From Labrys monachus (GTDB lineage Bacteria; Pseudomonadota; Alphaproteobacteria; Rhizobiales; Labraceae), in the NCBI RefSeq assembly GCF_030814655.1, contig NZ_JAUSVK010000001.1:2375501-2439500 (forward strand): DNA of 64,000 nt, written 5' to 3'. A program made the translations under genes and the position numbers. The notes beneath the pieces were generated by a model. The model did no database searches. It saw only the letters and a list, made by a program, of their open reading frames with translations, and had not been told where the DNA came from. Below, piece after piece: positions 1 to 64,000 of the stretch (positions within the stretch are counted from its first letter, which is position 1; every line of letters starts with the position of its first letter).

Positions 1-1488
1 GGCGCCATCCTGGTCGGGAAGACCAATCTCGACCAGTTCGCGACCGGGCTCGTCGGCGTGCGCACGCCCTATCCGGTGCCGCGCAACAGCTTCGATCCGG
101 ACCTGGTGCCGGGCGGGTCGAGTTCGGGCTCCGCGGTGGCGGTGGCGCGCGGCATCGTCAGCTTCGCGCTCGGCACCGACACCGCCGGCTCGGGGCGCGT
201 GCCCGCCGGCCTCAACAACATCGTCGGCATCAAGCCGAGCCTCGGCGCCATCCCGGTCCACGGCGTGGTGCCGGCCTGCAAGAGCCTTGACTGCGTGTCG
301 GTTTTCGCCCTGACCGTGGAGGACGGCTGGGCCGCGTACAAGGCGATGGCGGGCCCGGACGAACGCGATCCCTGGTCGCGCCGCATCGCCCTCGGCGAGC
401 CGGCGGTCCTGCCGCCGCGCATGGCCGTCGCGGTGCCGGACGCCCGCGGCCGCATCTTCTTCGGCGACGCCGCCGCGCAGAAGGCCTTCGACGCTTCGCT
501 CGACCTGCTCGCCTCGATGGGCCTGCACCTCGTCGAGACCGATCTCGGCCCCTTCTTCGACGTGGCGCGGCTTCTCTATGAAGGCGCCTGGGTCGCCGAG
601 CGCTATGCCGCCATCCGCCCCTTCATCGAGGCCTCCCCCGAGGCGCTCCTGCCGGTGACGCGGCAGATCATCGGCGGCGCCACCCGCCATTCCGCCGCCG
701 ATGCCTTCGCCGGACTGTACCGGCTGGCCGAACTCAGGCAGGTGACCGAGAAGCTCTGGACCCGGGTGCAGGCGCTGGCGGTGCCGACGCTGCCGAGGCC
801 CTATTCGCGGGCGGATCTCGATGCGGATCCGATCGGGCCGAACAGCAAGTCCGGCTTGTATACAAATTTCGTCAATCTGCTTAATTTATGTGCAGTTGCG
901 AGTCCGGGGCCGTTCCGCTTCGACGGATTGCCGGCGGGCGTCACCTTCATCGCCCCGGCCGGGCGGGATGCTCTTGCGGCGGCACTCGCCGCCCGCTTCC
1001 ACCGGGCGGCCGACGTGCCGCTCGGCGCGACGGACGTGCCGCAGCCTCTGGTGATCGACCGTCCGGTGCAGACCTCGCCCGGCGAGGTCGAGCTGGTCGT
1101 CGTCGGGGCGCACCTGTCCGGCATGGCGCTCAACCACGAATTGGTGGCGGCGGGCGGGCGCTTCCTGCGGGAGGCGAGGACGGCGTGCGACTACAGGCTC
1201 TTCGCCCTGCCGGGTCCGGCGCCGAAGCGCCCGGGCCTGCTGCGCGTCGGGGAAGGGGAGGGGGCCGCCATCGCCGTCGAGGTCTGGGCCCTGCCGGTCG
1301 AGGGCTTTGGCCGCTTCGTTTCGGCCGTTCCCTCGCCGCTGTGCATCGGCACCGTCCGTCTCGCCGACGGGACCGGCGCCAAGGGCTTCCTGTGCGAGAG
1401 CCGGGCGGTCGAGGGCGCGCTCGACATCTCGCCGCTGGGCGGCTGGCGAGCCTTCATGCAGAATGGCCTCGAGCCCGCCGGGACCTGA
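1..1488 (+). CDS. atzF: allophanate hydrolase, 3' part (5' end outside window)
   Basis: Hydrolyses allophanate to CO2 and ammonia, the last step of biuret, cyanuric acid and ATP-dependent urea breakdown. The frame is open from base 1 (GAILVGKTNLDQF...), so the start lies upstream. The amidase-signature glycine/serine motif GGSSSGSA is encoded near 112-135, with the downstream serine segment TDTAGSGR. The last ~130 residues (VELVVVGAHLSGMALNHEL through SPLGGWRAFM) match the separate C-terminal domain found in allophanate hydrolases and not in other amidases. Full-length family members are about 600 residues, so roughly 100 are missing. It lies 35 bp before a GntR gene and upstream of biuH, which makes its substrate. 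The stretch ~851-900 uses AT-rich codons unlike the rest of the gene. Confidence 0.92.
   Translation, partial: GAILVGKTNLDQFATGLVGVRTPYPVPRNSFDPDLVPGGSSSGSAVAVARGIVSFALGTDTAGSGRVPAGLNNIVGIKPSLGAIPVHGVVPACKSLDCVSVFALTVEDGWAAYKAMAGPDERDPWSRRIALGEPAVLPPRMAVAVPDARGRIFFGDAAAQKAFDASLDLLASMGLHLVETDLGPFFDVARLLYEGAWVAERYAAIRPFIEASPEALLPVTRQIIGGATRHSAADAFAGLYRLAELRQVTEKLWTRVQALAVPTLPRPYSRADLDADPIGPNSKSGLYTNFVNLLNLCAVASPGPFRFDGLPAGVTFIAPAGRDALAAALAARFHRAADVPLGATDVPQPLVIDRPVQTSPGEVELVVVGAHLSGMALNHELVAAGGRFLREARTACDYRLFALPGPAPKRPGLLRVGEGEGAAIAVEVWALPVEGFGRFVSAVPSPLCIGTVRLADGTGAKGFLCESRAVEGALDISPLGGWRAFMQNGLEPAGT
856..865. promoter_or_regulatory. perfect palindrome TTGTATACAA inside atzF
   Basis: A perfect 10-bp palindrome sits inside an unusually AT-rich coding patch. 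FCD-type GntR regulators often bind short TTG...CAA palindromes, and a near copy (TTGCATACAA) occurs downstream of the adjacent gntR gene. It may be an intragenic operator. It also encodes part of the conserved LYTNF segment, so coincidence is possible. Confidence 0.3.
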
Positions 1489-1523
1489 TATCCTGCCGCG
1501 CTCGGCATGTGAAAGGCGTTGTC

Positions 1524-2189
1524 TTGACGAAACTGACCAAGGCCCAAACGATGGTTCAGGCCATCGCCGACGACATCGTGCACGGACGGCTCGCGCCCGG
1601 GGTCGCGCTCGACGAGACCGCGCTCGCTGCCGCCTACGGGGTGTCCCGCACGCCGACGCGCGAGGCCCTGCGCCAGCTCGAGGCGATCGGCCTCGTCGAG
1701 GCCCGGGCGCGGCGCGGCGCCGTGGTCGCCGACGTCACCGGCCGGCAGCTCGACGAGATGTTCGACGTCATGGCGGAGATCGAGGCCTGGTGCGCCCGCT
1801 GGTGCGCGGTCCGGATGACCGCCGCCGAGAGGCGGCATCTGCAGGAGATCCATGAGGCGAGCGGCGCTTTCGTCGCCGACGGCGACCGCGCCTCCTATAT
1901 CGAGGCCAACAACCAGTTCCACGAGGCCATCTACAAGGGCGCGCACAACGCGTTCCTGGCCGACATGGCCCTTTCCGTCCGCAAGCGCGTCCAGCCCTTC
2001 CGCCGCGCGCAGTTCGAAACCCTCGGCCGGCTCGCCAAGTCCCATTTCGAGCATGGCCGCGTCACGCTGGCGATCCAGCGGGGCGATGCGGAAGGCGCGG
2101 CGCGGGACATGCGCTCCCATATCGTCATCGTCCGCGACCAGGTCGACGTGGTCACGCGCACGCCCGAGGCCCGGCGCGTCAAACTGTAA
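1524..2189 (+). CDS. GntR family (FCD domain) transcriptional regulator
   Basis: A DNA-binding regulator of about 221 residues. The N-terminal winged helix has the GntR signature (DETALAAAYGVSRTPTREALRQLEAIGLV), followed by an all-helical FCD ligand domain with the helix motif NNQFHEAIYKGAHN and a later SHFEHGR histidine. A TTG start at 1524 is preferred because AAAGG lies about 8 bases upstream. GTG at 1509 and ATG at 1551 are in-frame alternatives. It sits between atzF and the ABC importer on the same strand and is the obvious local regulator, probably sensing a pathway intermediate such as biuret or allophanate. The effector is not known from sequence. Confidence 0.85.
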   Translation: MTKLTKAQTMVQAIADDIVHGRLAPGVALDETALAAAYGVSRTPTREALRQLEAIGLVEARARRGAVVADVTGRQLDEMFDVMAEIEAWCARWCAVRMTAAERRHLQEIHEASGAFVADGDRASYIEANNQFHEAIYKGAHNAFLADMALSVRKRVQPFRRAQFETLGRLAKSHFEHGRVTLAIQRGDAEGAARDMRSHIVIVRDQVDVVTRTPEARRVKL

Positions 2190-2226
2190 ATCTCGTCTGA
2201 TGCATTAATGAGCAGGAAGGCGCGTA

Positions 2227-2236
2227 TTGCATACAA
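2227..2236. promoter_or_regulatory. TTGCATACAA inverted repeat, candidate GntR operator
   Basis: TTG and CAA half-sites are separated by four bases in the gntR-importer intergenic region. The element resembles the perfect palindrome at 856-865 and suits a FCD-GntR binding site. Inferred only from pattern. Confidence 0.3.
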
Positions 2237-2290
2237 GAGGGCCACCGCTGGCGATAGAGCGCGACTCCGGCTCGATGGAGATCGAAGCTA

Positions 2291-2305
2291 TGTATTTGAA
2301 ATACA
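2291..2305. promoter_or_regulatory. TGTATTT-G-AAATACA inverted repeat, candidate operator
   Basis: A perfect 7-1-7 inverted repeat lies about 46 bases upstream of the -24 element of the putative sigma54 promoter. It could bind the neighbouring GntR regulator or an enhancer-type activator. It does not match the usual NtrC consensus. Confidence 0.4.
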
Positions 2306-2350
2306 GAAACTTTTAGATTCTTTCGTTCCGCCCTTCATTCCCTTCCAGGC

Positions 2351-2365
2351 TGGCACGAAGCTTGC
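2351..2365 (+). promoter_or_regulatory. sigma54 (RpoN) promoter, -24/-12
   Basis: TGGCACGAAGCTTGC has GG at 2352-2353 and GC at 2364-2365 with exactly ten bases between, the defining RpoN -24/-12 spacing, and matches the TGGCACG-N4-TTGC consensus closely. Transcription would begin near 2377, about 78 bases before the importer start codon. RpoN control fits a nitrogen-source uptake operon. Confidence 0.7.
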
Positions 2366-2454
2366 GTAAACCGATCCGACGACCAAACCGGCACTGTCGT
2401 GCCGCAGGCGGCCGGGCAAGTCTGAACAAACAAATGGCATAGGCGGAGTGGAAC

Positions 2455-3576
2455 ATGACGAACATATCGGGTGACCGGATTTCCAGGCGGCTCTTCCTGC
2501 AGGGTACGGCGGCGCTCGGCGGCGTGGCGCTGGGCGGACTGCCCTTCGGTGCGAGGGCGGCGGAAGACCTCACCATCGGCGTCGTCTATGTCGGCGCACG
2601 CGACGATTTCGGCTGGAACCAGGCGCATGCGGTGGCCGTGAAGGCGCTGCAGGGGGTCCCCGGCGTCAAGGTCGTCGAGGAAGAGAACGTCCCGGAGACC
2701 GATGCCGTCTCCAAGACCATGGAATCGATGATCAACCTCGACGGCGCGACGCTGATCCTGGCGACCTCCTTCGGCTATTACTCCCCCTTCGTCGTCGACA
2801 TGGCCCGCAAATATCCGGACGTGACCTTCCGCCACGCCGCGCCGCTGTGGGACAAGGACAAGGATCCCAAGAACGCCGGCAGCTATTTCGCCTTCCTCGA
2901 CCAGGCCCACTACATCGACGGCGTGGCGGCCGGCGCCACCTCGAAGTCGGGCAAGCTCGGCTTCGTCGCCGCCAAGCCGATCGGTATCGTGCTGCGCAAC
3001 ATCAATTCCTTCCTGACCGGGGCACGCACCGTCAATCCGGCGGCGACGGTGCAGGTGATCTTCACCGGCGACTGGTCCTTGCCGGTGCGCGAGGCCGAGG
3101 CCACCAACGCCCTCGTCGATGCGGGCTGCGACCTCATCACCTGCCATGTCGACGGCCCCAAGGTGGTGATCCAGACCGCCGAGGGACGCGGCGTCAAGAC
3201 CTGCGGCCACAATGCCTCGCAGGCGAGCCTGGCGCCCAAGGGCTTCGTCACCGGCGCGGAATACAAGTGGGAGACCATCTACAAGCAGTTCGCCGCCACC
3301 CTCGCCAAGGGCGAGGCGCTGCCCAACGTCACTTTCGGCGGCTACGACCTCGACATGGTGCAGAACACGCCGTTCGGAGCCGGGGCGGACGAGAAGACCA
3401 TCCAGGTCACCAACGCCGCGATCGCCGCCCTCAAGGCGAAGGCACCGATCTTCAAGGGCCCCATCAAGGACAACAAGGGCAATGTCGTCCTGCCCGAGGC
3501 CTCCTATGACAACATGGCGCCGGTCCTCAACGGCATGACCTATCTCGTCGACGGTGTGATCGGATCGGCCAGCTGA
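2455..3576 (+). CDS. BMP family ABC transporter substrate-binding protein
   Basis: Periplasmic binding component of an importer, 373 residues. The N-terminus has a twin-arginine signal (ISRRLFLQGTAALGG, ending near ARAAED), so export is probably by Tat. The mature part has the Bmp/PnrA fold start LTIGVVYVGARDDFGWNQAH. Family members bind nucleosides or other small nitrogenous solutes. Here the gene heads an operon with two permeases, an ATPase and two amidohydrolases, so biuret, triuret or a related urea oligomer is the more likely ligand. It lies directly downstream of the putative sigma54 promoter. Confidence 0.85.
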   Translation: MTNISGDRISRRLFLQGTAALGGVALGGLPFGARAAEDLTIGVVYVGARDDFGWNQAHAVAVKALQGVPGVKVVEEENVPETDAVSKTMESMINLDGATLILATSFGYYSPFVVDMARKYPDVTFRHAAPLWDKDKDPKNAGSYFAFLDQAHYIDGVAAGATSKSGKLGFVAAKPIGIVLRNINSFLTGARTVNPAATVQVIFTGDWSLPVREAEATNALVDAGCDLITCHVDGPKVVIQTAEGRGVKTCGHNASQASLAPKGFVTGAEYKWETIYKQFAATLAKGEALPNVTFGGYDLDMVQNTPFGAGADEKTIQVTNAAIAALKAKAPIFKGPIKDNKGNVVLPEASYDNMAPVLNGMTYLVDGVIGSAS

Positions 3577-3634
3577 GCTCGAAGGCCGGCGGGCCTTCCC
3601 CGCCGCTCCTCCTCCTTCGCGACAGGTGAGCCCG

Positions 3635-4741
3635 ATGAGCGATATCGCCAAAAGCCTTCCAGACAAGAACCGGACCGTGCCGTTTCGCGCCGATACGCTG
3701 TCGCGCCTGCGCGTCAGCGCCGAATATGTCGCGATTCCCCTGCTGGCGCTGCTGTGCGCCTTCATCCTGTTCTCCGCCTTCCTCCTCCTGATCGGCAAGT
3801 CTCCGCTGACGTTCGTCGAACTCCTGTGGACGGGCGGATACGGGACGGCCTTCTCGTGGCGGAACACGCTGCAGCGCGCCTCGCCCCTGATCCTCACGGC
3901 GCTGGCGGTCGCCATTCCCGCCCGCCTCGGCCTGGTGATGATCGGCGGCGAGGGGGCGCTCGTCCTGTCCGGCTTCGTGGCTGCGGCGATCGCCGTCCCC
4001 TTCGTGGGCAGCGGCCTCACCGCCTGGATCGTCATGCCCCTGATGGTCCTGGCGGCGGGCCTGACCGGCGCGCTCTGGCTCGGCCTCGCCGGCTATCTGC
4101 GCTACCGGCGCGGCGTCAACGAGACCATCGCCTCGCTGCTGCTGTCCTATATCGCCATCGCCATCATGAACTTCTTCGTCGAGGGCGTCCTGCGCGACCC
4201 GGCCCAGCCCAACAAGGCCTCGACGCTGCCGATCGGCGAGGCCTACAAGGTCGGCCTCATCCCGGATCTCGGCGTGCATTGGGGCATCGTCTGCGGCGTC
4301 GTGCTGGCGGTCGCGCTCTACATCCTGATGGCGCGCACGACCTTCGGCTTCGCCGCCCGCATCACCGGCGGCAATCTCAGGGCGGCTTTGGCGCAGGGCC
4401 TGCCCGTCGGCCGCCTGATCCTCGCCTCCTGCATGATCGCGGGCGCCTGCGCCGGCCTCGCCGGCTATTTCGAGGTGGCGGCGATCCAGGGCCGGGCCAA
4501 CGCCTCGCTCGCCGCCGGCTACGGCTTCACCGGCATCCTCGTATCCTTCCTCGCCCGCCACAATCCGATCGCCATCGTCCCCGTCGCCATCCTGTTCGGC
4601 GGCCTGGCGGCGGCGGGCGGGCTTATCCAGCGCCGCATGGGCATGCCCGACGCGACGATCCTGGTGCTGCAGGGCTTCATCTTCGTCGTCCTGCTGACGT
4701 CGGAGACGCTCTACGGCCATTTCAAGCTCTTCAAGCCGTGA
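3635..4741 (+). CDS. ABC transporter permease (BMP/nucleoside type, subunit 1)
   Basis: Integral membrane subunit of about 368 residues. Hydrophobic segments start at VAIPLLALLCAFILFSAFLLL, and the central segment RLGLVMIGGEGALVLSGF carries the (N/M)IGGEG-like motif of BPD_transp_2 permeases. The cytoplasmic loop RRGVNETIASLLLSYIA is also typical. ATG 3635 is preferred over the upstream GTG 3626 because AGGTGAG lies just before it. It follows the binding protein by about 58 bases and is followed after 7 bases by the second permease. Confidence 0.85.
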   Translation: MSDIAKSLPDKNRTVPFRADTLSRLRVSAEYVAIPLLALLCAFILFSAFLLLIGKSPLTFVELLWTGGYGTAFSWRNTLQRASPLILTALAVAIPARLGLVMIGGEGALVLSGFVAAAIAVPFVGSGLTAWIVMPLMVLAAGLTGALWLGLAGYLRYRRGVNETIASLLLSYIAIAIMNFFVEGVLRDPAQPNKASTLPIGEAYKVGLIPDLGVHWGIVCGVVLAVALYILMARTTFGFAARITGGNLRAALAQGLPVGRLILASCMIAGACAGLAGYFEVAAIQGRANASLAAGYGFTGILVSFLARHNPIAIVPVAILFGGLAAAGGLIQRRMGMPDATILVLQGFIFVVLLTSETLYGHFKLFKP

Positions 4742-4748
4742 GGATGCG

Positions 4749-5663
4749 ATGAACGATCCCCTCTTGACGGTCCTCATCGCCATGCTCGGCGGCGCGATCC
4801 GGGTCTCCACGCCCTTCATGTTCGTCGCGCTCGGCGAATGCCTGACGGAAAAGTCCGGCCGCATCAATCTCGGGCTCGAAGGCACGCTGGTGCTTGGGGC
4901 GATGGTCGGCTACGCGGTCTGCTACCAGAGCGGATCGCCCTGGCTCGGCGTGCTCGCCGCCGGCTGCGCCGGCACGCTGCTCGGCGGCCTGCACGGCTAT
5001 CTGTGCAAGCTGCCCAAGGTGAACGACATCGCCATCGGCATCGCCATGATGTCGCTCGGCACCGGCCTCGCCTTCTTCTTCGGCAAGGCCTACATCCAGC
5101 CGGAAGCGGCGCATCTGCCCTCGGTGCCGCTCGGCGCCTGGCTGGAGAACAAGCAGCTCGCCGTCGCGCTCGACGTCAACCCGCTCTTCTTCGTCGGCAT
5201 CGCCGTCGCGCTGGCGATGGCCTGGGCGCTGCGCAACACCCGCTGGGGCCTGATCGTCCGCATGACCGGCGACAGCGCCGCGGCGGCGCGCGCCATGGGC
5301 ATCTCCGTCGATCTCGTGCGCTTCCTCGCCACCGCGGCAGGGGGCTTCCTCGCCGGCGTCGGCGGCTCCTTCCTGTCGCTCTATTACCCGGGATCCTGGA
5401 ACGAGGGCCTGTCGTCGGGGCAGGGCCTGATGGCCGTGGCGCTGGTGATCTTCGCGCGCTGGGATCCGGTGCGCTGCTTCCTGGCGGCCCTGCTGTTCGG
5501 CGCCGCCGGCGCCCTCGGCCCGGCGCTGCAATCGGTCGGCGTCACCCAGGGCTACTATCTCTTCAACGCCGCTCCCTACATCCTCACCCTCCTCATCATG
5601 ATCGCCTCCTCCAATTCCAGCCGGTCGCTCGCGGCGCCGGGCGAATTGTCGATAACCAAGTGA
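4749..5663 (+). CDS. ABC transporter permease (BMP/nucleoside type, subunit 2)
   Basis: Second membrane subunit of the importer, 304 residues. It has the conserved start-of-channel motif [19 protein letters not shown] (the NLGLEG motif of this permease family), the loop [20 protein letters not shown] and several further hydrophobic helices. It is shorter than its partner, as usual for the YufQ/NupC-like member of a YufP/YufQ pair. It ends 7 bases before biuH, which indicates one transcript. Confidence 0.85.
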
Positions 5664-5670
5664 GAACGCC

Positions 5671-6363
5671 ATGAACGCGCATGCCACGACCGTCATCGCC
5701 GCCGAGCCCTATCCCTGGCCGTATAACGGCAAGCTCAGGCCGGACAACACGGCGCTCATCATCATCGACATGCAGACGGATTTCTGCGGCAAGGGCGGCT
5801 ATGTCGACGCGATGGGCTACGACCTCAGCCTCACCCGCGCGCCGATCGAGCCGATCGGGAACCTGCTCGCGGCGCTGCGGCCGCGCGGCTACACCATCAT
5901 CCACACGCGCGAGGGCCACCGGCCCGATCTCGCCGACCTGCCGGCGAACAAGCGCTGGCGCTCGCAGCGCATCGGTGCCGGCATCGGCGATCCCGGCCCG
6001 TGCGGGCGCATCCTCGTGCGCGGCGAGCCGGGCTGGGACATCATCGAGGAACTCGCCCCCCTCGAAGGCGAGGTGATCATCGACAAGCCGGGCAAGGGGT
6101 CCTTCTGCGCCACCGACCTCGAACTCATCCTGCGCCTCAAGGGTATCGAGAACCTCGTCCTCACCGGCATCACCACCGATGTCTGCGTGCACACCACCAT
6201 GCGCGAAGCCAATGACCGCGGCTTCGAATGCCTCCTGCTGGAGGATTGCTGCGGCGCCACCGACCATCGCAACCATCTCGCCGCCCTCGAGATGATCAAG
6301 ATGCAGGGCGGCGTCTTCGGCGCGGTGGCCTCCTCGCCGCAATTCCTGGCGGGCCTGCCATGA
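5671..6363 (+). CDS. biuH: biuret amidohydrolase (isochorismatase-like cysteine hydrolase)
   Basis: Hydrolyses biuret to allophanate and ammonia. The 230-residue protein closely resembles the rhizobial BiuH as I recall it, including long identical stretches such as [20 protein letters not shown] and [15 protein letters not shown]. The triad is visible as Asp33 (IIIDMQTDF), Lys139 ([10 protein letters not shown]) and Cys172 ([18 protein letters not shown]), each three residues before the published positions 36/142/175. The cis-peptide region GITTDVC is intact. It sits between permease and ATPase genes, and its stop codon overlaps the ATPase start (ATGA). Its product is the substrate of AtzF encoded upstream. 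Confidence 0.9.
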
Positions 6364-7883
6364 CCGCGGCCGGCAAGCGCGCTATCGCGCTCTCCACGCG
6401 CGGCATGACCAAGATCTTCGGATCCTTCACCGCCCTCGACGATGTCTCCATCGACGTTCCGGCCGGGCAGTTCCACGTCCTTCTCGGCGAAAACGGCGCC
6501 GGCAAGTCGACCCTGGTCAAGTGCATCATGGGCTTCTACCAGCCCGACAAGGGATCGCTCCTCGTCGACGGCGTGCCGGTGACGGTGAGGAACCCGCGCG
6601 AGGCCCGCGCCCTCGGCATCGGCATGGTCTACCAGCATTTCACCCTGGTGCCGTCGCTGACGGCCGCCGAGAATTTGGTGATCAGCCGTGCCGACGCGCC
6701 CGCCGTGATCAACTGGCGCAAGGAGAAGGCCGATCTCGACGCCTTCATGGCGCGCATGCCGTTCCGGGTGCCGCTCGACACCCCCGTCGCCTCGCTGTCG
6801 GCCGGCGAGAAGCAGAAGCTCGAAATCCTCAAGCTGCTCTATCTCGACCAGCGCTTCCTCATTCTCGACGAGCCGACCTCGGTGCTCACGCCGGACGAGG
6901 CGGACGAGATCCTGGGGCTGCTGCGCGGCATGACGCAGCGCGGCGAACTCACCGTGCTGATGATCAGCCACAAATTCCGCGAGGTCATGGCCTTTGCCGA
7001 TGCGGTGACGGTGCTGCGCCGCGGCGCGCGCACCGGCGGCGGCGACGTCAAGGATCTCGATCCCGACCGCATGGCGCGGATGATGATCGGCGACACCAAG
7101 ATCCGCGAGCGCGCAGCGCGCCTCGCTCATGAGGACGGCCGCACGGTGCTCGATCTCGCCGGCCTCTTTGCCGACGACGAGCAGGGCCTGCCGGCCGTCA
7201 ACGGCGTCAGCCTCAAGGTCCGCGCCGGCGAGATCGTCGGCATCGCCGGCGTGTCGGGCAACGGCCAGGCGGCGCTCATCGAGGTTCTCGGCGGCCAAAG
7301 GCCGATGCGCGACGGCCGCATCTTCATCCGCGACAAGCCGTTCGAGCCGGTGCGGCGGGATTTCGACCGCTTCCGCGTCTTCGGCCTGCCGGAGGAGCCG
7401 CTGAAGAACGCCACGGTGCCCCGCATGTCGGTGGCCGAGAACATGGCGTTCCGCAGCTTCGACAAGGCGCCGATGGCCCGCTTCGGGTGGTGGCTGTCGC
7501 CCTCGCCGATGCGGGCCAGGGCGGCCGAGCTGATCGAGCGCTACAAGGTCAAGACCGTCTCCGCCGATTCCGCCATCGAGACGCTGTCCGGCGGCAATGT
7601 CCAGCGCGCCGTGCTCGCGCGCGAACTCTCGGGCGACGTCGACGTCCTCATCGTCGCCAATCCCTGCTTCGGTCTCGACTTCGCCTCCGTCGCCGAGATC
7701 CGCTCCCAGATCATGGACCAGCGCAACCGCGGTGCCGCGGTACTGCTGGTGTCGGAGGACCTCGACGAGATCCTCGAACTGGCGGACCGCGTCGCGGTGA
7801 TGTCGGAGGGCAGGATTTCCTACGTCGCACCGGTCGGCGAAACCGACCGCACCACCATCGGCCGCCACATGGCCGGGCATTGA
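6360..7883 (+). CDS. ABC transporter ATP-binding protein (nucleoside/BMP type, two ABC domains)
   Basis: Energises the importer. About 507 residues with two tandem ABC modules. The first has Walker [11 protein letters not shown]-loop [16 protein letters not shown], a signature of the form [10 protein letters not shown] and Walker [13 protein letters not shown]. The second has a degenerate Walker A (GVSGNGQAA) and signature [14 protein letters not shown], normal for the YufO/RbsA-like class. ATG 6360 overlaps the biuH stop, implying translational coupling. The stop is 7 bases before the second hydrolase. Confidence 0.88.
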
Positions 7884-7890
7884 GGACGCC

Positions 7891-8553
7891 ATGATCGAGA
7901 TCGAGGCCAGGCCTTATCCCTACGCCCTCCCGCCGGGCCGCACCGCCCTCGTCGTCATCGACATGCAGCGCGACTTCATCGAGCCCGGCGGCTTCGGTGA
8001 CGCGCTCGGCAACGACGTGACGCGGCTGGAAGCCATCATCCCGACCGTCGCCGGCCTCATCGCCCTGTTCCGCCGCAAGGGCTGGCCCGTCATCCACACC
8101 CGCGAAAGCCACGACCCGGATCTCGGCGACTGCCCGCCGGCCAAGAGGCTGCGCGGCGGCGGGACCCTGCGCATCGGTGATGCCGGGCCGATGGGCCGCA
8201 TCCTGGTGCGCGGCGAGCCGGGTAACGCCATCATCGACGCCTGCGCGCCCGTCGAGGGCGAGATCGTCGTCGACAAGCCGGGCAAGGGCATGTTCTGGCA
8301 TACGGACATCCATGCGAGGCTGGACGAACTCGGCATCACCCATCTGGTCTTCGCCGGCGTGACGACGGAAGTCTGCGTGCAGACCTCGATGCGCGAGGCC
8401 AACGACCGCGGCTTCGAATGCCTGCTGATCGAAGACGCGACCGAAAGCTATTTTCCGCAGTTCAAGGCCTCGGCCGTGGAGATGATCGTCGCCCAGGGCG
8501 CCATCGTCGGCTGGGCGACGCCGCTGGCCAAGCTCGAGGAGGCGGTGGGCTGA
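7891..8553 (+). CDS. isochorismatase-like amidohydrolase, candidate triuret hydrolase
   Basis: A second cysteine hydrolase of the BiuH superfamily, 220 residues. It has an intact triad: Asp24 ([14 protein letters not shown]), Lys129 ([11 protein letters not shown]) and Cys162 ([24 protein letters not shown]). It differs clearly from BiuH in the middle (no PANKRWRSQ segment, instead [12 protein letters not shown]), so the substrate probably differs. Triuret hydrolase (TrtA), which makes biuret via carboxybiuret, belongs to this superfamily and occurs with BiuH in other bacteria, so triuret is the leading guess. Another ureido compound such as guanylurea is an alternative. The hydrolase class is sure, the substrate is not. 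Confidence 0.75.
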
Positions 8554-8596
8554 GCGCGGGATCGAGCTATCCCAGCGCTCGCGCGCAATCGCGCGC

Positions 8597-8986
8597 CTAT
8601 CCTCCCGCCTTGATTCCCTTATAGGCGGCGGCTTCCGGGGCCTTGCCGGCGATGCATGATTTGAGCAGGGGCCCGTCGCTGGCGCTCACGCCGCCCGACA
8701 GGCATTGCTGCGTGGCCTCGATGAACTGCGCCTCGTATTTCACGCATTGATCCATCGGCGCCGAGGCCTTCCTGAGGCCCTTGCGTTCACAGGTGTCGCG
8801 GGCAATGCCGGCGGCGGCGTGCCGGCGCATGCAGGTCGCCATGTCCGGACCCGATTTCACGCCCTCGGCGCGGCATTGGGTCTCCAGCGGATTGTTCGAG
8901 CTGCTCTCGGCGACGGGCGTCGCGGGCTCCGCCGCGCAGCCTGCCAGGACCAGGGCGGAGAAGACGACCGCGATGACGACCTTCAT
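8597..8986 (-). CDS. small putative lipoprotein, cysteine-rich
   Basis: 129 residues with a clear signal peptide and lipobox (ALVLAGC, Cys17), so it is predicted to be lipid-anchored in the envelope. The mature part has regularly spaced cysteines (TQCRAEG, ATCMRRH, DTCERKG, DQCVKYE, QQCLSGG, KSCIAGK), suggesting disulfides. I do not recognise the family. It lies downstream of hslV on the same strand and converges on the hydrolase operon. Confidence 0.7.
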   Translation of the reverse strand: MKVVIAVVFSALVLAGCAAEPATPVAESSSNNPLETQCRAEGVKSGPDMATCMRRHAAAGIARDTCERKGLRKASAPMDQCVKYEAQFIEATQQCLSGGVSASDGPLLKSCIAGKAPEAAAYKGIKAGG

Positions 8987-9069
8987 GGACGCTGCCTTGT
9001 TTCGACGTGAGGGGGATCGCCGGACCGGAATTGTCCGGCCGGCTCATGCCATCATGCATCGTCGGAGGC

Positions 9070-9645
9070 TCAGGCGTCGAGACTTTCGATGACGAGATTG
9101 TGGTTGGTGTAGACGCAGATGTCGGCAGCGATGCCCATCGCCTTGCGCACGATCGCTTCGGCGTCGATGTCGATGTCGACCAGCGCCCGCGCCGCCGCGA
9201 GCGCATAATTGCCGCCCGAGCCGATCGCCATCACGCCGCCTTCCGGTTCGAGCACGTCGCCGGTGCCGGTGAGCACGAGGCCGGCGGTCTTGTCGGCCAC
9301 CAGCATCATCGCCTCCAGGCGGCGCAGATAGCGGTCCGTGCGCCAGTCCTTGGCGAGCTCGACGCAGGCCCGCGTCAGCTGGGAGGGGTATTGCTCGAGC
9401 TTGGCCTCGAGCCGCTCGAACAGCGTGAAAGCATCCGCCGTCGCGCCCGCGAAGCCGGCGATGACGTCGCCGCGCCCCAGCCGCCTGACCTTGCGCGCAT
9501 TGCCCTTGATCACCGTCTGGCCGAGGCTGACCTGGCCGTCGCCGCCGATGACGACCTTGCCGCCCTTGCGCACCATCAGGATGGTGGTGGCATGGAAGGG
9601 CGAGCGCGGGCCGGTGTCCTGCACGGGATATTGCTGGAAATTCAT
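9070..9645 (-). CDS. hslV: ATP-dependent protease proteolytic subunit HslV
   Basis: Proteolytic core of the HslUV (ClpQY) protease, 191 residues. After a short propeptide the catalytic N-terminal threonine would be Thr20 in [21 protein letters not shown], followed by the family landmarks [37 protein letters not shown] and the end segment [15 protein letters not shown] 9645 gives the usual short leader. The unfoldase gene hslU, normally close by, is not downstream: the next genes are a lipoprotein and, beyond it, the biuret operon on the other strand. HslU must be encoded elsewhere for function. Confidence 0.93.
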
Positions 9646-9669
9646 GGAGACCTCGTTGGTATCCCTCCT

Positions 9670-9698
9670 ATCTAGGGGCTCGATGCGAAAACGCAAAG
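9670..9698 (-). promoter_or_regulatory. possible heat-shock (RpoH-type) promoter of hslV
   Basis: Reading the minus strand, CTTTG is followed by a 17-base gap and CCTAGAT, close to but not identical with the alphaproteobacterial RpoH pattern CTTG-N17-CYTATNT. It lies just upstream of the hslV start, a known heat-shock target. Weak match. Confidence 0.25.
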
Positions 9699-9924
9699 GT
9701 GGCTCCGCGCATCGGGATACCGTCCGCCCGGCGCGCCGGGCGGAAAATCCGCCCCGCGGCCGAAGCGGCATTGATTTCCCCGGCAAAGGCGCAATGATGG
9801 CGGGCCGCATCCGCAGAAGATGCGTCCCGGCGGCCGGACGGCCGCAGGGATCGGAAGCGAGGAAGACGCCCATGCCGCCAGATGTGACGTCGGCCGGCCC
9901 GGTGCCGGTCGGAGCGCTGTCTTG

Positions 9925-12513
9925 ATGGATGCGGTGGCAGGTCCACCGCCGTCGCGCCTTGCCGCCAGCGGCACGGCCGTCATCGGGCTGGCGCATGCCG
10001 GCAAGCGCTTCGGGGGAACCGTCGCCCTCACCGATGCCAGTTTCGACCTGCGGGCCGGAGAAGTGGTCGCGCTCCTCGGCGAGAACGGGGCGGGCAAGAG
10101 CACCTGCGTCAAGCTGCTGGCCGGCGTCTACCGGCCCGACAGCGGTGCCGTCACCCTCGACGGCAAGCCGGTCGACTGGCGCTCGCCCCTCGACGCGCGC
10201 CGGCACGGCATCGCCGTCATCCACCAGCATCCGGGCCTCTTCGCCGATCTCACCGTCGCGGAGAACGTCTTCCTCGGCCATATGCCGCGGGGCTTCCTCG
10301 GCGGTGTCGACCAGGCCCGCATGGAGCGGGAGACGGCCGCCCTGATCGAGGTCGTCGGTCTCGGCTGCCGGCCGGACGACAGGCTGGACCGGCTGCGTAC
10401 CTCCGAGCAGCAGCTGGTCGAGATCGCCCGCGCTTTGTCGATGCGGGCCCGCGTGCTCATCATGGACGAGCCGACCGCCTCGCTGTCGCAGCGCGAGGTC
10501 GAGCGGTTGTTCGCCGTCGTCGCCGATCTCAGGGCGCGCGGCGTCGCCATGATGTTCGTCGGCCATCGCATGGACGAGATCTATCGCGTGGCCGACCGCA
10601 TTGCGGTCCTGCGCGACGGCCATCTCGTCGGTGTCGAGGCCGCGCGCGACCTCGACCGCGACAAGGCAGTGCGGATGATGATCGGGCGCACGCTGAGTTC
10701 GATCTTTCCGGCGCGGGAGGCCGTCCGGGGCGAGGTGGCGCTCGACGTGCGCAGCCTCTCGCGCGAAGGCGAGTTCGGCGACATATCCTTCCAGGTCCGG
10801 CGCGGCGAGATCCTCGGCCTCGGCGGCCTCGTCGGCAGCGGGCGGACCGAGATCGCCCGCGCCTTGTTCGGCATCACCCAGCCGGATGCGGGCGAGATCC
10901 TGGTCGAGGGCACGCCCCGCCGCTTCGCCTCGCCGGACGAAGCCATGGCGGCCCGCATCGCCTATGTCTCGGAGGACCGGCTCGGCCAGAGCCTGGTGAT
11001 GGATTTTTCCATCCTGTCCAATGCAGTGCTGCCGGTGATCGGGCAGGCGACCATCGCCGGCATGGTGTGGCGGCCGCGCGAGGTCGCGCTGGTCGGCCCG
11101 CATCTGGAGCGGCTGCGGCTGAAGTTCCGCAGCTTCGACCAGGCGGTGAAGACATTGTCCGGCGGCAACCAGCAGAAGGTGGTGCTGTCGAAATGGCTCG
11201 CCACCGACCCGAAGATCCTCATCCTCGACGAGCCGACGCAGGGCATCGACGTCCGCACCAAGGCCGAAGTCCATGCCATGATCGCCGAGCTCGCGCGCCA
11301 GGGCCTCGCCATCATCCTGATCTCCTCCGAACTGCCGGAGCTGCTGGGCATGTGCGACCGCATCCTCGTCCTGCGCGAAGGCCGGATGACGGCCGAGTTC
11401 GACGGCGGCGACGTCGACCAGGAACGGGTCATCCGCGCAGCCACCGATGCCGACGGCACCGCGCCGCCACCGGTCGCCCTGCCGGCCGTACCGGAGGCGG
11501 GGCTCCTGCCGACGGGAACCGCAGCGCGGGGCGGCCCTTCCTTCCTGCGCCGGCTGGTGGCGCGCCGCGAGGCCGGCCTGGTCGCCGCCATCGCGGCCGT
11601 CGTCATCCCGGTCTCGGTGCTCAATCCGCGCATGCTCGGTGCCGCCAACCTGGATGCGCTCGCCATGGATGCCGGCCTGCTGATGATCGTCGCGGCGGCG
11701 CAAATGCTGGTCATGCTCACCCGCAACATCGACCTGTCGGTCGCCTCCGTCATCGGCCTCGCCGCCTATGGCTCCGCCAGCTTCATGCATGAGCATCCGT
11801 CGATGCCGGTCGTTGCCGGCGTCGCCGTCGCCTGCCTGATCGGCTTCGCCGCGGGCCTCCTCAACGGGGCGGTGGTGACGCTCGGCCGCGTGCCCTCCAT
11901 CGTCGTCACCCTCGGCACGCTGGCGGTGTTCCGCGGCGCCAATTCGTTGTGGGCCGGCGGCCGGCAGATCAGCGCCGACCAAGTCTCGCAGGCCTGGCTC
12001 GACATGACCAGCGCGCGCTTCGCCGGCGTGCCCGCCGTCATCCTGATCGCCATCGCCGCCCTGGCGGTCGTCGCCTGGTTCCTCCGCCGCCTGCCGCTCG
12101 GACGGGAACTCTACGCCGTCGGCTCCAACCCGGAGGGGGCGGCGCTGATGGGCATCCGCTCGCGCTGGCTGGTGCTCGGCGCCTTCGCCGTGGCCGGGCT
12201 CCTCGCCGGCTTCGACGGGGCGCTGTGGGCCTCGCGCTACGCCACCGTCGACGCCCGCGTCGCCTCGGGCTTCGAGCTGACGGTGATCGCCGCCGTCGTG
12301 GTCGGCGGCGTGGCGCTGCGCGGCGGCGCCGGCACCGTTCCGGGCATCGTGCTCGGCGCCCTGACGCTGCTCGTCATCCGCAACGGGCTGACGCTGGTCC
12401 GCGTCGACCCGCTCTGGCTCGACGGCGTCTACGGCCTGATCATCCTGATGGCGATCGGCATTGACGCGGCCGTGGCACATCGGGCCCGGCTGCCCGGGGG
12501 AGGGGCGCGATGA
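9925..12513 (+). CDS. sugar ABC transporter: ATP-binding protein fused to permease
   Basis: A single 862-residue polypeptide combining two subunits that are normally separate. Residues ~15-255 form the first ABC domain (Walker [10 protein letters not shown] at 52-60, Walker [13 protein letters not shown]). The second ABC domain follows to ~510 (degenerate Walker [10 protein letters not shown] near 301, signature [15 protein letters not shown], Walker [13 protein letters not shown]). After a Pro/Ala-rich linker, residues ~545-862 are a BPD_transp_2 permease with [15 protein letters not shown]. The domains resemble the rhamnose/ribose/AI-2 importer class. The frame is continuous across the junction. 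It overlaps the next permease gene by 4 bases (ATGA). Confidence 0.88.
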
Positions 12514-13550
12514 AGCGTTCCCTCTTCGACCGTCTCGCCACCTGGGACAATTTCCTTGCGCTGTTGGCGCTGGCGACGCTGGCCTTCGCCCTTCTGCGCG
12601 TGCCGAATTTCGCCACCGGCTTCAACATCTCCCAGGCGATCGCCGGCGTCTCCGAGCGGGCGCTGATCGTGCTGCCGATGGTTCTCCTCATCATCGCGCG
12701 CGAGATCGATCTCTCGGTCGCCAGCATCCTGGCGCTCACCAGCGTGCTGTTCGGCATCATGGTCGAGGCCGGCTGGCCGCTGCCGGCCGCCATCGCGCTC
12801 ACCTTGGCCGGTGGTGCCCTGTGCGGCGCCTTCAACGGACTGCTGGTGACCCGGCTCGGCCTGCCCTCGCTGGTGGTGACGCTGGGCACGATGGCGATGT
12901 ACCGGGGCATCGGCTACATCATCCTCGGCTCGGGCTCGGTCAACGACTTTCCCGACAGCGTCACCGATTTCGGCATCGACACGCTCGGCGACAGCCCGAT
13001 TCCCTGGACGATCCTCCCCTTCCTGGCTCTCGCCCCGGTGTTCGTCTTCGTCCTGCAGGCGAGCGCCACCGGGCGGCGCATCTATGCCCTCGGCGGCAAT
13101 CCGAGCGTGGCGCTCTATGCCGGCGTCAGGACCGCCCGCATCCGCTTCGGCCTGTTCGTGGTCTCGGGCCTCGTCTGCGCCGTCGCCGGCCTCGTCTTCA
13201 CGGCGCGCCTCGCCAATGCCCGGGCCAACAATGCGCTCGGCCTCGAACTCGACGTCATCACCATCGCGCTGCTCGGCGGCATTTCGGTCTTCGGCGGCCG
13301 GGGCCGGCTGACGGGCGTGTTCTGGGCCCTGCTGCTGATCGCGACGCTGCGCAACGTGCTCGGCCTCAGCCAGATCGGCGGCGACGCGCAGGGCACCGTC
13401 ATCGGCCTGCTGCTGATCCTGTCGCTCCTGCTCAGCAACCTCATACAATCCGCGCTTGCCGCCATCCATGCCAGACGCAGCATTCCCGAAACCGGCGATC
13501 ACGACGGGGGCGGTCCGCCGGCACCATCAACCGCGAGCCCGGCGGAATAA
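12510..13550 (+). CDS. sugar ABC transporter permease
   Basis: Second channel subunit, 346 residues, about eight to ten hydrophobic helices. It carries the family motif [19 protein letters not shown] and a C-terminal [21 protein letters not shown] segment typical of BPD_transp_2 permeases such as RhaQ/RbsC/LsrD. The start overlaps the fusion gene stop. The stop is 13 bases before the binding-protein gene. It should pair with the permease half of the preceding fusion to form a heterodimeric channel. Confidence 0.86.
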
Positions 13551-13563
13551 GGAGGAGATGTCG

Positions 13564-14574
13564 ATGAAGGCTATTTCACGCACCGGCGCCGCATTCGCGG
13601 CGCTGCTGCTCGCTTCGCTGCTCGGCAGCACCGGCGCCCTGGCCCAGACCTGCAAGAGCGGGCCGGCCACCGTCGGCTTCCTGCCCAAGCTCGATACCGA
13701 CCCCTATTTCCAGGTCGCCAAGACCGGCGCCGACGAGGCGCAGGGCGAGATCGGCGGCACCGTCATCCAGCAGGCGCCCTCGCAGGCCACTGCCGAGGCG
13801 CAGATCGAGTTCATCAACAATCTGGTATCGCAGAAGGTCGACGTCATCGCCATTTCCGGCAATGACGCCAATGCGGTGGCCCCGGCCCTCAAGCGCGCCG
13901 CCAAGCAGGGCGTGCGCGTCGTCTCCTATGATTCCGACGTCGCCGCGAGCGCCCGTTCGCTGTTCCTCAACCAGGCCAAGGGCGACAGCCTCGCCGAGAT
14001 GATGCTGGAAAGTCTCGGCCAGCTGACCAATTACGACGGCGATTTCGCCATCCTGTCCTCGACGCCGACGGCGACCAACCAGAACGCCTGGATCGACTTC
14101 ATCAAGGCCCGCCTGAAGGAGCCGAAATACGCCAAGCTCAACCTCGTCCAGGTCGCCTATGGCCAGGAGAGCGAGCAGATCAACCAGCAGCAGGCGCTCG
14201 CCCTCGTCCAGGCGTTTCCGAACCTCAAGGGCATCATCATTCCAGCCGGCATCGGCCTGCCTGCCGCCGCCCGCGCGCTGGAACAGTCCGGCGCGCTCGG
14301 CAAGATCAAGCTCACCGGCCTCGCCCCGGCGACCCTGATCAAGAAATACATCCAGAACGGCACCGTGCAGGACATCTGGTGGAACGTGAAGGATCTCGGC
14401 TACCTGACCTATCAGGCGGCCCAGGCCCTCGCCCAATGCAAGATCACCGGCAAGGAAGGCGAGACCTTCAAGGCCGGCCGCCTCGGCGAGTACAAGGTCG
14501 GCGCGAATGGCGAGGTCGTGCTCGGCCCGGCCCAGATCGTCACGCCCAAGAACGTCGACGAGTTCAAGTTCTGA
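13564..14574 (+). CDS. sugar ABC transporter substrate-binding protein (periplasmic)
   Basis: Ligand-binding component, 336 residues, with a Sec signal peptide (MKAISRTGAAFAALLLASLLGSTGALAQ). The Peripla_BP_4 fold is indicated by VGFLPKLDTDPYFQVAKTGA, QKVDVIAISGNDANAV and DFAILSSTPTATNQNAWID, the last close to rhamnose- and AI-2-type binding proteins. ATG 13564 is preferred over ATG 13558 because AAGGAGGAG ends about seven bases before it but would crowd 13558. No sugar kinase or isomerase is adjacent, so the sugar is not identified. Confidence 0.85.
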   Translation: MKAISRTGAAFAALLLASLLGSTGALAQTCKSGPATVGFLPKLDTDPYFQVAKTGADEAQGEIGGTVIQQAPSQATAEAQIEFINNLVSQKVDVIAISGNDANAVAPALKRAAKQGVRVVSYDSDVAASARSLFLNQAKGDSLAEMMLESLGQLTNYDGDFAILSSTPTATNQNAWIDFIKARLKEPKYAKLNLVQVAYGQESEQINQQQALALVQAFPNLKGIIIPAGIGLPAAARALEQSGALGKIKLTGLAPATLIKKYIQNGTVQDIWWNVKDLGYLTYQAAQALAQCKITGKEGETFKAGRLGEYKVGANGEVVLGPAQIVTPKNVDEFKF

Positions 14575-14614
14575 GGGCTCGAACTTCCGCGCGCCGAGAT
14601 GAGTGAATATGGCG

Positions 14615-14637
14615 CCTTCTCCCGTGTCGGGAGAAGG
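14615..14637. terminator. 10-bp hairpin after the sugar ABC operon
   Basis: CCTTCTCCCG and its exact complement flank a 3-base loop, about 40 bases after the binding-protein stop. There is no T-run. The sequence with its flank (CCCGGCAGGGGGATGAGGGC) resembles a dispersed intergenic repeat common in this order, so it may be a repeat acting as a terminator. Confidence 0.5.
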
Positions 14638-14747
14638 TCCCGGCAGGGGGATGAGGGCTTAAACCTTGACGAAGATGGCTCTACGGTCATCCTGCTCAAA
14701 TCCTCCGCTCTGGCCTTCAAACCCGTCTTGGTCTATCGAACAAGCGC

Positions 14748-15908
14748 ATGAACAAGATCTTCGCCGACCTGCAGACCAGCGTTTTCGAGGCCATGTCCCT
14801 GCTTGCGCGGGAGACCGGCGCCATCAATCTCGGCCAGGGCTTTCCGGACGATCCCGGGCCTGAGGACGTGCGCCGCAAGGCCGCCGAGGCCGTCCTGTCC
14901 GGCTGGAACCAATATCCGCCGATGATGGGGCTGCCGGAGCTGCGCCGCGCCGTCGCCGCCCACTACCAGCGCTTCCAGGACGTCACGCTGGATCCCGACA
15001 GCGAGGTGATGGTGACCTCGGGTGCGACCGAGGCGATCGCCGACACGCTGATGGCGCTGGTCGAGCCGGGCGACGAGGTCGTGCTGTTCCAGCCCTGCTA
15101 CGACGCCTATCTGCCGCTGGTACGGCGCGCCGGCGGTGTCGCGCGCTTCGTCAACCTGTCGCCGCCGCGTTGGCGCCTGACGCGCGAAGCCCTGGAGGCG
15201 GCCTTCTCGCCGCGCACGAAAGCGGTGCTGTTCAACAATCCGCTCAACCCGGCCGCCGTCGTCTTTTCGGACGAGGACCTCGCCCTCCTGGCCGAATTCT
15301 GTGTCGAGCATGACGCGGTCGCCATCTGCGACGAGGTCTGGGAACATGTCGTCTTCGACGGGCGCCGCTTCAAGCCGCTGATCGGCTTTCCCGGCATGCG
15401 CGAGCGCACGGTCAAGATCGGCTCGGCCGGCAAGATCTTCTCGCTTACCGGCTGGAAGGTCGGCTTCGTCATGGCCGCCGCGCCGATCCTCAGGGTGATC
15501 GCCAAGGCCCACCAGTTCTTCACCTTCACGACCCCGCCCAACCTCCAGGCGGCGGTCGCCTACGGCCTCGGCAAGGACGAGGCCTATTTCAGCGGCATGC
15601 GGGCGGGCTTCCAGCGCTCGCGCGACATGTTCGCCGCCGGCCTCGCGCAGGCCGGCTTCCGGACGCTGCCGAGCGAAGCCACCTATTTCATCAACATCGA
15701 CCTCGCCGCCAGCGGCATCGAGGAGGACGATATCGGCTTCTGCAGACGGCTGGTCATCGAGCACAAGGTGGCGGCGATTCCGGTGTCGGCCTTCTATGCG
15801 CAGGACCCCGTGACGTCCGTGGTGCGCCTGTGCTTCGCCAAACGCGACGATACGCTTTCCAGTGCGCTCGCCAATCTGGAAGGCGTGGTGGCGAAGGCTG
15901 TGGCTTGA
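14748..15908 (+). CDS. PLP-dependent aminotransferase class I/II
   Basis: Fold-type I aminotransferase, 386 residues. Visible landmarks: INLGQGFPDDPGPEDV at the N-terminus, MVTSGATEAIADTL, the NNPLNPAAVVF substrate-loop Asn, the CDEVWEHVVFDG aspartate, and the PLP Schiff-base lysine in SAGKIFSLTGWKVGF. The pattern is that of the methionine/kynurenine aminotransferase-like group (YbdL/DapC type). It stands alone, separated by hairpins from the sugar ABC operon and from the convergent dehydrogenase. Substrate not assignable. Confidence 0.85.
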   Translation: MNKIFADLQTSVFEAMSLLARETGAINLGQGFPDDPGPEDVRRKAAEAVLSGWNQYPPMMGLPELRRAVAAHYQRFQDVTLDPDSEVMVTSGATEAIADTLMALVEPGDEVVLFQPCYDAYLPLVRRAGGVARFVNLSPPRWRLTREALEAAFSPRTKAVLFNNPLNPAAVVFSDEDLALLAEFCVEHDAVAICDEVWEHVVFDGRRFKPLIGFPGMRERTVKIGSAGKIFSLTGWKVGFVMAAAPILRVIAKAHQFFTFTTPPNLQAAVAYGLGKDEAYFSGMRAGFQRSRDMFAAGLAQAGFRTLPSEATYFINIDLAASGIEEDDIGFCRRLVIEHKVAAIPVSAFYAQDPVTSVVRLCFAKRDDTLSSALANLEGVVAKAVA

Positions 15909-15991
15909 CGGCGGTACGATTTGTCGGCGAGAAGGAACTTTCCGCCGAGTTGGCATCGATCGAACCGCGGCATGCGGCCTGACGATCGCCT

Positions 15992-16020
15992 TTCCTCCCG
16001 GCCAGGTTCGCCGGGAGGAA
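15992..16020. terminator. bidirectional hairpin between convergent genes
   Basis: A perfect 11-bp stem (TTCCTCCCGGC and complement) with a 7-base loop lies between the stops of the aminotransferase (15908) and the convergent dehydrogenase (16040). Likely a shared terminator. Confidence 0.6.
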
Positions 16021-16039
16021 GGGATTGCAGCCGCTCCGC

Positions 16040-16951
16040 TCAGGAGCCGGATTTCAAGCTCGTCCCGTTCAGCTTCGCGACATGGTCCGGCAGCATCGGC
16101 ACATAGTCGCCCGCGCCGCCGGCCGCCATCGCCACGCCGAAGGAGTTCTTGACGGCATTGCCGACGAGATTGACGAGGCCGGCCGCGTCGGCCATCGATT
16201 CCAGATAGGTCAGGTCCTTGAAGGCGTTGCTGATCGTGAACTTGTGGGCGTCGCGGTCCCCCTCCAACGTGTAGCGCATGAAGGTCTGGTAGAAGCCGCA
16301 ATCCATGCGCCCGCCGCGGATGACGCTGTCGAAGCGCTGCGGCGAGATGCCGACCTTCTGCGCCAGCGTCATGGCTTCCGCATAGAGCGCGCCATAGCCG
16401 AGGGACAGGAAATTGTTGAGCAGCTTCATGCGGTGGCCGTCGCCGACATTGCCGATATGGACGATGCGGCCAGCCCAGGTTTCGAGGACGGGCTTCAGGC
16501 GGGCGAACACCGCTTCGCTCGCGCCGACCATGGTGTCGAGCGTGCCTTCCCAGGCTTCCTTCGGCGTGCGTCCGAGCGGCGCGTCGGCATAGTCGACGCC
16601 GATCGCCCCGAGTTCGGCGGCCAGCGCCAGGGTGGAGTTCGGATCCGAGGTCGAGCAGTCGACCACGATCGAGCCGGGCTTCAGCCCGGCCTTCAGCCCG
16701 TCGGGACCGCGGATCACCGCCTCGACCTGGGGTGATCCGGTCACGCACAGGAAGATCACCGAGGCGTTCTCCGCGATCTCGCGCGCCGTCGCCACCTCGC
16801 GGGCGCCGCGGGTCTTCAGGTCTTCGATGGGCTCGCGGTTGCGGTGGCCCATGATCGTCAGAGGGTAGCCCTTCTCGACGATGTTCTTGGCCATGCCGTG
16901 GCCCATATATCCCAGGCCGATGAATCCGACCGTCTCGCCTGCTGTGCTCAT
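16040..16951 (-). CDS. NAD(P)-dependent beta-hydroxyacid dehydrogenase (HIBADH family)
   Basis: Oxidises a 3-hydroxy acid at C3. 303 residues with an N-terminal Rossmann motif VGFIGLGYMGHGMAKN, the substrate segment DAPLGRTPKEAWEG and the catalytic lysine in MKLLNNFLSLGYGA. ATG 16951 is chosen because AGGACAGGG precedes it; an upstream ATG at 16972 is possible. A LacI-type operator lies about 63 bases upstream (17014-17027), matching another beside the dehydrogenase at 18323. It is therefore probably part of the same sugar-acid regulon as the LacI gene located just upstream on the same strand. Confidence 0.85.
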   Translation of the reverse strand: MSTAGETVGFIGLGYMGHGMAKNIVEKGYPLTIMGHRNREPIEDLKTRGAREVATAREIAENASVIFLCVTGSPQVEAVIRGPDGLKAGLKPGSIVVDCSTSDPNSTLALAAELGAIGVDYADAPLGRTPKEAWEGTLDTMVGASEAVFARLKPVLETWAGRIVHIGNVGDGHRMKLLNNFLSLGYGALYAEAMTLAQKVGISPQRFDSVIRGGRMDCGFYQTFMRYTLEGDRDAHKFTISNAFKDLTYLESMADAAGLVNLVGNAVKNSFGVAMAAGGAGDYVPMLPDHVAKLNGTSLKSGS

Positions 16952-17013
16952 GATGATTGCCCTGTCCTTCATGCCCGGCGCGCCGGACGGCGGCGCCTTG
17001 TTTCGCAAGCCTG

Positions 17014-17027
17014 TGTTAGCGCTGTCA
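17014..17027. promoter_or_regulatory. LacI-type operator TGTTAGCGCTGTCA
   Basis: An imperfect palindrome centred on GCGC, the usual form of LacI-family operators with a central CG. Its exact reverse complement occurs at 18229-18242. It lies between the lacI stop and the dehydrogenase at 16951. Confidence 0.75.
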
Positions 17028-17065
17028 ACGGCGTTTCCCCCGTTGACACCCGGCTCCGGCAGCCC

Positions 17066-18109
17066 TCAGGCGGTGCCGCCGATCACGATTTCGTAGCCGG
17101 TGTCGACGATGGTGGCTCCCTCGGGCCTTTCGTGCCGCTCCAGGATCCTCTCGATCGCCGTCCGGCCGATGAGGAAGCGATTGGAGCGGATGGTCGAGAG
17201 CGGGACGGGAAGGGCCTGTCCGATGTCGAGGCCGTTGAAGCCGAAGATGGCGACGTCCTCCTTCAGCCGGATCGAGGCGGCGATGCAATGGAAGACGCCG
17301 CCCGTGGCCATGTCGTCGTTGGAGAAGACGACGACGTCGATGTCCGGCTGGCGCGCCAGCAGGCGCGCCAGCATGTCGCGCCCGGCGATGGTCGAACTCG
17401 GCCCCTCGAACAGGGCCTCGTCGACCAGGCCGAGACCGTGCTCGGCCAGGCACGCCGCCAGCCCGTCATAGCGCAGCCTGGCCCGCCGGTCGGCGCACCA
17501 GTCATGGCCGACATAGCCGAAACGCCGGTAGCCGCGCTCGATCAGATGGCGGCCGGTATCGAAGCCCGCCTGGCGGTGGGAAAGGCCGACGGCGATGTCG
17601 ATCGGCTTGGAATCGATCTCCATCACCTCGGCGATCCGCACGCCGCTCGCCTGCAGCATGCGGCGGGTCCGCTCGGTATGGTCGAAGCCGGCGATCACCA
17701 TGGCCTGCGGCTTCCAGGCGAGCAGCGCCTCGACCAGATGCTCCTCGGCCTCCATGTCGTAGCCGGTCACGCCGACGACCGGCTGCAGCCCCGAACGGTC
17801 GAGGGCGGCATGGATGCCGCGCAGGACCTCGGGAAACACGATGTTGGTCAGCGAGGGCACGATCACGCCGATCAGGCCGGAACCGGCGGAGGCGAGGCCG
17901 CCCGCCAGCCGGTTGGGTACGTAGCCGGTGGCCTCGACCGCCGCCATCACGCGCTTGCGGGTCGCTTCGGCGACCGGCCCCTTGTTGCGCAGGATGCGCG
18001 AGACGGTGATCTCGCTCACCTCGGCGAGTTCGGCCACCTCGGCCAGCGTGACGCTGGCGCCCTGCCTCGAACTTCTCTTCCTGCCGCCGATGTTCCTGCC
18101 TCCGAGCAA
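17066..18109 (-). CDS. LacI family transcriptional regulator
   Basis: 347-residue repressor. The helix-turn-helix is at residues ~21-42 (VTLAEVAELAEVSEITVSRILRN), followed by the hinge GYVPNRLAGGLASAGSGLIGVIVP and a periplasmic-binding-like effector domain (VFSNDDMATGGVFHC). The N-terminus has no ATG. TTG 18109 is chosen because AGGGGGA sits about eight bases upstream and the protein then has normal length. Two identical 14-bp operators flank the gene, one beside each dehydrogenase, which strongly suggests it controls both and itself. GntR/IdnR-like members sense sugar acids. Confidence 0.88.
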   Translation of the reverse strand: MLGGRNIGGRKRSSRQGASVTLAEVAELAEVSEITVSRILRNKGPVAEATRKRVMAAVEATGYVPNRLAGGLASAGSGLIGVIVPSLTNIVFPEVLRGIHAALDRSGLQPVVGVTGYDMEAEEHLVEALLAWKPQAMVIAGFDHTERTRRMLQASGVRIAEVMEIDSKPIDIAVGLSHRQAGFDTGRHLIERGYRRFGYVGHDWCADRRARLRYDGLAACLAEHGLGLVDEALFEGPSSTIAGRDMLARLLARQPDIDVVVFSNDDMATGGVFHCIAASIRLKEDVAIFGFNGLDIGQALPVPLSTIRSNRFLIGRTAIERILERHERPEGATIVDTGYEIVIGGTA

Positions 18110-18228
18110 GCCCGTGTCCCCCTGTGCCGTTCCGGCCCGGCTATCTTTGCCGGTACCCGCGCGAAAAGTGCAAGACGCCGCAGGGCAAGCCGATTGACGG
18201 CGATCGAAGAACCTCGCATTGTCGCGTA

Positions 18229-18242
18229 TGACAGCGCTAACA
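18229..18242. promoter_or_regulatory. LacI-type operator TGACAGCGCTAACA
   Basis: Exact reverse complement of the 14-mer at 17014-17027. It lies in the divergent region between the lacI start (18109) and the dehydrogenase start (18323), so it can control both directions. Flanking A and T extend the palindrome to ATGACAGC/GCTAACAT. Confidence 0.8.
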
Positions 18243-18322
18243 TAAACCAGATCATCGGTTTCCGTCGCCGGAATTCTTCTGTGACGACGGCGGCTGCTGA
18301 TTTCGAGGAAGGCGGATTTTCG

Positions 18323-19237
18323 ATGGAGCGCAAGCAAGGGTTGCAGGTCGGCGTGATCGGCTTGGGTTCGATGGGCTTCGGCATGGCCGGCTCCCTGCTG
18401 CGGGCAGGGCATTCTGTCACCGGCTGCGACGTTCACCCCGAGCCGGCGCGGGCGCTGGCCGCGGCGGGCGGCAGGGCCGCTTCCAAGCCGGCGGAGGCGG
18501 CCGCGGAGGCCGATATCGTCGTGGTCGTCGTTGTCAACGCCGCCCAGACGGAGACCGTGCTGTTCGGCCCGGACGGGGCCGCCGCGGCCATGAAGCCGGG
18601 TGCGGTGATCATCGCCTCCGCCACCATGGCTCCCGACATCGCGAGGGGCTTGGCGGCGCGCGCCGCCGCGCTCGGCCTCCTCTATCTCGATGCCCCGATC
18701 AGCGGCGGGGCCGCCAAGGCGGCGCAGGGCGAACTGACCATCATGGCCTCCGGCAGTCCGGAGGCCTTCTCCCGGGCGCGCCCGGCGCTCGATGCCATGG
18801 CCGCGAAGGTCTACGAACTCGGCGACGAGGCCGGCGTGGGCGCGGCGTTCAAGGTGGTGAACCAGCTTCTCGCCGGCGTCCACATCGCTGCGGCCTGCGA
18901 AGCGGTCACCTTCGCCAAGCGTCTCGGGCTCGATCTCGACAAGGTCTATGAGGTGATCACGGGCTCCGCCGGCAATTCCTGGATGTTCGAGAACAGGGTG
19001 CCCCACATCCTCGAAGGCGACTACACGCCGCGCAGCGCCGTCGACATCTTCACCAAGGACCTCGGCATCGTCAGCGATATCGGGCGCGCCGAAAAATTCC
19101 CGCTGCCGATCGCGGCGACCGCCCTGCAGATGTTCCTGATGACGGCGGCGGCCGGCATGGGCCGCGACGACGATGCCTCCGTCGCGCGCCTCATCGCGCA
19201 GATCACCGGCCTGGACCTGCCGAAGAAGGCCCGATAG
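18323..19237 (+). CDS. NAD-dependent beta-hydroxyacid dehydrogenase, L-threonate dehydrogenase-like
   Basis: 304 residues. Rossmann motif VGVIGLGSMGFGMAGSL, substrate motif YLDAPISGGAAKAAQGELTIM, catalytic lysine in FKVVNQLLAGVH and the DIFTKDLGIV segment are those of HIBADH-family enzymes, closest in style to L-threonate dehydrogenase (LtnD). ATG 18323 has GAGGAAGGCGG upstream. It is divergent from lacI across a matching operator. LtnD partners (OtnC, OtnI, DenD kinase) are not in this window, so the assignment to threonate is tentative. Confidence 0.83.
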   Translation: MERKQGLQVGVIGLGSMGFGMAGSLLRAGHSVTGCDVHPEPARALAAAGGRAASKPAEAAAEADIVVVVVVNAAQTETVLFGPDGAAAAMKPGAVIIASATMAPDIARGLAARAAALGLLYLDAPISGGAAKAAQGELTIMASGSPEAFSRARPALDAMAAKVYELGDEAGVGAAFKVVNQLLAGVHIAAACEAVTFAKRLGLDLDKVYEVITGSAGNSWMFENRVPHILEGDYTPRSAVDIFTKDLGIVSDIGRAEKFPLPIAATALQMFLMTAAAGMGRDDDASVARLIAQITGLDLPKKAR

Positions 19238-19247
19238 CCCCAGGACC

Positions 19248-19264
19248 GCCGGCGTCCCGCCGGC
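19248..19264. terminator. GCCGGC hairpin between convergent genes
   Basis: A 6-bp GC-only stem (GCCGGC twice, self-complementary) with a 5-base loop just after the stop at 19237 and before the convergent epimerase stop (19311). Plausible terminator without T-run. Confidence 0.35.
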
Positions 19265-19310
19265 TCTCGAACCGTCATCCTTTCGGACATAGGCCGGCGG
19301 TCCCGGGAGA

Positions 19311-20207
19311 TCAGCCCTTCACATAGTTGCGCCAGGGATGCTCTTCCCTGAAGCCGAGCACCTCGCGGATCTTCCGGTTGGACAGCAGCGATTCGAATTC
19401 GCCCAGTTCGCCCTTCACCGGCACGTTCGGGTAGAAGCGCTTCAGCAGTTCGGCCGTCGGCAGGTTGGACGAGGTGTCGTCGTTCACCGCATTGAAGACC
19501 TGGAAGCCGAGCCCATCCTTCTCCACCGCGAGGCGGACGATCTGGCCGAGATCGCGGGCGTCTATATAGCTCCAGGCGATGCGTTTGCGGAAACCCGGGT
19601 CGGCGAACCATTTGGGGAAGTTTTCGGTGTAGTCCTCGGGGATGAGCACATTGCCGATGCGCAGCGCATAGATGTCGGCGCCGTCCCGCAGCGAGAAGGC
19701 CCGCGCCGTCTTCTCGTTGACGATCTTCGACAGGGCGTAGCTGTCCATCGGATTGACGTCATAGTCCTCGTCGAGCGGGAAATAATCGGGGTCGCGGTGC
19801 TCGTTCGCGAACACGACGCCATAGGTGGTCTCGCTGGAGGCGATGACGATCTTGCGGATGCCGAGCTTGGTCGCCGCCTCGATGACGTTGTAGGTGCCCA
19901 TGGCGTTGATGCGGAACACCTCGTTGTCGGGCACGATCATGATGCGCGGGATGGCGGCGAAATGCACGACGGCGTCGACCGGCTGCGGGCGGAGCGAAGC
20001 ATCGAATTCATGCGTGCCCATATAGCTGGACAGCGCGTTGAACACCTGCCCGGAATCGGTGATGTCGGCGATGAGCGTGCGCACCTTGGGATTGTCGAGA
20101 GGCCTGGTGTCGATATTGAGCACCTCGTAGCCGTGATCGACGAGATATTGCACGACGTGTCGGCCGGCCTTGCCGCTGCCGCCGGTGAACATGATGCGTT
20201 TGGTCAC
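19311..20207 (-). CDS. NAD-dependent epimerase/dehydratase (extended SDR)
   Basis: 298 residues. N-terminal NAD motif FTGGSGKAGRHVVQYL, acidic residue in NIDTRP, and catalytic YxxxK in MDSYALSKIVNEKTA identify an extended short-chain dehydrogenase/epimerase. GTG 20207 is the start because AGGAGGAACT lies just upstream. It is the last gene of a four-gene minus-strand operon (GntR, enolase-superfamily dehydratase, MFS, epimerase), so it probably acts on a sugar or sugar acid, possibly as a uronate or lactone dehydrogenase. Exact reaction unknown. Confidence 0.83.
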   Translation of the reverse strand: MTKRIMFTGGSGKAGRHVVQYLVDHGYEVLNIDTRPLDNPKVRTLIADITDSGQVFNALSSYMGTHEFDASLRPQPVDAVVHFAAIPRIMIVPDNEVFRINAMGTYNVIEAATKLGIRKIVIASSETTYGVVFANEHRDPDYFPLDEDYDVNPMDSYALSKIVNEKTARAFSLRDGADIYALRIGNVLIPEDYTENFPKWFADPGFRKRIAWSYIDARDLGQIVRLAVEKDGLGFQVFNAVNDDTSSNLPTAELLKRFYPNVPVKGELGEFESLLSNRKIREVLGFREEHPWRNYVKG

Positions 20208-20314
20208 TATAGTTCCTCCTGATCGCTTGTTTGGCGGCCGTCCCATGCCGCGCGGCGCGGCGACCGAGGCCGTCGCGCCGTTTCCTCGTAGTTCCGATTG
20301 CGGTCACCGAGTCG

Positions 20315-21697
20315 TCAATCGTCTTCGTAGCCGTAGACTTCCGGCAGGATGAAGATCGCGGCCAGCAGCCCCATCAGCGGGAAGATCGCCGTCACCAGCG
20401 TCGCGTTTGCCTGCCCGATCGCCCCAAACAGCACGGGGAAGAGGAAGATGCCGAGAAAGGACGGCAGCTTGACGAAGATATAGGCGAAACCCGAGGCGGT
20501 GCCGCGATATTCGGGCCGGGCGACCATGGTCGGGATGGTCATGCAGTTCTCGGCGTCCCAGTAATGGCCCCACAGCACCGCCGCCGCCGCGAAGGGAAGG
20601 ATGATGGTGTGGCCGGTATAGAGGGCGAACGCCGCCACCAGAAGGCCGACCAGGACGATGCTGAAGCCCCAGATGCTGAGGCCGCGCTGGCCGATCTTCG
20701 GGGTGATCAGCGGCCCGACCCAGCCGGAGACGGCGGCTACCAGATAGAGCGCGATGGTCACGAGGTTGGTGCCGAGCGCGCCGGACACGCCCACCATGAA
20801 CAGCAGCACGGGGATATAGAAGGCGAAGGTGGAGAATTCGAGCCCCTGGGCGACGCAGGCGATCCAGCCGAACAGGGTGGCGCGCCGGCGGATCGGATCC
20901 TTGAAGATATGGGCCAGGAAGGCGGAGGATTTCGGCTTCTCGACGACGACGTCACGATCGGGCAGCATGTCGAGCCCGTCGTGATACATCTCCGCGGCAA
21001 CCTGCTTGGCCTCACGGAAGCGGCCATGGCGGATGAGCCAGATCGCAGTCTCCGGCAGATTGTGGCGCAGCAGGAAGATGATCGCGGCCGGCAGTGCGCC
21101 GAGGCCGAGCGTGACACGCCAGATCAGGTCGGGCGGCAGGTTGATGATGATGAAGACGGCGATGCAGGCGAGCGTCACCACCTGGCCGAGGGCGAACATG
21201 AACTGCCAGCGATTGCCGACCACCTCGCGCTCGCCCTTGGGCAGGAACTCCATGATGTAGGTGTAGCCGTTCGAGATGTCGCTTCCGAGGGGAATGCCGA
21301 GGACGAGGCGGATCACCGCCAGCCACACCATGTTGGGCGCAAAGGCCTGGGCCAGCGCCAGCACGATGAACATCAGCATGGTCGACAGGAAGACCTTGCG
21401 CCGGCCGATCCTGTCGGAGAGCCACCCGCCCAGCAGCGAGCCGATCACCGCGCCGGCCTGCGTGCCCGCCGCGGCGAAGCCGAGCAGCGCCGGGGACGGA
21501 TTGAAGATCTCCTTCAGATAGATCATCACGAAGGCGATCGAATAGAGATCCCATGCCTCGACCAGGATCGAGGCGAGCATCAGCCAGCCGACGCGCTTGC
21601 TCTGGGGACTATAATTGGAAACCAAATATTTGACGGCCTTGTCCATCAGCGCCTGATCGGCGGGACTGGCCACAATGGAGCCGGAGGCAGTTGCCAT
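20315..21697 (-). CDS. MFS transporter, probable sugar-acid symporter
   Basis: 460 residues with about twelve hydrophobic helices. The loop between helices 2 and 3 carries the MFS signature GGWLSDRIGRRKVFL, and the sugar-transporter-like PETAIWLIRHGRFREAK follows the sixth helix. ATG 21697 has GGAAGGA about nine bases upstream. It lies 51 bases after the dehydratase gene in the same operon and most likely imports the acid that the dehydratase consumes. Confidence 0.85.
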   Translation of the reverse strand: MATASGSIVASPADQALMDKAVKYLVSNYSPQSKRVGWLMLASILVEAWDLYSIAFVMIYLKEIFNPSPALLGFAAAGTQAGAVIGSLLGGWLSDRIGRRKVFLSTMLMFIVLALAQAFAPNMVWLAVIRLVLGIPLGSDISNGYTYIMEFLPKGEREVVGNRWQFMFALGQVVTLACIAVFIIINLPPDLIWRVTLGLGALPAAIIFLLRHNLPETAIWLIRHGRFREAKQVAAEMYHDGLDMLPDRDVVVEKPKSSAFLAHIFKDPIRRRATLFGWIACVAQGLEFSTFAFYIPVLLFMVGVSGALGTNLVTIALYLVAAVSGWVGPLITPKIGQRGLSIWGFSIVLVGLLVAAFALYTGHTIILPFAAAAVLWGHYWDAENCMTIPTMVARPEYRGTASGFAYIFVKLPSFLGIFLFPVLFGAIGQANATLVTAIFPLMGLLAAIFILPEVYGYEDD

Positions 21698-21748
21698 TTC
21701 CAAATGTTCCTTCCTGCGGGCCGGCCCAAGCGGCCGCCCATGCTCCAT

Positions 21749-22957
21749 TCATAGATCGGAAGCATCCGAGACGCGACGCGTGACCGTGAAGGCCTTGTCG
21801 AGATCGGGGGAAAGGTCGAGGCCGAGCCCGGGGCCGGGCGGCACCGTTATCATTCCGTCCTTCACCTGGGGAACCGCGGTGACGAGGTCGCGGTACCAGG
21901 TGCGGTAATAGGCGCGCACGCTCTCCTGCACGAGCGCGTTCGGCGCATTGAGCGACAAATGGGTGGAAGCGGCGAGCACCACCGGCCCTGTGCAATCGTG
22001 CGGGGCGACGGGCAGGTGCCAGGCTTCCGCCATCGAGGCGATCTTGCGCGCTTCCGACAGGCCGCCGCACCAGGCGATGTCGAGCATGACGACGCCGGCG
22101 ACGCCGGTTTCGAGCAGGTCGCGGAAGGCCCAGCGCGACCCCAGCGTTTCCGAGCCGCAGATCGGCGCCTCCGAGGCTTCGGCATACCGCTTGAGGCTGG
22201 CCAGGCTGTCCATCTTGATCGGATCCTCGTGCCAGAAGGTGCCGTAGGGCTGGAGGGCCCTGGCGATGGTCATCGCCGGCAGGAGCTGCCACATCGAATG
22301 GAACTCGACCATGATGTCGATGCGGTCACCCACCGCCTTGCGGATCTTTTCGAACGGCTCGAGGGCGCCCCTGAGGTCCGCGCCGGAAATATAGCGCCCC
22401 TCGGTCTTCTCGGCCGCCATGTCGAACGGCCAGATCTTCATCGCCGTGATGCCTTCGGAAAGCAGTTCCTCGGCGAGTTCCCCGGCATTGGTGAGGAAGG
22501 CGTTGAGATCGTCGTAATCGGTGCGTTCCCCATCCCGGAGGCCGTAATTGGCGACCTTCTGCCCGCCGGCCTTGCGCATGTAGCCGGTACCCGCGCAGGT
22601 GTTGTAGGTACGGATGCTCTCGCGCGAGAAGCCGCCGAGGAGCTGGGCGATCGGCTGGCCCGTCGCCTTGCCGAACAGGTCCCACAATGCGATATCGATC
22701 GCCGAATTGCCGCGCACTTCCGCGCCGGTCGAGCGGAAGCCGAGATAGCCGACGAGGTCCTTGGCGATGCGGTCGATCGCCAGGGGATCGCGGCCTATCA
22801 GCTTGGCGGCGGCGACCTCGTGCAGATAGCTCTCCACCGTCCTCGGCATGAAGAACGTCTCGCCGAGGCCGGCGACGCCCTCGTCGGTATGGACCTTGAC
22901 CCACAGGAGGTTGGGAAACTCCTCCGCGCGGATCGTCTCGATCTGCGTAATCTTCAT
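21749..22957 (-). CDS. enolase-superfamily (mandelate racemase group) sugar-acid dehydratase
   Basis: 402-residue member of the MR/MLE family. The capping domain starts MKITQIETIRAEEFPN. In the barrel, Lys174 (AMKIWPFD), metal ligands Glu218 (MVEFHSMW), Glu244 (WHEDPI) and Glu270 (CGSETLG), and the general base His320 (VAPHDCTGPV) are visible. The lack of a KxK motif and the presence of the late histidine favour an acid-sugar dehydratase over a muconate cycloisomerase. It is downstream of a GntR gene (34 bases) and upstream of an MFS transporter. The particular sugar acid cannot be told. Confidence 0.85.
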   Translation of the reverse strand: MKITQIETIRAEEFPNLLWVKVHTDEGVAGLGETFFMPRTVESYLHEVAAAKLIGRDPLAIDRIAKDLVGYLGFRSTGAEVRGNSAIDIALWDLFGKATGQPIAQLLGGFSRESIRTYNTCAGTGYMRKAGGQKVANYGLRDGERTDYDDLNAFLTNAGELAEELLSEGITAMKIWPFDMAAEKTEGRYISGADLRGALEPFEKIRKAVGDRIDIMVEFHSMWQLLPAMTIARALQPYGTFWHEDPIKMDSLASLKRYAEASEAPICGSETLGSRWAFRDLLETGVAGVVMLDIAWCGGLSEARKIASMAEAWHLPVAPHDCTGPVVLAASTHLSLNAPNALVQESVRAYYRTWYRDLVTAVPQVKDGMITVPPGPGLGLDLSPDLDKAFTVTRRVSDASDL

Positions 22958-22991
22958 GTCCTGCCTCGCCAATCCCTGTGGTGATGGAAAT

Positions 22992-23723
22992 TCACTGGAC
23001 GCCCGCCGCGACGAGCGCCTTCACGCTGTGGTCGAAATGCAGGCGCATCGCCGCCTCCGCGGCGCGAGCGTCGCGGCCTTCGACGGCGGCCGCGATGGCC
23101 TCGTGGGCGGCGATCGACTCCATGCGCTCCGCGTCGGCGGACCGGCTTCGCCAGCCCGTCGGCCAGGTCTGGCGCGTGACGCCCTGGAACGCCTCGAGCA
23201 GGAGGGAGAAGCCGGGATTGCGCGAGGCGGTTGCGATGGCCTGGTGGAAGGCGATGTCGTGCTCCATCACCTGCTCCGGCCTGGCGAAGTCCCGCCGCAT
23301 CGCCGCCGCGAGGGCCTTGATGGCGGCCGCCTCGCCGTCGTCGCGCCGCAGGGCGGCGAGCACGACCGTCCGCGATTCGATGGTGCGGCGCATGTCGTAG
23401 ATCTGCTGGATCGAGACGTGGTCGGTCCGCACGGCATGTTCGAACACGATCGAGAGCACGGCGCTGTCGACGCGGGCGACCCGGGCCCGCCGGCCGTTGC
23501 CGACGTCGATCAGCCCGAGGGCCGACAGGGAACGGAAGGCCTCGCGCACCACCACGCGGGACACGCCGAGCGTGCCGGCGAACACGCCCTCGCTCGGCAG
23601 CAGGTCGCCGGGCATCAGGCCGTGGGCGCGGATATGTCCGTTGACGGCCTGGACGACGGCATCGACCCGGTTGCCGTGAGGTGGCGCTTCGTGGGACTCC
23701 CGCCTGGTTTCGGCTGCCGGCAT
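22992..23723 (-). CDS. GntR family (FadR-type, FCD) regulator
   Basis: 243 residues. Winged helix GDLLPSEGVFAGTLGVSRVVVREAFRSLSALGLIDVGNGRRARV, then an FCD domain with DIAFHQAIATASRNP and a later histidine pair (IAAHEAI, LHFDHS) for metal or ligand binding. It is the first gene of the dehydratase operon and has an inverted repeat 7 bases upstream of its start, so it probably represses itself and the operon until the sugar acid is present. Confidence 0.87.
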   Translation of the reverse strand: MPAAETRRESHEAPPHGNRVDAVVQAVNGHIRAHGLMPGDLLPSEGVFAGTLGVSRVVVREAFRSLSALGLIDVGNGRRARVARVDSAVLSIVFEHAVRTDHVSIQQIYDMRRTIESRTVVLAALRRDDGEAAAIKALAAAMRRDFARPEQVMEHDIAFHQAIATASRNPGFSLLLEAFQGVTRQTWPTGWRSRSADAERMESIAAHEAIAAAVEGRDARAAEAAMRLHFDHSVKALVAAGVQ

Positions 23724-23730
23724 CGTCGAG

Positions 23731-23745
23731 ACCTATATGATAGGT
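23731..23745. promoter_or_regulatory. ACCTAT-ATG-ATAGGT operator upstream of gntR
   Basis: A perfect 6-3-6 inverted repeat immediately upstream of the GntR start codon at 23723. The size, symmetry and position fit autoregulation by the FadR-type protein. Confidence 0.6.
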
Positions 23746-23868
23746 TGCTCAGACCTTCTAGCCAGCCAGGTGCCGGCTCGTCAATGCCCCTCGCGTGTTG
23801 CGGCCTGCCGCCGCGAGGGCGACCACCTGGCCGCCGCAGCCCCTCCGGGGTACCCGAAGGCGGGCCGC

Positions 23869-24762
23869 TCACCCCGCAGGCGGTGCGCCGGGCACCGGGA
23901 ACGGCGTCAGTCGCAGCAGTTTCTCGGGATTGCGGATCACATAGATGGCGGCGATCCTGCCGCCGTCGATCGCCAGGACCGTCGCCTGGGGCAGGCCGTC
24001 GGCCTCCAGCGTGACGAAGCCGGGGAGCCCGTTGATGAGGCCCTCCTCGAGCACGGGAGGGGACGCGCCGCCGCGCTTGCGGGCGAGGGCGGCGAGCAGG
24101 CGGACGACCTTGTCGCGGCTGCGGATCGGGTTGAGGGCGGCGGGACGCACGCCGCCGCCGTCCGACTGGAAGACGACGTCCTCGGCGAGGATCAATTGGA
24201 GCGCCTCGACGTCCCCGCTGCGCGCCGCGGCGAGAAAGGCCGCCGCGATCCTGCGGCCCTGCTCCTCGGCAACCGGAAAGCGGGGGCGGGCCTCGCGGAC
24301 ATGGTCGCGCGCCCGGTCGGCCAATCGGCGGCAGGCGATGGCCGTCCGCCCGATCGAGCGCGACACCTCGTCGAAGCTCTGGCCGAACACGTCATGCAGC
24401 AGGAAGGCCGCGCGCTCCAGCGGCGAGAGCCGTTCGAGCGCGAGCATCAAAGTGAGCGTAATGTCATCGGCTTCGTCTTCCGGCGACTCGACGACGGGTT
24501 CCGGAAGCCAGGGGCCGATATAGATCTCCCGCCTGGCGCGTGCCGATTTCAGCACGTCCAGGCAGAGCCGGGCCACGATGCGCATGAGGTAGGCCTCGGG
24601 ATCGCGGATGCCGCCGCGATCCCGCCGGTGCCAGCGGATGAAGGCGTCCTGGACGACATCCTCGGCTTCCGCAACGGAGCCGAGCATGCGGTAGGCCAGC
24701 CGCACGAGCCTGGGGCGGCTGGCCTCGAACGACCTGTCCTGCGCCGGATCAGGCGGCGACAT
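23869..24762 (-). CDS. RNA polymerase sigma factor, ECF41 group
   Basis: 297-residue extracytoplasmic-function sigma factor. Sigma2 (RLVRLAYRMLGSVAEAEDVVQDAFIRWHRRD) and sigma4 (LERLSPLERAAFLLHDVFGQSFDEVSRSIGRT) are followed by a C-terminal SnoaL-like extension. ECF41 hallmarks are all present: WLPEP at 85-89, DGGG at 201-204 and the NPDKL-like NPEKL at 278-282. In this group the extension, not an anti-sigma factor, controls activity. It overlaps the end of the carboxymuconolactone decarboxylase gene by 14 bases, the usual ECF41 partner. Confidence 0.92.
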   Translation of the reverse strand: MSPPDPAQDRSFEASRPRLVRLAYRMLGSVAEAEDVVQDAFIRWHRRDRGGIRDPEAYLMRIVARLCLDVLKSARARREIYIGPWLPEPVVESPEDEADDITLTLMLALERLSPLERAAFLLHDVFGQSFDEVSRSIGRTAIACRRLADRARDHVREARPRFPVAEEQGRRIAAAFLAAARSGDVEALQLILAEDVVFQSDGGGVRPAALNPIRSRDKVVRLLAALARKRGGASPPVLEEGLINGLPGFVTLEADGLPQATVLAIDGGRIAAIYVIRNPEKLLRLTPFPVPGAPPAG

Positions 24763-25210
24763 CGCCCGCCGCCACCGGATGGACGGCGCGAAAGCCGATG
24801 GCGAGGCGGTTCCAGCCGTTGATGGCGACGATCAGCATGGTGAGCTTCACCATCTCCTCCTCCGAGAAGAAGCGTCGGAGTTCTTCGTAGTCGCCATCCG
24901 GCGCATGCGTCTGCGCCACGAGCGTCAGGGCCTCGGTCCAGGCGAGCGCCGCCCGCTCGCGCCCGCTGTAGAGCGGCGATTCGCGCCATGCGTTCAGGAG
25001 GTAGAGCCGCTGTTCCGTTTCACCGGCCTTGCGGGCGTCCCTGGCGTGCATGTCGAGGCAGAAGGCACAGCCATTGATCTGGGAAGCGCGCATCTTCACC
25101 AGTTCGATCAGGCTGTATTCGAGCCCGCTGTTGCGCACGCTGGCTTCGAGCTCATACATCGGCTTCAGCGCGGCCGGGGCGGCGCCGGCGGCATTCAGTC
25201 TCGGTTTCAT
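24749..25210 (-). CDS. carboxymuconolactone decarboxylase/AhpD-like protein, ECF41 partner
   Basis: 153 residues. The AhpD-type active site CAFCLDMH (Cys48, Cys51, His55) is intact, preceded by ELVKMRASQING. Such proteins act as peroxidases or disulfide reductases rather than true decarboxylases. ATG 25210 has CGGAGA upstream. It is the first gene of a two-gene operon with the ECF41 sigma factor and carries the group-specific promoter upstream, the standard autoregulated layout. Confidence 0.9.
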   Translation of the reverse strand: MKPRLNAAGAAPAALKPMYELEASVRNSGLEYSLIELVKMRASQINGCAFCLDMHARDARKAGETEQRLYLLNAWRESPLYSGRERAALAWTEALTLVAQTHAPDGDYEELRRFFSEEEMVKLTMLIVAINGWNRLAIGFRAVHPVAAGDVAA

Positions 25211-25239
25211 ATCGGTCTCCGTGAGGCATACGCCGACAA

Positions 25240-25266
25240 GACGAGACGCGGGCCGCGGATGTGACA
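25240..25266 (-). promoter_or_regulatory. ECF41-type promoter TGTCACA-N16-CGTC
   Basis: On the minus strand TGTCACA (25266-25260) is followed by exactly 16 bases and CGTC (25243-25240), matching the ECF41 consensus as I know it. It lies 30 bases upstream of the decarboxylase start. Confidence 0.85.
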
Positions 25267-25382
25267 TGCCCCGGCGAATTTTCCTCGGGCGGGAAGAAGC
25301 GCTTCCGCCGGGCGTTTCTCCGGGCGCTCCGTGAAATCGTTCGCCGCCGGTCGCGCCGAGCGGGACCGGAGATCGCGACGCC

Positions 25383-26582
25383 TCAGTCGATGCGGCGCGT
25401 GCCGAGGCGCGAAAGGAAGGCGAGCGAGACGCTGGTGAGGCCGAGCGACATCAGCCACCAGGTCTGCCAGGCGGCGAGGCCGGCGAACATCATCACCGCC
25501 GTCGAGGCGCCGATGGCGACGGCCGCGGGGATCGAGCGGTCGTCCCGCCGCTCGACCGCCCGGAACGAGGCCCACAAAGCGAGGGCGCTCAGCGCCACGC
25601 CGACGGCGCCGAGTTCCAGCCAGATCTGCAGGGCGGCATTGCGGGGGGAGGCCAGAAGCTGCCCGCCGACGCCGCGGGTCAACCACGCGCTCGAATCATA
25701 GCCGAAGCCGCCGAGGAAATGGCCGGGAATGGCATGGGTGACGTCGCGCCAGACGCCGACGAGCTGGTCGCCTTCGGCCGGCAGCAGGAAGCCGCCGTAA
25801 AGCGACATCAGCCATCCGATCAGCGGCGCGAAGACGAGAAGGCCGAGAATGATGCCGCAGACGACGCGCGCGGTGGCGCGCGGACGCCACAAGGCGGGAA
25901 TCATCACCGCCACGCCGGCGAGGAAGGCGGTGAATACGATGAGATTGTGGACCAGCCACAAGGCGGCGATGGTGACGATACACAGCAGCAGGGCCTGCCA
26001 GTTGCGTCCGCGCGCCATCAGCGAGCCCGTGGCCGGCCAGATCAGCAGGGTGAGCAGCATGGCGGCACGCAGGCTCTCGGTATCGTCGATGCTGGTGTCG
26101 ACCCATTGCGCCAGGGGCGAATGAGGCACGAATTCCAGGGCGAGCGTCAGGCTCGCGATCGCTACGCCGATCGGGATGAGATTGACGTCGCTCAGCCGAA
26201 CCCGGTCCTTCAGGCAGGCGATGGCCAGGGAAAACAGCAGGATCGTCAGCAGGACGCCCGGCAGGCGGCCGGCGGCGTTGGCGGGCTTGGGCGTCCAAAG
26301 GATGGTCACGGCGGCCCAGATCAGGATCAGGAACAGCGCCAGCGCCTCGTAGGAAAGCAGGAAGCGGCCGAGCCGGCGCAGGGCCGCGAACAGCCGTCCG
26401 TCCAGCGCTGCCGCGAGGATCAAGAGGGCCGTGGCGATCGGCACCATCACCGCCACCGCACGGCGGGAAAACATGGCGACGAACGGCGAAAAGACCACCA
26501 GCAGGAAAAGGCCCAGCCGGGTCAGGAGGCCCGAAACCGCGAGGGCGGGATCGAGCGGGGCTTCATAGGCGCGCCGTTCCAT
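25383..26582 (-). CDS. multi-pass membrane protein, O-antigen ligase-like
   Basis: 399 residues with roughly ten hydrophobic segments (for example LGLFLLVVFSPFVAMF and VPIATALLILAAAL). The periplasmic loop with GGFGYDSSAWLTRGV and ...RNAALQIWLELGAVGVALSALAL resembles the Wzy_C/O-antigen ligase family (H-N-x-x-L-x-x-x-x-E-x-G pattern, here RNAALQIWLELG, lacking the His). It may join or polymerise surface glycans. It stands alone, divergent from the AT-rich island. Function is not certain. Confidence 0.65.
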   Translation of the reverse strand: MERRAYEAPLDPALAVSGLLTRLGLFLLVVFSPFVAMFSRRAVAVMVPIATALLILAAALDGRLFAALRRLGRFLLSYEALALFLILIWAAVTILWTPKPANAAGRLPGVLLTILLFSLAIACLKDRVRLSDVNLIPIGVAIASLTLALEFVPHSPLAQWVDTSIDDTESLRAAMLLTLLIWPATGSLMARGRNWQALLLCIVTIAALWLVHNLIVFTAFLAGVAVMIPALWRPRATARVVCGIILGLLVFAPLIGWLMSLYGGFLLPAEGDQLVGVWRDVTHAIPGHFLGGFGYDSSAWLTRGVGGQLLASPRNAALQIWLELGAVGVALSALALWASFRAVERRDDRSIPAAVAIGASTAVMMFAGLAAWQTWWLMSLGLTSVSLAFLSRLGTRRID

Positions 26583-27261
26583 CGCCTCGTCCTCGTTCAA
26601 ACAGCGGGTAGCTATGGCGGAACGGATCGGGACCGTCCATGACGAAAAAGTCACAGTGGAGGCAAAATCGCACTTCCGATCGTGTGAAGCGGCGACATTC
26701 GCCCTGCGCCGCAGCACGAAAGGGAGCGGTGCGGCATCGGACCGGCCGGGGAAGAAGCCATCGGACAGGCATAGGCGCTTGACAGCGTCGCCGCTTCGTC
26801 AATCCAGCAGAGGTGCGCTTCGACGAAGCGGGTGATGATATAAGCCATTCTCCGCCCAGGAAATCGTAATAGTATCGTAGAGAATATTCATTTTAAATTC
26901 GGAAAATAATTTCTATTTCAGTTATATATCGCATTAATACTATAAATTTACCTTTTATATAATCTTTTCGGTCTGAATGCCGGCATTGATAACTCAACCT
27001 CGACCATGTCGACAAGCGCTCCCTCGATGCAAAGGCCAGGCATTTGGTGAGATCTCTCAAAATTCGGCTTTCACGTGCCGCCTTAGGCAGGTTGCATGAA
27101 ACCCTATACATTCTTAGTTTCTTTCTAGATTGTGGAACTGGCTGGCTACGCGATACTCCGCCTTCGGGCCTACTCTAGCTGATGCGTTACCCCCGATTGG
27201 TTACCGTGAACGAGCAGTAAAGATCATAAAGAACGTAAAAATCGATTGTAGGAAGCACGAG
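26583..27261. other. intergenic region, AT-rich island boundary
   Basis: About 680 bases without a convincing gene. The first ~260 have the GC content of the chromosome. From about 26845 the sequence turns sharply AT-rich, with runs such as TTTTAAATT and TTATATATCG near 26890-26930. No tRNA, integrase or clear direct repeat was seen. The change marks the left edge of an acquired segment carrying the DUF262 gene. Confidence 0.5.
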
Positions 27262-28926
27262 ATGCAACTTAACCCGATGCACCTGAAGATCTCCACCCTG
27301 CTGGGCGGGCGCCTTTTCCGTATACCGGAATACCAACGCGCCTATGCTTGGGGAAAGCGACAGCGCGTCGATCTTTTCAACGACATCCTTGACGTGAAGC
27401 GATCCGGGCGGGAGCACTTCATGGCGACTCTCGTCACCCTAGCGAAAGACAACCGGCTGATCGGGGCGGATGAGTACCGGACCGTCGAGATCGTGGACGG
27501 TCAACAGCGTGTGACAACGATTGTCATTCTACTGAAAGCTATCGAGAAAAATTTAGACGAGCAGGATTCTAAGCAGGAGAAGATTCGAAGAGAAATTGCA
27601 GAATTGCTCGTTAAAGACGATGATTACTCTCTGATACTTCTGCAAACAAATCATGACAGCAGCAGTGTATTCGCAGATTATATAAGAAAAGGTGAGATAA
27701 ATTTTGCTGAAGCAAAAACAGCTGCAGACTTGAACGTAGTCGACGCGGCTCGGGAATGCGAGGCGTTCGTCCGAGAGTGGTCCAGGGACAAAACATTAAT
27801 TGATCTTGTTGCCACAATTCGTAATCAATTATCTGTCATATACCACGAGATCTCCGATGAGGCCACCGTCTATCGAGTTTTCGAGGTTCTCAATAGTAGG
27901 GGGTTGGATGTCAAATGGATTGACAAGTTAAAGAGTCAGTTAATGGCATTGCTCTTCGAGCATCTAGAAGGCGGGTCCCGGGCGGAAGCGGTTCGCGAGA
28001 TGCAGGTCATCTGGCAGGATATCTATCGCATTTTGGGCCTTAGGGGAGATTTGGGCGATGAGGCGCTTCGTTTCGCTGGGACCTTGGCGTTGTCGTCCCG
28101 TCCCAACCGCATCATCGGGCAGGAGGACGCGGCCACTGAACTAGCGAAAGTCGCCGGCACCAAGGCACAGACGATCGCCGCGGTCGGTTCGAGGCTGAAG
28201 GCAGTCGTGCAGGCCGTAAACACCCTCGATCAAAATGTAAGGTTGCGAGCTGTTACCAAGATTGCCCACGCGCGCTTCGTTGCTACGGCTATTCTTCTTC
28301 GAAAGTTCGAGCCGGATGTTGAGAGGCGGCTCCTAGGCACATGGGAGCGTGTCACATTCCGTATTTTCGGCCTGGGGGGTGCCGACACCCGCCATAAGGT
28401 GGGGGATTACGTCCGGCTAGGATATGTAATCGGCACCAATGGCATAGATTCGGAAGAAATAGACGCAAATATAACGGAGATTGGAAAAGAATACAAGATG
28501 GACGTTATCGATGATCCGAAATATTGGTTCAATTGTTATGACGGGTGGACCGAGGAGATTCGATATTTATTATTTAGATACGATGAATATTTGGCAGCGA
28601 GCGCAGGAATTTTGTTTAATTCGACGGAATGGAACAAGATCTGGGCTGATGACGCAGCGCGGTCGATCGAGCATATTAAGCCTCAGAGCAGTGGGGTAGC
28701 CTACGTGCACCACCTCGGAAATCTTACCATGCTTCCCCCGAAGGTGAACTCCATGCTTCAGGACAAGTCGCCCGATGTTAAGGCGGCGACTTATCGGAAT
28801 TGCGGCCTTATCGCAACCAGAGCGGTAGGCGAAGCAATTGAAATGGGAACAAAGTGGAACGAGGCTGCGGTTCGGGAACGAACCTCCCGGATTGAGGCCT
28901 TTGTGCGGAAAGAATGGGGGGACTAG
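27262..28926 (+). CDS. DUF262/DUF1524 protein, GmrSD-like candidate defence nuclease
   Basis: 554 residues. The N-terminal DUF262 (ParB/sulfiredoxin-like) domain shows RIPEYQRAYAW at 20-30 and the DGQQR motif at 79-83, used for NTP hydrolysis in the GmrS half of GmrSD. The C-terminal DUF1524 His-Me/HNH nuclease shows SIEHIKPQ (Glu470-His471) and HHLGNLTMLP. Both halves of a GmrSD-type system are thus in one chain. ATG 27262 has AGGAAGCACGAG before it. Codon use is AT-richer than the neighbours, no partner gene is adjacent, and an IS lies 31 bases downstream, all pointing to horizontal acquisition. A role in restricting modified phage DNA is inferred. Confidence 0.82.
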   Translation: MQLNPMHLKISTLLGGRLFRIPEYQRAYAWGKRQRVDLFNDILDVKRSGREHFMATLVTLAKDNRLIGADEYRTVEIVDGQQRVTTIVILLKAIEKNLDEQDSKQEKIRREIAELLVKDDDYSLILLQTNHDSSSVFADYIRKGEINFAEAKTAADLNVVDAARECEAFVREWSRDKTLIDLVATIRNQLSVIYHEISDEATVYRVFEVLNSRGLDVKWIDKLKSQLMALLFEHLEGGSRAEAVREMQVIWQDIYRILGLRGDLGDEALRFAGTLALSSRPNRIIGQEDAATELAKVAGTKAQTIAAVGSRLKAVVQAVNTLDQNVRLRAVTKIAHARFVATAILLRKFEPDVERRLLGTWERVTFRIFGLGGADTRHKVGDYVRLGYVIGTNGIDSEEIDANITEIGKEYKMDVIDDPKYWFNCYDGWTEEIRYLLFRYDEYLAASAGILFNSTEWNKIWADDAARSIEHIKPQSSGVAYVHHLGNLTMLPPKVNSMLQDKSPDVKAATYRNCGLIATRAVGEAIEMGTKWNEAAVRERTSRIEAFVRKEWGD

Positions 28927-29111
28927 GCCGGATCGCGATATACCCGAATCGGCCTAGCATTACAGTTGCGGTCTTCTTTTGAGGTGGGCTCGTTGAGCGT
29001 GAGCTTGATGAGCACGCCGCCAGCATGACCATGCGATAATGAGGGCGGGTTGAATACGGCGCTGCGCCAGTCGAGTGGCGATGCGGCGGATCTCCTGGAC
29101 GGACCAGCGGA

Positions 29112-30429
29112 TCAGGTGTGGGGGCGTTTGACGGTTCGCAATGGTGTTTTTGGGGGCGTCATGGCGTTGGCCTTGTGGCGGATGACCGCCAACATGACGA
29201 AGGCCAGCATGACGAGCGAGACGTGGCGATGCCAGCCGTGCCAGGAGCGGGTCTCGTTGTGGTCGAGACCGAGCTCGTTCTTGGCGGTCTCGAAGCTGTC
29301 CTCGATAGCCCGGCGGAAGCCTTCGATCCTGACGAGGGTCTCGATAGGGGTCCCGGCGGGGCACCAGGTCGAGAAGAAGGCAAGATCGCCATCGGCGATG
29401 GTGCGGCGGATCAGAAGGCCTCGCGTCCATTGTCCGGTCCTGGTCGCATCGTATTCGGCGGCATCGAGATCGGCCAAGGCCCAGTAGGCCCAGTCGTAGA
29501 GCCGGGCTCCCTCGGACTATCAGGAATTTCGTGTGCGGGGCTGGCGGTTCACTCTCAGGCGCTCATCGCCTTTGAGTAGCGTTCGCCGAACATGACGGCC
29601 ATTTGTGCCTTGGCCGCCGCCCATTCGCGCGGGGGCATTTTCCACTCCTTTTCGGAGCGGTTCAAGACCAGGAAGAGCAGCTTCAGCGCCGCCTCGTCAT
29701 GGGGAAAATGCCCCCTGGCCCGAACCGCCCGGCGCAGCTTCGAGTTCAAAGCCTCGATGGCATTGGCCGTGTAGAGGATGCGGCGCGCCGCAAGGCGTCT
29801 TCCAATTCGCCGACGCCATAAACGCTGTCGGCGGTGACCCAGGCGAACGGCACAGCCGCGCCAATCGTCCGCTCGATCATCGCCCGCGCCAATCGCGGCT
29901 TGGTCGAAAGGACGGTCTCGGCTGGAACATGGGCGGCGGCCAGGCGGTCTGCAACCTCCGTCCAGGCTTTGGGCAGGTAGAGAGCGCGGTCGATGAAGGC
30001 ATGCCCCTTATTCGAGACATAGACGCCGATCTGGCAGTTGGTGATCTTGCCTGCCGACCCGGTGTATTGGCGTGCCACGCCGCAGGATGCTTTGCCCTGC
30101 TTCAGGAAGCCGGTCTCATCGATCACCAGAACGGCATCGTCGGCCGCAAGATGCTCGACGGCATAGTCCCGCACGACACCGCGCAGCGCGTCGGCATCCC
30201 AATGCCCGCGTCCCAGAACGGCCTGCTGGCGCCAGGGCCCCGGGTCGCCCGCTGCCTCCGCTCGCATCCATCCGGTCTTGCGCCGCTCCTCACTGAGCAA
30301 ACCATCGAGGAACAACCCGGCGGACGCCGCCATGCGCTCTTGACGGAACAGAGGCCGCAACCGTGCCTTCGCCTCGCGCAGTCCAGACACCCACAGATCA
30401 AGCGTCGCTTCAATCGATGCACCCGCCAT
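29112..30429 (-). pseudogene. IS701-family transposase, interrupted
   Basis: The N-terminal part (from about 30429 down to ~29788) has the IS701 DDE segments VLVIDETGFLKQGKASCGVARQY and WVTADSVYGVGELEDALRR. The C-terminal part (from ~29513 down to 29112) resumes with ARLYDWAYWALADLDAAEYD and the catalytic-glutamate region FRRAIEDSFETAKNELGLDHNE. Between them about 275 bases of foreign DNA replace what I estimate to be some tens of residues. The two parts cannot make one protein. Confidence 0.88.
29514..29788 (-). pseudogene. IS256-family transposase C-terminal fragment inside the IS701 copy
   Basis: The minus strand encodes LYTANAIEALNSKLRRAVRARG, HFPHDEAALKLLFLVLNRSE and EWKMPPREWAAAKAQMAVMFGERY, the C-terminus of an IS256 (Mutator-type) transposase, stopping at 29555. 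The following bases to 29514 (GGACTATCAGGAATTTCGTGT) look like the terminal inverted repeat of such an element. Only this end is present; the rest of the element and part of the host IS701 gene are missing. Confidence 0.85.
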
Positions 30430-30655
30430 CCATGACCTCCGAATCATGGTGGCTCAGTGATTCAGAAGTCGCAAAAAAACGCAACTGTAATGCTAGGTGG
30501 TTCTGATCCAAGGTTCAAACAAGCCTACCGCGTCGGTTCGTTGGGCTTGGGCTGGAAATTCCCCATTCACGGCGCGCCCCACCCCACGGCGCCTCCGCGA
30601 TGGCTTCCGCCCCGCGGACATTGCGCCGCGGCCGGGGATGGGCCACATCGGCGCC

Positions 30656-33127
30656 ATGAGGATATTCGACCAGCCTTTGCCTATCGACGAGGTGCTTGCC
30701 GCCCTGACGCGCGCCCTGCGCGAGCGGCCCAACGCCGTTCTGGTCGCCCCGCCGGGCGCCGGCAAGACCACGCGCGTGCCGCTCGTGCTGATGGACGAGC
30801 CCTGGGCCGGCGCGGGCCGGATCATCGTTCTGGAGCCGCGCCGCCTCGCGGCACGCGCCGCGGCGGCGCGCATGGCCTCGACCCTGGGCGAGCCGGTCGG
30901 CGCCACGGTCGGCCTCAGGGTGCGGCTCGAATCGCGGATTTCGGCCCGCACGCGCATCGAGGTCGTCACCGAAGGCGTCTTCAGCCGCATGATCCTCGAC
31001 GATCCCTCGCTCGAAGGCATCGCCGCCGTGCTGTTCGACGAGTTCCACGAGCGCTCGCTCGATGCCGACCAGGGCCTCGCCTTCGCGCTGGACGCCCAGG
31101 CGGGCCTGCGCGAGGACCTTCGCATCCTGCCGATGTCGGCCACGCTGGACGGCGCCCGCGTGGCCGGCCTCCTCGGTTCGGCGCCCGTCATCGAGAGCGC
31201 CGGCCGCGCCTATCCGGTGACGACGCATTACGTCGGCCGCGATCCGCGCGGGCGCATCGAGGATGCCGTCTGCGATGCGGTGATGCGGGCGCTGCGCGCC
31301 GAGCGCGGCTCGCTGCTGGTGTTCCTGCCCGGGCAGGGCGAAATCCTGCGCGTCGCCCGCGTGCTGGCGGAGAAAGGGTGCGGCGGCGATGTCGACATCG
31401 CCCCGCTGTTCGGCGCCATGGAGGCGCGCGACCAGGACAAAGCGGTGTCGCCGGCGCCGGCGGGCCGGCGCAAGGTGGTGCTCGCCACGTCGATCGCCGA
31501 GACCAGCCTCACCATCGAGGGCGTGCGCGTCGTCGTCGATTCGGGCCTCGCCCGCGTGCCGCGCTACGAGCCCGACATCGGCCTGACGCGCCTGGAGACG
31601 GTGCGCGTCTCCCGGGCGGGCGCCGACCAGCGCCGCGGCCGCGCCGGCCGCACCGAGCCCGGCGTCTGCTACCGGCTGTGGGAGGAAGCGGCCACCGGCG
31701 CGCTCGAGCCCTTCGCCAGGCCCGAGATCCTGTCGGCGGACCTCAGCCCCCTGTTGCTCGACTGCGCCGCCTGGGGGGTGAGCGATCCCGCCAGGCTTTC
31801 CTGGCTCGACGCGCCGCCGAAGCCGGCCCTGATCGAGGCGCGCGCTTTGCTCGTCGGCATCGAGGCGCTGGACGGGGAGGGGCGGCTCACCGAGGCCGGG
31901 CGCCGCCTCTCGGCCCTCGCTCTGCCGCCGCGGCTCGCCCGCATGATCGTGGCGGCCGGCGAGGAGGCGCCGCTGGCGGCCGAGATCGCGGCCGTGCTGT
32001 CCGAGCGCGGGCTGGGCGGCGACGGCACCGATCTCGTCGAGCGGATCGAGCGGTTCCGCCGCGATCGCGGCGCGCGGGCGCAGGACATGCGCCGCCTGGC
32101 CCAGGGCTGGGCGCGGACCGTGACGCGGCAGGCGGGACGGGAGGCGCAGGGGGCCGGCGACCCGGCCCGCGCCGGCGCCGTCCTGGCCCTGGCCTTTCCC
32201 GACCGGGTGGCGGTGGCGCGCGGGCAGCCCGGCGCCTTCACCATGGAGAACGGCCGCGCCGCCCGTGTCGAGCCGCATGATCGCCTGGCCCGCGAGCCCT
32301 TCCTGGCGATCGCCGAGATCGCGGGCAGCGCCGGGGCGAGCCGCATCCTGCTCGCCGCGCCGCTCACGGCGCAGGAGGTCGAGGCGCTCCCCGGGGTCGG
32401 CGAGACGGTCTCGGTCGGTTTCGACGCGGCGACGGCCGGCCTGCGGGCGCGCAGCGTGAAGCGCTATCGCCGCCTCGTGCTCCAGGAAACGCCGGCGGCC
32501 CTGCCGCTCGACGGCGAGGCGGCCCGGCTGCTCGCGCGCGGCATCGCTCAGCTCGGCCTCGACCGGCTGCCCTGGACCAGGGCGCAGCGCCAACTGCGCG
32601 ACCGCGTCGCCTTCCTCCGGGCCAGCGGATCGCCCGGGTGGCCCGATTTGTCCGATGCCGCGCTGGCGGCGACCGCCGAGGACTGGCTGGCCGCGGCGAT
32701 CGAAGGCAGCAGGGGGCTCTCCTCCATCACCGCTGACCAGCTGGAGAGCGCCCTGGCCGGCCTGCTGCCCTGGAACGAGAGGCGCCGCCTCGACGCCGAG
32801 GCGCCCGCCTTCTTCGAGGCGCCGACCGGTTCGAACCTGGCGATCGACTACGAGGCCGAGGGCGGCCCGGCGATCCATGTCAGGGTCCAGGAACTGTTCG
32901 GCCTGTCCGTCCATCCCTCGATTGCCGGCGGCCGCGTGCCGTTGGCGATCCACCTCCTGTCGCCGGCCCATCGCCCGGTGCAGGTGACGAAGGACCTTCC
33001 CGGCTTCTGGAAGGGCTCCTACGCCGCTGTCCGCGCCGAGATGAAGGGGCGCTACCCCCGCCATCCCTGGCCGGAAGATCCGGCCGCGGCCGCACCGACC
33101 ACGCGGGCGAAGCCGCGGGGGACGTGA
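30656..33127 (+). CDS. hrpB: ATP-dependent helicase HrpB
   Basis: DExH-box helicase of 823 residues, the usual length of HrpB. Walker A APPGAGKTTR (GAGKT at 34-38), the DEFH box at 128-131 (FDEFHERSLDADQG), PMSATLDGARV, ATSIAETSLTIEGVRVVVDSGL and the arginine-finger motif QRRGRAGRTEPGVCYRL are all present, followed by the family's C-terminal domain (NLAIDYEAEGGPAIHVRVQELFG). Its role in bacteria is poorly defined; RNA helicase activity is assumed. The IS701 copy ends about 160 bases upstream and may affect its promoter. Confidence 0.93.
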   Translation: MRIFDQPLPIDEVLAALTRALRERPNAVLVAPPGAGKTTRVPLVLMDEPWAGAGRIIVLEPRRLAARAAAARMASTLGEPVGATVGLRVRLESRISARTRIEVVTEGVFSRMILDDPSLEGIAAVLFDEFHERSLDADQGLAFALDAQAGLREDLRILPMSATLDGARVAGLLGSAPVIESAGRAYPVTTHYVGRDPRGRIEDAVCDAVMRALRAERGSLLVFLPGQGEILRVARVLAEKGCGGDVDIAPLFGAMEARDQDKAVSPAPAGRRKVVLATSIAETSLTIEGVRVVVDSGLARVPRYEPDIGLTRLETVRVSRAGADQRRGRAGRTEPGVCYRLWEEAATGALEPFARPEILSADLSPLLLDCAAWGVSDPARLSWLDAPPKPALIEARALLVGIEALDGEGRLTEAGRRLSALALPPRLARMIVAAGEEAPLAAEIAAVLSERGLGGDGTDLVERIERFRRDRGARAQDMRRLAQGWARTVTRQAGREAQGAGDPARAGAVLALAFPDRVAVARGQPGAFTMENGRAARVEPHDRLAREPFLAIAEIAGSAGASRILLAAPLTAQEVEALPGVGETVSVGFDAATAGLRARSVKRYRRLVLQETPAALPLDGEAARLLARGIAQLGLDRLPWTRAQRQLRDRVAFLRASGSPGWPDLSDAALAATAEDWLAAAIEGSRGLSSITADQLESALAGLLPWNERRRLDAEAPAFFEAPTGSNLAIDYEAEGGPAIHVRVQELFGLSVHPSIAGGRVPLAIHLLSPAHRPVQVTKDLPGFWKGSYAAVRAEMKGRYPRHPWPEDPAAAAPTTRAKPRGT

Positions 33128-33464
33128 GATTCCGATGCAGGCGCGCCGCCTTCCGTCGGCGGATCGACCGGCGCCTGCGAGTCCTGATTGACTTCGCGGG
33201 CGGCTTCGCCCATAAGCACCCCGAATTTGGCGTCGCCCTCAGGGCCCGGACGCACCCAGGGCGAAGGCCGGGGCGCGGTTTTGGTGTTAGAGAGCCCGCC
33301 GAAGCATTTTCCAGAACCGAAGGCGCGCCGGCGGAACACCGCCGGACTTTCGATCGAGAAGATGCGCCAGGATAAAAGTGGGACTGCCTTCCGACCTGGG
33401 TCGCGAAGCGGTCCCGTCCCTTCAACTCTATCGGCATCCGGCCGCGACCGCGGAGAACGAAACC
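33128..33464. other. intergenic region upstream of rpmH
   Basis: About 337 bases with no convincing gene. It contains GC-rich inverted segments around 33230-33340, for example GGCGGAACACCGCC near 33330, and presumably the rpmH-rnpA-yidC promoter. No clear DnaA-box cluster was seen, so there is no support for an origin. Confidence 0.4.
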
Positions 33465-33599
33465 GTGAAACGTACCTATCAACCGTCCAAGCTTGTCCGC
33501 AAGCGCCGCCACGGCTTCCGCGCCCGCCTCGGGACCAAGGGGGGCCGCAAGGTCCTCGCCGCGCGCCGCGCACACGGCCGCAAGCGTCTTTCGGCTTGA
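33465..33599 (+). CDS. rpmH: 50S ribosomal protein L34
   Basis: 44 residues, exactly the family length: [20 protein letters not shown], then [22 protein letters not shown]. It binds 23S rRNA in the large subunit. Translation starts at GTG 33465 with GGAGAACG upstream. It is followed by rnpA and yidC, the widely conserved order. Confidence 0.97.
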
Positions 33600-33633
33600 G
33601 ACGAGCGGGCGCCCCTTCGCCCGTGTTCTCTCG

Positions 33634-34023
33634 ATGCAGCGATTGCTCAAGCGCCAGGATTTCCTGTTCGTCCGCGACGGCCGCAAGGCGCATGCCGCGA
33701 CGCTCTCCTTGCAGGCCCGCCTGCGCAGCGACGATCGGCCCCACGCATCGGCCGGCGCGCGCGCCGGCTTCACCGTGACGAAGAAGTCCGGCTGCGCGGT
33801 GGAGCGGAACCGGATCCGGCGGCGTTTGCGCGAGGCGGTGCGGCTGTCTGGCGCTCTTTTGGCGCGCGACGGCTATGACTATGTGATCATCGGGCGGCGT
33901 CCCGCCCTCGACGCATCTTTTGCGACGATCGTGAATGAACTGGAGACGGCGTTCGGACGTGTGCATGCGGAGCGTTCGAGCCCCCGCCGCACGAGCCGCT
34001 CAGCCGACGAGGCTGCGCGATGA
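33634..34023 (+). CDS. rnpA: ribonuclease P protein component
   Basis: 129 residues. Protein subunit that helps the RNase P RNA bind and cleave precursor tRNA. The conserved basic helix KSGCAVERNRIRRRLREAVR and the hydrophobic core segment YDYVIIGRRPAL are visible. ATG 33634 (MQRLLKRQDFLFVRDG) matches the family N-terminus. The stop overlaps the yidC start (ATGA), so the two are coupled. The C-terminal extension after VHAERSSP is rich in Ser/Arg and variable. Confidence 0.93.
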   Translation: MQRLLKRQDFLFVRDGRKAHAATLSLQARLRSDDRPHASAGARAGFTVTKKSGCAVERNRIRRRLREAVRLSGALLARDGYDYVIIGRRPALDASFATIVNELETAFGRVHAERSSPRRTSRSADEAAR

Positions 34024-35894
34024 AGAAAGAAGACACCAAGAACGTCATGCTGGCGATCATCCTGACGCTGGTGGTCGTTGCTGCGTGGCAATACTTCATC
34101 GGTGCGCCGATGCAGCATCGCCAGCAATTGGAAGCCCAGCAGCATGCTGCCGAGCAGCAGGTCGCCCAGCAGCCCAAGCCGGCGCCCGCCGCCGAAGGCG
34201 GGACGAATGCCGCCCTGCAGGGCGGCGCCGGTGCGCCGCGGCAATTCGCCAGCCGCGCGGAAGCGGTGGCGGGCGGATCGCGCATCCGCATCGACTCGCC
34301 GCGCCTCGTCGGCTCGATCAGCCTGACCGGCGCGCGCATCGATGACCTCGCCCTCAAGGGCTACCAGGAGACGCTGGCGCCCGATTCGCCCAATGTCGTG
34401 CTGTTCTCGCCGCTCGGCACGCCGATCCGCCCCGCCAACCACCACGACATCGTCGAGAACGAAGGCCCCTATTTCGCCAGCTTCGGCTGGAAGGCGCAGG
34501 CCGGTTCCGCGGTGAAGGTCCCCGGCGACGACACGCAATGGACGGCGAAATCCTCCGATGCGCTGACGCCCGACAAGCCTCTCGAACTTGATTGGGACAA
34601 CGGCCAGGGCCTCGTCTTCCACCGCACCATCTCGATCGACGCCCCTGTCACCCAGGACAAGACGCCGACCGGCGGCTATATGTTCACGGTCCGCCAGAGC
34701 GTCGAGAACAAGACGTCCGCGCCGCTGCAGCTGACGCCCTATGCCTTCATCCGCCGCATGGGCACGCCGACCGTCGCCGGCTATTCGGTGCTGCATGAAG
34801 GCCTGATCGGCAATTTCGGCGGCTCGATCGTCGAGACCACCTACAAGAAGCTCACGGACGACAAGTCGCAGACCTGGGACGGCACCAAAGGCTGGCTCGG
34901 CTTCACCGACAAATATTGGGCGAGCGCCCTCATTCCCGACCAGGCCTCGACCTTCGACGGCCATTTCGTCACCGGCACCGTCGACGGCGTGGAGACCTAC
35001 GAGGCTGATTCGGAGAGCCCCGCCGTCACGGTCGCGCCCGGCGCCACCGCCTCGGCCAGCATCGGCCTGTTCTCAGGCGCCAAGGAAGTGGCGACGCTCT
35101 CCCATTACGAGGACGATCTGAAGATCGAGAAGATCTCCAACCTGATCGATTGGGGCTATCTGTTCTTCATCACCAAGCCGCTCTTCCGCCTGATCGATTT
35201 CCTCTACCATCTGCTCGGCAATTTCGGTCTCGCCATCCTGAGCGTCACCGTCATCCTCAAGCTCTGCTTCTTCCCCCTCGCCAATCGCTCCTACGAGTCG
35301 ATGTCGAAGATGAAGAAGGTGCAGCCGGAGGTCACCGCCCTGCGCGAGCGCTTCGCCGACGACAAGATGAAGCAGCAGCAGGCGATGATGGCGCTCTACA
35401 AGGAGAACAAGATCAACCCGCTGTCCGGCTGCCTGCCGATGCTCCTGCAGGTGCCGGTGTTCTTCGCGCTCTACAAGGTGCTGTTCGTCACCATCGAAAT
35501 GCGCCACCAGCCCTTCTTCGGCTGGATCCATGACCTTTCGGCCCCGGATCCGACCACGATCTTCAACCTCTTCGGCCTGATCCCCTGGACGCCGCCCGTC
35601 TTCCTCATGCTCGGCGTCTGGCCCATCCTGATGGGCATCACCATGTTCGTGCAGATGCAGCTCAACCCGGCGCCCCCCGATCCGGTGCAGGCCCAGCTCT
35701 TCCGGTTCATGCCGCTGGTGTTCACCTATATGCTTTCGGCCTTCCCGGCCGGCCTGGTGATCTATTATGCCTGGAACAATTCGCTTTCGATCCTCCAGCA
35801 AACCTTCATCATGAAGAAGAACGGGGTGAAGATCGAATTGTGGGACAATTTGAAGGGAATGTTCAGCCGCAAGGCCGCATCGACATCCAGTTGA
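34020..35894 (+). CDS. yidC: membrane protein insertase YidC
   Basis: 624 residues. Inserts and folds inner-membrane proteins alone or with SecYEG. An N-terminal membrane anchor (VMLAIILTLVVVAAWQYFIG) is followed by a Gln/Ala-rich linker, a large periplasmic beta domain, then the conserved OxaA core: DWGYLFFITKPLFRLIDFLY, NFGLAILSVTVILKLCFFPL with the catalytic-groove Lys region, MKKVQPEVTALRERFADDKMK and NPLSGCLPMLLQVPVFFALY. Start and stop overlap rnpA and engB respectively, so this is a tight operon. Confidence 0.96.
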   Translation: MKKEDTKNVMLAIILTLVVVAAWQYFIGAPMQHRQQLEAQQHAAEQQVAQQPKPAPAAEGGTNAALQGGAGAPRQFASRAEAVAGGSRIRIDSPRLVGSISLTGARIDDLALKGYQETLAPDSPNVVLFSPLGTPIRPANHHDIVENEGPYFASFGWKAQAGSAVKVPGDDTQWTAKSSDALTPDKPLELDWDNGQGLVFHRTISIDAPVTQDKTPTGGYMFTVRQSVENKTSAPLQLTPYAFIRRMGTPTVAGYSVLHEGLIGNFGGSIVETTYKKLTDDKSQTWDGTKGWLGFTDKYWASALIPDQASTFDGHFVTGTVDGVETYEADSESPAVTVAPGATASASIGLFSGAKEVATLSHYEDDLKIEKISNLIDWGYLFFITKPLFRLIDFLYHLLGNFGLAILSVTVILKLCFFPLANRSYESMSKMKKVQPEVTALRERFADDKMKQQQAMMALYKENKINPLSGCLPMLLQVPVFFALYKVLFVTIEMRHQPFFGWIHDLSAPDPTTIFNLFGLIPWTPPVFLMLGVWPILMGITMFVQMQLNPAPPDPVQAQLFRFMPLVFTYMLSAFPAGLVIYYAWNNSLSILQQTFIMKKNGVKIELWDNLKGMFSRKAASTSS

Positions 35895-36544
35895 TGGCCG
35901 AGCAGTCGGACTATGCCGAAGCCGGGCGCCTGCTGTTCGCCGGCGCCTGGGATTTCAGGTCCGCCGCCAACACGCTTGAGGCCCTGCCGCCGCCGGAGGG
36001 CATCGAGATCGCGCTGGCCGGGCGCTCGAATGTCGGCAAGTCGAGCCTGATCAACGCGCTGACGAACCGCAATGCGCTGGCCCGCACCTCCCACACGCCG
36101 GGCCGCACGCAGGAACTGATCTTCTTCACCGGCAAGACGCCCCTCACGCTCGTCGACATGCCCGGCTACGGCTATGCCGCGGTGAGCGACAAGAAGGTCA
36201 AGGCCTGGACGCGGCTGATCCACGACTACCTGCGCGGCCGGGTCAATCTGGCGCGGGTCTTCGTGCTGATCGATGCCCGCCACGGCCTGAAGACGACCGA
36301 CGATGCCGTGCTGAAGACGCTGGATCAGGCGGCGGTCGTCTACCAGATCGTGCTGACCAAGGCCGACGAGGTGAAGGCGGCCGAACTCGAACGCCGCGTC
36401 GCCGAGACGAAGGAGAAGATCTCCCGCCGGCCCGCCGCCTTTCCGGAACTGATCGTCACCTCGAGCCGCGAGGGTACCGGCATGGACGTGCTGCGGAGCA
36501 CCATCGCGCAGATCCTGGCCGAGCGGGGAGGGCTGAGCGTATGA
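35894..36544 (+). CDS. engB: ribosome biogenesis GTP-binding protein YihA/YsxC/EngB
   Basis: 216 residues, essential GTPase of large-subunit assembly. G1 GRSNVGKSS at 43-51, G2 threonine in RTSHTPGRTQ, G3 DMPGYGYA, G4 TKADEVK and a G5-like VTSSREGTG are all present. The start overlaps the yidC stop (TGATG) and the stop overlaps the DUF423 start by 4 bases. Confidence 0.94.
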   Translation: MAEQSDYAEAGRLLFAGAWDFRSAANTLEALPPPEGIEIALAGRSNVGKSSLINALTNRNALARTSHTPGRTQELIFFTGKTPLTLVDMPGYGYAAVSDKKVKAWTRLIHDYLRGRVNLARVFVLIDARHGLKTTDDAVLKTLDQAAVVYQIVLTKADEVKAAELERRVAETKEKISRRPAAFPELIVTSSREGTGMDVLRSTIAQILAERGGLSV

Positions 36545-36897
36545 CGGCCGACAAGGTTCTCGCGACTTTGGCCTGCCTGTTCGGGGCGGCCGGCATCGGG
36601 CTGATGGCGCTGGCGGCGCATGGCCGGTGGCCGAGCATCGACTATTCGGCGACGATGACGCTCGCCCATGCCCCGGTGCTTCTCGCCGTCGCCATCGCCC
36701 TGCGCTCGGGCCTGCTGCGGCCCCTGGTGGCGCGTCCGGCCGCTTTCGTGCTGGCGGCCGCCGTCGCCCTGTTTTCGGCCGACGTCACCCTCCACGCCAT
36801 CACGGGCGCGAGCCTCTTTCCGATGGCCGCCCCGATCGGCGGTACCGTCTCGATCGTCGCCTGGCTGATGCTGGCGGTGTCGGCCCTGATGGCCTGA
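36541..36897 (+). CDS. DUF423-type small membrane protein
   Basis: 118 residues, almost entirely hydrophobic, four predicted helices. The N-terminal FGAAGIGLMALAAHG with AAHG and the C-terminal ASLFPMAAPIGGTVSIVAWLML are typical of DUF423/YgdD-like proteins, whose function is unknown. Its start overlaps engB, suggesting co-transcription with the ribosome and membrane biogenesis genes. Confidence 0.75.
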   Translation: MTADKVLATLACLFGAAGIGLMALAAHGRWPSIDYSATMTLAHAPVLLAVAIALRSGLLRPLVARPAAFVLAAAVALFSADVTLHAITGASLFPMAAPIGGTVSIVAWLMLAVSALMA

Positions 36898-36975
36898 ACC
36901 GCATATCGCTGCTGCGACGATTTCTCGCGTCGTATAGGCTCGGTTGCTGTCCGATTCGACGGAGACAGCCAGAGC

Positions 36976-37785
36976 ATGACCGTCTTTCTCTGCACCACCT
37001 GCGGCACGTCCTATCCGCCCTCCCCGGAGCCCCCGGCCCGGTGCCCGATCTGCGAGGACGAGCGCCAATATGTGCCCGCCTCCGGCCAGTCCTGGACCGC
37101 GTGGGAGGCATTGTCGGTCGCCCACCGCAATGCCTGGCACCGGCACGAGGCCGGGCTTCTCAGCGTGCAGACGGTGCCCGCCTTCGGTATCAACCAGCGC
37201 GCCTTCCTGCTTCGCACCCCCGCGGGCAACATCCTGTGGGACTGCATCGCCCTGCTCGATGCCGCCACCGAGGAACTGATCCACGGCCTCGGCGGCCTCG
37301 TCGGCATCGCCGTCTCGCATCCCCATTACTACACCACGATGCAGGACTGGGCCGCCGCCTTCGATGTCCCGATCCACCTGCATGCCGCCGACCGGGCGTG
37401 GGTCGTGCGGCCCACCCCGGCGATCCGGTTCTGGGAGGGCGAGGCGCTGGAATTGATGCCGGGCGTCACGCTGGTGCGGGTCGGCGGGCATTTTCCCGGC
37501 GGAACGGTGCTGCATTGGGTGGACGGCGCCGAGGGCGAGGGCGTCCTGCTGGCCGGCGACATCGTGCAGGTGACGCCCGGCGCGCGCCGGGTCTCCTTCA
37601 TGTGGAGCTATCCCAACATGATGCCCCTGCCGGCGGACGAGATCCGCCGTGTCACCGCGTCGCTGGAGCCGTGGGCGTTCGACCGCATCTACGGCGCCTT
37701 TGCGGGGCAGGACGTCAGGACCGACGGCCATGCGGTCGTGCAGCGCTCCGCCGCGCGCTACATCGAACTCGTGGAAGGCCGCTAG
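36976..37785 (+). CDS. MBL-fold protein with rubredoxin-like zinc ribbon
   Basis: 269 residues. The N-terminus has two CxxC pairs (Cys6/Cys9 in FLCTTCG, Cys23/Cys26 in RCPICED), a rubredoxin-like metal knuckle. The remainder is metallo-beta-lactamase-like, but the canonical HxHxDH is altered to SHPHYYTTMQDW (His115, His117, no Asp-His). Later motifs GGHFPGG and LLAGDIVQV remain. The metal centre is therefore probably mononuclear or atypical. It ends 4 bases before a convergent Lrp gene. Substrate unknown. Confidence 0.75.
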   Translation: MTVFLCTTCGTSYPPSPEPPARCPICEDERQYVPASGQSWTAWEALSVAHRNAWHRHEAGLLSVQTVPAFGINQRAFLLRTPAGNILWDCIALLDAATEELIHGLGGLVGIAVSHPHYYTTMQDWAAAFDVPIHLHAADRAWVVRPTPAIRFWEGEALELMPGVTLVRVGGHFPGGTVLHWVDGAEGEGVLLAGDIVQVTPGARRVSFMWSYPNMMPLPADEIRRVTASLEPWAFDRIYGAFAGQDVRTDGHAVVQRSAARYIELVEGR

Positions 37786-37789
37786 GGCT

Positions 37790-38251
37790 TCACCGGATCG
37801 GCAGGACGTTGGTGTATTTCACCTGCGCCAGCGCGAAGCTCGATTCGATCGAGGCGAGGCCGTCGAGGCGGGTCAGCTTCTCCTTGATGAAGCGCTCATA
37901 GGCGTGGAGGTCGGCGCAGACGACGCGCAGGAGATAGTCGCGCGTACCCGTCATCAGATAGCACTCCAGCACTTCCGGCCACGGGGCGATGGCGGCGTCG
38001 AAGCGGTCGAGGTCCTCCTCGCGCTGGCGTTCGAGCTTGATCGAGATGAAGACGCTGACGGGCAGGCCCACGCGGGTCTGCTCCACCACGGCGACATAGC
38101 CGCGGATCACGCCCGCCTCCTCGAGCAGGCGCACGCGGCGCAGGCAGGGCGAATGGGACAGGCCGACCTTCTCGGCCAGGGCCTGGATCGTCATGCGTCC
38201 GTCCTCCTGCAGCAGGCGGAGTATCCGGTGATCGATGGCATCGAGCAGCAT
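37790..38251 (-). CDS. Lrp/AsnC family transcriptional regulator
   Basis: 153 residues. N-terminal HTH (LDAIDHRILRLLQEDGRMTIQALAEKVGLSHSPCLRRVRLLEEAGVI) and C-terminal RAM domain (VLECYLMTGTRDYLLRVVCADLHAYERF) with the ligand-loop TGTRDYLLR. It is divergent from a 2-oxoacid dehydrogenase E1 gene across 136 bases, the arrangement seen for MdeR-mdeB in pseudomonads, so it probably activates that gene in response to an amino acid. Confidence 0.9.
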   Translation of the reverse strand: MLLDAIDHRILRLLQEDGRMTIQALAEKVGLSHSPCLRRVRLLEEAGVIRGYVAVVEQTRVGLPVSVFISIKLERQREEDLDRFDAAIAPWPEVLECYLMTGTRDYLLRVVCADLHAYERFIKEKLTRLDGLASIESSFALAQVKYTNVLPIR

Positions 38252-38387
38252 ATGGTTATTTCCTGCTGTGATCACACGTATGTTGACGAATATCGCTCAA
38301 AATTCCAGGAGCGTGGCATAAGTTCAATCAAAATCGCCACTCGCCCTCTGCTATCTTCGCGAGCATCCCCCTTCCCGGAGCTTCGCG

Positions 38388-40784
38388 ATGGCCGATATTC
38401 GCCTGTCCTTCCTCTCGGCCATCGAGCGCAAGGCGCTGTGGCTGTCCTCCTGGATGATCCATCATGCCAATCATTTGCGTCCCAAACAGGACGGCCTGAA
38501 GATCGGCGGCCACCAGGCCTCCTCCGCTTCCCTGGCGACGATCATGACGGTGCTCTACGCCGCCATCCTCCGGCCGCAGGACCGCGTCGCCGTCAAGCCG
38601 CACGCCTCGCCGATCTACCACGCGCTGCATTATCTGTTCGGCACGCAGAGCCTCGATAAGCTGCAGAATTTCCGCGGCTTCAAGGGTGCGCAGAGCTATC
38701 CCTCGCGCACCAAGGACAGCGACGACGTCGACTTTTCCACCGGCTCGGTCGGGCTCGGCGTCGCCCAGACGCTGTTCTCCTCGCTGGTGCAGGACTACGT
38801 CAAGGCGAAGGGGTGGGGCGACTGGCCGGAAGGGCGCATGGTGGCGCTGGTCGGCGATGCCGAGATGGACGAGGGCAACATCTTCGAGGCGCTGCTCGAA
38901 GGCTGGAAGCAGGGCATCCGCAATGTCTGGTGGATCGTCGACTACAACCGCCAGTCCCTCGATGCGGTGGTGCGGGAAGGGCTGTGGGAGCGCTTCGAAT
39001 CGATCTTCCGCAATTTCGGCTGGGACGTGGTTATCCTCAAATACGGGTCGCTGCTCGAAACGGCCTTCCGCGAGCCGGGCGGGGAAGCGCTCCGGCGCTG
39101 GATCGAGTCCTGCCCGAACCAGCTCTATGCGGCGCTGTGCTATCAGGGCGGCGCGGCGTGGCGCAGGCGCCTCCTCGACGATGTCGGCGACCAGGGGCCT
39201 GCGACAAGGCTGGTCGAGAGCCGGTCCGACGAGGAACTCGCCCGGCTGATGACCAATCTCGCCGGCCACGACATGGAAGCCTTGCTCGCCGCCTTCGAGG
39301 CGGCGTCCGCCCATGACCGGCCGACCTGCTTCATCGCCTATACCATCAAGGGGTTCGGCCTGCCCTTCCAGGGCCACAAGGACAATCACGCCGGCCTGAT
39401 GACGCCTGCGCAGATGGAGATCTGGCGCCAGGCCATGGCGATCCGGCCCGGCCACGAATGGGACCGGTTCGAGGGACTGTCGGTTTCCGCCGGCGACATG
39501 CGGGCCTTCCTCGACGCGGTGCCCTTCGTGCAGAAGGGACGCCGCCGCCTCGGCGCGGCCAAGATCCCCGTGCCTGCGGCGCTGCCCTACCGCGCCTCGG
39601 CCGAGATGTCGACGCAGCAGGGCTTCGGCATCATCCTCAACGATCTCGCCGCCACCGACCTGCCGGTGGCCGCCCGCATCGTGACGACGGCGCCGGACGT
39701 CACCGTCTCCACCAATCTCGGCGGCTGGGTCAACCGGCGCGGGCTCTTCGCCCGCGAGGAACTGGTCGACGTCTTCCGGCGCGAGAAGATCCCCTCGACC
39801 TTCGCCTGGGACTTCTCCCCAGGTGGCCAGCATATCGAACTCGGCATCGCCGAGATGAACCTCTTCATCCTGCTGTCGGCGCTCGGCCTGTCGCATTCGA
39901 TCAATGGGGAGCGCCTGCTGCCGATCGGCACCCTCTACGATCCCTTCATCCAGCGCGGCCTCGATGCCCTCAACTATGCCTGCTACCAGGATGCGCGCTT
40001 CATGGTGGTGGCGACACCGTCCGGCATCACCCTGGCGCCGGAGGGCGGCGCGCATCAGTCGATCGCCACCCCGCTGATCGGCATCGCCCAGGATGGGCTC
40101 GCCGCCTTCGAGCCGGCCTTCGTCGACGAGCTCGCCGTGATCATGCGCTTCGCCTTCGACTACATGCAGCGGGACGGCGAGGGAGATCCGGACGAGACCA
40201 CCTGGCTGCGCGACGAGACCGGGGGCTCCGTCTATCTCCGGCTCTCCACCCGCACGATCGGGCAACCGCAGCGCATGATGACGCCGGACCTTGCGCGGGA
40301 CATCATCAATGGTGGCTACTGGCTGCGCCGGCCGGGTCCGAATGCCGAGGTCGCGGTCGCGGTCATGGGGGCGCTCACGCCCGAGGCGATCGAGGCGGTC
40401 GGGCTGATGAGCGAGGACCGGCGGGATGTCGGGCTCCTCGTCGTCACCTCGGCTGACCGGCTCAATGCAGGCTGGACGGCGGCCGAGCGCGCCCGCCAGC
40501 GCGGGGCAGGGGCGGCGGCGAGCCATATCGAGCGGCTGCTGGCGCCCTTGTCGCGCCAATGCGGCCTCGTCACCGTGATCGACGGACACCCGGCCGCGCT
40601 CGCCTGGCTCGGCGGCGTCAGGGGCCAGCGCGTGACCTCGCTCGGCGTCGAGCATTTCGGCCAGACCGGCACGCTCCAGGATCTCTATCGCCATCATGGC
40701 ATCGACGCCAACGCCATCATCCATGCCGCCCAGGCCCTGGCGCCGGGCAGGCCGATTCGCAGCCGCCGCGATCTGCCGGCGTGA
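38388..40784 (+). CDS. homodimeric 2-oxoacid dehydrogenase E1 (AceE/MdeB-like)
   Basis: 798-residue thiamine-diphosphate enzyme that decarboxylates a 2-oxo acid. The TPP-binding motif is VGDAEMDEGNIFEALLEGW...DYNRQS, and the transketolase-type pyrimidine domain holds HIELGIAEMNLFILLSALGLS. It is shorter than pyruvate dehydrogenase AceE (about 890) and nearer in style to MdeB-type alpha-ketobutyrate E1. No E2 or E3 is adjacent, so it must borrow these, possibly lpd in this window. It is divergent from an Lrp regulator, which suggests a role in catabolism of an amino-acid-derived keto acid. Confidence 0.8.
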   Translation: MADIRLSFLSAIERKALWLSSWMIHHANHLRPKQDGLKIGGHQASSASLATIMTVLYAAILRPQDRVAVKPHASPIYHALHYLFGTQSLDKLQNFRGFKGAQSYPSRTKDSDDVDFSTGSVGLGVAQTLFSSLVQDYVKAKGWGDWPEGRMVALVGDAEMDEGNIFEALLEGWKQGIRNVWWIVDYNRQSLDAVVREGLWERFESIFRNFGWDVVILKYGSLLETAFREPGGEALRRWIESCPNQLYAALCYQGGAAWRRRLLDDVGDQGPATRLVESRSDEELARLMTNLAGHDMEALLAAFEAASAHDRPTCFIAYTIKGFGLPFQGHKDNHAGLMTPAQMEIWRQAMAIRPGHEWDRFEGLSVSAGDMRAFLDAVPFVQKGRRRLGAAKIPVPAALPYRASAEMSTQQGFGIILNDLAATDLPVAARIVTTAPDVTVSTNLGGWVNRRGLFAREELVDVFRREKIPSTFAWDFSPGGQHIELGIAEMNLFILLSALGLSHSINGERLLPIGTLYDPFIQRGLDALNYACYQDARFMVVATPSGITLAPEGGAHQSIATPLIGIAQDGLAAFEPAFVDELAVIMRFAFDYMQRDGEGDPDETTWLRDETGGSVYLRLSTRTIGQPQRMMTPDLARDIINGGYWLRRPGPNAEVAVAVMGALTPEAIEAVGLMSEDRRDVGLLVVTSADRLNAGWTAAERARQRGAGAAASHIERLLAPLSRQCGLVTVIDGHPAALAWLGGVRGQRVTSLGVEHFGQTGTLQDLYRHHGIDANAIIHAAQALAPGRPIRSRRDLPA

Positions 40785-40944
40785 AGCGACTTGGCCGTCA
40801 CGCGTTGAAGACAGGGGGATGCCGATCGAATTGACAGGCGAACTCGAGCGCCGGCCCGCGGTGGCACGAGGCTTGCATGGTCCGGATGTGCGGTTGTGCA
40901 TTGCCGCAGCGGTGGCTTAACTTTTAGATAACGCTCTCGTAATT

Positions 40945-41697
40945 ATGGTTACGACGCAGTTTCCGGACAGAATCGTGGCTCAGAAGATCCTCATCGTCCT
41001 GCATCAGGAGCAATCCACGCCCGGCCGCATCGGGCGGCTGCTGCAGGAGCGCGGCTATGCGCTCGACATCCGCCGGCCGCGCTTCGACGATCCGCTGCCG
41101 CGCACCATGGATGAGCATGCCGGCGCCGTCGTCTTCGGCGGCCCGATGAGCGCCAATGACGATGAACCCTGGATCCGCCGCGAGATCGACTGGATCGGCG
41201 TCCCGCTCGCCCAGGGCAAGCCGTTCCTGGGCATCTGCCTCGGCGCCCAGATGCTGGCGCGCCAGCTCGGCGCAGGCGTATCGCGTCACCGCGACGGTCT
41301 GGTCGAGATCGGTTACTGGCCGATCCGGCCGACCAAGGCGGGCATCGCGATGACCGGCCGGGCCTTCGACTGGCCGAGCCATGTCTATCATTGGCACAGC
41401 GAGGGGTTCGAGCATGTCCGCGGCATGGAACTGCTCGCCACCGGCGACACCTTCGCCAACCAGGCGTTCCGATGGGGGGAGGCGGCCTATGGGCTGCAGT
41501 TCCACCCCGAGGTCACGCATCTGATGATGTATCGCTGGACGGCCCTGGGCGGGGAGAACCTGGCGGTGCCGGGCGCGCAGGACCGCGCCACGCAGGTCGC
41601 CGGGCGTTACCAGCACGATCATGCCGTACAGCAATGGCTGCATGGCTTCCTGGACGAGTGGCTCGATCCCCGTCCCCTGGCGATCGCCGCCGAGTGA
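40945..41697 (+). CDS. class I glutamine amidotransferase-like protein
   Basis: 250 residues. Nucleophile Cys98 in FLGICLGAQMLA and the His-Glu pair in LQFHPEVTH complete the GATase1 triad. The N-terminal QKILIVLHQEQSTPGRIG is common in stand-alone GMP-synthase-like amidotransferases (YfeJ type) of unclear partner. ATG 40945 lacks a good ribosome site; GTG 40975, ten codons in, gives the N-terminus AQKILIVLHQE and may be the true start. Confidence 0.83.
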   Translation: MVTTQFPDRIVAQKILIVLHQEQSTPGRIGRLLQERGYALDIRRPRFDDPLPRTMDEHAGAVVFGGPMSANDDEPWIRREIDWIGVPLAQGKPFLGICLGAQMLARQLGAGVSRHRDGLVEIGYWPIRPTKAGIAMTGRAFDWPSHVYHWHSEGFEHVRGMELLATGDTFANQAFRWGEAAYGLQFHPEVTHLMMYRWTALGGENLAVPGAQDRATQVAGRYQHDHAVQQWLHGFLDEWLDPRPLAIAAE

Positions 41698-41747
41698 GCC
41701 GAAGGGGGCGGGTCCGCGACCCGCCGCCGATCGGAGACCGGCGCGCT

Positions 41748-42362
41748 TCACGCCCGCGTCAGGCAGGCCGCCGCCAGTTTCTCGAAGGAACGGGCGCGGT
41801 GGGACAGCGTGTTCTTCTGCGCCTCCGGCATCTCGGCAAAGGTCAGGTTTGAGCCGTCGGGCTGGAACATCGGGTCGTAGCCATGGCCGTGCGTTCCACG
41901 CGTCGGCCATACCAGCGTGCCGTCGGCGCGGCCCTCGAAGGTCTCGCTGTGGCCGTCGGGCCAGACCAGCGTCAGCACCGAGACGAAGGTGGCGCGACGC
42001 TGCTCCGGCCGCGTGGCGCCCACGGCGAGCAGTTCGTCCTGCGCCTTCTTCATCGCGACGTCCCAGTCGCGGTCCGGGCCCGCCCAATCCGCGGTATAGA
42101 CGCCCGGCGCGCCGCCCAGAGCCTCGATGCACAGGCCCGAATCGTCGGCCAGGGAGGGCAGGCCCGTCGCCTCCAGGGCCGCCAGAGCCTTGATGCGGGC
42201 ATTCTCGACGAAGGTGGTGCCCGTCTCCTCCGGCACCGGCAGGCCGAGCTGGCCGACCGAGACGACATCGACGCCATGGGGCGCCATCAGCGCGCGGAAT
42301 TCGGCGAGCTTGCCATTGTTGTGCGTGGCGAGGACGAGCCGTCCGGCGAGCGGGCGGCCCAT
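41748..42362 (-). CDS. rdgB: XTP/dITP pyrophosphatase (HAM1/RdgB)
   Basis: 204 residues. Removes non-canonical purine nucleoside triphosphates from the pool. N-terminal LVLATHNNGKLAEF, central SLADDSGLCIEALGGAPGVY, and C-terminal GTHGHGYDPMFQPDG with FAEM and LSHRARSF are the family motifs. Its ATG overlaps the rph stop by 4 bases. Confidence 0.96.
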   Translation of the reverse strand: MGRPLAGRLVLATHNNGKLAEFRALMAPHGVDVVSVGQLGLPVPEETGTTFVENARIKALAALEATGLPSLADDSGLCIEALGGAPGVYTADWAGPDRDWDVAMKKAQDELLAVGATRPEQRRATFVSVLTLVWPDGHSETFEGRADGTLVWPTRGTHGHGYDPMFQPDGSNLTFAEMPEAQKNTLSHRARSFEKLAAACLTRA

Positions 42363-43075
42363 CAGGCGATGGCCTTCTTCTGCAGGGTCACCAGGTCGGC
42401 GATGCCTTTCTTGGCCAGAGCCAGCATGTCGATGAACTGGCTCTCGCTGAACGGCGCCCCTTCGGCCGTGCCCTGGATCTCGACGAGACCGCCTGCGCCG
42501 GTCATGACGAAATTGGCGTCGGTCTGGGCTTCGGAATCCTCGGCATAATCGAGGTCGAGCACGGCCTCGCCCTTGGAAATCCCGCAGGAGATCGCCGCGA
42601 CATGGTCGCGGATCGGGCTGACGGCCAGCATCCGGCGTTCGATCATCCAGCGGCAGCAATCGTTGAGGGCGATCCAGCCGCCGGTGATCGAAGCGGTGCG
42701 GGTGCCGCCGTCCGCCTGGAGCACGTCGCAGTCGATCACGATCTGCTTTTCGCCGAGGCGCACCATGTCGACGACCGCCCGCAGCGAGCGTCCGACGAGG
42801 CGCTGGATCTCCTGGGTGCGTCCGGACGGCTTGCCCGACGTCGATTCGCGCCGGGTGCGCTCATGCGTGGCGCGCGGCAGCATGGAATATTCCGCCGTGA
42901 CCCAGCCCTTGCCGGTGCCGCGGAGCCAGGCCGGCGGCTTTTCCTCGAGGCTCGCCGTGCACAGGACGTGGGTCTCGCCGAACTTGATCAGGCAGGAGCC
43001 CTCGGCATAGCGGGCGACGTTGCGTTCGATCGAGACGGGGCGCAGTTCGTCGGGCGCGCGGCGGGAAGGACGCAT
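42362..43075 (-). CDS. rph: ribonuclease PH
   Basis: 237 residues. Phosphorolytic 3' exonuclease for tRNA maturation. Motifs [46 protein letters not shown] and [20 protein letters not shown] are typical. Of two adjacent ATGs, 43075 is chosen because GGAG is better spaced for it than for 43078. It is coupled to rdgB. The common neighbour hrcA is absent here; an acetoacetate decarboxylase gene is divergent instead. Confidence 0.96.
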
Positions 43076-43271
43076 CATGATCTCCAGTTTTGGGCCGTGC
43101 CTTTTAGCCCGCAATCGCGGCACTGACCAGCCCGTGCGGCCGCGGCCGGTCACATCGCCAACGATGAGGGCGATCGCGTCGATGCCTTCGCCCGGAAACG
43201 GTCGCTTTGTCGCATGCGGGCAATGTTTCCCCGCCACAGTGCCGCGCATCGTGATCAGGAGCCTGCAGCCC

Positions 43272-44009
43272 GTGGATATCGCCGCCGTTACCAAACAAGC
43301 CTTCGCCATGCCCTTGACCAGCCCGAGCTATCCGCGCGGGCCTTATCGCTTCGTCAACCGCGAATATATGATCATCACCTACGAGACCGATATCGAGGCG
43401 CTGCGCGCGGTGGTGCCGGAACCGCTCCGGGTCGAGGAGCCGCTGGTCAAATACGAGTTCATCCGCATGCCGGACTCGACCGGCTTCGGCAATTACACCG
43501 AATCGGGCCAGGTGATTCCGGTGACGCTCGACGGCGTCCGCGGCGGCTATGTCCATTCCATGTATCTCGATGACGACGCGCCCATCGCCGGCGGCCGCGA
43601 GATCTGGGGCTTTCCGAAGAAGCTCGCGCAGCCGACGCTCGCCGCCGCCAAGGACGTGCTGCTCGGCACGCTGCATTACGGCGACGTCAGGGTGGCGACC
43701 GGCTCGATGGGCTACAAGCACCATGCCCTCGACACCGCGGCGGTGAAGGCGGCGATGGAGACGCCGAGCTTCCTGCTCAAGATCATCCCCCATGTCGACT
43801 GCACGCCGCGCATCTGCGAGCTGGTGCGCTATTACCTCGAAGAGGTCACGGTCAAGGGAGCGTGGGAGGGGCCGGCCGCGCTCGAGCTCTTCCATCATGC
43901 CTTGGCGCCGGTGGCGCTGCTGCCGGTCCGCCGCGTCGTGTCGGGGGCCCATATCGTCGCCGACCTGACGCTCGGCCTCGGCGAGGTCGTGCACGACTAT
44001 CTCGCCTGA
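43272..44009 (+). CDS. adc: acetoacetate decarboxylase
   Basis: About 245 residues. Converts acetoacetate to acetone and CO2 through a Schiff base on the first lysine of GFPKK ([10 protein letters not shown]). The environment of arginine and glutamates ([22 protein letters not shown]) is present. GTG 43272 ([21 protein letters not shown]) is preferred: AGGAG lies about ten bases upstream and the N-terminus matches relatives. ATG 43310 is the alternative. No acetoacetyl-CoA transferase is adjacent. Confidence 0.9.
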
Positions 44010-44134
44010 CGCCGCCGGGGAGGCGGACGGAAGGGCGTGAAACGCGGTGCCGCTACGGCCTCGCGCAGAGGAGAGCCTCGCCGGGCGGGCCGGAGCGATC
44101 CGCCGAAGCCGGCCTGCGGAACACCGCAAAGTGT

Positions 44135-44165
44135 GTTACATGTTACATAATATGAAAGATGTAAC
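44135..44165. promoter_or_regulatory. GTTACAT direct and inverted heptamers
   Basis: GTTACAT occurs twice in tandem (44135-44141, 44142-44148) and once inverted as ATGTAAC (44159-44165). This arrangement suggests a regulator-binding site in the promoter region of the TCA operon. No known consensus is assigned. Confidence 0.45.
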
Positions 44166-44180
44166 CACGAAAAAGGCACG

Positions 44181-44203
44181 CTTTCGCTGCGGTGCAGCGA
44201 AAG
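44181..44203 (+). promoter_or_regulatory. leader hairpin 1 upstream of mdh
   Basis: A perfect 10-bp stem (CTTTCGCTGC and complement) with a 3-base loop GGT. No T-run follows, so a regulatory or stabilising leader structure is as likely as a terminator. Confidence 0.5.
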
Positions 44204-44241
44204 AAGGTTTGGCCTAAATATCTGATCCTAAAAGATATAAT

Positions 44242-44265
44242 CGCGGCGGCAAACGAGCCGCCGCG
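44242..44265 (+). promoter_or_regulatory. leader hairpin 2 upstream of mdh
   Basis: A perfect 9-bp GC stem (CGCGGCGGC and complement) with a 6-base loop AAACGA, 39 bases after the first hairpin. Purpose unknown. Confidence 0.5.
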
Positions 44266-44362
44266 CCTTGCCGGCTCCGGTCTCGGGGCCAAATTGCCTT
44301 TGGCTTGAACCCCATCGGCAAAGGGGCTATCGGATGACGGACGACCTCACCTTTGGCGATAA

Positions 44363-45343
<981 letters not shown>

Positions 45344-45382
45344 GCGTTTCGATACCCCCTCCTCCCGGCGGAGCCCCTACCG

Positions 45383-46582
45383 ATGAACATTCATGAATAC
45401 CAGGCCAAGGCCGTGCTGAAGGAATTCGGCCTGCCGGTGTCGCGCGGCGTCGCCGCCTTCACGGTCGAGGAGGCGGTCAAGGCCGCCCGCGAACTGCCCG
45501 GGCCGCTCTATGTGGTCAAGTCGCAGATCCATGCCGGCGGACGCGGCAAGGGCAAGTTCAAGGAACTGCCGGCCGACGCCAAGGGCGGCGTGCGCCTCGC
45601 CAAGTCGGTCGACGAGGTTCGGGCCAACGCGGTCGAAATGCTCGGCAACACGCTGGTGACGGCGCAGACCGGCCCGGTGGGCAAGCAGGTCAACCGCCTC
45701 TATATCGAGGACGGCTCGAACATCCAGAAGGAGTTCTATCTCTCCGTCCTGGTCGATCGCGAGACGAGCCGCGTCGCCTTCGTCGTCTCCACCGAAGGCG
45801 GCATGGACATCGAGAAGGTGGCCCATGAGACGCCCGAGAAGATCGTCACCTTCTCGGTCGATCCGGCCACCGGGGTGATGCCCCATCACGGCATGGCCGT
45901 GGCCAAGGCGCTCGGCCTGTCCGGGGATCTCGCCAAGCAGGCGGTGAACCTCACCACCCGGCTCTACAACGCCTTCGTCGCCAAGGACATGGCGCTGCTC
46001 GAGATCAACCCGCTGATCCTCTCCACCGACGGGCAGCTGCGCTGCCTCGACGCCAAGATGAGCTTCGATTCCAACGCGCTCTACCGCCATCCCGAGATCG
46101 TGTCGCTGCGCGACGAGACCGAGGAGGACCCCAAGGAGATCGAGGCGTCCCGCTACGACCTCTCCTATATCGCGCTCGAAGGCTCGATCGGCTGCATGGT
46201 CAACGGCGCCGGCCTCGCCATGGCGACGCTCGACATCATCAAGCTCTACGGCGAGGAGCCGGCGAACTTCCTCGATGTCGGCGGCGGCGCCAACAAGGAG
46301 AAGGTGACGGCGGCGTTCAAGATCATCACCGCCGACCACAATGTGAAGGGCATCCTGGTCAACATCTTCGGCGGCATCATGAAATGCGACGTCATCGCCG
46401 AAGGCGTGATCGCAGCCGTGCAGGATGTCGGGTTGAGCATCCCGCTGGTGGTGCGGCTCGAAGGCACCAATGTCGAACTCGGCAAGACGATCATCCGCGA
46501 ATCCGGTCTCAATGTGATCGCCGCCGATGACCTCGACGACGCCGCCCAGAAGATTGTCAAGGCCGTGCGGGAATCCCACTGA
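45383..46582 (+). CDS. sucC: succinyl-CoA synthetase beta subunit (ADP-forming)
   Basis: 399 residues. ATP-grasp N-terminus [19 protein letters not shown] with the nucleotide-binding [23 protein letters not shown] for Mg binding and the C-terminal CoA-ligase-type [18 protein letters not shown] and [13 protein letters not shown]. It acts with SucD to make ATP and succinate. Its stop overlaps the sucD start by one base. Confidence 0.97.
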
Positions 46583-47466
46583 TGTCCATCCTGATCAACA
46601 AACAGACCCGCGTCATCTGCCAGGGCTTCACCGGCAAGAACGGCACCTTCCATTCCGAGCAGGCGATCAAATACGGGACGCTGATGGTCGGTGGCACCTC
46701 GCCGGGCAAGGGCGGCTCGCAGCATCTCGGCCTGCCGGTGTTCGACACCGTCGCCGAGGCCCGGGCGAAGACCGGCGCCGATGCCTCGGTGATCTATGTG
46801 CCGCCGCCGGGCGCCGCGGATGCGATCTGCGAGGCGATCGACGCCGAGATCCCGCTGATCGTCTGCATCACCGAGGGCATCCCGGTGGCCGACATGATCA
46901 AGGTCAAGCGCTCGCTCTCGGGCTCCAAATCGCGCCTGATCGGCCCCAACTGCCCCGGCGTGATGACCTCGGACGAATGCAAGATCGGCATTATGCCCGG
47001 CAATATCTTCCGCAAGGGTTCGGTCGGCATTGTTTCCCGCTCGGGAACACTTACCTATGAAGCAGTATTCCAGACCTCGAACGAGGGCCTTGGCCAGACG
47101 ACGGCCGTCGGCATCGGCGGCGATCCGGTCAAGGGTACGGAGTTCATCGACATCTTGGAACTGTTCCTGGCGGACCCGGCGACCGAGTCGATCGTCATGA
47201 TCGGCGAGATCGGCGGCTCGGCCGAAGAAGACGCGGCCCAGTTCCTCAAGGATGAAGCCAAGCGCGGCCGCAGCAAGCCCACCGTGGGCTTCGTCGCCGG
47301 CCGCACCGCCCCTCCGGGGCGGCGCATGGGCCATGCCGGCGCCATCATCTCCGGCGGCAAGGGCGATGCGGCCTCGAAGATCGCGGCGCTCGAGGCTGCC
47401 GGGGTCCGGGTGTCGCCGTCGCCGGCGCGCCTGGGCAAGACGCTGGCCGAACTGTTGAGGGGCTGA
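46582..47466 (+). CDS. sucD: succinyl-CoA synthetase alpha subunit
   Basis: 294 residues. CoA-binding N-terminus [20 protein letters not shown] and [30 protein letters not shown], and the phospho-histidine in [13 protein letters not shown]. It partners SucC. It is followed after about 50 bases by sucA. Confidence 0.97.
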
Positions 47467-47515
47467 TGCCGACCCGGAGCTCCGGCTCCGGTTTCAGATC
47501 CGAAGGAATGAGACG

Positions 47516-50467
47516 ATGGATCGTCAGGACGACGTGAGTGAACGGTCTTTCAGCTATGGCGGCGATGCCGCCTATCTGGAAGACCTTTATGCCCGCTATG
47601 AGGACAATCCGGCTTCCGTGAACGGCGAGTGGGCGGCGTTCTTCGCCGGTCTGGCCGACGACAAGGCGGTTGTCGCGAAGAATGCCCGGGGTGCCAGCTG
47701 GGCCAGGCCCAACTGGCCGATCGCGGCCAATGGCGAACTCGTCTCGGCCCTGGACGGCAATTGGGGACTGATCGAAAAGAAGGTCGGCGAGAAGATCAAG
47801 GCGAAGGCGGAAGCCCAGGGCGCGGCCATCGCGCCCGACGCCGTCCTCCAGGCCACGCGCGATTCCGTGCGCGCCATCATGCTGATCCGCGCCTTCCGCA
47901 TGCGCGGCCATCTGTTCGCCGCCCTCGACCCGCTCGGCCTGCAGGCGCCGCGCGACCACGAGGAACTCCATCCCTCGACCTATGGCTTCAGCGAGGGCGA
48001 CCTCGACCGCAAGATCTTCATCGATCACGTGCTCGGGCTGGAATTCGCCAGCATCCGCGAGATCGTCGCCATCCTGACGCGGACCTATTGCTCGACGCTC
48101 GGCGTCGAGTTCATGCATATTTCCGATCCGGCGCAGAAGTCGTGGATCCAGCAGCGCATCGAAGGCGCCGACAAGGAGATCTCCTTCACCCGCGAGGGCA
48201 AGCGCGCCATCCTCAACAAGCTGATCGAGGCCGAAGGCTTCGAGAAGTTCATCGACGTCAAATATACCGGCACCAAGCGCTTCGGCCTGGACGGGTCTGA
48301 ATCCGCCATTCCCGCGCTGGAGCAGATCATCAAGCGCGGCGGCGCGCTCGGCGTGCAGGACATCGTGCTCGGCATGGCCCATCGCGGCCGTCTCAACGTG
48401 CTCGCGCAGGTCATGGGCAAGCCCCACCGGGCCATCTTCCACGAGTTCAAGGGCGGCTCCTACACGCCGGACGACGTGGAGGGCTCGGGCGACGTCAAAT
48501 ATCATCTCGGCGCCTCGTCGGACCGCGAGTTCGACGGCAACCGGGTGCATCTGTCGCTGACCGCCAATCCCTCCCATCTCGAGATCGTCGATCCCGTCGT
48601 GCTCGGCAAGGTGCGGGCCAAGCAGGACCAGCACGACGACACCAATGCCCGCTCGACGGTGATGCCGCTGCTCATCCATGGCGATGCGGCCTTTGCCGGC
48701 CAGGGCGTGGTGGCCGAGTGCCTGGGCCTGTCCGGCCTCAAGGGCCACCGCACCGGCGGCTCGATGCATTTCATCATCAACAACCAGATCGGCTTCACCA
48801 CCAATCCGCGCTATTCGCGCTCCTCGCCCTATCCTTCGGATGTGGCGAAGATGATCGAGGCGCCGATCTTCCACGTCAACGGCGACGATCCGGAGGCGGT
48901 GGTGTTCGCCGCCAAGGTGGCGACAGAATTCCGGCAGACCTTCCACAAGCCGGTGGTGGTGGACATGTTCTGCTATCGCCGCTTCGGCCATAACGAGGGC
49001 GACGAGCCGGGCTTCACCCAGCCTTTGATGTACCGGACCATCCGCCAGCATCCCGGCGTGGTCGAGATCTATTCCGAAAGGCTCATCACCGCCGGCGTCG
49101 TCACCCGCGACGAGGTCGAGAAGATGAAGGCCGACTGGCGCGCCCATCTGGAGGCCGAATACGAGGCCGGCCAGAGCTACCGGCCCAACAAGGCCGACTG
49201 GCTCGACGGCCAATGGGCGGGCCTGAAGGCGGCCGGCGCCGACGCCAGCGACGATCCCCGCCGCGGCGCCACCGGCGTCGACGTCGCCAGGCTGACGAGC
49301 ATCGGCACCGGGCTCACGACGGTGCCCGAGGGGTTCCACCTCCACAAGACCATCCAGCGCTTCCTCGACACGCGGCGCCGGATGATCGAGACCGGCGAGG
49401 GCCTCGACTGGGCGACCGCCGAGGCGCTCGCCTTCGGCAGCCTGTGCGACGAGGGCTATCGCGTGCGCCTGTCCGGCCAGGACTGCGAGCGCGGCACCTT
49501 CTCCCAGCGCCATTCCGTGCTGATCGACCAGGAAACCGAGAAGCGCTACACGCCGCTGAAGAACATCCGCCAGGGGCAGGGCCGCTACGAGGTCATCAAC
49601 TCGATGCTCTCCGAAGAGGCGGTGCTCGGCTTCGAATATGGCTATTCGCTCGCCGAGCCCAAGGCGCTCACGCTGTGGGAAGCCCAGTTCGGCGACTTCG
49701 CCAACGGCGCGCAGGTGGTGTTCGACCAGTTCATCTCGTCGGGCGAACGCAAATGGCTGCGCCTGTCGGGCCTCGTCTGCCTGCTGCCGCACGGCTATGA
49801 GGGCCAGGGGCCGGAGCATTCCTCCGCCCGCCTCGAGCGCTTCCTGCAGATGTGCGCCGAGGACAACATGCAGGTGGCGAACTGCACGACGCCGGCGAAT
49901 TATTTCCACATCCTGCGCCGCCAGCTCAAGCGCGACATCCGCAAGCCGCTGATCCTGATGACGCCGAAGTCGCTGCTGCGCCACAAGCGGGCGGTGTCGA
50001 AGCTCGCCGAATTCGGGGCGGACACCACCTTCCACCGCATCCTCTGGGACGACGCCCAATACGGCACCTCACCGACCAAGCTGGTCTCGGACGAGAAGAT
50101 CCGCCGCGTCGTCCTGTGTTCGGGCAAGGTCTATTACGACCTTCTCGACGAGCGCGAGAAGCGCGGCCTCGACGACATCTATCTGCTGCGGGTGGAACAG
50201 CTCTATCCCTTCCCGCTGAAATCGCTGGTTTCCGAGCTTTCGCGCTTCCGCAACGCCGACGTGGTGTGGTGCCAGGAGGAGCCGAAGAACATGGGCGCCT
50301 GGTCCTTCGTCGAGCCCTATCTGGAATGGGTGCTCGGGCAGGCCGGCACCAAGGCCAAGCGCGCCGCCTATGCCGGACGGCCGGCCTCGGCGGCCACCGC
50401 CACCGGCTTGATGTCGAAGCATTTGGCCCAGTTGCAGGCTTTCACGGATGAAGCTCTGACGATCTGA
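47516..50467 (+). CDS. sucA: 2-oxoglutarate dehydrogenase E1 component
   Basis: 983 residues. Thiamine-diphosphate enzyme decarboxylating 2-oxoglutarate. N-terminal E2-contact segment SYGGDAAYLEDLYARYEDNPASVNGEWAAFF, active-site GMAHRGRLNVLAQVMGKPH, TPP motif HGDAAFAGQGVVAECLGLS...IINNQIGFTT, and C-terminal HGYEGQGPEHSSARLERFLQM. It is followed by a YciI-like gene instead of directly by sucB. Confidence 0.97.
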   Translation: MDRQDDVSERSFSYGGDAAYLEDLYARYEDNPASVNGEWAAFFAGLADDKAVVAKNARGASWARPNWPIAANGELVSALDGNWGLIEKKVGEKIKAKAEAQGAAIAPDAVLQATRDSVRAIMLIRAFRMRGHLFAALDPLGLQAPRDHEELHPSTYGFSEGDLDRKIFIDHVLGLEFASIREIVAILTRTYCSTLGVEFMHISDPAQKSWIQQRIEGADKEISFTREGKRAILNKLIEAEGFEKFIDVKYTGTKRFGLDGSESAIPALEQIIKRGGALGVQDIVLGMAHRGRLNVLAQVMGKPHRAIFHEFKGGSYTPDDVEGSGDVKYHLGASSDREFDGNRVHLSLTANPSHLEIVDPVVLGKVRAKQDQHDDTNARSTVMPLLIHGDAAFAGQGVVAECLGLSGLKGHRTGGSMHFIINNQIGFTTNPRYSRSSPYPSDVAKMIEAPIFHVNGDDPEAVVFAAKVATEFRQTFHKPVVVDMFCYRRFGHNEGDEPGFTQPLMYRTIRQHPGVVEIYSERLITAGVVTRDEVEKMKADWRAHLEAEYEAGQSYRPNKADWLDGQWAGLKAAGADASDDPRRGATGVDVARLTSIGTGLTTVPEGFHLHKTIQRFLDTRRRMIETGEGLDWATAEALAFGSLCDEGYRVRLSGQDCERGTFSQRHSVLIDQETEKRYTPLKNIRQGQGRYEVINSMLSEEAVLGFEYGYSLAEPKALTLWEAQFGDFANGAQVVFDQFISSGERKWLRLSGLVCLLPHGYEGQGPEHSSARLERFLQMCAEDNMQVANCTTPANYFHILRRQLKRDIRKPLILMTPKSLLRHKRAVSKLAEFGADTTFHRILWDDAQYGTSPTKLVSDEKIRRVVLCSGKVYYDLLDEREKRGLDDIYLLRVEQLYPFPLKSLVSELSRFRNADVVWCQEEPKNMGAWSFVEPYLEWVLGQAGTKAKRAAYAGRPASAATATGLMSKHLAQLQAFTDEALTI

Positions 50468-50477
50468 AGGAGACGCG

Positions 50478-50828
50478 ATGGCTTTCTTCGTTTGCAAGCT
50501 CAATCCTCCCCGCCCGAGCTTCGCCTTCGACATGACGGAGTCGGAGCGGGCGGTGATGGAGCAGCACAGCGCCTATCTGCGCCGGTTGAGCGAGGAGGGC
50601 GCTGCCCTGTTGTTCGGGCCGGTCGGCGACCCGAGGGGACCGTGGGGCCTGGGCATCTTCGAGGTCGAGGACGAATACAGGATGAGAGCGATCACGGCGG
50701 CCGATCCGGCCATTACCGCAGCCATGGGGTTCACCTATGAGATCATGCCCATGATGCAGGCGGTGGTGGGCAAAAGGATCGGGCGGACGGAGGAGGGGCC
50801 GCCGGGCGCCTCCCTCGTCCCCGGGTGA
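50478..50828 (+). CDS. YciI family protein within the 2-oxoglutarate dehydrogenase operon
   Basis: 116 residues. The ferredoxin-like YciI fold is indicated by FFVCKLNPPRPSF, the MEQHSAYLRRLSEEGAALLFGPV histidine helix and GLGIFEVEDEYRMRAI. Family members lack an agreed function. It begins 10 bases after the sucA stop with GGAGACG upstream, so it is co-transcribed between sucA and sucB. The C-terminal tail after VVGKR is unconserved. Confidence 0.78.
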   Translation: MAFFVCKLNPPRPSFAFDMTESERAVMEQHSAYLRRLSEEGAALLFGPVGDPRGPWGLGIFEVEDEYRMRAITAADPAITAAMGFTYEIMPMMQAVVGKRIGRTEEGPPGASLVPG

Positions 50829-50948
50829 GTCTCGACGGACGAGTATGATGATCGGCGGCGCGGTTTCCAACAGGCTCAGGCAAGCGTCCGCCGGCAGACA
50901 CAAGCAACGCGAGCCTTCGAGAGAGGACGCCCCCCGGGGCGCTATGCA

Positions 50949-52208
50949 ATGGCGACGGAAATCAAGGTACCAACCCTCGGCGAGTCGGTTACGGAAGCGA
51001 CCATCGGCAAATGGTTCAAGAAGCCCGGCGACGCCGTCAAGGTGGACGAGCCGGTGGTGGAACTTGAGACCGACAAGGTGACGCTCGAAGTCAATGCGCC
51101 GGCCGCCGGCGTGCTCGGCGACATCCTCGCCAAGACCGGCGATACGGTCGGCGTCGGCGCCGTGCTCGGCTCGATCACCGCCGGCGGACAGGCGGCGGCG
51201 CCGCAGGCCGCCGCGCCCCAGGCCGCGCCGGCCCGGGCTCCCGCGCCTGCGGCTCCTGCTGCCGCCGCGCCCGCCGCGGCGCCTTCGGCCATGCCGCCCT
51301 CGCCGGCTGCCGCCAAGATCGCCGCCGACCGCGGGCTCGACCCGGCGCAGATCGAGGGGAGCGGCCGCCGCGGCCAGGTCCTCAAGGGCGACGTGCTGGC
51401 CGCCGAAGCCCCCGGCGAGGCACCGAAGCCGGCCGCGCCTGCGCCCGTCGCGGCGGCCCCGGCGCCCGTCGCTTCGGCGCCCCGCGTGTCCTCGCCGGCG
51501 GCGGATGCGGCCCGCGAGGAGCGGGTGCGCATGACCAAGCTGCGCCAGACCATCGCGCGCCGCCTCAAGGAGGCGCAGACCAATGCCGCGATGCTGACGA
51601 CCTTCAACGAGGTCGACATGAGCAGCGTCATGGCGCTGCGCAACCAGTACAAGGACCTGTTCGAGAAGAAGCACGGCGTGAAGCTCGGCTTCATGTCCTT
51701 CTTCGTGCGCGCCTGCGTCCAGGCCCTCAAGGAAATGCCGGCGGTCAATGCCGAGCTCGACGGGCAGGACATCATCTACAAGAATTTCTACCATATCGGC
51801 GTCGCCGTCGGCACCGAGAAGGGCCTCGTCGTCCCGGTCATCCGCGATGCCGACGCGCTGGGCCTTGCCGGCATCGAGAAGACCATCTCCGATTTCGGCA
51901 AGCGCGCCCGCGACGGCCAGCTCAAGATCGAGGAGATGCAGGGCGGCACCTTCACCATCTCGAACGGCGGCGTCTACGGCTCGCTGATGTCGACGCCGAT
52001 CCTCAACGCGCCGCAATCGGCGATCCTCGGCATGCACAAGATCCAGGAGCGGCCGATGGTGGTGGGCGGGCAGATCGTCATCCGTCCGATGATGTATCTC
52101 GCTCTGTCCTATGACCACCGCATGATCGACGGCAAGGAGGCGGTGACCTTCCTCGTGCGGGTGAAGGAAAGCCTGGAAGACCCGGCGCGCCTGGTGCTGG
52201 ATCTGTGA
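50949..52208 (+). CDS. sucB: dihydrolipoyl succinyltransferase, E2 of 2-oxoglutarate dehydrogenase
   Basis: 419 residues. Lipoyl domain with lipoyl-Lys43 ([11 protein letters not shown]), a long Ala/Pro linker (about residues 78-115), the E3/E1-binding segment [32 protein letters not shown], a second Ala/Pro linker, and the acyltransferase core ending [18 protein letters not shown] with catalytic His and Asp. It forms the complex core with SucA and Lpd. Confidence 0.96.
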
Positions 52209-52333
52209 TCCGCGCCGCCTGATATCCCGCCGGAAGAGGGAGGGCCGGCGACCGGCGCTCCCCGCCCCGGGCCCGATCCGCGAGCCCGGTCCTCCGGCCG
52301 TCCTTGTCCGCCAATACCACAAGCGAGCTTTCC

Positions 52334-53731
52334 ATGGCCCACGACGTCATCGTTATCGGAACCGGCCCCGGCGGCTATGTCTGCGCCATCCGCGCGGCGC
52401 AACTCGGCCTGAATGTGGCCGTGGTCGAAAAGCGCGCCACCTATGGCGGAACCTGCCTGAACATCGGCTGCATCCCCTCCAAGGCGCTGCTCCACGCTTC
52501 CGAACTGTTCGAGGAGGCCGGCCACGGCTTCGCGCATTTCGGCATCGACGTGCCGGCGCCGGTGCTCAACCTCGCGCAGATGATGAAGCACAGGCAGGAG
52601 ACGGTCGATTCCAACGTCCAGGGCGTCGCCTTCCTGTTCAAGAAGAACAAGATCACCGCCTATCGGGGCACCGGCAGGATCCTCGGCGCCGGCAAGGTCG
52701 AGGTCACCGCCGACGACGGGTCGACCCAGTTGGTCGAGGCCAAGTCGATCGTGATCGCGACCGGGTCGGACGTCGCCCAGCTGCCGGGCGTGACCATCGA
52801 CGAGAAGACGGTGGTGTCGTCCACCGGCGCGCTTGAGCTTCCCGCCGTTCCCAAGAAGCTGGTGGTGATCGGCGCGGGCGTCATCGGCCTGGAGCTCGGT
52901 TCGGTCTGGCGCCGGCTCGGCGCCGAGGTGACGGTGGTGGAGTTCCTCGACCGCATCCTGCCCGGCATGGACGGCGAGGTGGCCAAGCAGGCGCAGCGCC
53001 TGTTCGCCCGCCAGGGCATCGAGTTCAAGCTCGCTACCAAGGTCACCGGCGTGGAGACGAGCGCCGCCGGTGCGGTCGTCTCGGTCGAGCCGGTGGCGGG
53101 CGGCGACAAGGAGACGATCGCCGCCGACATCGTGCTCGTCGCCACCGGCCGCCGTCCCTTTACCGACGGCCTCGGCCTGGAGGGCGCGGGCGTCGCCACC
53201 GAGCGCGGGCGGGTGGTCATCGACGACCGCTTCCAGACCGGCGTGCCCGGCATCTACGCCATCGGCGACGTCGTCCGGGGCCCGATGCTGGCCCACAAGG
53301 GCGAGGACGAGGGCGTCGCCTGCGCCGAGATCATCGCCGGCGAGCATGGCCATGTGAACTACGACACCATTCCGGCGGTGGTCTACACCTATCCGGAGAT
53401 CGCCTCGGTCGGCAGGACGGAGGAGGAGTTGAAGGCGGCCGGCGTGAGCTACAAGGCCGGCAAGTTCCCCTTCACCGCCAATGGCCGTGCCAGGGCGAAC
53501 CGCACCACCGAGGGCTTCGTCAAGATCCTCGCCGATGCCGCGACGGACCGGGTGCTCGGCGTCCATATCGTCGGCGCCGGTGCCGGCGAGATGATCCATG
53601 AGGGCGTGGTGCTCATGGAGTTCGGCGGTTCGTCGGAGGATCTCGGCCGTACCTGCCATGCCCATCCGACCATGTCGGAAGCGGTCAAGGAGGCGGCGCT
53701 TGCCGTCCTCGGGCGCGCCATCCATATGTGA
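52334..53731 (+). CDS. lpdA: dihydrolipoyl dehydrogenase (E3)
   Basis: 465 residues. FAD motif [21 protein letters not shown], redox disulfide Cys41/Cys46 ([13 protein letters not shown]), NAD motif [20 protein letters not shown], second FAD motif [22 protein letters not shown] and the C-terminal His-Glu in [17 protein letters not shown] 52334 gives the normal N-terminus; a TTG ten codons upstream is in frame. It closes the TCA operon and may also serve the E1 encoded at 38388. Confidence 0.96.
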
Positions 53732-53865
53732 GGGCGCCGCCCCGGCGCCGCGAGGCCGCCAAAAGGCCATAGAGGCGCGATAGGAGGCTCGGTTCGGCGG
53801 GAGAGCCCGTCCCGCCGAGCAGGAGGCGGCCGTCCCGCGGGCGGCCGGCCAAACCGGAGTTTGCA

Positions 53866-54684
53866 ATGCTTGATATTCGGACCGCTTTCGCCTTGTTCGG
53901 GCTCGTCGCCATGGCCGGTCCGGCTTTCGCGCAGAATGCACCGGCCGAGCCCCCCGAGCCGCCCAAGCGCCCGCCCATCGCGGCGCCGGCGCAGTCCGCG
54001 GCGGTCGCGGCTCCCGCGCAGCTCGCGGCCCCGGCCCCCGCCCCGGCCGCCCCCACCGGCGGCGACGTGCCCCCCCCGCCCGAATTCGTTTCCGGCGGCC
54101 AGCCGCTCGAGGTCGACGTCCATCCGGTCAATCCGCGGGCGATCAGCCCCGCCGACAAGGCGACGCTCGACCAGATCGACAAATATTTCAATTCGATCCG
54201 GGTGATGTCCGGCAAGTTCGTGCAGATCGGCGCCGATGGCCAGCGCATCACCGGCTCGTTCTGGGTGTCCAAGCCGGGCCGGATGCGCTTCGACTATGAT
54301 CCGCCGTCGCCGCTGCAATTGCTGGCCGACGGCACCTCGGTCGCCGTGCGCAACCGCAAGCTGAACACGCAGGACCTCTATCTGATCAGCCAGACGCCGC
54401 TGCGCTTCCTGCTGGCCGACAGCATCGACCTCATCCAGGATTCGCGGGTGATCGCGCTCGGGCGCGAGCAGGCCGGCGTCAGCGTGGTGCTGGAGGAGAA
54501 ATCCTCCATCGGCGGCTCCGCCCGCATCCAGCTGAGCTTTCCCGCCCCGAGCTTCACGCTGCGCCAATGGACCATCACCGACGCGCAGGGCTACGACACC
54601 ACGGTGACGATCACCAGCCTCGACACCACCTCGCGCCCGCCGGACCGCATCTTCTACATCGACCAGACCCGCATCCTGAAATAG
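53866..54684 (+). CDS. LolA family outer-membrane lipoprotein carrier protein
   Basis: 272 residues. Signal peptide MLDIRTAFALFGLVAMAGPAFAQ, then a Pro/Ala-rich spacer of about 60 residues, then a LolA/LolB-like beta half-barrel: KYFNSIRVMSGKFVQIGADGQ, GSFWVSKPGRMRFDYDPPSP and the aromatic end FYIDQTRILK. Probably ferries lipoproteins across the periplasm. The Pro-rich spacer is unusual compared with enterobacterial LolA. Transcribed alone after lpd. Confidence 0.85.
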   Translation: MLDIRTAFALFGLVAMAGPAFAQNAPAEPPEPPKRPPIAAPAQSAAVAAPAQLAAPAPAPAAPTGGDVPPPPEFVSGGQPLEVDVHPVNPRAISPADKATLDQIDKYFNSIRVMSGKFVQIGADGQRITGSFWVSKPGRMRFDYDPPSPLQLLADGTSVAVRNRKLNTQDLYLISQTPLRFLLADSIDLIQDSRVIALGREQAGVSVVLEEKSSIGGSARIQLSFPAPSFTLRQWTITDAQGYDTTVTITSLDTTSRPPDRIFYIDQTRILK

Positions 54685-54747
54685 CGGCGGGGAGGGGGCC
54701 GATCTCCGATCGACCTTCTTCCTCTCCGGCGGGCGCGGCATTTCCAA

Positions 54748-54772
54748 GATGGGCGATAGGAGATCGCCCATC
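54748..54772. terminator. GATGGGCGAT hairpin after lolA
   Basis: A perfect 10-bp stem with a 5-base loop, about 65 bases after the lolA stop. It is part of a ~70-base element that recurs near 55021-55095. Confidence 0.5.
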
Positions 54773-54805
54773 CATTTGCGGCAAGTTGTGCCGGCATGAA
54801 CGCGC

Positions 54806-54982
54806 CCACCCTCCCCTTGAGGTCCGGCGATATTCGCTTTGCGAATATCGCCGAGGGGTCGACGCGAAGCGTCGGGGTGGGGTGACTCCTTCGCAGGAAT
54901 CGCGCGCGCCGACCTCGCCGGTCGCGCCTGTTCACCCCACCCCGGCCTTTCAGGCCGACCCTCCCCCTCCAGGGGAGGGTGG
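54806..54982. repeat. long palindromic intergenic repeat
   Basis: The ends CCACCCTCCCCT (54806-54817) and its exact complement (54971-54982) enclose further inverted segments: GGCGATATTCGC with complement around TTT (54826-54852), CGACGC/GCGTCG, and GGGGTGGGGTGA facing TCACCCCACCCC. This type of element occurs dispersed in genomes of this order. Confidence 0.75.
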
Positions 54983-55131
54983 AGCGGCGGGCCAGCCCGG
55001 CGACGGTCCGAAGTCTCGGAGGGTCGATCTTCGATCGACTTCTGGCCATCCGCCAGACGATGCGTTCCAAGGCGGGCGATCGGAGATTGCCCCTCCCGCC
55101 CCCCTCTCGAACGCGGGCGGATCGTCCCGGC

Positions 55132-56163
55132 CTATCGCCTGCGCGCCCGCGCCACCAGGGCGATGCGCATGAGGGCGCGCGAGACGAGGGCTTCGGCGAG
55201 CATGGCGTTGCGCCGCGCCTCCAGCACCGCATCCGACAATTCGGCGACGATGCGGTCGAGCCGCTCCATGCCGAGCGCCGTCAATTGTGCGGTGACGCCG
55301 GCCTTGCGGCGGAAATAGATCTGTCCGCCCGCGCTGTCGACCACGCCGGCGGCCGGGCGCCCCTTCTCGACCTCGCCGCGCAGGCGATGCAGCAGCAAGG
55401 CATGCCGCAGCGCCGTGCCGGCCAGCACCGAGGCGTTGACGCCCTCGCTCCAGGCCTTGGCCAGGATGGCGTCCAGGGCCTCCGTGCGCCCGGAGAAAGC
55501 GGCGTCGATGATCTCGTCCGTCACCAGCGCGCTGGCGTCGCCGACCACCGCTTCCACATCCTGCGGCTCGATGCGCCCGGCGCCATGGGCGTAGAGCGTC
55601 AGCTTGCGCAGCTCGCTGCGCGTCGCCAGCCGGTCGCCGCCGAGCAGGCCCGCCAGCATATCGCGGGCCTCCGGCGCGATGGTGAGCCCGGCGCTCGCCA
55701 CTTCCTCGGCGATGATCTGGCCGATATTGCCGCTCTCGTCGCTGAAGCAGGCGATCGCCGCGCCGGCGCGGGATTTCTCCACCAGCGAGACGAGCGGGTT
55801 GGATTTCTTGAGGTCGCCGGCCTCGATCACCACCCGGCAGGCGGGCGGCGGATCGGCGAGGATGGGTTCGAGCGCCGGCACCAGGTTGCGCGAGCCCGCG
55901 CGTAGCCGCACGGCCCGCCGGCCGCCGAACAGCGGGATGGTGAAGGCTTCGTCGGCGAGGCGCGCGGGATCGCCGCTAACCTCGTCGCCGTCGAGGCGCA
56001 CGAGCTGGAACGGATCCTCGGCATCGTCGACCGAGGCGGCGACCAGCGCGCGCACGCGCTCGCTGACCAGCCCGGTATCCGGGCCGTAGACGAGGATCAC
56101 GACGAAATGCGCGTCGGGCTTGCGGACAAAGGCGTCGACGGAGCGCCGCTCGATCGTCGTCAT
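55132..56163 (-). CDS. holA: DNA polymerase III subunit delta
   Basis: 343 residues. Clamp-loader subunit that opens the beta clamp. Recognised from VDAFVRKPDAHFVVILVYGPDTGLVSERVRAL, FGGRRAVRLRAGSRNLVPAL, RVVIEAGDLKKSNPLVSLVE and LLGGDRLATRSELRKLTLYAHG. It overlaps the lptE stop by 4 bases and is the last gene of leuS-lptE-holA, a conserved order. Confidence 0.92.
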   Translation of the reverse strand: MTTIERRSVDAFVRKPDAHFVVILVYGPDTGLVSERVRALVAASVDDAEDPFQLVRLDGDEVSGDPARLADEAFTIPLFGGRRAVRLRAGSRNLVPALEPILADPPPACRVVIEAGDLKKSNPLVSLVEKSRAGAAIACFSDESGNIGQIIAEEVASAGLTIAPEARDMLAGLLGGDRLATRSELRKLTLYAHGAGRIEPQDVEAVVGDASALVTDEIIDAAFSGRTEALDAILAKAWSEGVNASVLAGTALRHALLLHRLRGEVEKGRPAAGVVDSAGGQIYFRRKAGVTAQLTALGMERLDRIVAELSDAVLEARRNAMLAEALVSRALMRIALVARARRR

Positions 56164-56717
56164 TGCGCGGCGGTCGGCGCGCCCTGCGGATGGTCGGCGA
56201 GGAAGATCGCCAGGCGCGTGCGGATCTGGTCGGCCAGCACGTCGGCGGCGGCGGCCTCGGCATCCTTCTCGGCGCGCACCGCGGCGTAGCGCTGCAGGCC
56301 GCGGTCATAGGATTTGCGCGCGTTGCCCTTCGCCTTGAACAGCACCTTGCCCGTCGCCGCGTCGCGGAGCGTGAAGTCGCAGGTGACGGTCGCGGTGTCG
56401 ACCTCCGGCGTGGAGGTGAAAGAATTGACGAGCGCGGTGTCGGCGAAGGCGGATGCGACGAGGGTGAGCTTGTAGCGCGGCGCCGGCACCTCGCCGCCGC
56501 CCGTCAGGTAGAAGGACAGCTTGTTGCGGATGATCTGCGTGGTGCGGTCATCCGTCTGGTCGATGGTGATCGAGGCGAGCTTGTTGCTCAGCCCCGGCGC
56601 GACGGCGCCCTCGGTGGTGGCGTACATCGGCCGGAAGCAGCCGCCCAGCATCAGCGCCGGCAGGAGGGCGAGGGCGAGCAGGGCCGTGCGGCGCGCGGTC
56701 TGGTCAGGCGACGACAT
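56160..56717 (-). CDS. lptE: LPS-assembly lipoprotein LptE
   Basis: 185 residues. Signal peptide with lipobox (LMLGGC, Cys27) followed by [10 protein letters not shown], the usual start of alphaproteobacterial LptE. It plugs LptD in the outer membrane for LPS export. It overlaps leuS by 14 bases and holA by 4. Confidence 0.9.
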
Positions 56718-59331
56718 TCACAATCCTTCCTGGCACGACGATGAGCTTCTTCGGCGCGCGGCCCTCGAGGGCGCGCTGCACCGCTTCGCTGGCGAGTGTG
56801 GCAGCTTCGACTTCCTTTGGCGATGCCGATTTCGGCACCGTCACCTCGGCGCGCTTCTTGCCGTTGATCTGCACCGGCAGGGTGACGCTGTCGTCCTCCA
56901 GCAGGGCGGGTTCGGCCTTCGGCCACGCCGCCTCGGCGACGAGGCCCTGCCCGCCCAGCGACGACCAGCATTCCTCGGCCAGATGCGGCATCATCGGCGC
57001 GATGAGCTGCACCAGGATGAGCCCGGCCTCCTGCAGGGCCGCCGCCACTGGCGCCGGCGCCGCCTTGCCGTCGCGATAGCCGTCGAGCACGCGGCCGAGA
57101 GCGTTGGCGAGCGTGTAGACATGGGCGACGCAGCGGTTGAAGGCGAGGCGCTCGATGTCGCCCTCCACCGCCGCCAGAGCGCGGTGGGCGGCCTTGCGCA
57201 CGCCGAGGGCTTCGTCCTCCCCGGCGCCGTCGCCGTCGGCCGAGCGGCCATGCTCGGCGATGTCGTTGACGAGGCGCCAGATGCGCTGCACGAAGCGGCC
57301 GGCGCCCTGCACGCCGTCCTCGCTCCAGATCACGTCGCGCTCGGGCGGCGAATCGGAGAGCATGAACCAGCGCGCAGTGTCGGCGCCGTAATCGGCGATG
57401 ATGTCGTCGGGGTCGACGACATTGCGCTTGGACTTCGACATCTTCTCGATCGAGCCGATCTCGACCGGCGCGCCCGTGAGGCTGTTGAAGGCGCGGCGCT
57501 GGTCGCCGTCGCCCTCGATGCGCACCTCGGCCGGCGCCACCCATTCGCCATCAGCGGCCTTGTAGGTCTCGTGCACCACCATGCCCTGGGTGAACAGGCC
57601 CTTGAAGGGCTCGTCCAGGCCGACATGGCCGGTCTTCTTCATCGCCCGCACGAAGAAGCGGCTGTAGAGCAGATGCAGGATCGCATGCTCGATGCCGCCG
57701 ATATACTGGTCGACCGGCAGCCATTCGTCGACTTCCCGGCGGATGGTCGGCGCGTTCTCGGCCCAGGGGTCGGTGAAGCGGGCGAAATACCAGGACGAAT
57801 CGACGAAGGTGTCCATGGTGTCGGTCTCGCGCCGCGCCTCGCCGCCGCATTGCGGGCAGGTGACGTTGCGCCAGGTCGGATGGCGGTCGAGCGGGTTGCC
57901 CGGCTTGTCGAAGGTGACGTCGTCCGGCAGCTTCACCGGCAGGTCTTCCTTGGGCACCGGCACCACGCCGCAATCGGCGCAATGGATCACCGGGATCGGG
58001 CAGCCCCAATAGCGCTGGCGCGAGATGCCCCAGTCGCGCAGGCGGAAATTCACCTTGCGCTCGGCGGCAGGCATGTTGCCGCGGATCTCGCCTTCCAGCC
58101 GGCGGGCGACCTCCTCCTTGGCGGCGGCGATGGTCATGCCGTCGAGGAAGCGGGAATTGATCATCAGCCCGTCGCCGTCATAGGCGGTCTCGGCGATCAC
58201 GAAGGTCGCCGGGTCCTGCCCGGGCGGGCACACCACCGGCGTGTTGCCGAGGCCGTAGGCGTTGACGAAGTCGAGGTCGCGCTGGTCATGCGCCGGGCAG
58301 CCGAAGATGGCGCCGGTGCCATATTCCATCAGCACGAAATTGGCGACGTAGACCGGCAGCTTCCAGCTGGGATCGAAGGGATGCAGGGCGCGGATGCCGG
58401 TGTCGAAGCCCTTCTTCTCCGCCGTCTCGATCGCCGCCGCCGAGGTGCCGGTGCGCTGCACCTCCTCGATGAAGGCGGCGAGCGCCGGATTGTCGGCCGC
58501 CGCCGCCCGGGCGAGCGGGTGGTCGGGCGCGATCGCCATGAACTTGGCGCCGAACAGCGTGTCCGGCCGCGTCGTGTAGATCACGAGCTCGCTCGTCCCG
58601 GTCGGCGCGGTGGCTGCATCGAGCGCGAAGCGGATCTGCAGGCCCTCGGACCGGCCGATCCAGTTCTTCTGCATCAGCCGGACCTTCTCGGGCCAGCGGT
58701 CGAGCGTGTCGAGGGCGTCGAGCAGGTCCTGCGCATAGTCGGTGATCTTGAAGAACCACTGCACCAGCTCGCGTTGCTCGACCAGCGCGCCCGAGCGCCA
58801 GCCGCGCCCGTCGATCACCTGCTCATTGGCGAGCACGGTGTGGTCGACCGGGTCCCAATTGACCTTGGACACCTTGCGCTCGACGAGGCCGGCCTTCAGG
58901 AAGTCGAGGAACATCGCCTGCTGGTGCTTGTAATAGGAGGGATCGCAGGTGGCGATCTCGCGGCTCCAGTCCAGCGACAGGCCCATCGATTTCAGCTGGG
59001 CACGCATGCTGTCGATATTGGCATAGGTCCATTGGGCGGGATGCGACTTGTTCTGCATCGCCGCATTCTCGGCCGGCATGCCGAAGGCGTCCCAGCCCAT
59101 CGGATGCAGCACGTTGTAGCCCCGCGCCCGGCGGTAGCGCGCCACCACGTCGCCCATGGTGTAGTTGCGCACATGGCCCATATGGATGCGGCCCGACGGG
59201 TAGGGGAACATCTCGAGCACGTAATAGCGCGGGCGCGGATCCTCGTTGCTGGTGGCGAAGATCGCTCCGTCGGCCCAGATCTTCTGCCATCGGGGCTCGG
59301 CATCGCGGGCGTTGTAGCGCTCGGTGGTCAT
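56704..59331 (-). CDS. leuS: leucyl-tRNA synthetase
   Basis: 875 residues, class I synthetase. HIGH-like motif [27 protein letters not shown] motif [16 protein letters not shown], editing domain [21 protein letters not shown] and a CxxC zinc site CADCG...CPQCGG are visible. First gene of leuS-lptE-holA. ATG 59331 gives the standard N-terminus [16 protein letters not shown]. Confidence 0.97.
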
Positions 59332-59715
59332 GAAAACGACTCGGGTAAGGCTGGCTCCGGGCAGGCCCGGAACAGGAACAGGCTAGGGAAGGCCTGCTTT
59401 TAGCGGGGGAAGGGGTGGAACGCTAGGCGGAAATGGGGGATGCTAGTTCGACTGTTGTAAAGCGACAGTCGGCACTGTCGGAATGATGCGGAGAGTGGGC
59501 GGTAAGCTCACGTTTGAGCGCCGATCGCTGCCATTCGCATTGATCGAACCTCTTTTGCGGCAACATGGCGGCCTTGCTCCGCCCGTCCCGGCGATTCGAC
59601 ACCTTGCTCTCACGTCATCAGGTATGGTCTTTCTTCTCTCGCGGATTTACATAAGATGCGCTGCTCTGAATTTTCTAAGATTCGGCGAGATAAATAAATT
59701 CTGGGAGTTGGTGCG
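59332..59715. other. intergenic region between leuS and the ParA-like gene
   Basis: About 384 bases, divergent. The leuS-proximal half is GC-rich; from about 59620 the sequence becomes AT-rich, marking the start of acquired DNA. A cluster of inverted repeats (CGACTGT/ACAGTCG and CGACAGT/ACTGTCG) lies at 59449-59480. No gene is supported. Confidence 0.5.
59449..59480. repeat. overlapping inverted repeats CGACTGT / CGACAGT
   Basis: CGACTGT (59449-59455) pairs with ACAGTCG (59465-59471), and CGACAGT (59463-59469) pairs with ACTGTCG (59474-59480), giving two mutually exclusive stems. It may be an operator or the scar of an insertion boundary. Confidence 0.4.
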
Positions 59716-60762
59716 ATGCAAGCATACGCAATTTGGAACAACAAAGGCGGAACGGGAAAAAGTACCATAACATTTCATATAGCGTCTCGTTTTGCGGAGC
59801 TACACCCGCGTCGTAACGTTCTAGTCGTGGACATGTGTCCCCAAGCAAATAGTTCTATGTTGTTGCTTGGTGGTGGTGTCGCGGGCGAAAGTGAGCTTTT
59901 GCAGCTTTGTTCGTTGGCGACGCCGAAGAGTGTAGTTGGATATCTAAGTGACGCGATACTTAATAGATCTACACCTGTACTCTCTAGATATTCTGTTCAA
60001 GTGTCTGCTATCAATGACAAAATATCGGCTAATTTATACCTTCTGAGTGGAGATGGTAATCTCGAATTGATGGCGCCAGCGATCAACGACGAAGCGAGCC
60101 GAACTCCGTTTCCTGGCCTTGCCGACCCCTGGGCATGGGTCCATCAGATTTTCAAGCGCATGGTTGATGGTCTTGATCAGCAGTGGACAGTTTTTTTTGA
60201 CACTAATCCATCATTTGCAATCTATACGGAATTGGCAATCTGTGGGGCTAGCCGGATACTTGTTCCAGTAAATGCTGACGACTCATCACGGGTTGCAGTT
60301 AAAGCATTATTCGCGCTGCTGCACGGTACTAATCCACCGCACCCATTCTTCGGAAACTATACCTTTGCTGCAAAAGCCGCACAAAGAGGCATGCAGATTC
60401 CTCAAGTTCATATGGCAATTGGAAACAGGTTCACACAATTTAAGGGGGCTGCAGCCGCTTTCGCGGCATTCTCGGAAGCAACCGCAGATCAGCTATATTC
60501 GGAATATAAGCTTAATCCAAATAGATTCTCACCGCGAGCTCACCAAGCTTCAAACCGAGATGAGTTTCTCGCTATGTATGTAGGAGAGCTGCGTGACTTC
60601 AATACGGCTGGGGTTGTGGCAGCCCATCATGGGACGCCGCTCTCCAAAATGCGGCAGGACTACTATTCGGTCCACAATGACCCGGAAGTGAAGGTGAACA
60701 GAAGCCAGTTGAATGTTGGCCTTACGGCGGTCGATAGTGTCGTAACTCGTGTCGATCCATAA
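59716..60762 (+). CDS. ParA/MinD-type ATPase, orphan
   Basis: 348 residues. Deviant Walker A KGGTGKST at 10-17, switch I-like VVDMCPQANSSMLLL (usual form VDLDPQ), and Walker B-like FFDTNPSFAIYTELA show a ParA-family ATPase. It lacks an N-terminal DNA-binding extension, so it resembles the chromosome/plasmid short-ParA or Soj class with a C-terminal extension. No ParB or parS-like gene follows. Codon use is AT-rich, unlike leuS upstream, which indicates horizontal acquisition. It may be a plasmid remnant or a defence-related ATPase. Confidence 0.8.
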   Translation: MQAYAIWNNKGGTGKSTITFHIASRFAELHPRRNVLVVDMCPQANSSMLLLGGGVAGESELLQLCSLATPKSVVGYLSDAILNRSTPVLSRYSVQVSAINDKISANLYLLSGDGNLELMAPAINDEASRTPFPGLADPWAWVHQIFKRMVDGLDQQWTVFFDTNPSFAIYTELAICGASRILVPVNADDSSRVAVKALFALLHGTNPPHPFFGNYTFAAKAAQRGMQIPQVHMAIGNRFTQFKGAAAAFAAFSEATADQLYSEYKLNPNRFSPRAHQASNRDEFLAMYVGELRDFNTAGVVAAHHGTPLSKMRQDYYSVHNDPEVKVNRSQLNVGLTAVDSVVTRVDP

Positions 60763-61047
60763 TCAATCGCGGCGATTTCAGTTGCGGCGCTGCTGTCCAC
60801 TTGACAGCTGAAAGGTTTAATTTAGTATCGATGGTCGTCGCATGATCGCTGCTACTCTCACAGACCATCGGCTCATACACGCTCTCTCCCGTAGCGAAAA
60901 CAATGCCTGCCTCCTCCAGCCGGTCTGGGTGGAAAGCGAAAATCAAACCGGCCTCGAACAGCGGATTTCAGGAAGCGGTCACGCTGCGCCAATTCCCCTG
61001 GTTCGTCCCTGTTCGACTCAAGGCCGATTGCGTTCAAGGCGGGGCTG

Positions 61048-61539
61048 TCACACGCTCGCGCCCAGGGTGACGAGAAGTTCATCCAACTGCTCGAACTGCT
61101 CGGGCATCGCGTCTTCCATGCCGACGAAAGCCTGGTCGAGCGCTTCCTTCGAAGGATAGAGTTCTTGCAGGACCAGCCGCGTCCTGCCGTCCACGTCCTC
61201 GAAGGTCACCGTGGTGACGGCTCCGTCTTCGCCCTCGTCATTGGTCCAGACGAGGCGCGAGGGCGGCGACACTTCGAGATACTTGCCGAAGAAGGCCATG
61301 GACTTCGAGGCATCGTGTCCGAATGCGATGCGATAGCTCCCCCCGGTGCGGACGTCCATTTCGCAGGACAGCAGAGGCACGCCGCTCGACTTCGGCGCCC
61401 ACCATAGCTTGAACAATTCGGGCTTGGTCCATGCGTCGAATACGAGGCGAACCGCGCCGTTGAAGGTTCGCGTCACGACGAGTTCGCGCTCGGACCTCCG
61501 TTCGACCGCCGTGCGGCCGTTACTCGCTCTGTCGCCCAT
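61048..61539 (-). CDS. SRPBCC (AHSA1-like) domain protein
   Basis: 163 residues. START-like fold of the AHSA1/CalC group: RELVVTRTFNGAVRLVFDAWTKPELFKLWWAPK, GGSYRIAFGHD, FFGKYLEVSPPSRLVWTNDEG and the C-terminal helix FVGMEDAMPEQFEQLDELL. Such proteins bind hydrophobic ligands and are often paired with ArsR regulators. Its start overlaps the ArsR gene by 20 bases. Confidence 0.87.
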   Translation of the reverse strand: MGDRASNGRTAVERRSERELVVTRTFNGAVRLVFDAWTKPELFKLWWAPKSSGVPLLSCEMDVRTGGSYRIAFGHDASKSMAFFGKYLEVSPPSRLVWTNDEGEDGAVTTVTFEDVDGRTRLVLQELYPSKEALDQAFVGMEDAMPEQFEQLDELLVTLGASV

Positions 61540-61882
61540 CGGCTTTCTCCTTCCGTATCAAGGCCTCGACGACATCGTCCAGCGCGTCGAAGCGTGCGTT
61601 CCAGATCTGGCGGCGGCCTTCGATCCAGGCCGCCTCTTCACCGAGCCCGCGCAGGCCGAGCCTGCAGGTCCGCACGCGCCCGACCTTTTGCGTCGTAACC
61701 AGCCCCGCCTGCTCCAAGACGCCGACATGCTTCTTCATGCCGGTGAGGGTCATGTGGAACTTCTCGGCGAGCTCCGTGATCGAAGCATCTCCGCTCCCCA
61801 GTTGCTCCAGAACGCCGCGTCGAGTGGCGTCCGAGAGCGCTGCAAAGGAGGAATCAAGGCGATCTGTCGAAAACTGAACCAT
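61520..61882 (-). CDS. ArsR family transcriptional regulator
   Basis: 120 residues. Winged helix FAALSDATRRGVLEQLGSGDASITELAEKFHMTLTGMKKHVGVLEQAGLVTTQKVGRVR, without the metal-binding CxC motif, so it is the metal-independent type that pairs with SRPBCC proteins. The start codon lies inside a 24-bp palindrome (61871-61894), which indicates tight autoregulation of the two-gene operon. Confidence 0.9.
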   Translation of the reverse strand: MVQFSTDRLDSSFAALSDATRRGVLEQLGSGDASITELAEKFHMTLTGMKKHVGVLEQAGLVTTQKVGRVRTCRLGLRGLGEEAAWIEGRRQIWNARFDALDDVVEALIRKEKADGRQSE

Positions 61883-61894
61883 TTGGTTCAGTTT
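61871..61894. promoter_or_regulatory. ArsR operator palindrome over the start codon
   Basis: Perfect 11-bp arms (AAACTGAACCA and its complement) with a 2-base centre. The ArsR ATG (61882) is inside, so repressor binding would block both transcription and early elongation. Confidence 0.8.
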
Positions 61895-62247
61895 ATAGCC
61901 CGCGGTTCGGCGTCACGCAAGGGGTGAAGATCGACCGCTGGGTGAACTGAAAGAGCCGGGTCCATCAAATGCCCGCTGCGGGGCGGGAGCGATAGCGGTG
62001 CGCCGTTTCAATAAGGTCCGCTGCTGAGCGCCAAGCCAATGTCTGCAACTGGCGCAACCGCCACCTTCAGCGTCGTGCTGGCGACGTCCGCATCAAGTAA
62101 TTTGTCCAATGGCCGCGTATGGGTGGAGCGCCGGCATCTCTACGTTCCGCCCTCAAGAGGCCGTCATCCCCGGCTAGGGCGGCGCGGTCGATGCACATGT
62201 CGAGGCGGCGGGCTTGTGCCCTCGGCCTCCCCCCTCTCAAGCCCCCC
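61883..62247. other. intergenic region, no gene seen
   Basis: About 365 bases. Apart from the right half of the ArsR operator at its left edge, no conserved motif or convincing coding region was found; the plus-strand reading frame at 62039-62269 ends in a low-complexity Pro/Ser tail. Confidence 0.4.
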
Positions 62248-62712
62248 TCACTCCTCCTCCTCTTCGTAATAAGAAGGATCCAGCCGAAACTCCAAATACT
62301 GCCTGAGGTCGCCGGCGAACCATTCGCGGCCGTCGGTTTCGTGGTCCCAGCGATAGATGTCGCTCTTGCCGATCTTGCCGTCCGCGGTGATGCCGAAGGC
62401 GAACTGGTCGCCGGTGCCGTCATCGGCGAAGAACAGCAGATTGTCGAAGGGCATGTAGAGTTCGCGGAACCCTTCCTCGCGGCGGAAGGACAGGTTCTGC
62501 TCGGCGATGTCCTCGGCGGACCAGATGGCGCCGGCGCCGTCCTCGTCCTGAAGGCCGTCGCCTTCGAGCAGCAGAGAACGCAGCTCGGCCGGAAAGCGCA
62601 CGCCGAGCGCCTTCTCGGCGGCGGCGATCTCGGCTTCCGAGGCAGCCGGCGCGAATTCCGTGTCGCTTCCGAGGCCGTCGACAAACGATTCCCAGGGTCC
62701 CTGCTCGGCCAT
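62248..62712 (-). CDS. SMI1/KNR4 (SUKH) family protein
   Basis: 154 residues. The SUKH fold is shown by SEAEIAAAEKALGVRFPAELRSLLLEGDG, MPFDNLLFFADDGTGDQFAFGI and IYRWDHETDGREWFAGDLRQYLEF. SUKH proteins often act as immunity proteins against toxic nucleases or deaminases. ATG 62712 has GGGAGGAGCGGAC upstream. The C-terminus ends in a run of five glutamates. No toxin gene is adjacent. Confidence 0.85.
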   Translation of the reverse strand: MAEQGPWESFVDGLGSDTEFAPAASEAEIAAAEKALGVRFPAELRSLLLEGDGLQDEDGAGAIWSAEDIAEQNLSFRREEGFRELYMPFDNLLFFADDGTGDQFAFGITADGKIGKSDIYRWDHETDGREWFAGDLRQYLEFRLDPSYYEEEEE

Positions 62713-63101
62713 GTCCGCTCCTCCCGGTCGATGAGTTACCGGTGCGACTGTGGGGCAAGCCGTCGATCCTGTCGAGGCGTTCCGGCCCGGTGCCGCATCT
62801 CGCCGCAGCACAAGCGCCGGCGCCATAGGCGCTCACTTAACGGTGACGAATGCGACGCCAGGGTCTCCCTTCCGCCTTGCGGGCTCCGCATTTCCTGCGG
62901 AAATGTCGGGGGGTAGGGATGGGGGGCGAGACACAAGTCTCCACCGATGAGATCGTTGTCTCGACCCCCACCCTTCTATTCCCTCCCCGCAAGGGGGAGG
63001 GCGGCCCAAGCGTCGCGTTTGACGGCCTGACGTCGGCGCTTATGGGCGCTGCCGCCCGTCCCCGGCCGGGCCTTTTCGCCGCGCTTTCCGGCGAATAGGC
63101 C
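62713..63101. other. intergenic region with palindromes
   Basis: About 389 bases without a gene. It carries CATTTCC-TGC-GGAAATG (62889-62905), CGAGACA facing TGTCTCG (about 62927-62962) and CCCTCCCC facing GGGGAGGG (62981-63001), related in style to the block at 54806-54982. Confidence 0.55.
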
Positions 63102-63881
63102 TCAGCCGCCCTTCTTGCTCATCATCTCCAGCAGCCCGTTCACCGCCTCGCTCGTCGCCTGGCCCTCGACATGGGCGTTCACATGCAGGTCGCCATGGTC
63201 CTCGGCGAAGACGGCCTTGTCGATGGTCACGTCGAGGCCGGGGATGTCGGGCACCGCGGCCTGCGCCTTCTCCGAATCGAGGGCCTTGGCGATGGCGGCC
63301 GTCAGGCGGGCGTTGAGGTCGCCGAGGATGGCGGCGGCGGCCTCCTGGGTGTCGGGATTGCCGGTGCGGATGGTCGCCTCGCCCTTGACGCGCAGGGCGA
63401 CCTGGCGGGGCGTCGGCGTGTAGAGTTCCACCGGCAGGGTGATCGAGACGGTGTCGGCGACGAGCTTGGTCTTGACCTTGGCGCCCAGCACCTTGGCGCA
63501 GGCCCAGGCGGTGGCGTGGCCGGACATGTCGATCACCGCGGTGTCGCCGACGGCGCCGATATGGGCGTCGTCGATGGAGTTGATCACCAGATTGACGCCC
63601 TTGTGGCGGCAGGTGTCCTCGGGCAGGGGAAGGCGGCGGGCGATCTCCAGCGCATGCGCCTGCAGCGCGGCGAGGTTGCCGGTGGCCTTGAGGTCGACCG
63701 CCACGCGGTCGGCCTCGGTATGCATGTCGAGCGAGACGGTGAGCGGGATCGGCAGTTGGAGGCCGAGGATCTTCACCGGCACGATGCGGGGGCCGAGGTC
63801 GAGCGCGGCGGCGGGCGCGCCGGCGAGCCCGGTGAGCAGGAGGAGGGACGCGGCGCCCCGGGCAGCCATGGAATGGATCAT
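63102..63881 (-). CDS. secreted protein of unknown function
   Basis: 259 residues. Signal peptide (MIHSMAARGAASLLLLTGLAGAPAAALD), then a beta-rich domain with two cysteines (ALDLGPRIVPVKILGLQLPIP, EDTCRHKGVNLVIN, ATAWACAKVLG) and a C-terminal VPDIPGLDVTIDKAVFAED. I do not recognise the family; the pattern suggests a periplasmic lipid- or ion-binding beta structure. ATG 63881 has AGGAG about nine bases upstream. Confidence 0.7.
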   Translation of the reverse strand: MIHSMAARGAASLLLLTGLAGAPAAALDLGPRIVPVKILGLQLPIPLTVSLDMHTEADRVAVDLKATGNLAALQAHALEIARRLPLPEDTCRHKGVNLVINSIDDAHIGAVGDTAVIDMSGHATAWACAKVLGAKVKTKLVADTVSITLPVELYTPTPRQVALRVKGEATIRTGNPDTQEAAAAILGDLNARLTAAIAKALDSEKAQAAVPDIPGLDVTIDKAVFAEDHGDLHVNAHVEGQATSEAVNGLLEMMSKKGG

Positions 63882-64000
63882 CGTTGCGGTCTCCTGATGC
63901 CGAGCCGTTTTCCCGAAGCGGGCGTTCCGGCTTCTATCACGCCGGGGCGTGGTTCTGATAGACAACGCTGCCGGCCGGCCTTCGCAGGTGGGGCCGCGAC
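63882..64000. other. window end, nothing assigned
   Basis: 119 bases upstream of the secreted-protein gene. No gene or motif supported. Confidence 0.4.

Follow-up and report, generated by a model that had tools for sequence, protein, structure and literature searches.

A predicted sigma54 promoter with putative NtrC and GntR/FCD sites upstream of a candidate biuret and triuret utilization operon in Labrys monachus

The window, that is, the whole stretch of 64,000 nucleotides of Labrys monachus that we analysed, opens within an allophanate hydrolase gene, followed by a gene for a GntR/FCD regulator and by a run of genes for an ABC importer, a biuret amidohydrolase (BiuH) and a relative of the triuret hydrolase TrtA (Table 1). 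The TrtA-like protein keeps the catalytic residues and, at the positions reported to discriminate TrtA (PMC7948467), F35, N41, E160, Y187, Q202 and I205; position 134 is Met, not Ala. The cluster appears to encode the route from triuret through biuret and allophanate to ammonia, and we infer that the genes of the importer-BiuH-TrtA operon are co-transcribed. The first-pass annotation had named it a biuret importer operon. The presence of BiuH agrees with this name; the substrate is less firm, as the closest solved relatives of the binding protein are 3S99 and AtzT (6PI5), and for AtzT guanine or 2-hydroxyatrazine has been reported as bound ligand. Biuret is a possible substrate of the ABC system, and triuret or another ureide would be equally possible because the last gene resembles TrtA. 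In some related operons, an additional carbon-nitrogen hydrolase gene (PF00795) stands between permease 2 and BiuH (L078:9321-10337, L082:9280-10311, L088:9381-10397), and the congener G004 (L151) has a second binding-protein gene, 62% identical, elsewhere in its genome.

Table 1. Genes and predicted regulatory elements at the left end of the window.
Feature	Coordinates	Strand	Remarks
Allophanate hydrolase	1..1488	+	TIGR02713, 627 bits; frame opens left of the window
Second putative GntR-type operator, TTGTATACAA	856..865		inside allophanate hydrolase gene; 9/12 in congener (L153)
Second NtrC-type box, TGCTTAATTTATGTGCA	878..894		inside allophanate hydrolase gene; 21.4 bits, strongest in 64 kb
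GntR/FCD transcriptional regulator	1509..2189 (start 1509 or later)	+	PF00392 + PF07729
NtrC-type enhancer box (predicted), TGATGCATTAATGAGCA	2198..2214		153 bp before -24 element; 10.8 bits, glnB/glnK-trained matrix
Putative GntR/FCD-type operator, ATTGCATACAAG (other strand CTTGTATGCAAT)	2226..2237	-	11/12 to conserved element; centre 25.5 bp from NtrC box centre
Predicted sigma54 promoter (-24/-12), TGGCACGAAGCTTGC	2351..2365	+	TGGCACG-AAGC-TTGC; predicted start ~2377
BMP/PnrA-like periplasmic binding protein, AtzT relative	2455..3576	+	PF02608; 3S99 1e-45, AtzT 6PI5 3.8e-43
ABC permease 1	3626..4741 (start 3626 or shortly after)	+	PF02653
ABC permease 2	4749..5663	+	PF02653
BiuH, biuret amidohydrolase	5671..6363	+	NF050097, 422 bits, cut-off 370
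ABC ATPase, two ABC_tran stretches	6360..7883	+	PF00005
TrtA-like triuret hydrolase	7891..8553	+	333.7 bits to TrtA 6XIX, 200.1 to BiuH 6AZO

The gap of 265 bp downstream of the GntR gene, which ends at 2189, holds a plus-strand motif with GG at 2352-2353 and GC at 2364-2365, 10 bases between them, in a TGGCACG/TTGC context. This is the motif and the spacing that the first-pass annotation had read, and the distance to the binding-protein gene, which it gave as 90 bases, is 89 bases to the ATG at 2455, with no earlier start codon in frame. A site of at least 11/12 arose in 4 of 4000 dinucleotide shuffles of the gap. In the 6.92-Mb genome we counted 124 instances of TGGCACG-N4-TTGC, allowing one mismatch at most, and 119 of its reversed control. 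By itself the motif is thus unenriched genome-wide and proves little; its placement is enriched, and it is the comparison across loci that decides. By rough ORF calls, nine of the 16 exact matches are found 2-301 bp 5' of a correctly oriented ORF, three coincide with the beginning of the longest ORF of that kind, whose start is probably over-called, and four are intragenic. Downstream of the scanned exact matches there are several solute-binding proteins, a glutamine amidotransferase, an MSMEG_0572-type nitrogen-starvation protein and a phenol-hydroxylase-type oxygenase, and also lon and clpX, which are a misfit for a nitrogen regulon.

Some of these matches deserve mention in their own right. 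The exact consensus at the 5' ends of lon and clpX in this genome (L011, 3182447; L012, 3184187) stands in an unexpected setting. Another one (L007, 2062095) lies 28 bp 5' of the MSMEG_0572/Sll0783-type nitrogen-starvation response gene, with an upstream NtrC-type score of 7.7 bits. The only other exact consensus in the window, at 40862-40876, is 69 bp 5' of the glutamine amidotransferase gene (PRK06490), and its top upstream NtrC-type score is just 5.9 bits. Regarding other elements around the promoter, a scan for sigma70-like promoters or terminators at 1480-2460 found none, as did a scan for Rfam elements at 1400-3000. A perfect 15-bp palindrome, TGTATTTGAAATACA, seen by eye near 2292-2306, was discarded as probably due to chance, being unenriched in the other loci and not visible upstream in the congener.

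For the comparison, we considered the best 80 of at least 577 relatives obtained in one scan of genome contigs. BiuH with at least 70% identity was found within the examined stretch of 67 of these 80 loci. A sigma54 box in the 200 bp preceding the orthologous gene reached at least 10/12 in 67 of the 80, 11/12 in 55 and 12/12 in 19, where shuffling leads one to expect 0.7, 0.06 and 0, respectively. The antisense control gave 0, the reversed motif 2, and eleven other offsets 0-2 of 74-80 loci each; in these counts, as in the NtrC and operator statistics presented below, relatedness among loci is incompletely corrected. A column analysis was carried out on the 68 loci, from the same best 80, with a site of at least 9/12 within 160 bp, the median distance from site to gene being 63 bp. 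The N4 spacer columns carry 0.02-0.47 bit and vary freely, against 1.15-2.0 bit for most fixed columns; the GG and GC columns are circular because the scan demanded these letters, and the remaining columns are not. In addition, the congener retains TGGCACG-N4-TTGC with a different spacer. This footprint supports the sigma54 reading of the first-pass annotation, and a sigma54 promoter at 2351-2365 is predicted with a confidence that, for a computation, comes close to certainty. The genome carries rpoN, with one PF04552 match of 220 bits.

Twelve of the best 80 loci have no sigma54 site, and seven of these twelve have a clear BiuH. Three of them (L054, L057 and L058) bear the names Rhodobacter, Roseivivax and Rhodobacteraceae, and in one an NtrC-type box of 12.3 bits persists. 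NtrC of Rhodobacterales has been reported to lack GAFTGA, and that of R. capsulatus to work with sigma70 (PMC10274813); the absence of the site in these three loci, few as they are, fits that report. In L094, L100, L103 and L110 neither a permease or ATPase relative nor a close BiuH was found. NtrC-type boxes are kept in L036, L062 and L090, and L065 and L069 show neither kind of site. Furthermore, in L061 and L068 the sigma54 site is present and there is no BiuH in 7.1 kb.

As to the activator, the E. coli NtrC consensus, TGCAC-N7-GTGCA, has no occurrence in the whole genome and is unenriched in the homologous loci; it is thus the wrong yardstick for this clade and uninformative on this promoter. 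Of 27 glnB/glnK promoters in the same order, 18 are preceded by a conspicuous TGC-N11-GCA (3.5 in shuffles). A palindromic NtrC matrix was therefore made from 23 such promoters (31 PII loci, less three whose PII start was not recognised, one lacking a sigma54 site and four near-duplicates) and used to score the 260 bp preceding 69 promoters, namely those of the 68 loci and the window. Boxes of at least 8 bits were found before 60 of the 69 (6.2 in shuffles) and of at least 10 bits before 53 (2.2 in shuffles), and in the next 260 bp upstream the counts were 1/67 and 0/67. Letter-swapped matrices with the same AT/GC layout gave 2, 3, 7 and 11 of 69 at 8 bits, and the true matrix still gave 56/69 when the GntR operators were masked. 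The boxes are also placed regularly: 42 of the 50 that reach 10 bits start 81-180 bp before the -24 element, and a second box, present in 18 loci, is 28-30 bp from the first in 14 of them.

In the window, the score of the box at 2198-2214 is reached by 2.2% of shuffles (p 0.022). It is weak by itself, and the in-register box of the congener is weaker (5.6 bits), so the evidence for the window's NtrC box comes from the pattern across the family and from the box being in register with the operator described below. The genome encodes ntrC above the cut-off, and its protein has GAFTGA (L112). NtrC control of the promoter is likely, and NtrC itself would be the protein bound at the predicted box. 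The link to nitrogen limitation that the first-pass annotation drew is strengthened by the upstream boxes, found with a matrix derived from other genes, together with rpoN and a GAFTGA-bearing NtrC; the upstream NtrC-site scan that it proposed points to 2198-2214 with the clade matrix and to nothing with the E. coli consensus. A further NtrC-type box of 9.8 bits lies between promoter and gene at 2423-2439. In the congener a box of 8.7 bits is found at a closely similar distance, and the leaders of the 68 loci have none of at least 8 bits.

An unbiased dyad search, from which L078 was left out, retrieved TTGTATGCAAT, with at least 10/11 in 35 of 68 upstream regions (0.4 in shuffles) of loci from the best 80. 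In 24 of the 35 sequences with both elements, the centre of an operator like ATTGTATGCAAT is 24.5-26.5 bp away from that of the best NtrC box, to one side or the other, whereas random placement gave a mean of 0.93 and a maximum of 5 in 2000 trials. In some Kaistia-type loci the pairs came from two adjacent operators, one of them read as an NtrC box; the count was 29/39 unmasked, 24/35 with operators masked and 18/28 after dropping seven look-alike rows. The spacing is exactly 25.5 bp both in the window and in the congener copy (L150). The linkage of the operator to the GntR gene was evaluated in 36 of the 80 loci, 22 with the operator and 14 without. An orthologue of the window's GntR of at least 160 bits, a line set after the scores had been seen, was found in 21 of the 22 operator-bearing genomes against 2 of the 14 that lack the operator (Fisher 9e-7, relatedness uncorrected), and at E 1e-25 in 21/22 against 5/14. 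If contig numbers and records correspond, the orthologue lies by coordinates at most 4.5 kb from the end of the examined locus in 17 of 22, and inside the examined locus in L104. In L032 and L102 a GntR relative is encoded in the vicinity, yet no operator is seen upstream.

Operators of FCD-type GntR proteins of the TTGTA-TACAA kind are palindromic. The element found here resembles them in being palindromic and in its core, and differs in being held 24.5-26.5 bp from an NtrC-type box. B-DNA has about 10.5 bp per turn; 25.5 bp corresponds to 2.4 turns, which would place NtrC and GntR on nearly opposite faces and make co-binding seem likelier than simple exclusion. The role of GntR at this promoter is a supported guess; it may either repress or assist, probably in response to the substrate. 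In an order-wide scan, the composite of both elements had a match in 17 of 397 genomes, our own included, and the reversed control in none. Of the other 16, three matches precede a BMP orthologue and five are next to a GntR homologue of 42-47% identity; a TRAP-type binding-protein gene stands on the other side of that homologue in both of the two examined. Those beside the homologues are probably paralogue operators with a chance TGC-N11-GCA, and the scan is weaker support than its appearance suggests. In-register pairs also occur in two Rhizobium loci, L085 (near 4735, operator CTGCACACAAT) and L075 (near 227, TTGCACACAAT-like), at distances of 1.3 and 5.8 kb from the BMP gene, on its upstream side.

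A second pair of these elements is located inside the allophanate hydrolase gene, with the operator at 856-865 and the NtrC-type box at 878-894, 25.5 bp apart and in the same register as the promoter pair. The first-pass annotation had missed both this copy and the GntR-type operator. When at most two mismatches are allowed, the 6.92 Mb contain five occurrences of the composite pattern (one of the reversed control); the only perfect match is the intragenic pair and the only one with one mismatch is the promoter copy. The hydrolase unit has its own sigma54-like box, TGGCGCGCCGCTTGC, 394 bp to the left of the window, with TGGCGCGAGGCTTGC in the congener and TGGCGCGATGCTTGC in L032. No NtrC-type box of at least 7 bits was found in the 2.1 kb before TGGCGCGCCGCTTGC, and in L053 the unit has a conventional layout. 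The intragenic pair lies 1.28 kb 3' of the TGGCGCGCCGCTTGC box and 1.47 kb 5' of 2351, and may serve the hydrolase promoter, the importer promoter, both or neither.

The embedded pair may act as an enhancer, a reading that has to be weighed against a coincidence of codon choice in a conserved YTNFVNLLxLCA stretch, which we regard as rather unlikely for this pair. There is indeed no promoter close to 856-894, and only one other tested species has the pair: the congener G004 retains it (NtrC box of 14.2 bits, operator 9/12, 25.5 bp), and all of the 21 other, more distant allophanate hydrolase genes score below 0 bits at the corresponding place. However, the register is identical in both species, the pair is the sole perfect composite match in the genome, and GC3 falls to 4 of 14 codons in a gene with a mean of 0.90, the lowest 14-codon stretches elsewhere in the cluster genes having 9-11. 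The residue before YTNF is Leu here and Val in the congener, against Thr in 19 and Arg in 2 of the 21 others.

Regarding the promoter itself, other explanations were considered. A chance match without function at 2351-2365 hardly deserves consideration: near-matches are almost as numerous in the reversed control as in the genome (119 and 124), but the footprint in 67 of the best 80 of at least 577 loci, against 0.7 in shuffles, and the congener's retention of TGGCACG-N4-TTGC around another spacer speak against it. It is improbable, though less so, that the promoter depends on sigma54 and is activated by an enhancer-binding protein other than NtrC, for instance NtrX or another relative. The genome has six full or AAA-domain-long matches to the NtrC model and the window's box is weak; on the other side, NtrC is by far the best of these matches, and the box conserved before 60 of 69 promoters is the same as that before glnB/glnK, of which NtrC is the textbook activator.

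A main switch by GntR, with sigma54 and NtrC in a minor role and mostly substrate-induced transcription from an unrecognised vegetative promoter, seems very improbable. GntR/FCD proteins usually act on ordinary promoters, and both the operator and the linked GntR gene are conserved in many loci; nevertheless, no sigma70-like site was detected at 1480-2460, and the sigma54 box is more widely conserved (68 loci) than the operator (about 40) among the best 80 of at least 577.

Comparison shows the predicted sigma54 box, the NtrC-type box, the putative operator and their spacing. Taken as a whole, the explanation that we consider very probable is that the importer-BiuH-TrtA operon has a functional sigma54 promoter at 2351-2365, driven by NtrC from 2198-2214, with the GntR/FCD protein as a second condition. 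Under nitrogen shortage, NtrB phosphorylates NtrC. The phosphorylated NtrC would then occupy 2198-2214, reach the RNA polymerase-sigma54 poised at 2351 through looping of the DNA and drive its opening, so that transcription would begin at about 2377. The GntR/FCD regulator, encoded just upstream, would sit on 2226-2237 in fixed register with NtrC, which it may help or hold, adding a second, probably substrate-dependent condition. A more far-reaching proposal, to which we give somewhat less than an even chance, is that NtrC together with a GntR/FCD protein that senses the substrate makes up a rigid composite enhancer (centres about 25.5 bp apart, with the operator to either side of the NtrC box), acting as a two-input gate, for nitrogen hunger and for substrate, on sigma54-dependent ureide scavenging. 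Its second copy, in the allophanate hydrolase coding sequence, would be kept despite rare codons and an unusual residue, and would serve the gene's own promoter 1.28 kb upstream, the importer promoter 1.47 kb downstream, or both.

The general design is similar to that of the atz operons of Pseudomonas sp. ADP, which are reported to have sigma54 promoters, an AtzT-type ABC importer, a pathway-specific regulator and allophanate hydrolysis at the end (PMC6834077). There, atzRSTUVW and atzDGEHF are induced by nitrogen starvation from sigma54 promoters, and the regulator is AtzR, responsive to cyanuric acid (PMC6834077), in place of the GntR/FCD protein found here. Since such promoters are known for the atz operons, the promoter type described here is not new; what differs is the fixed-register composite and the embedded copy. 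The genes of Table 1 do not include AtzD, AtzG or AtzE, and BiuH and TrtA stand in their place. The atzR promoter has been described as devoid of NtrC upstream sites, unlike the biuret-operon promoters studied here, which have NtrC-type sites upstream. The promoter also resembles the glnB and glnK-amtB promoters of the same order in having a sigma54 box with TGC-N11-GCA boxes upstream, and differs in its -12 element, which is TTGC here and often xTGC or TTGA there. In that order, glnK sigma54 boxes (L144, L145, L148, L142 and others) are often TTGA or TTGT and those of glnB xTGC, and scans limited to TTGC would miss them.

The hydrolase set and the co-occurrence of BiuH and TrtA are shared with the BiuH/TrtA/AtzF operons reported for Herbaspirillum sp. 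BH-1 and Rhizobium leguminosarum 3841 (PMC7948467, PMC5806882); the accessible portions of both papers describe no control of the promoter or importer of these operons. Titles and abstract openings, with few subscription journals among them, mention no control of a BiuH operon by NtrC, RpoN or GntR; a 2019 Tassoulas thesis whose title includes "Regulation", cited in the 2020 paper, falls outside that scope. An ntrC mutant of Burkholderia cenocepacia was reported to grow better, not worse, on biuret (PMC5491218), which argues against the generality of NtrC control.

In conclusion, a motif seen by eye has become a testable control circuit for the use of triuret and biuret, a pathway relevant to urea-fertilizer impurities, and the NtrC matrix for this order finds sites that the E. 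coli consensus misses. If the fixed spacing between NtrC and GntR works as proposed, it would be a compact route to substrate control on a sigma54 promoter, and the embedded copy, if true, would be an enhancer selected within a protein-coding gene.
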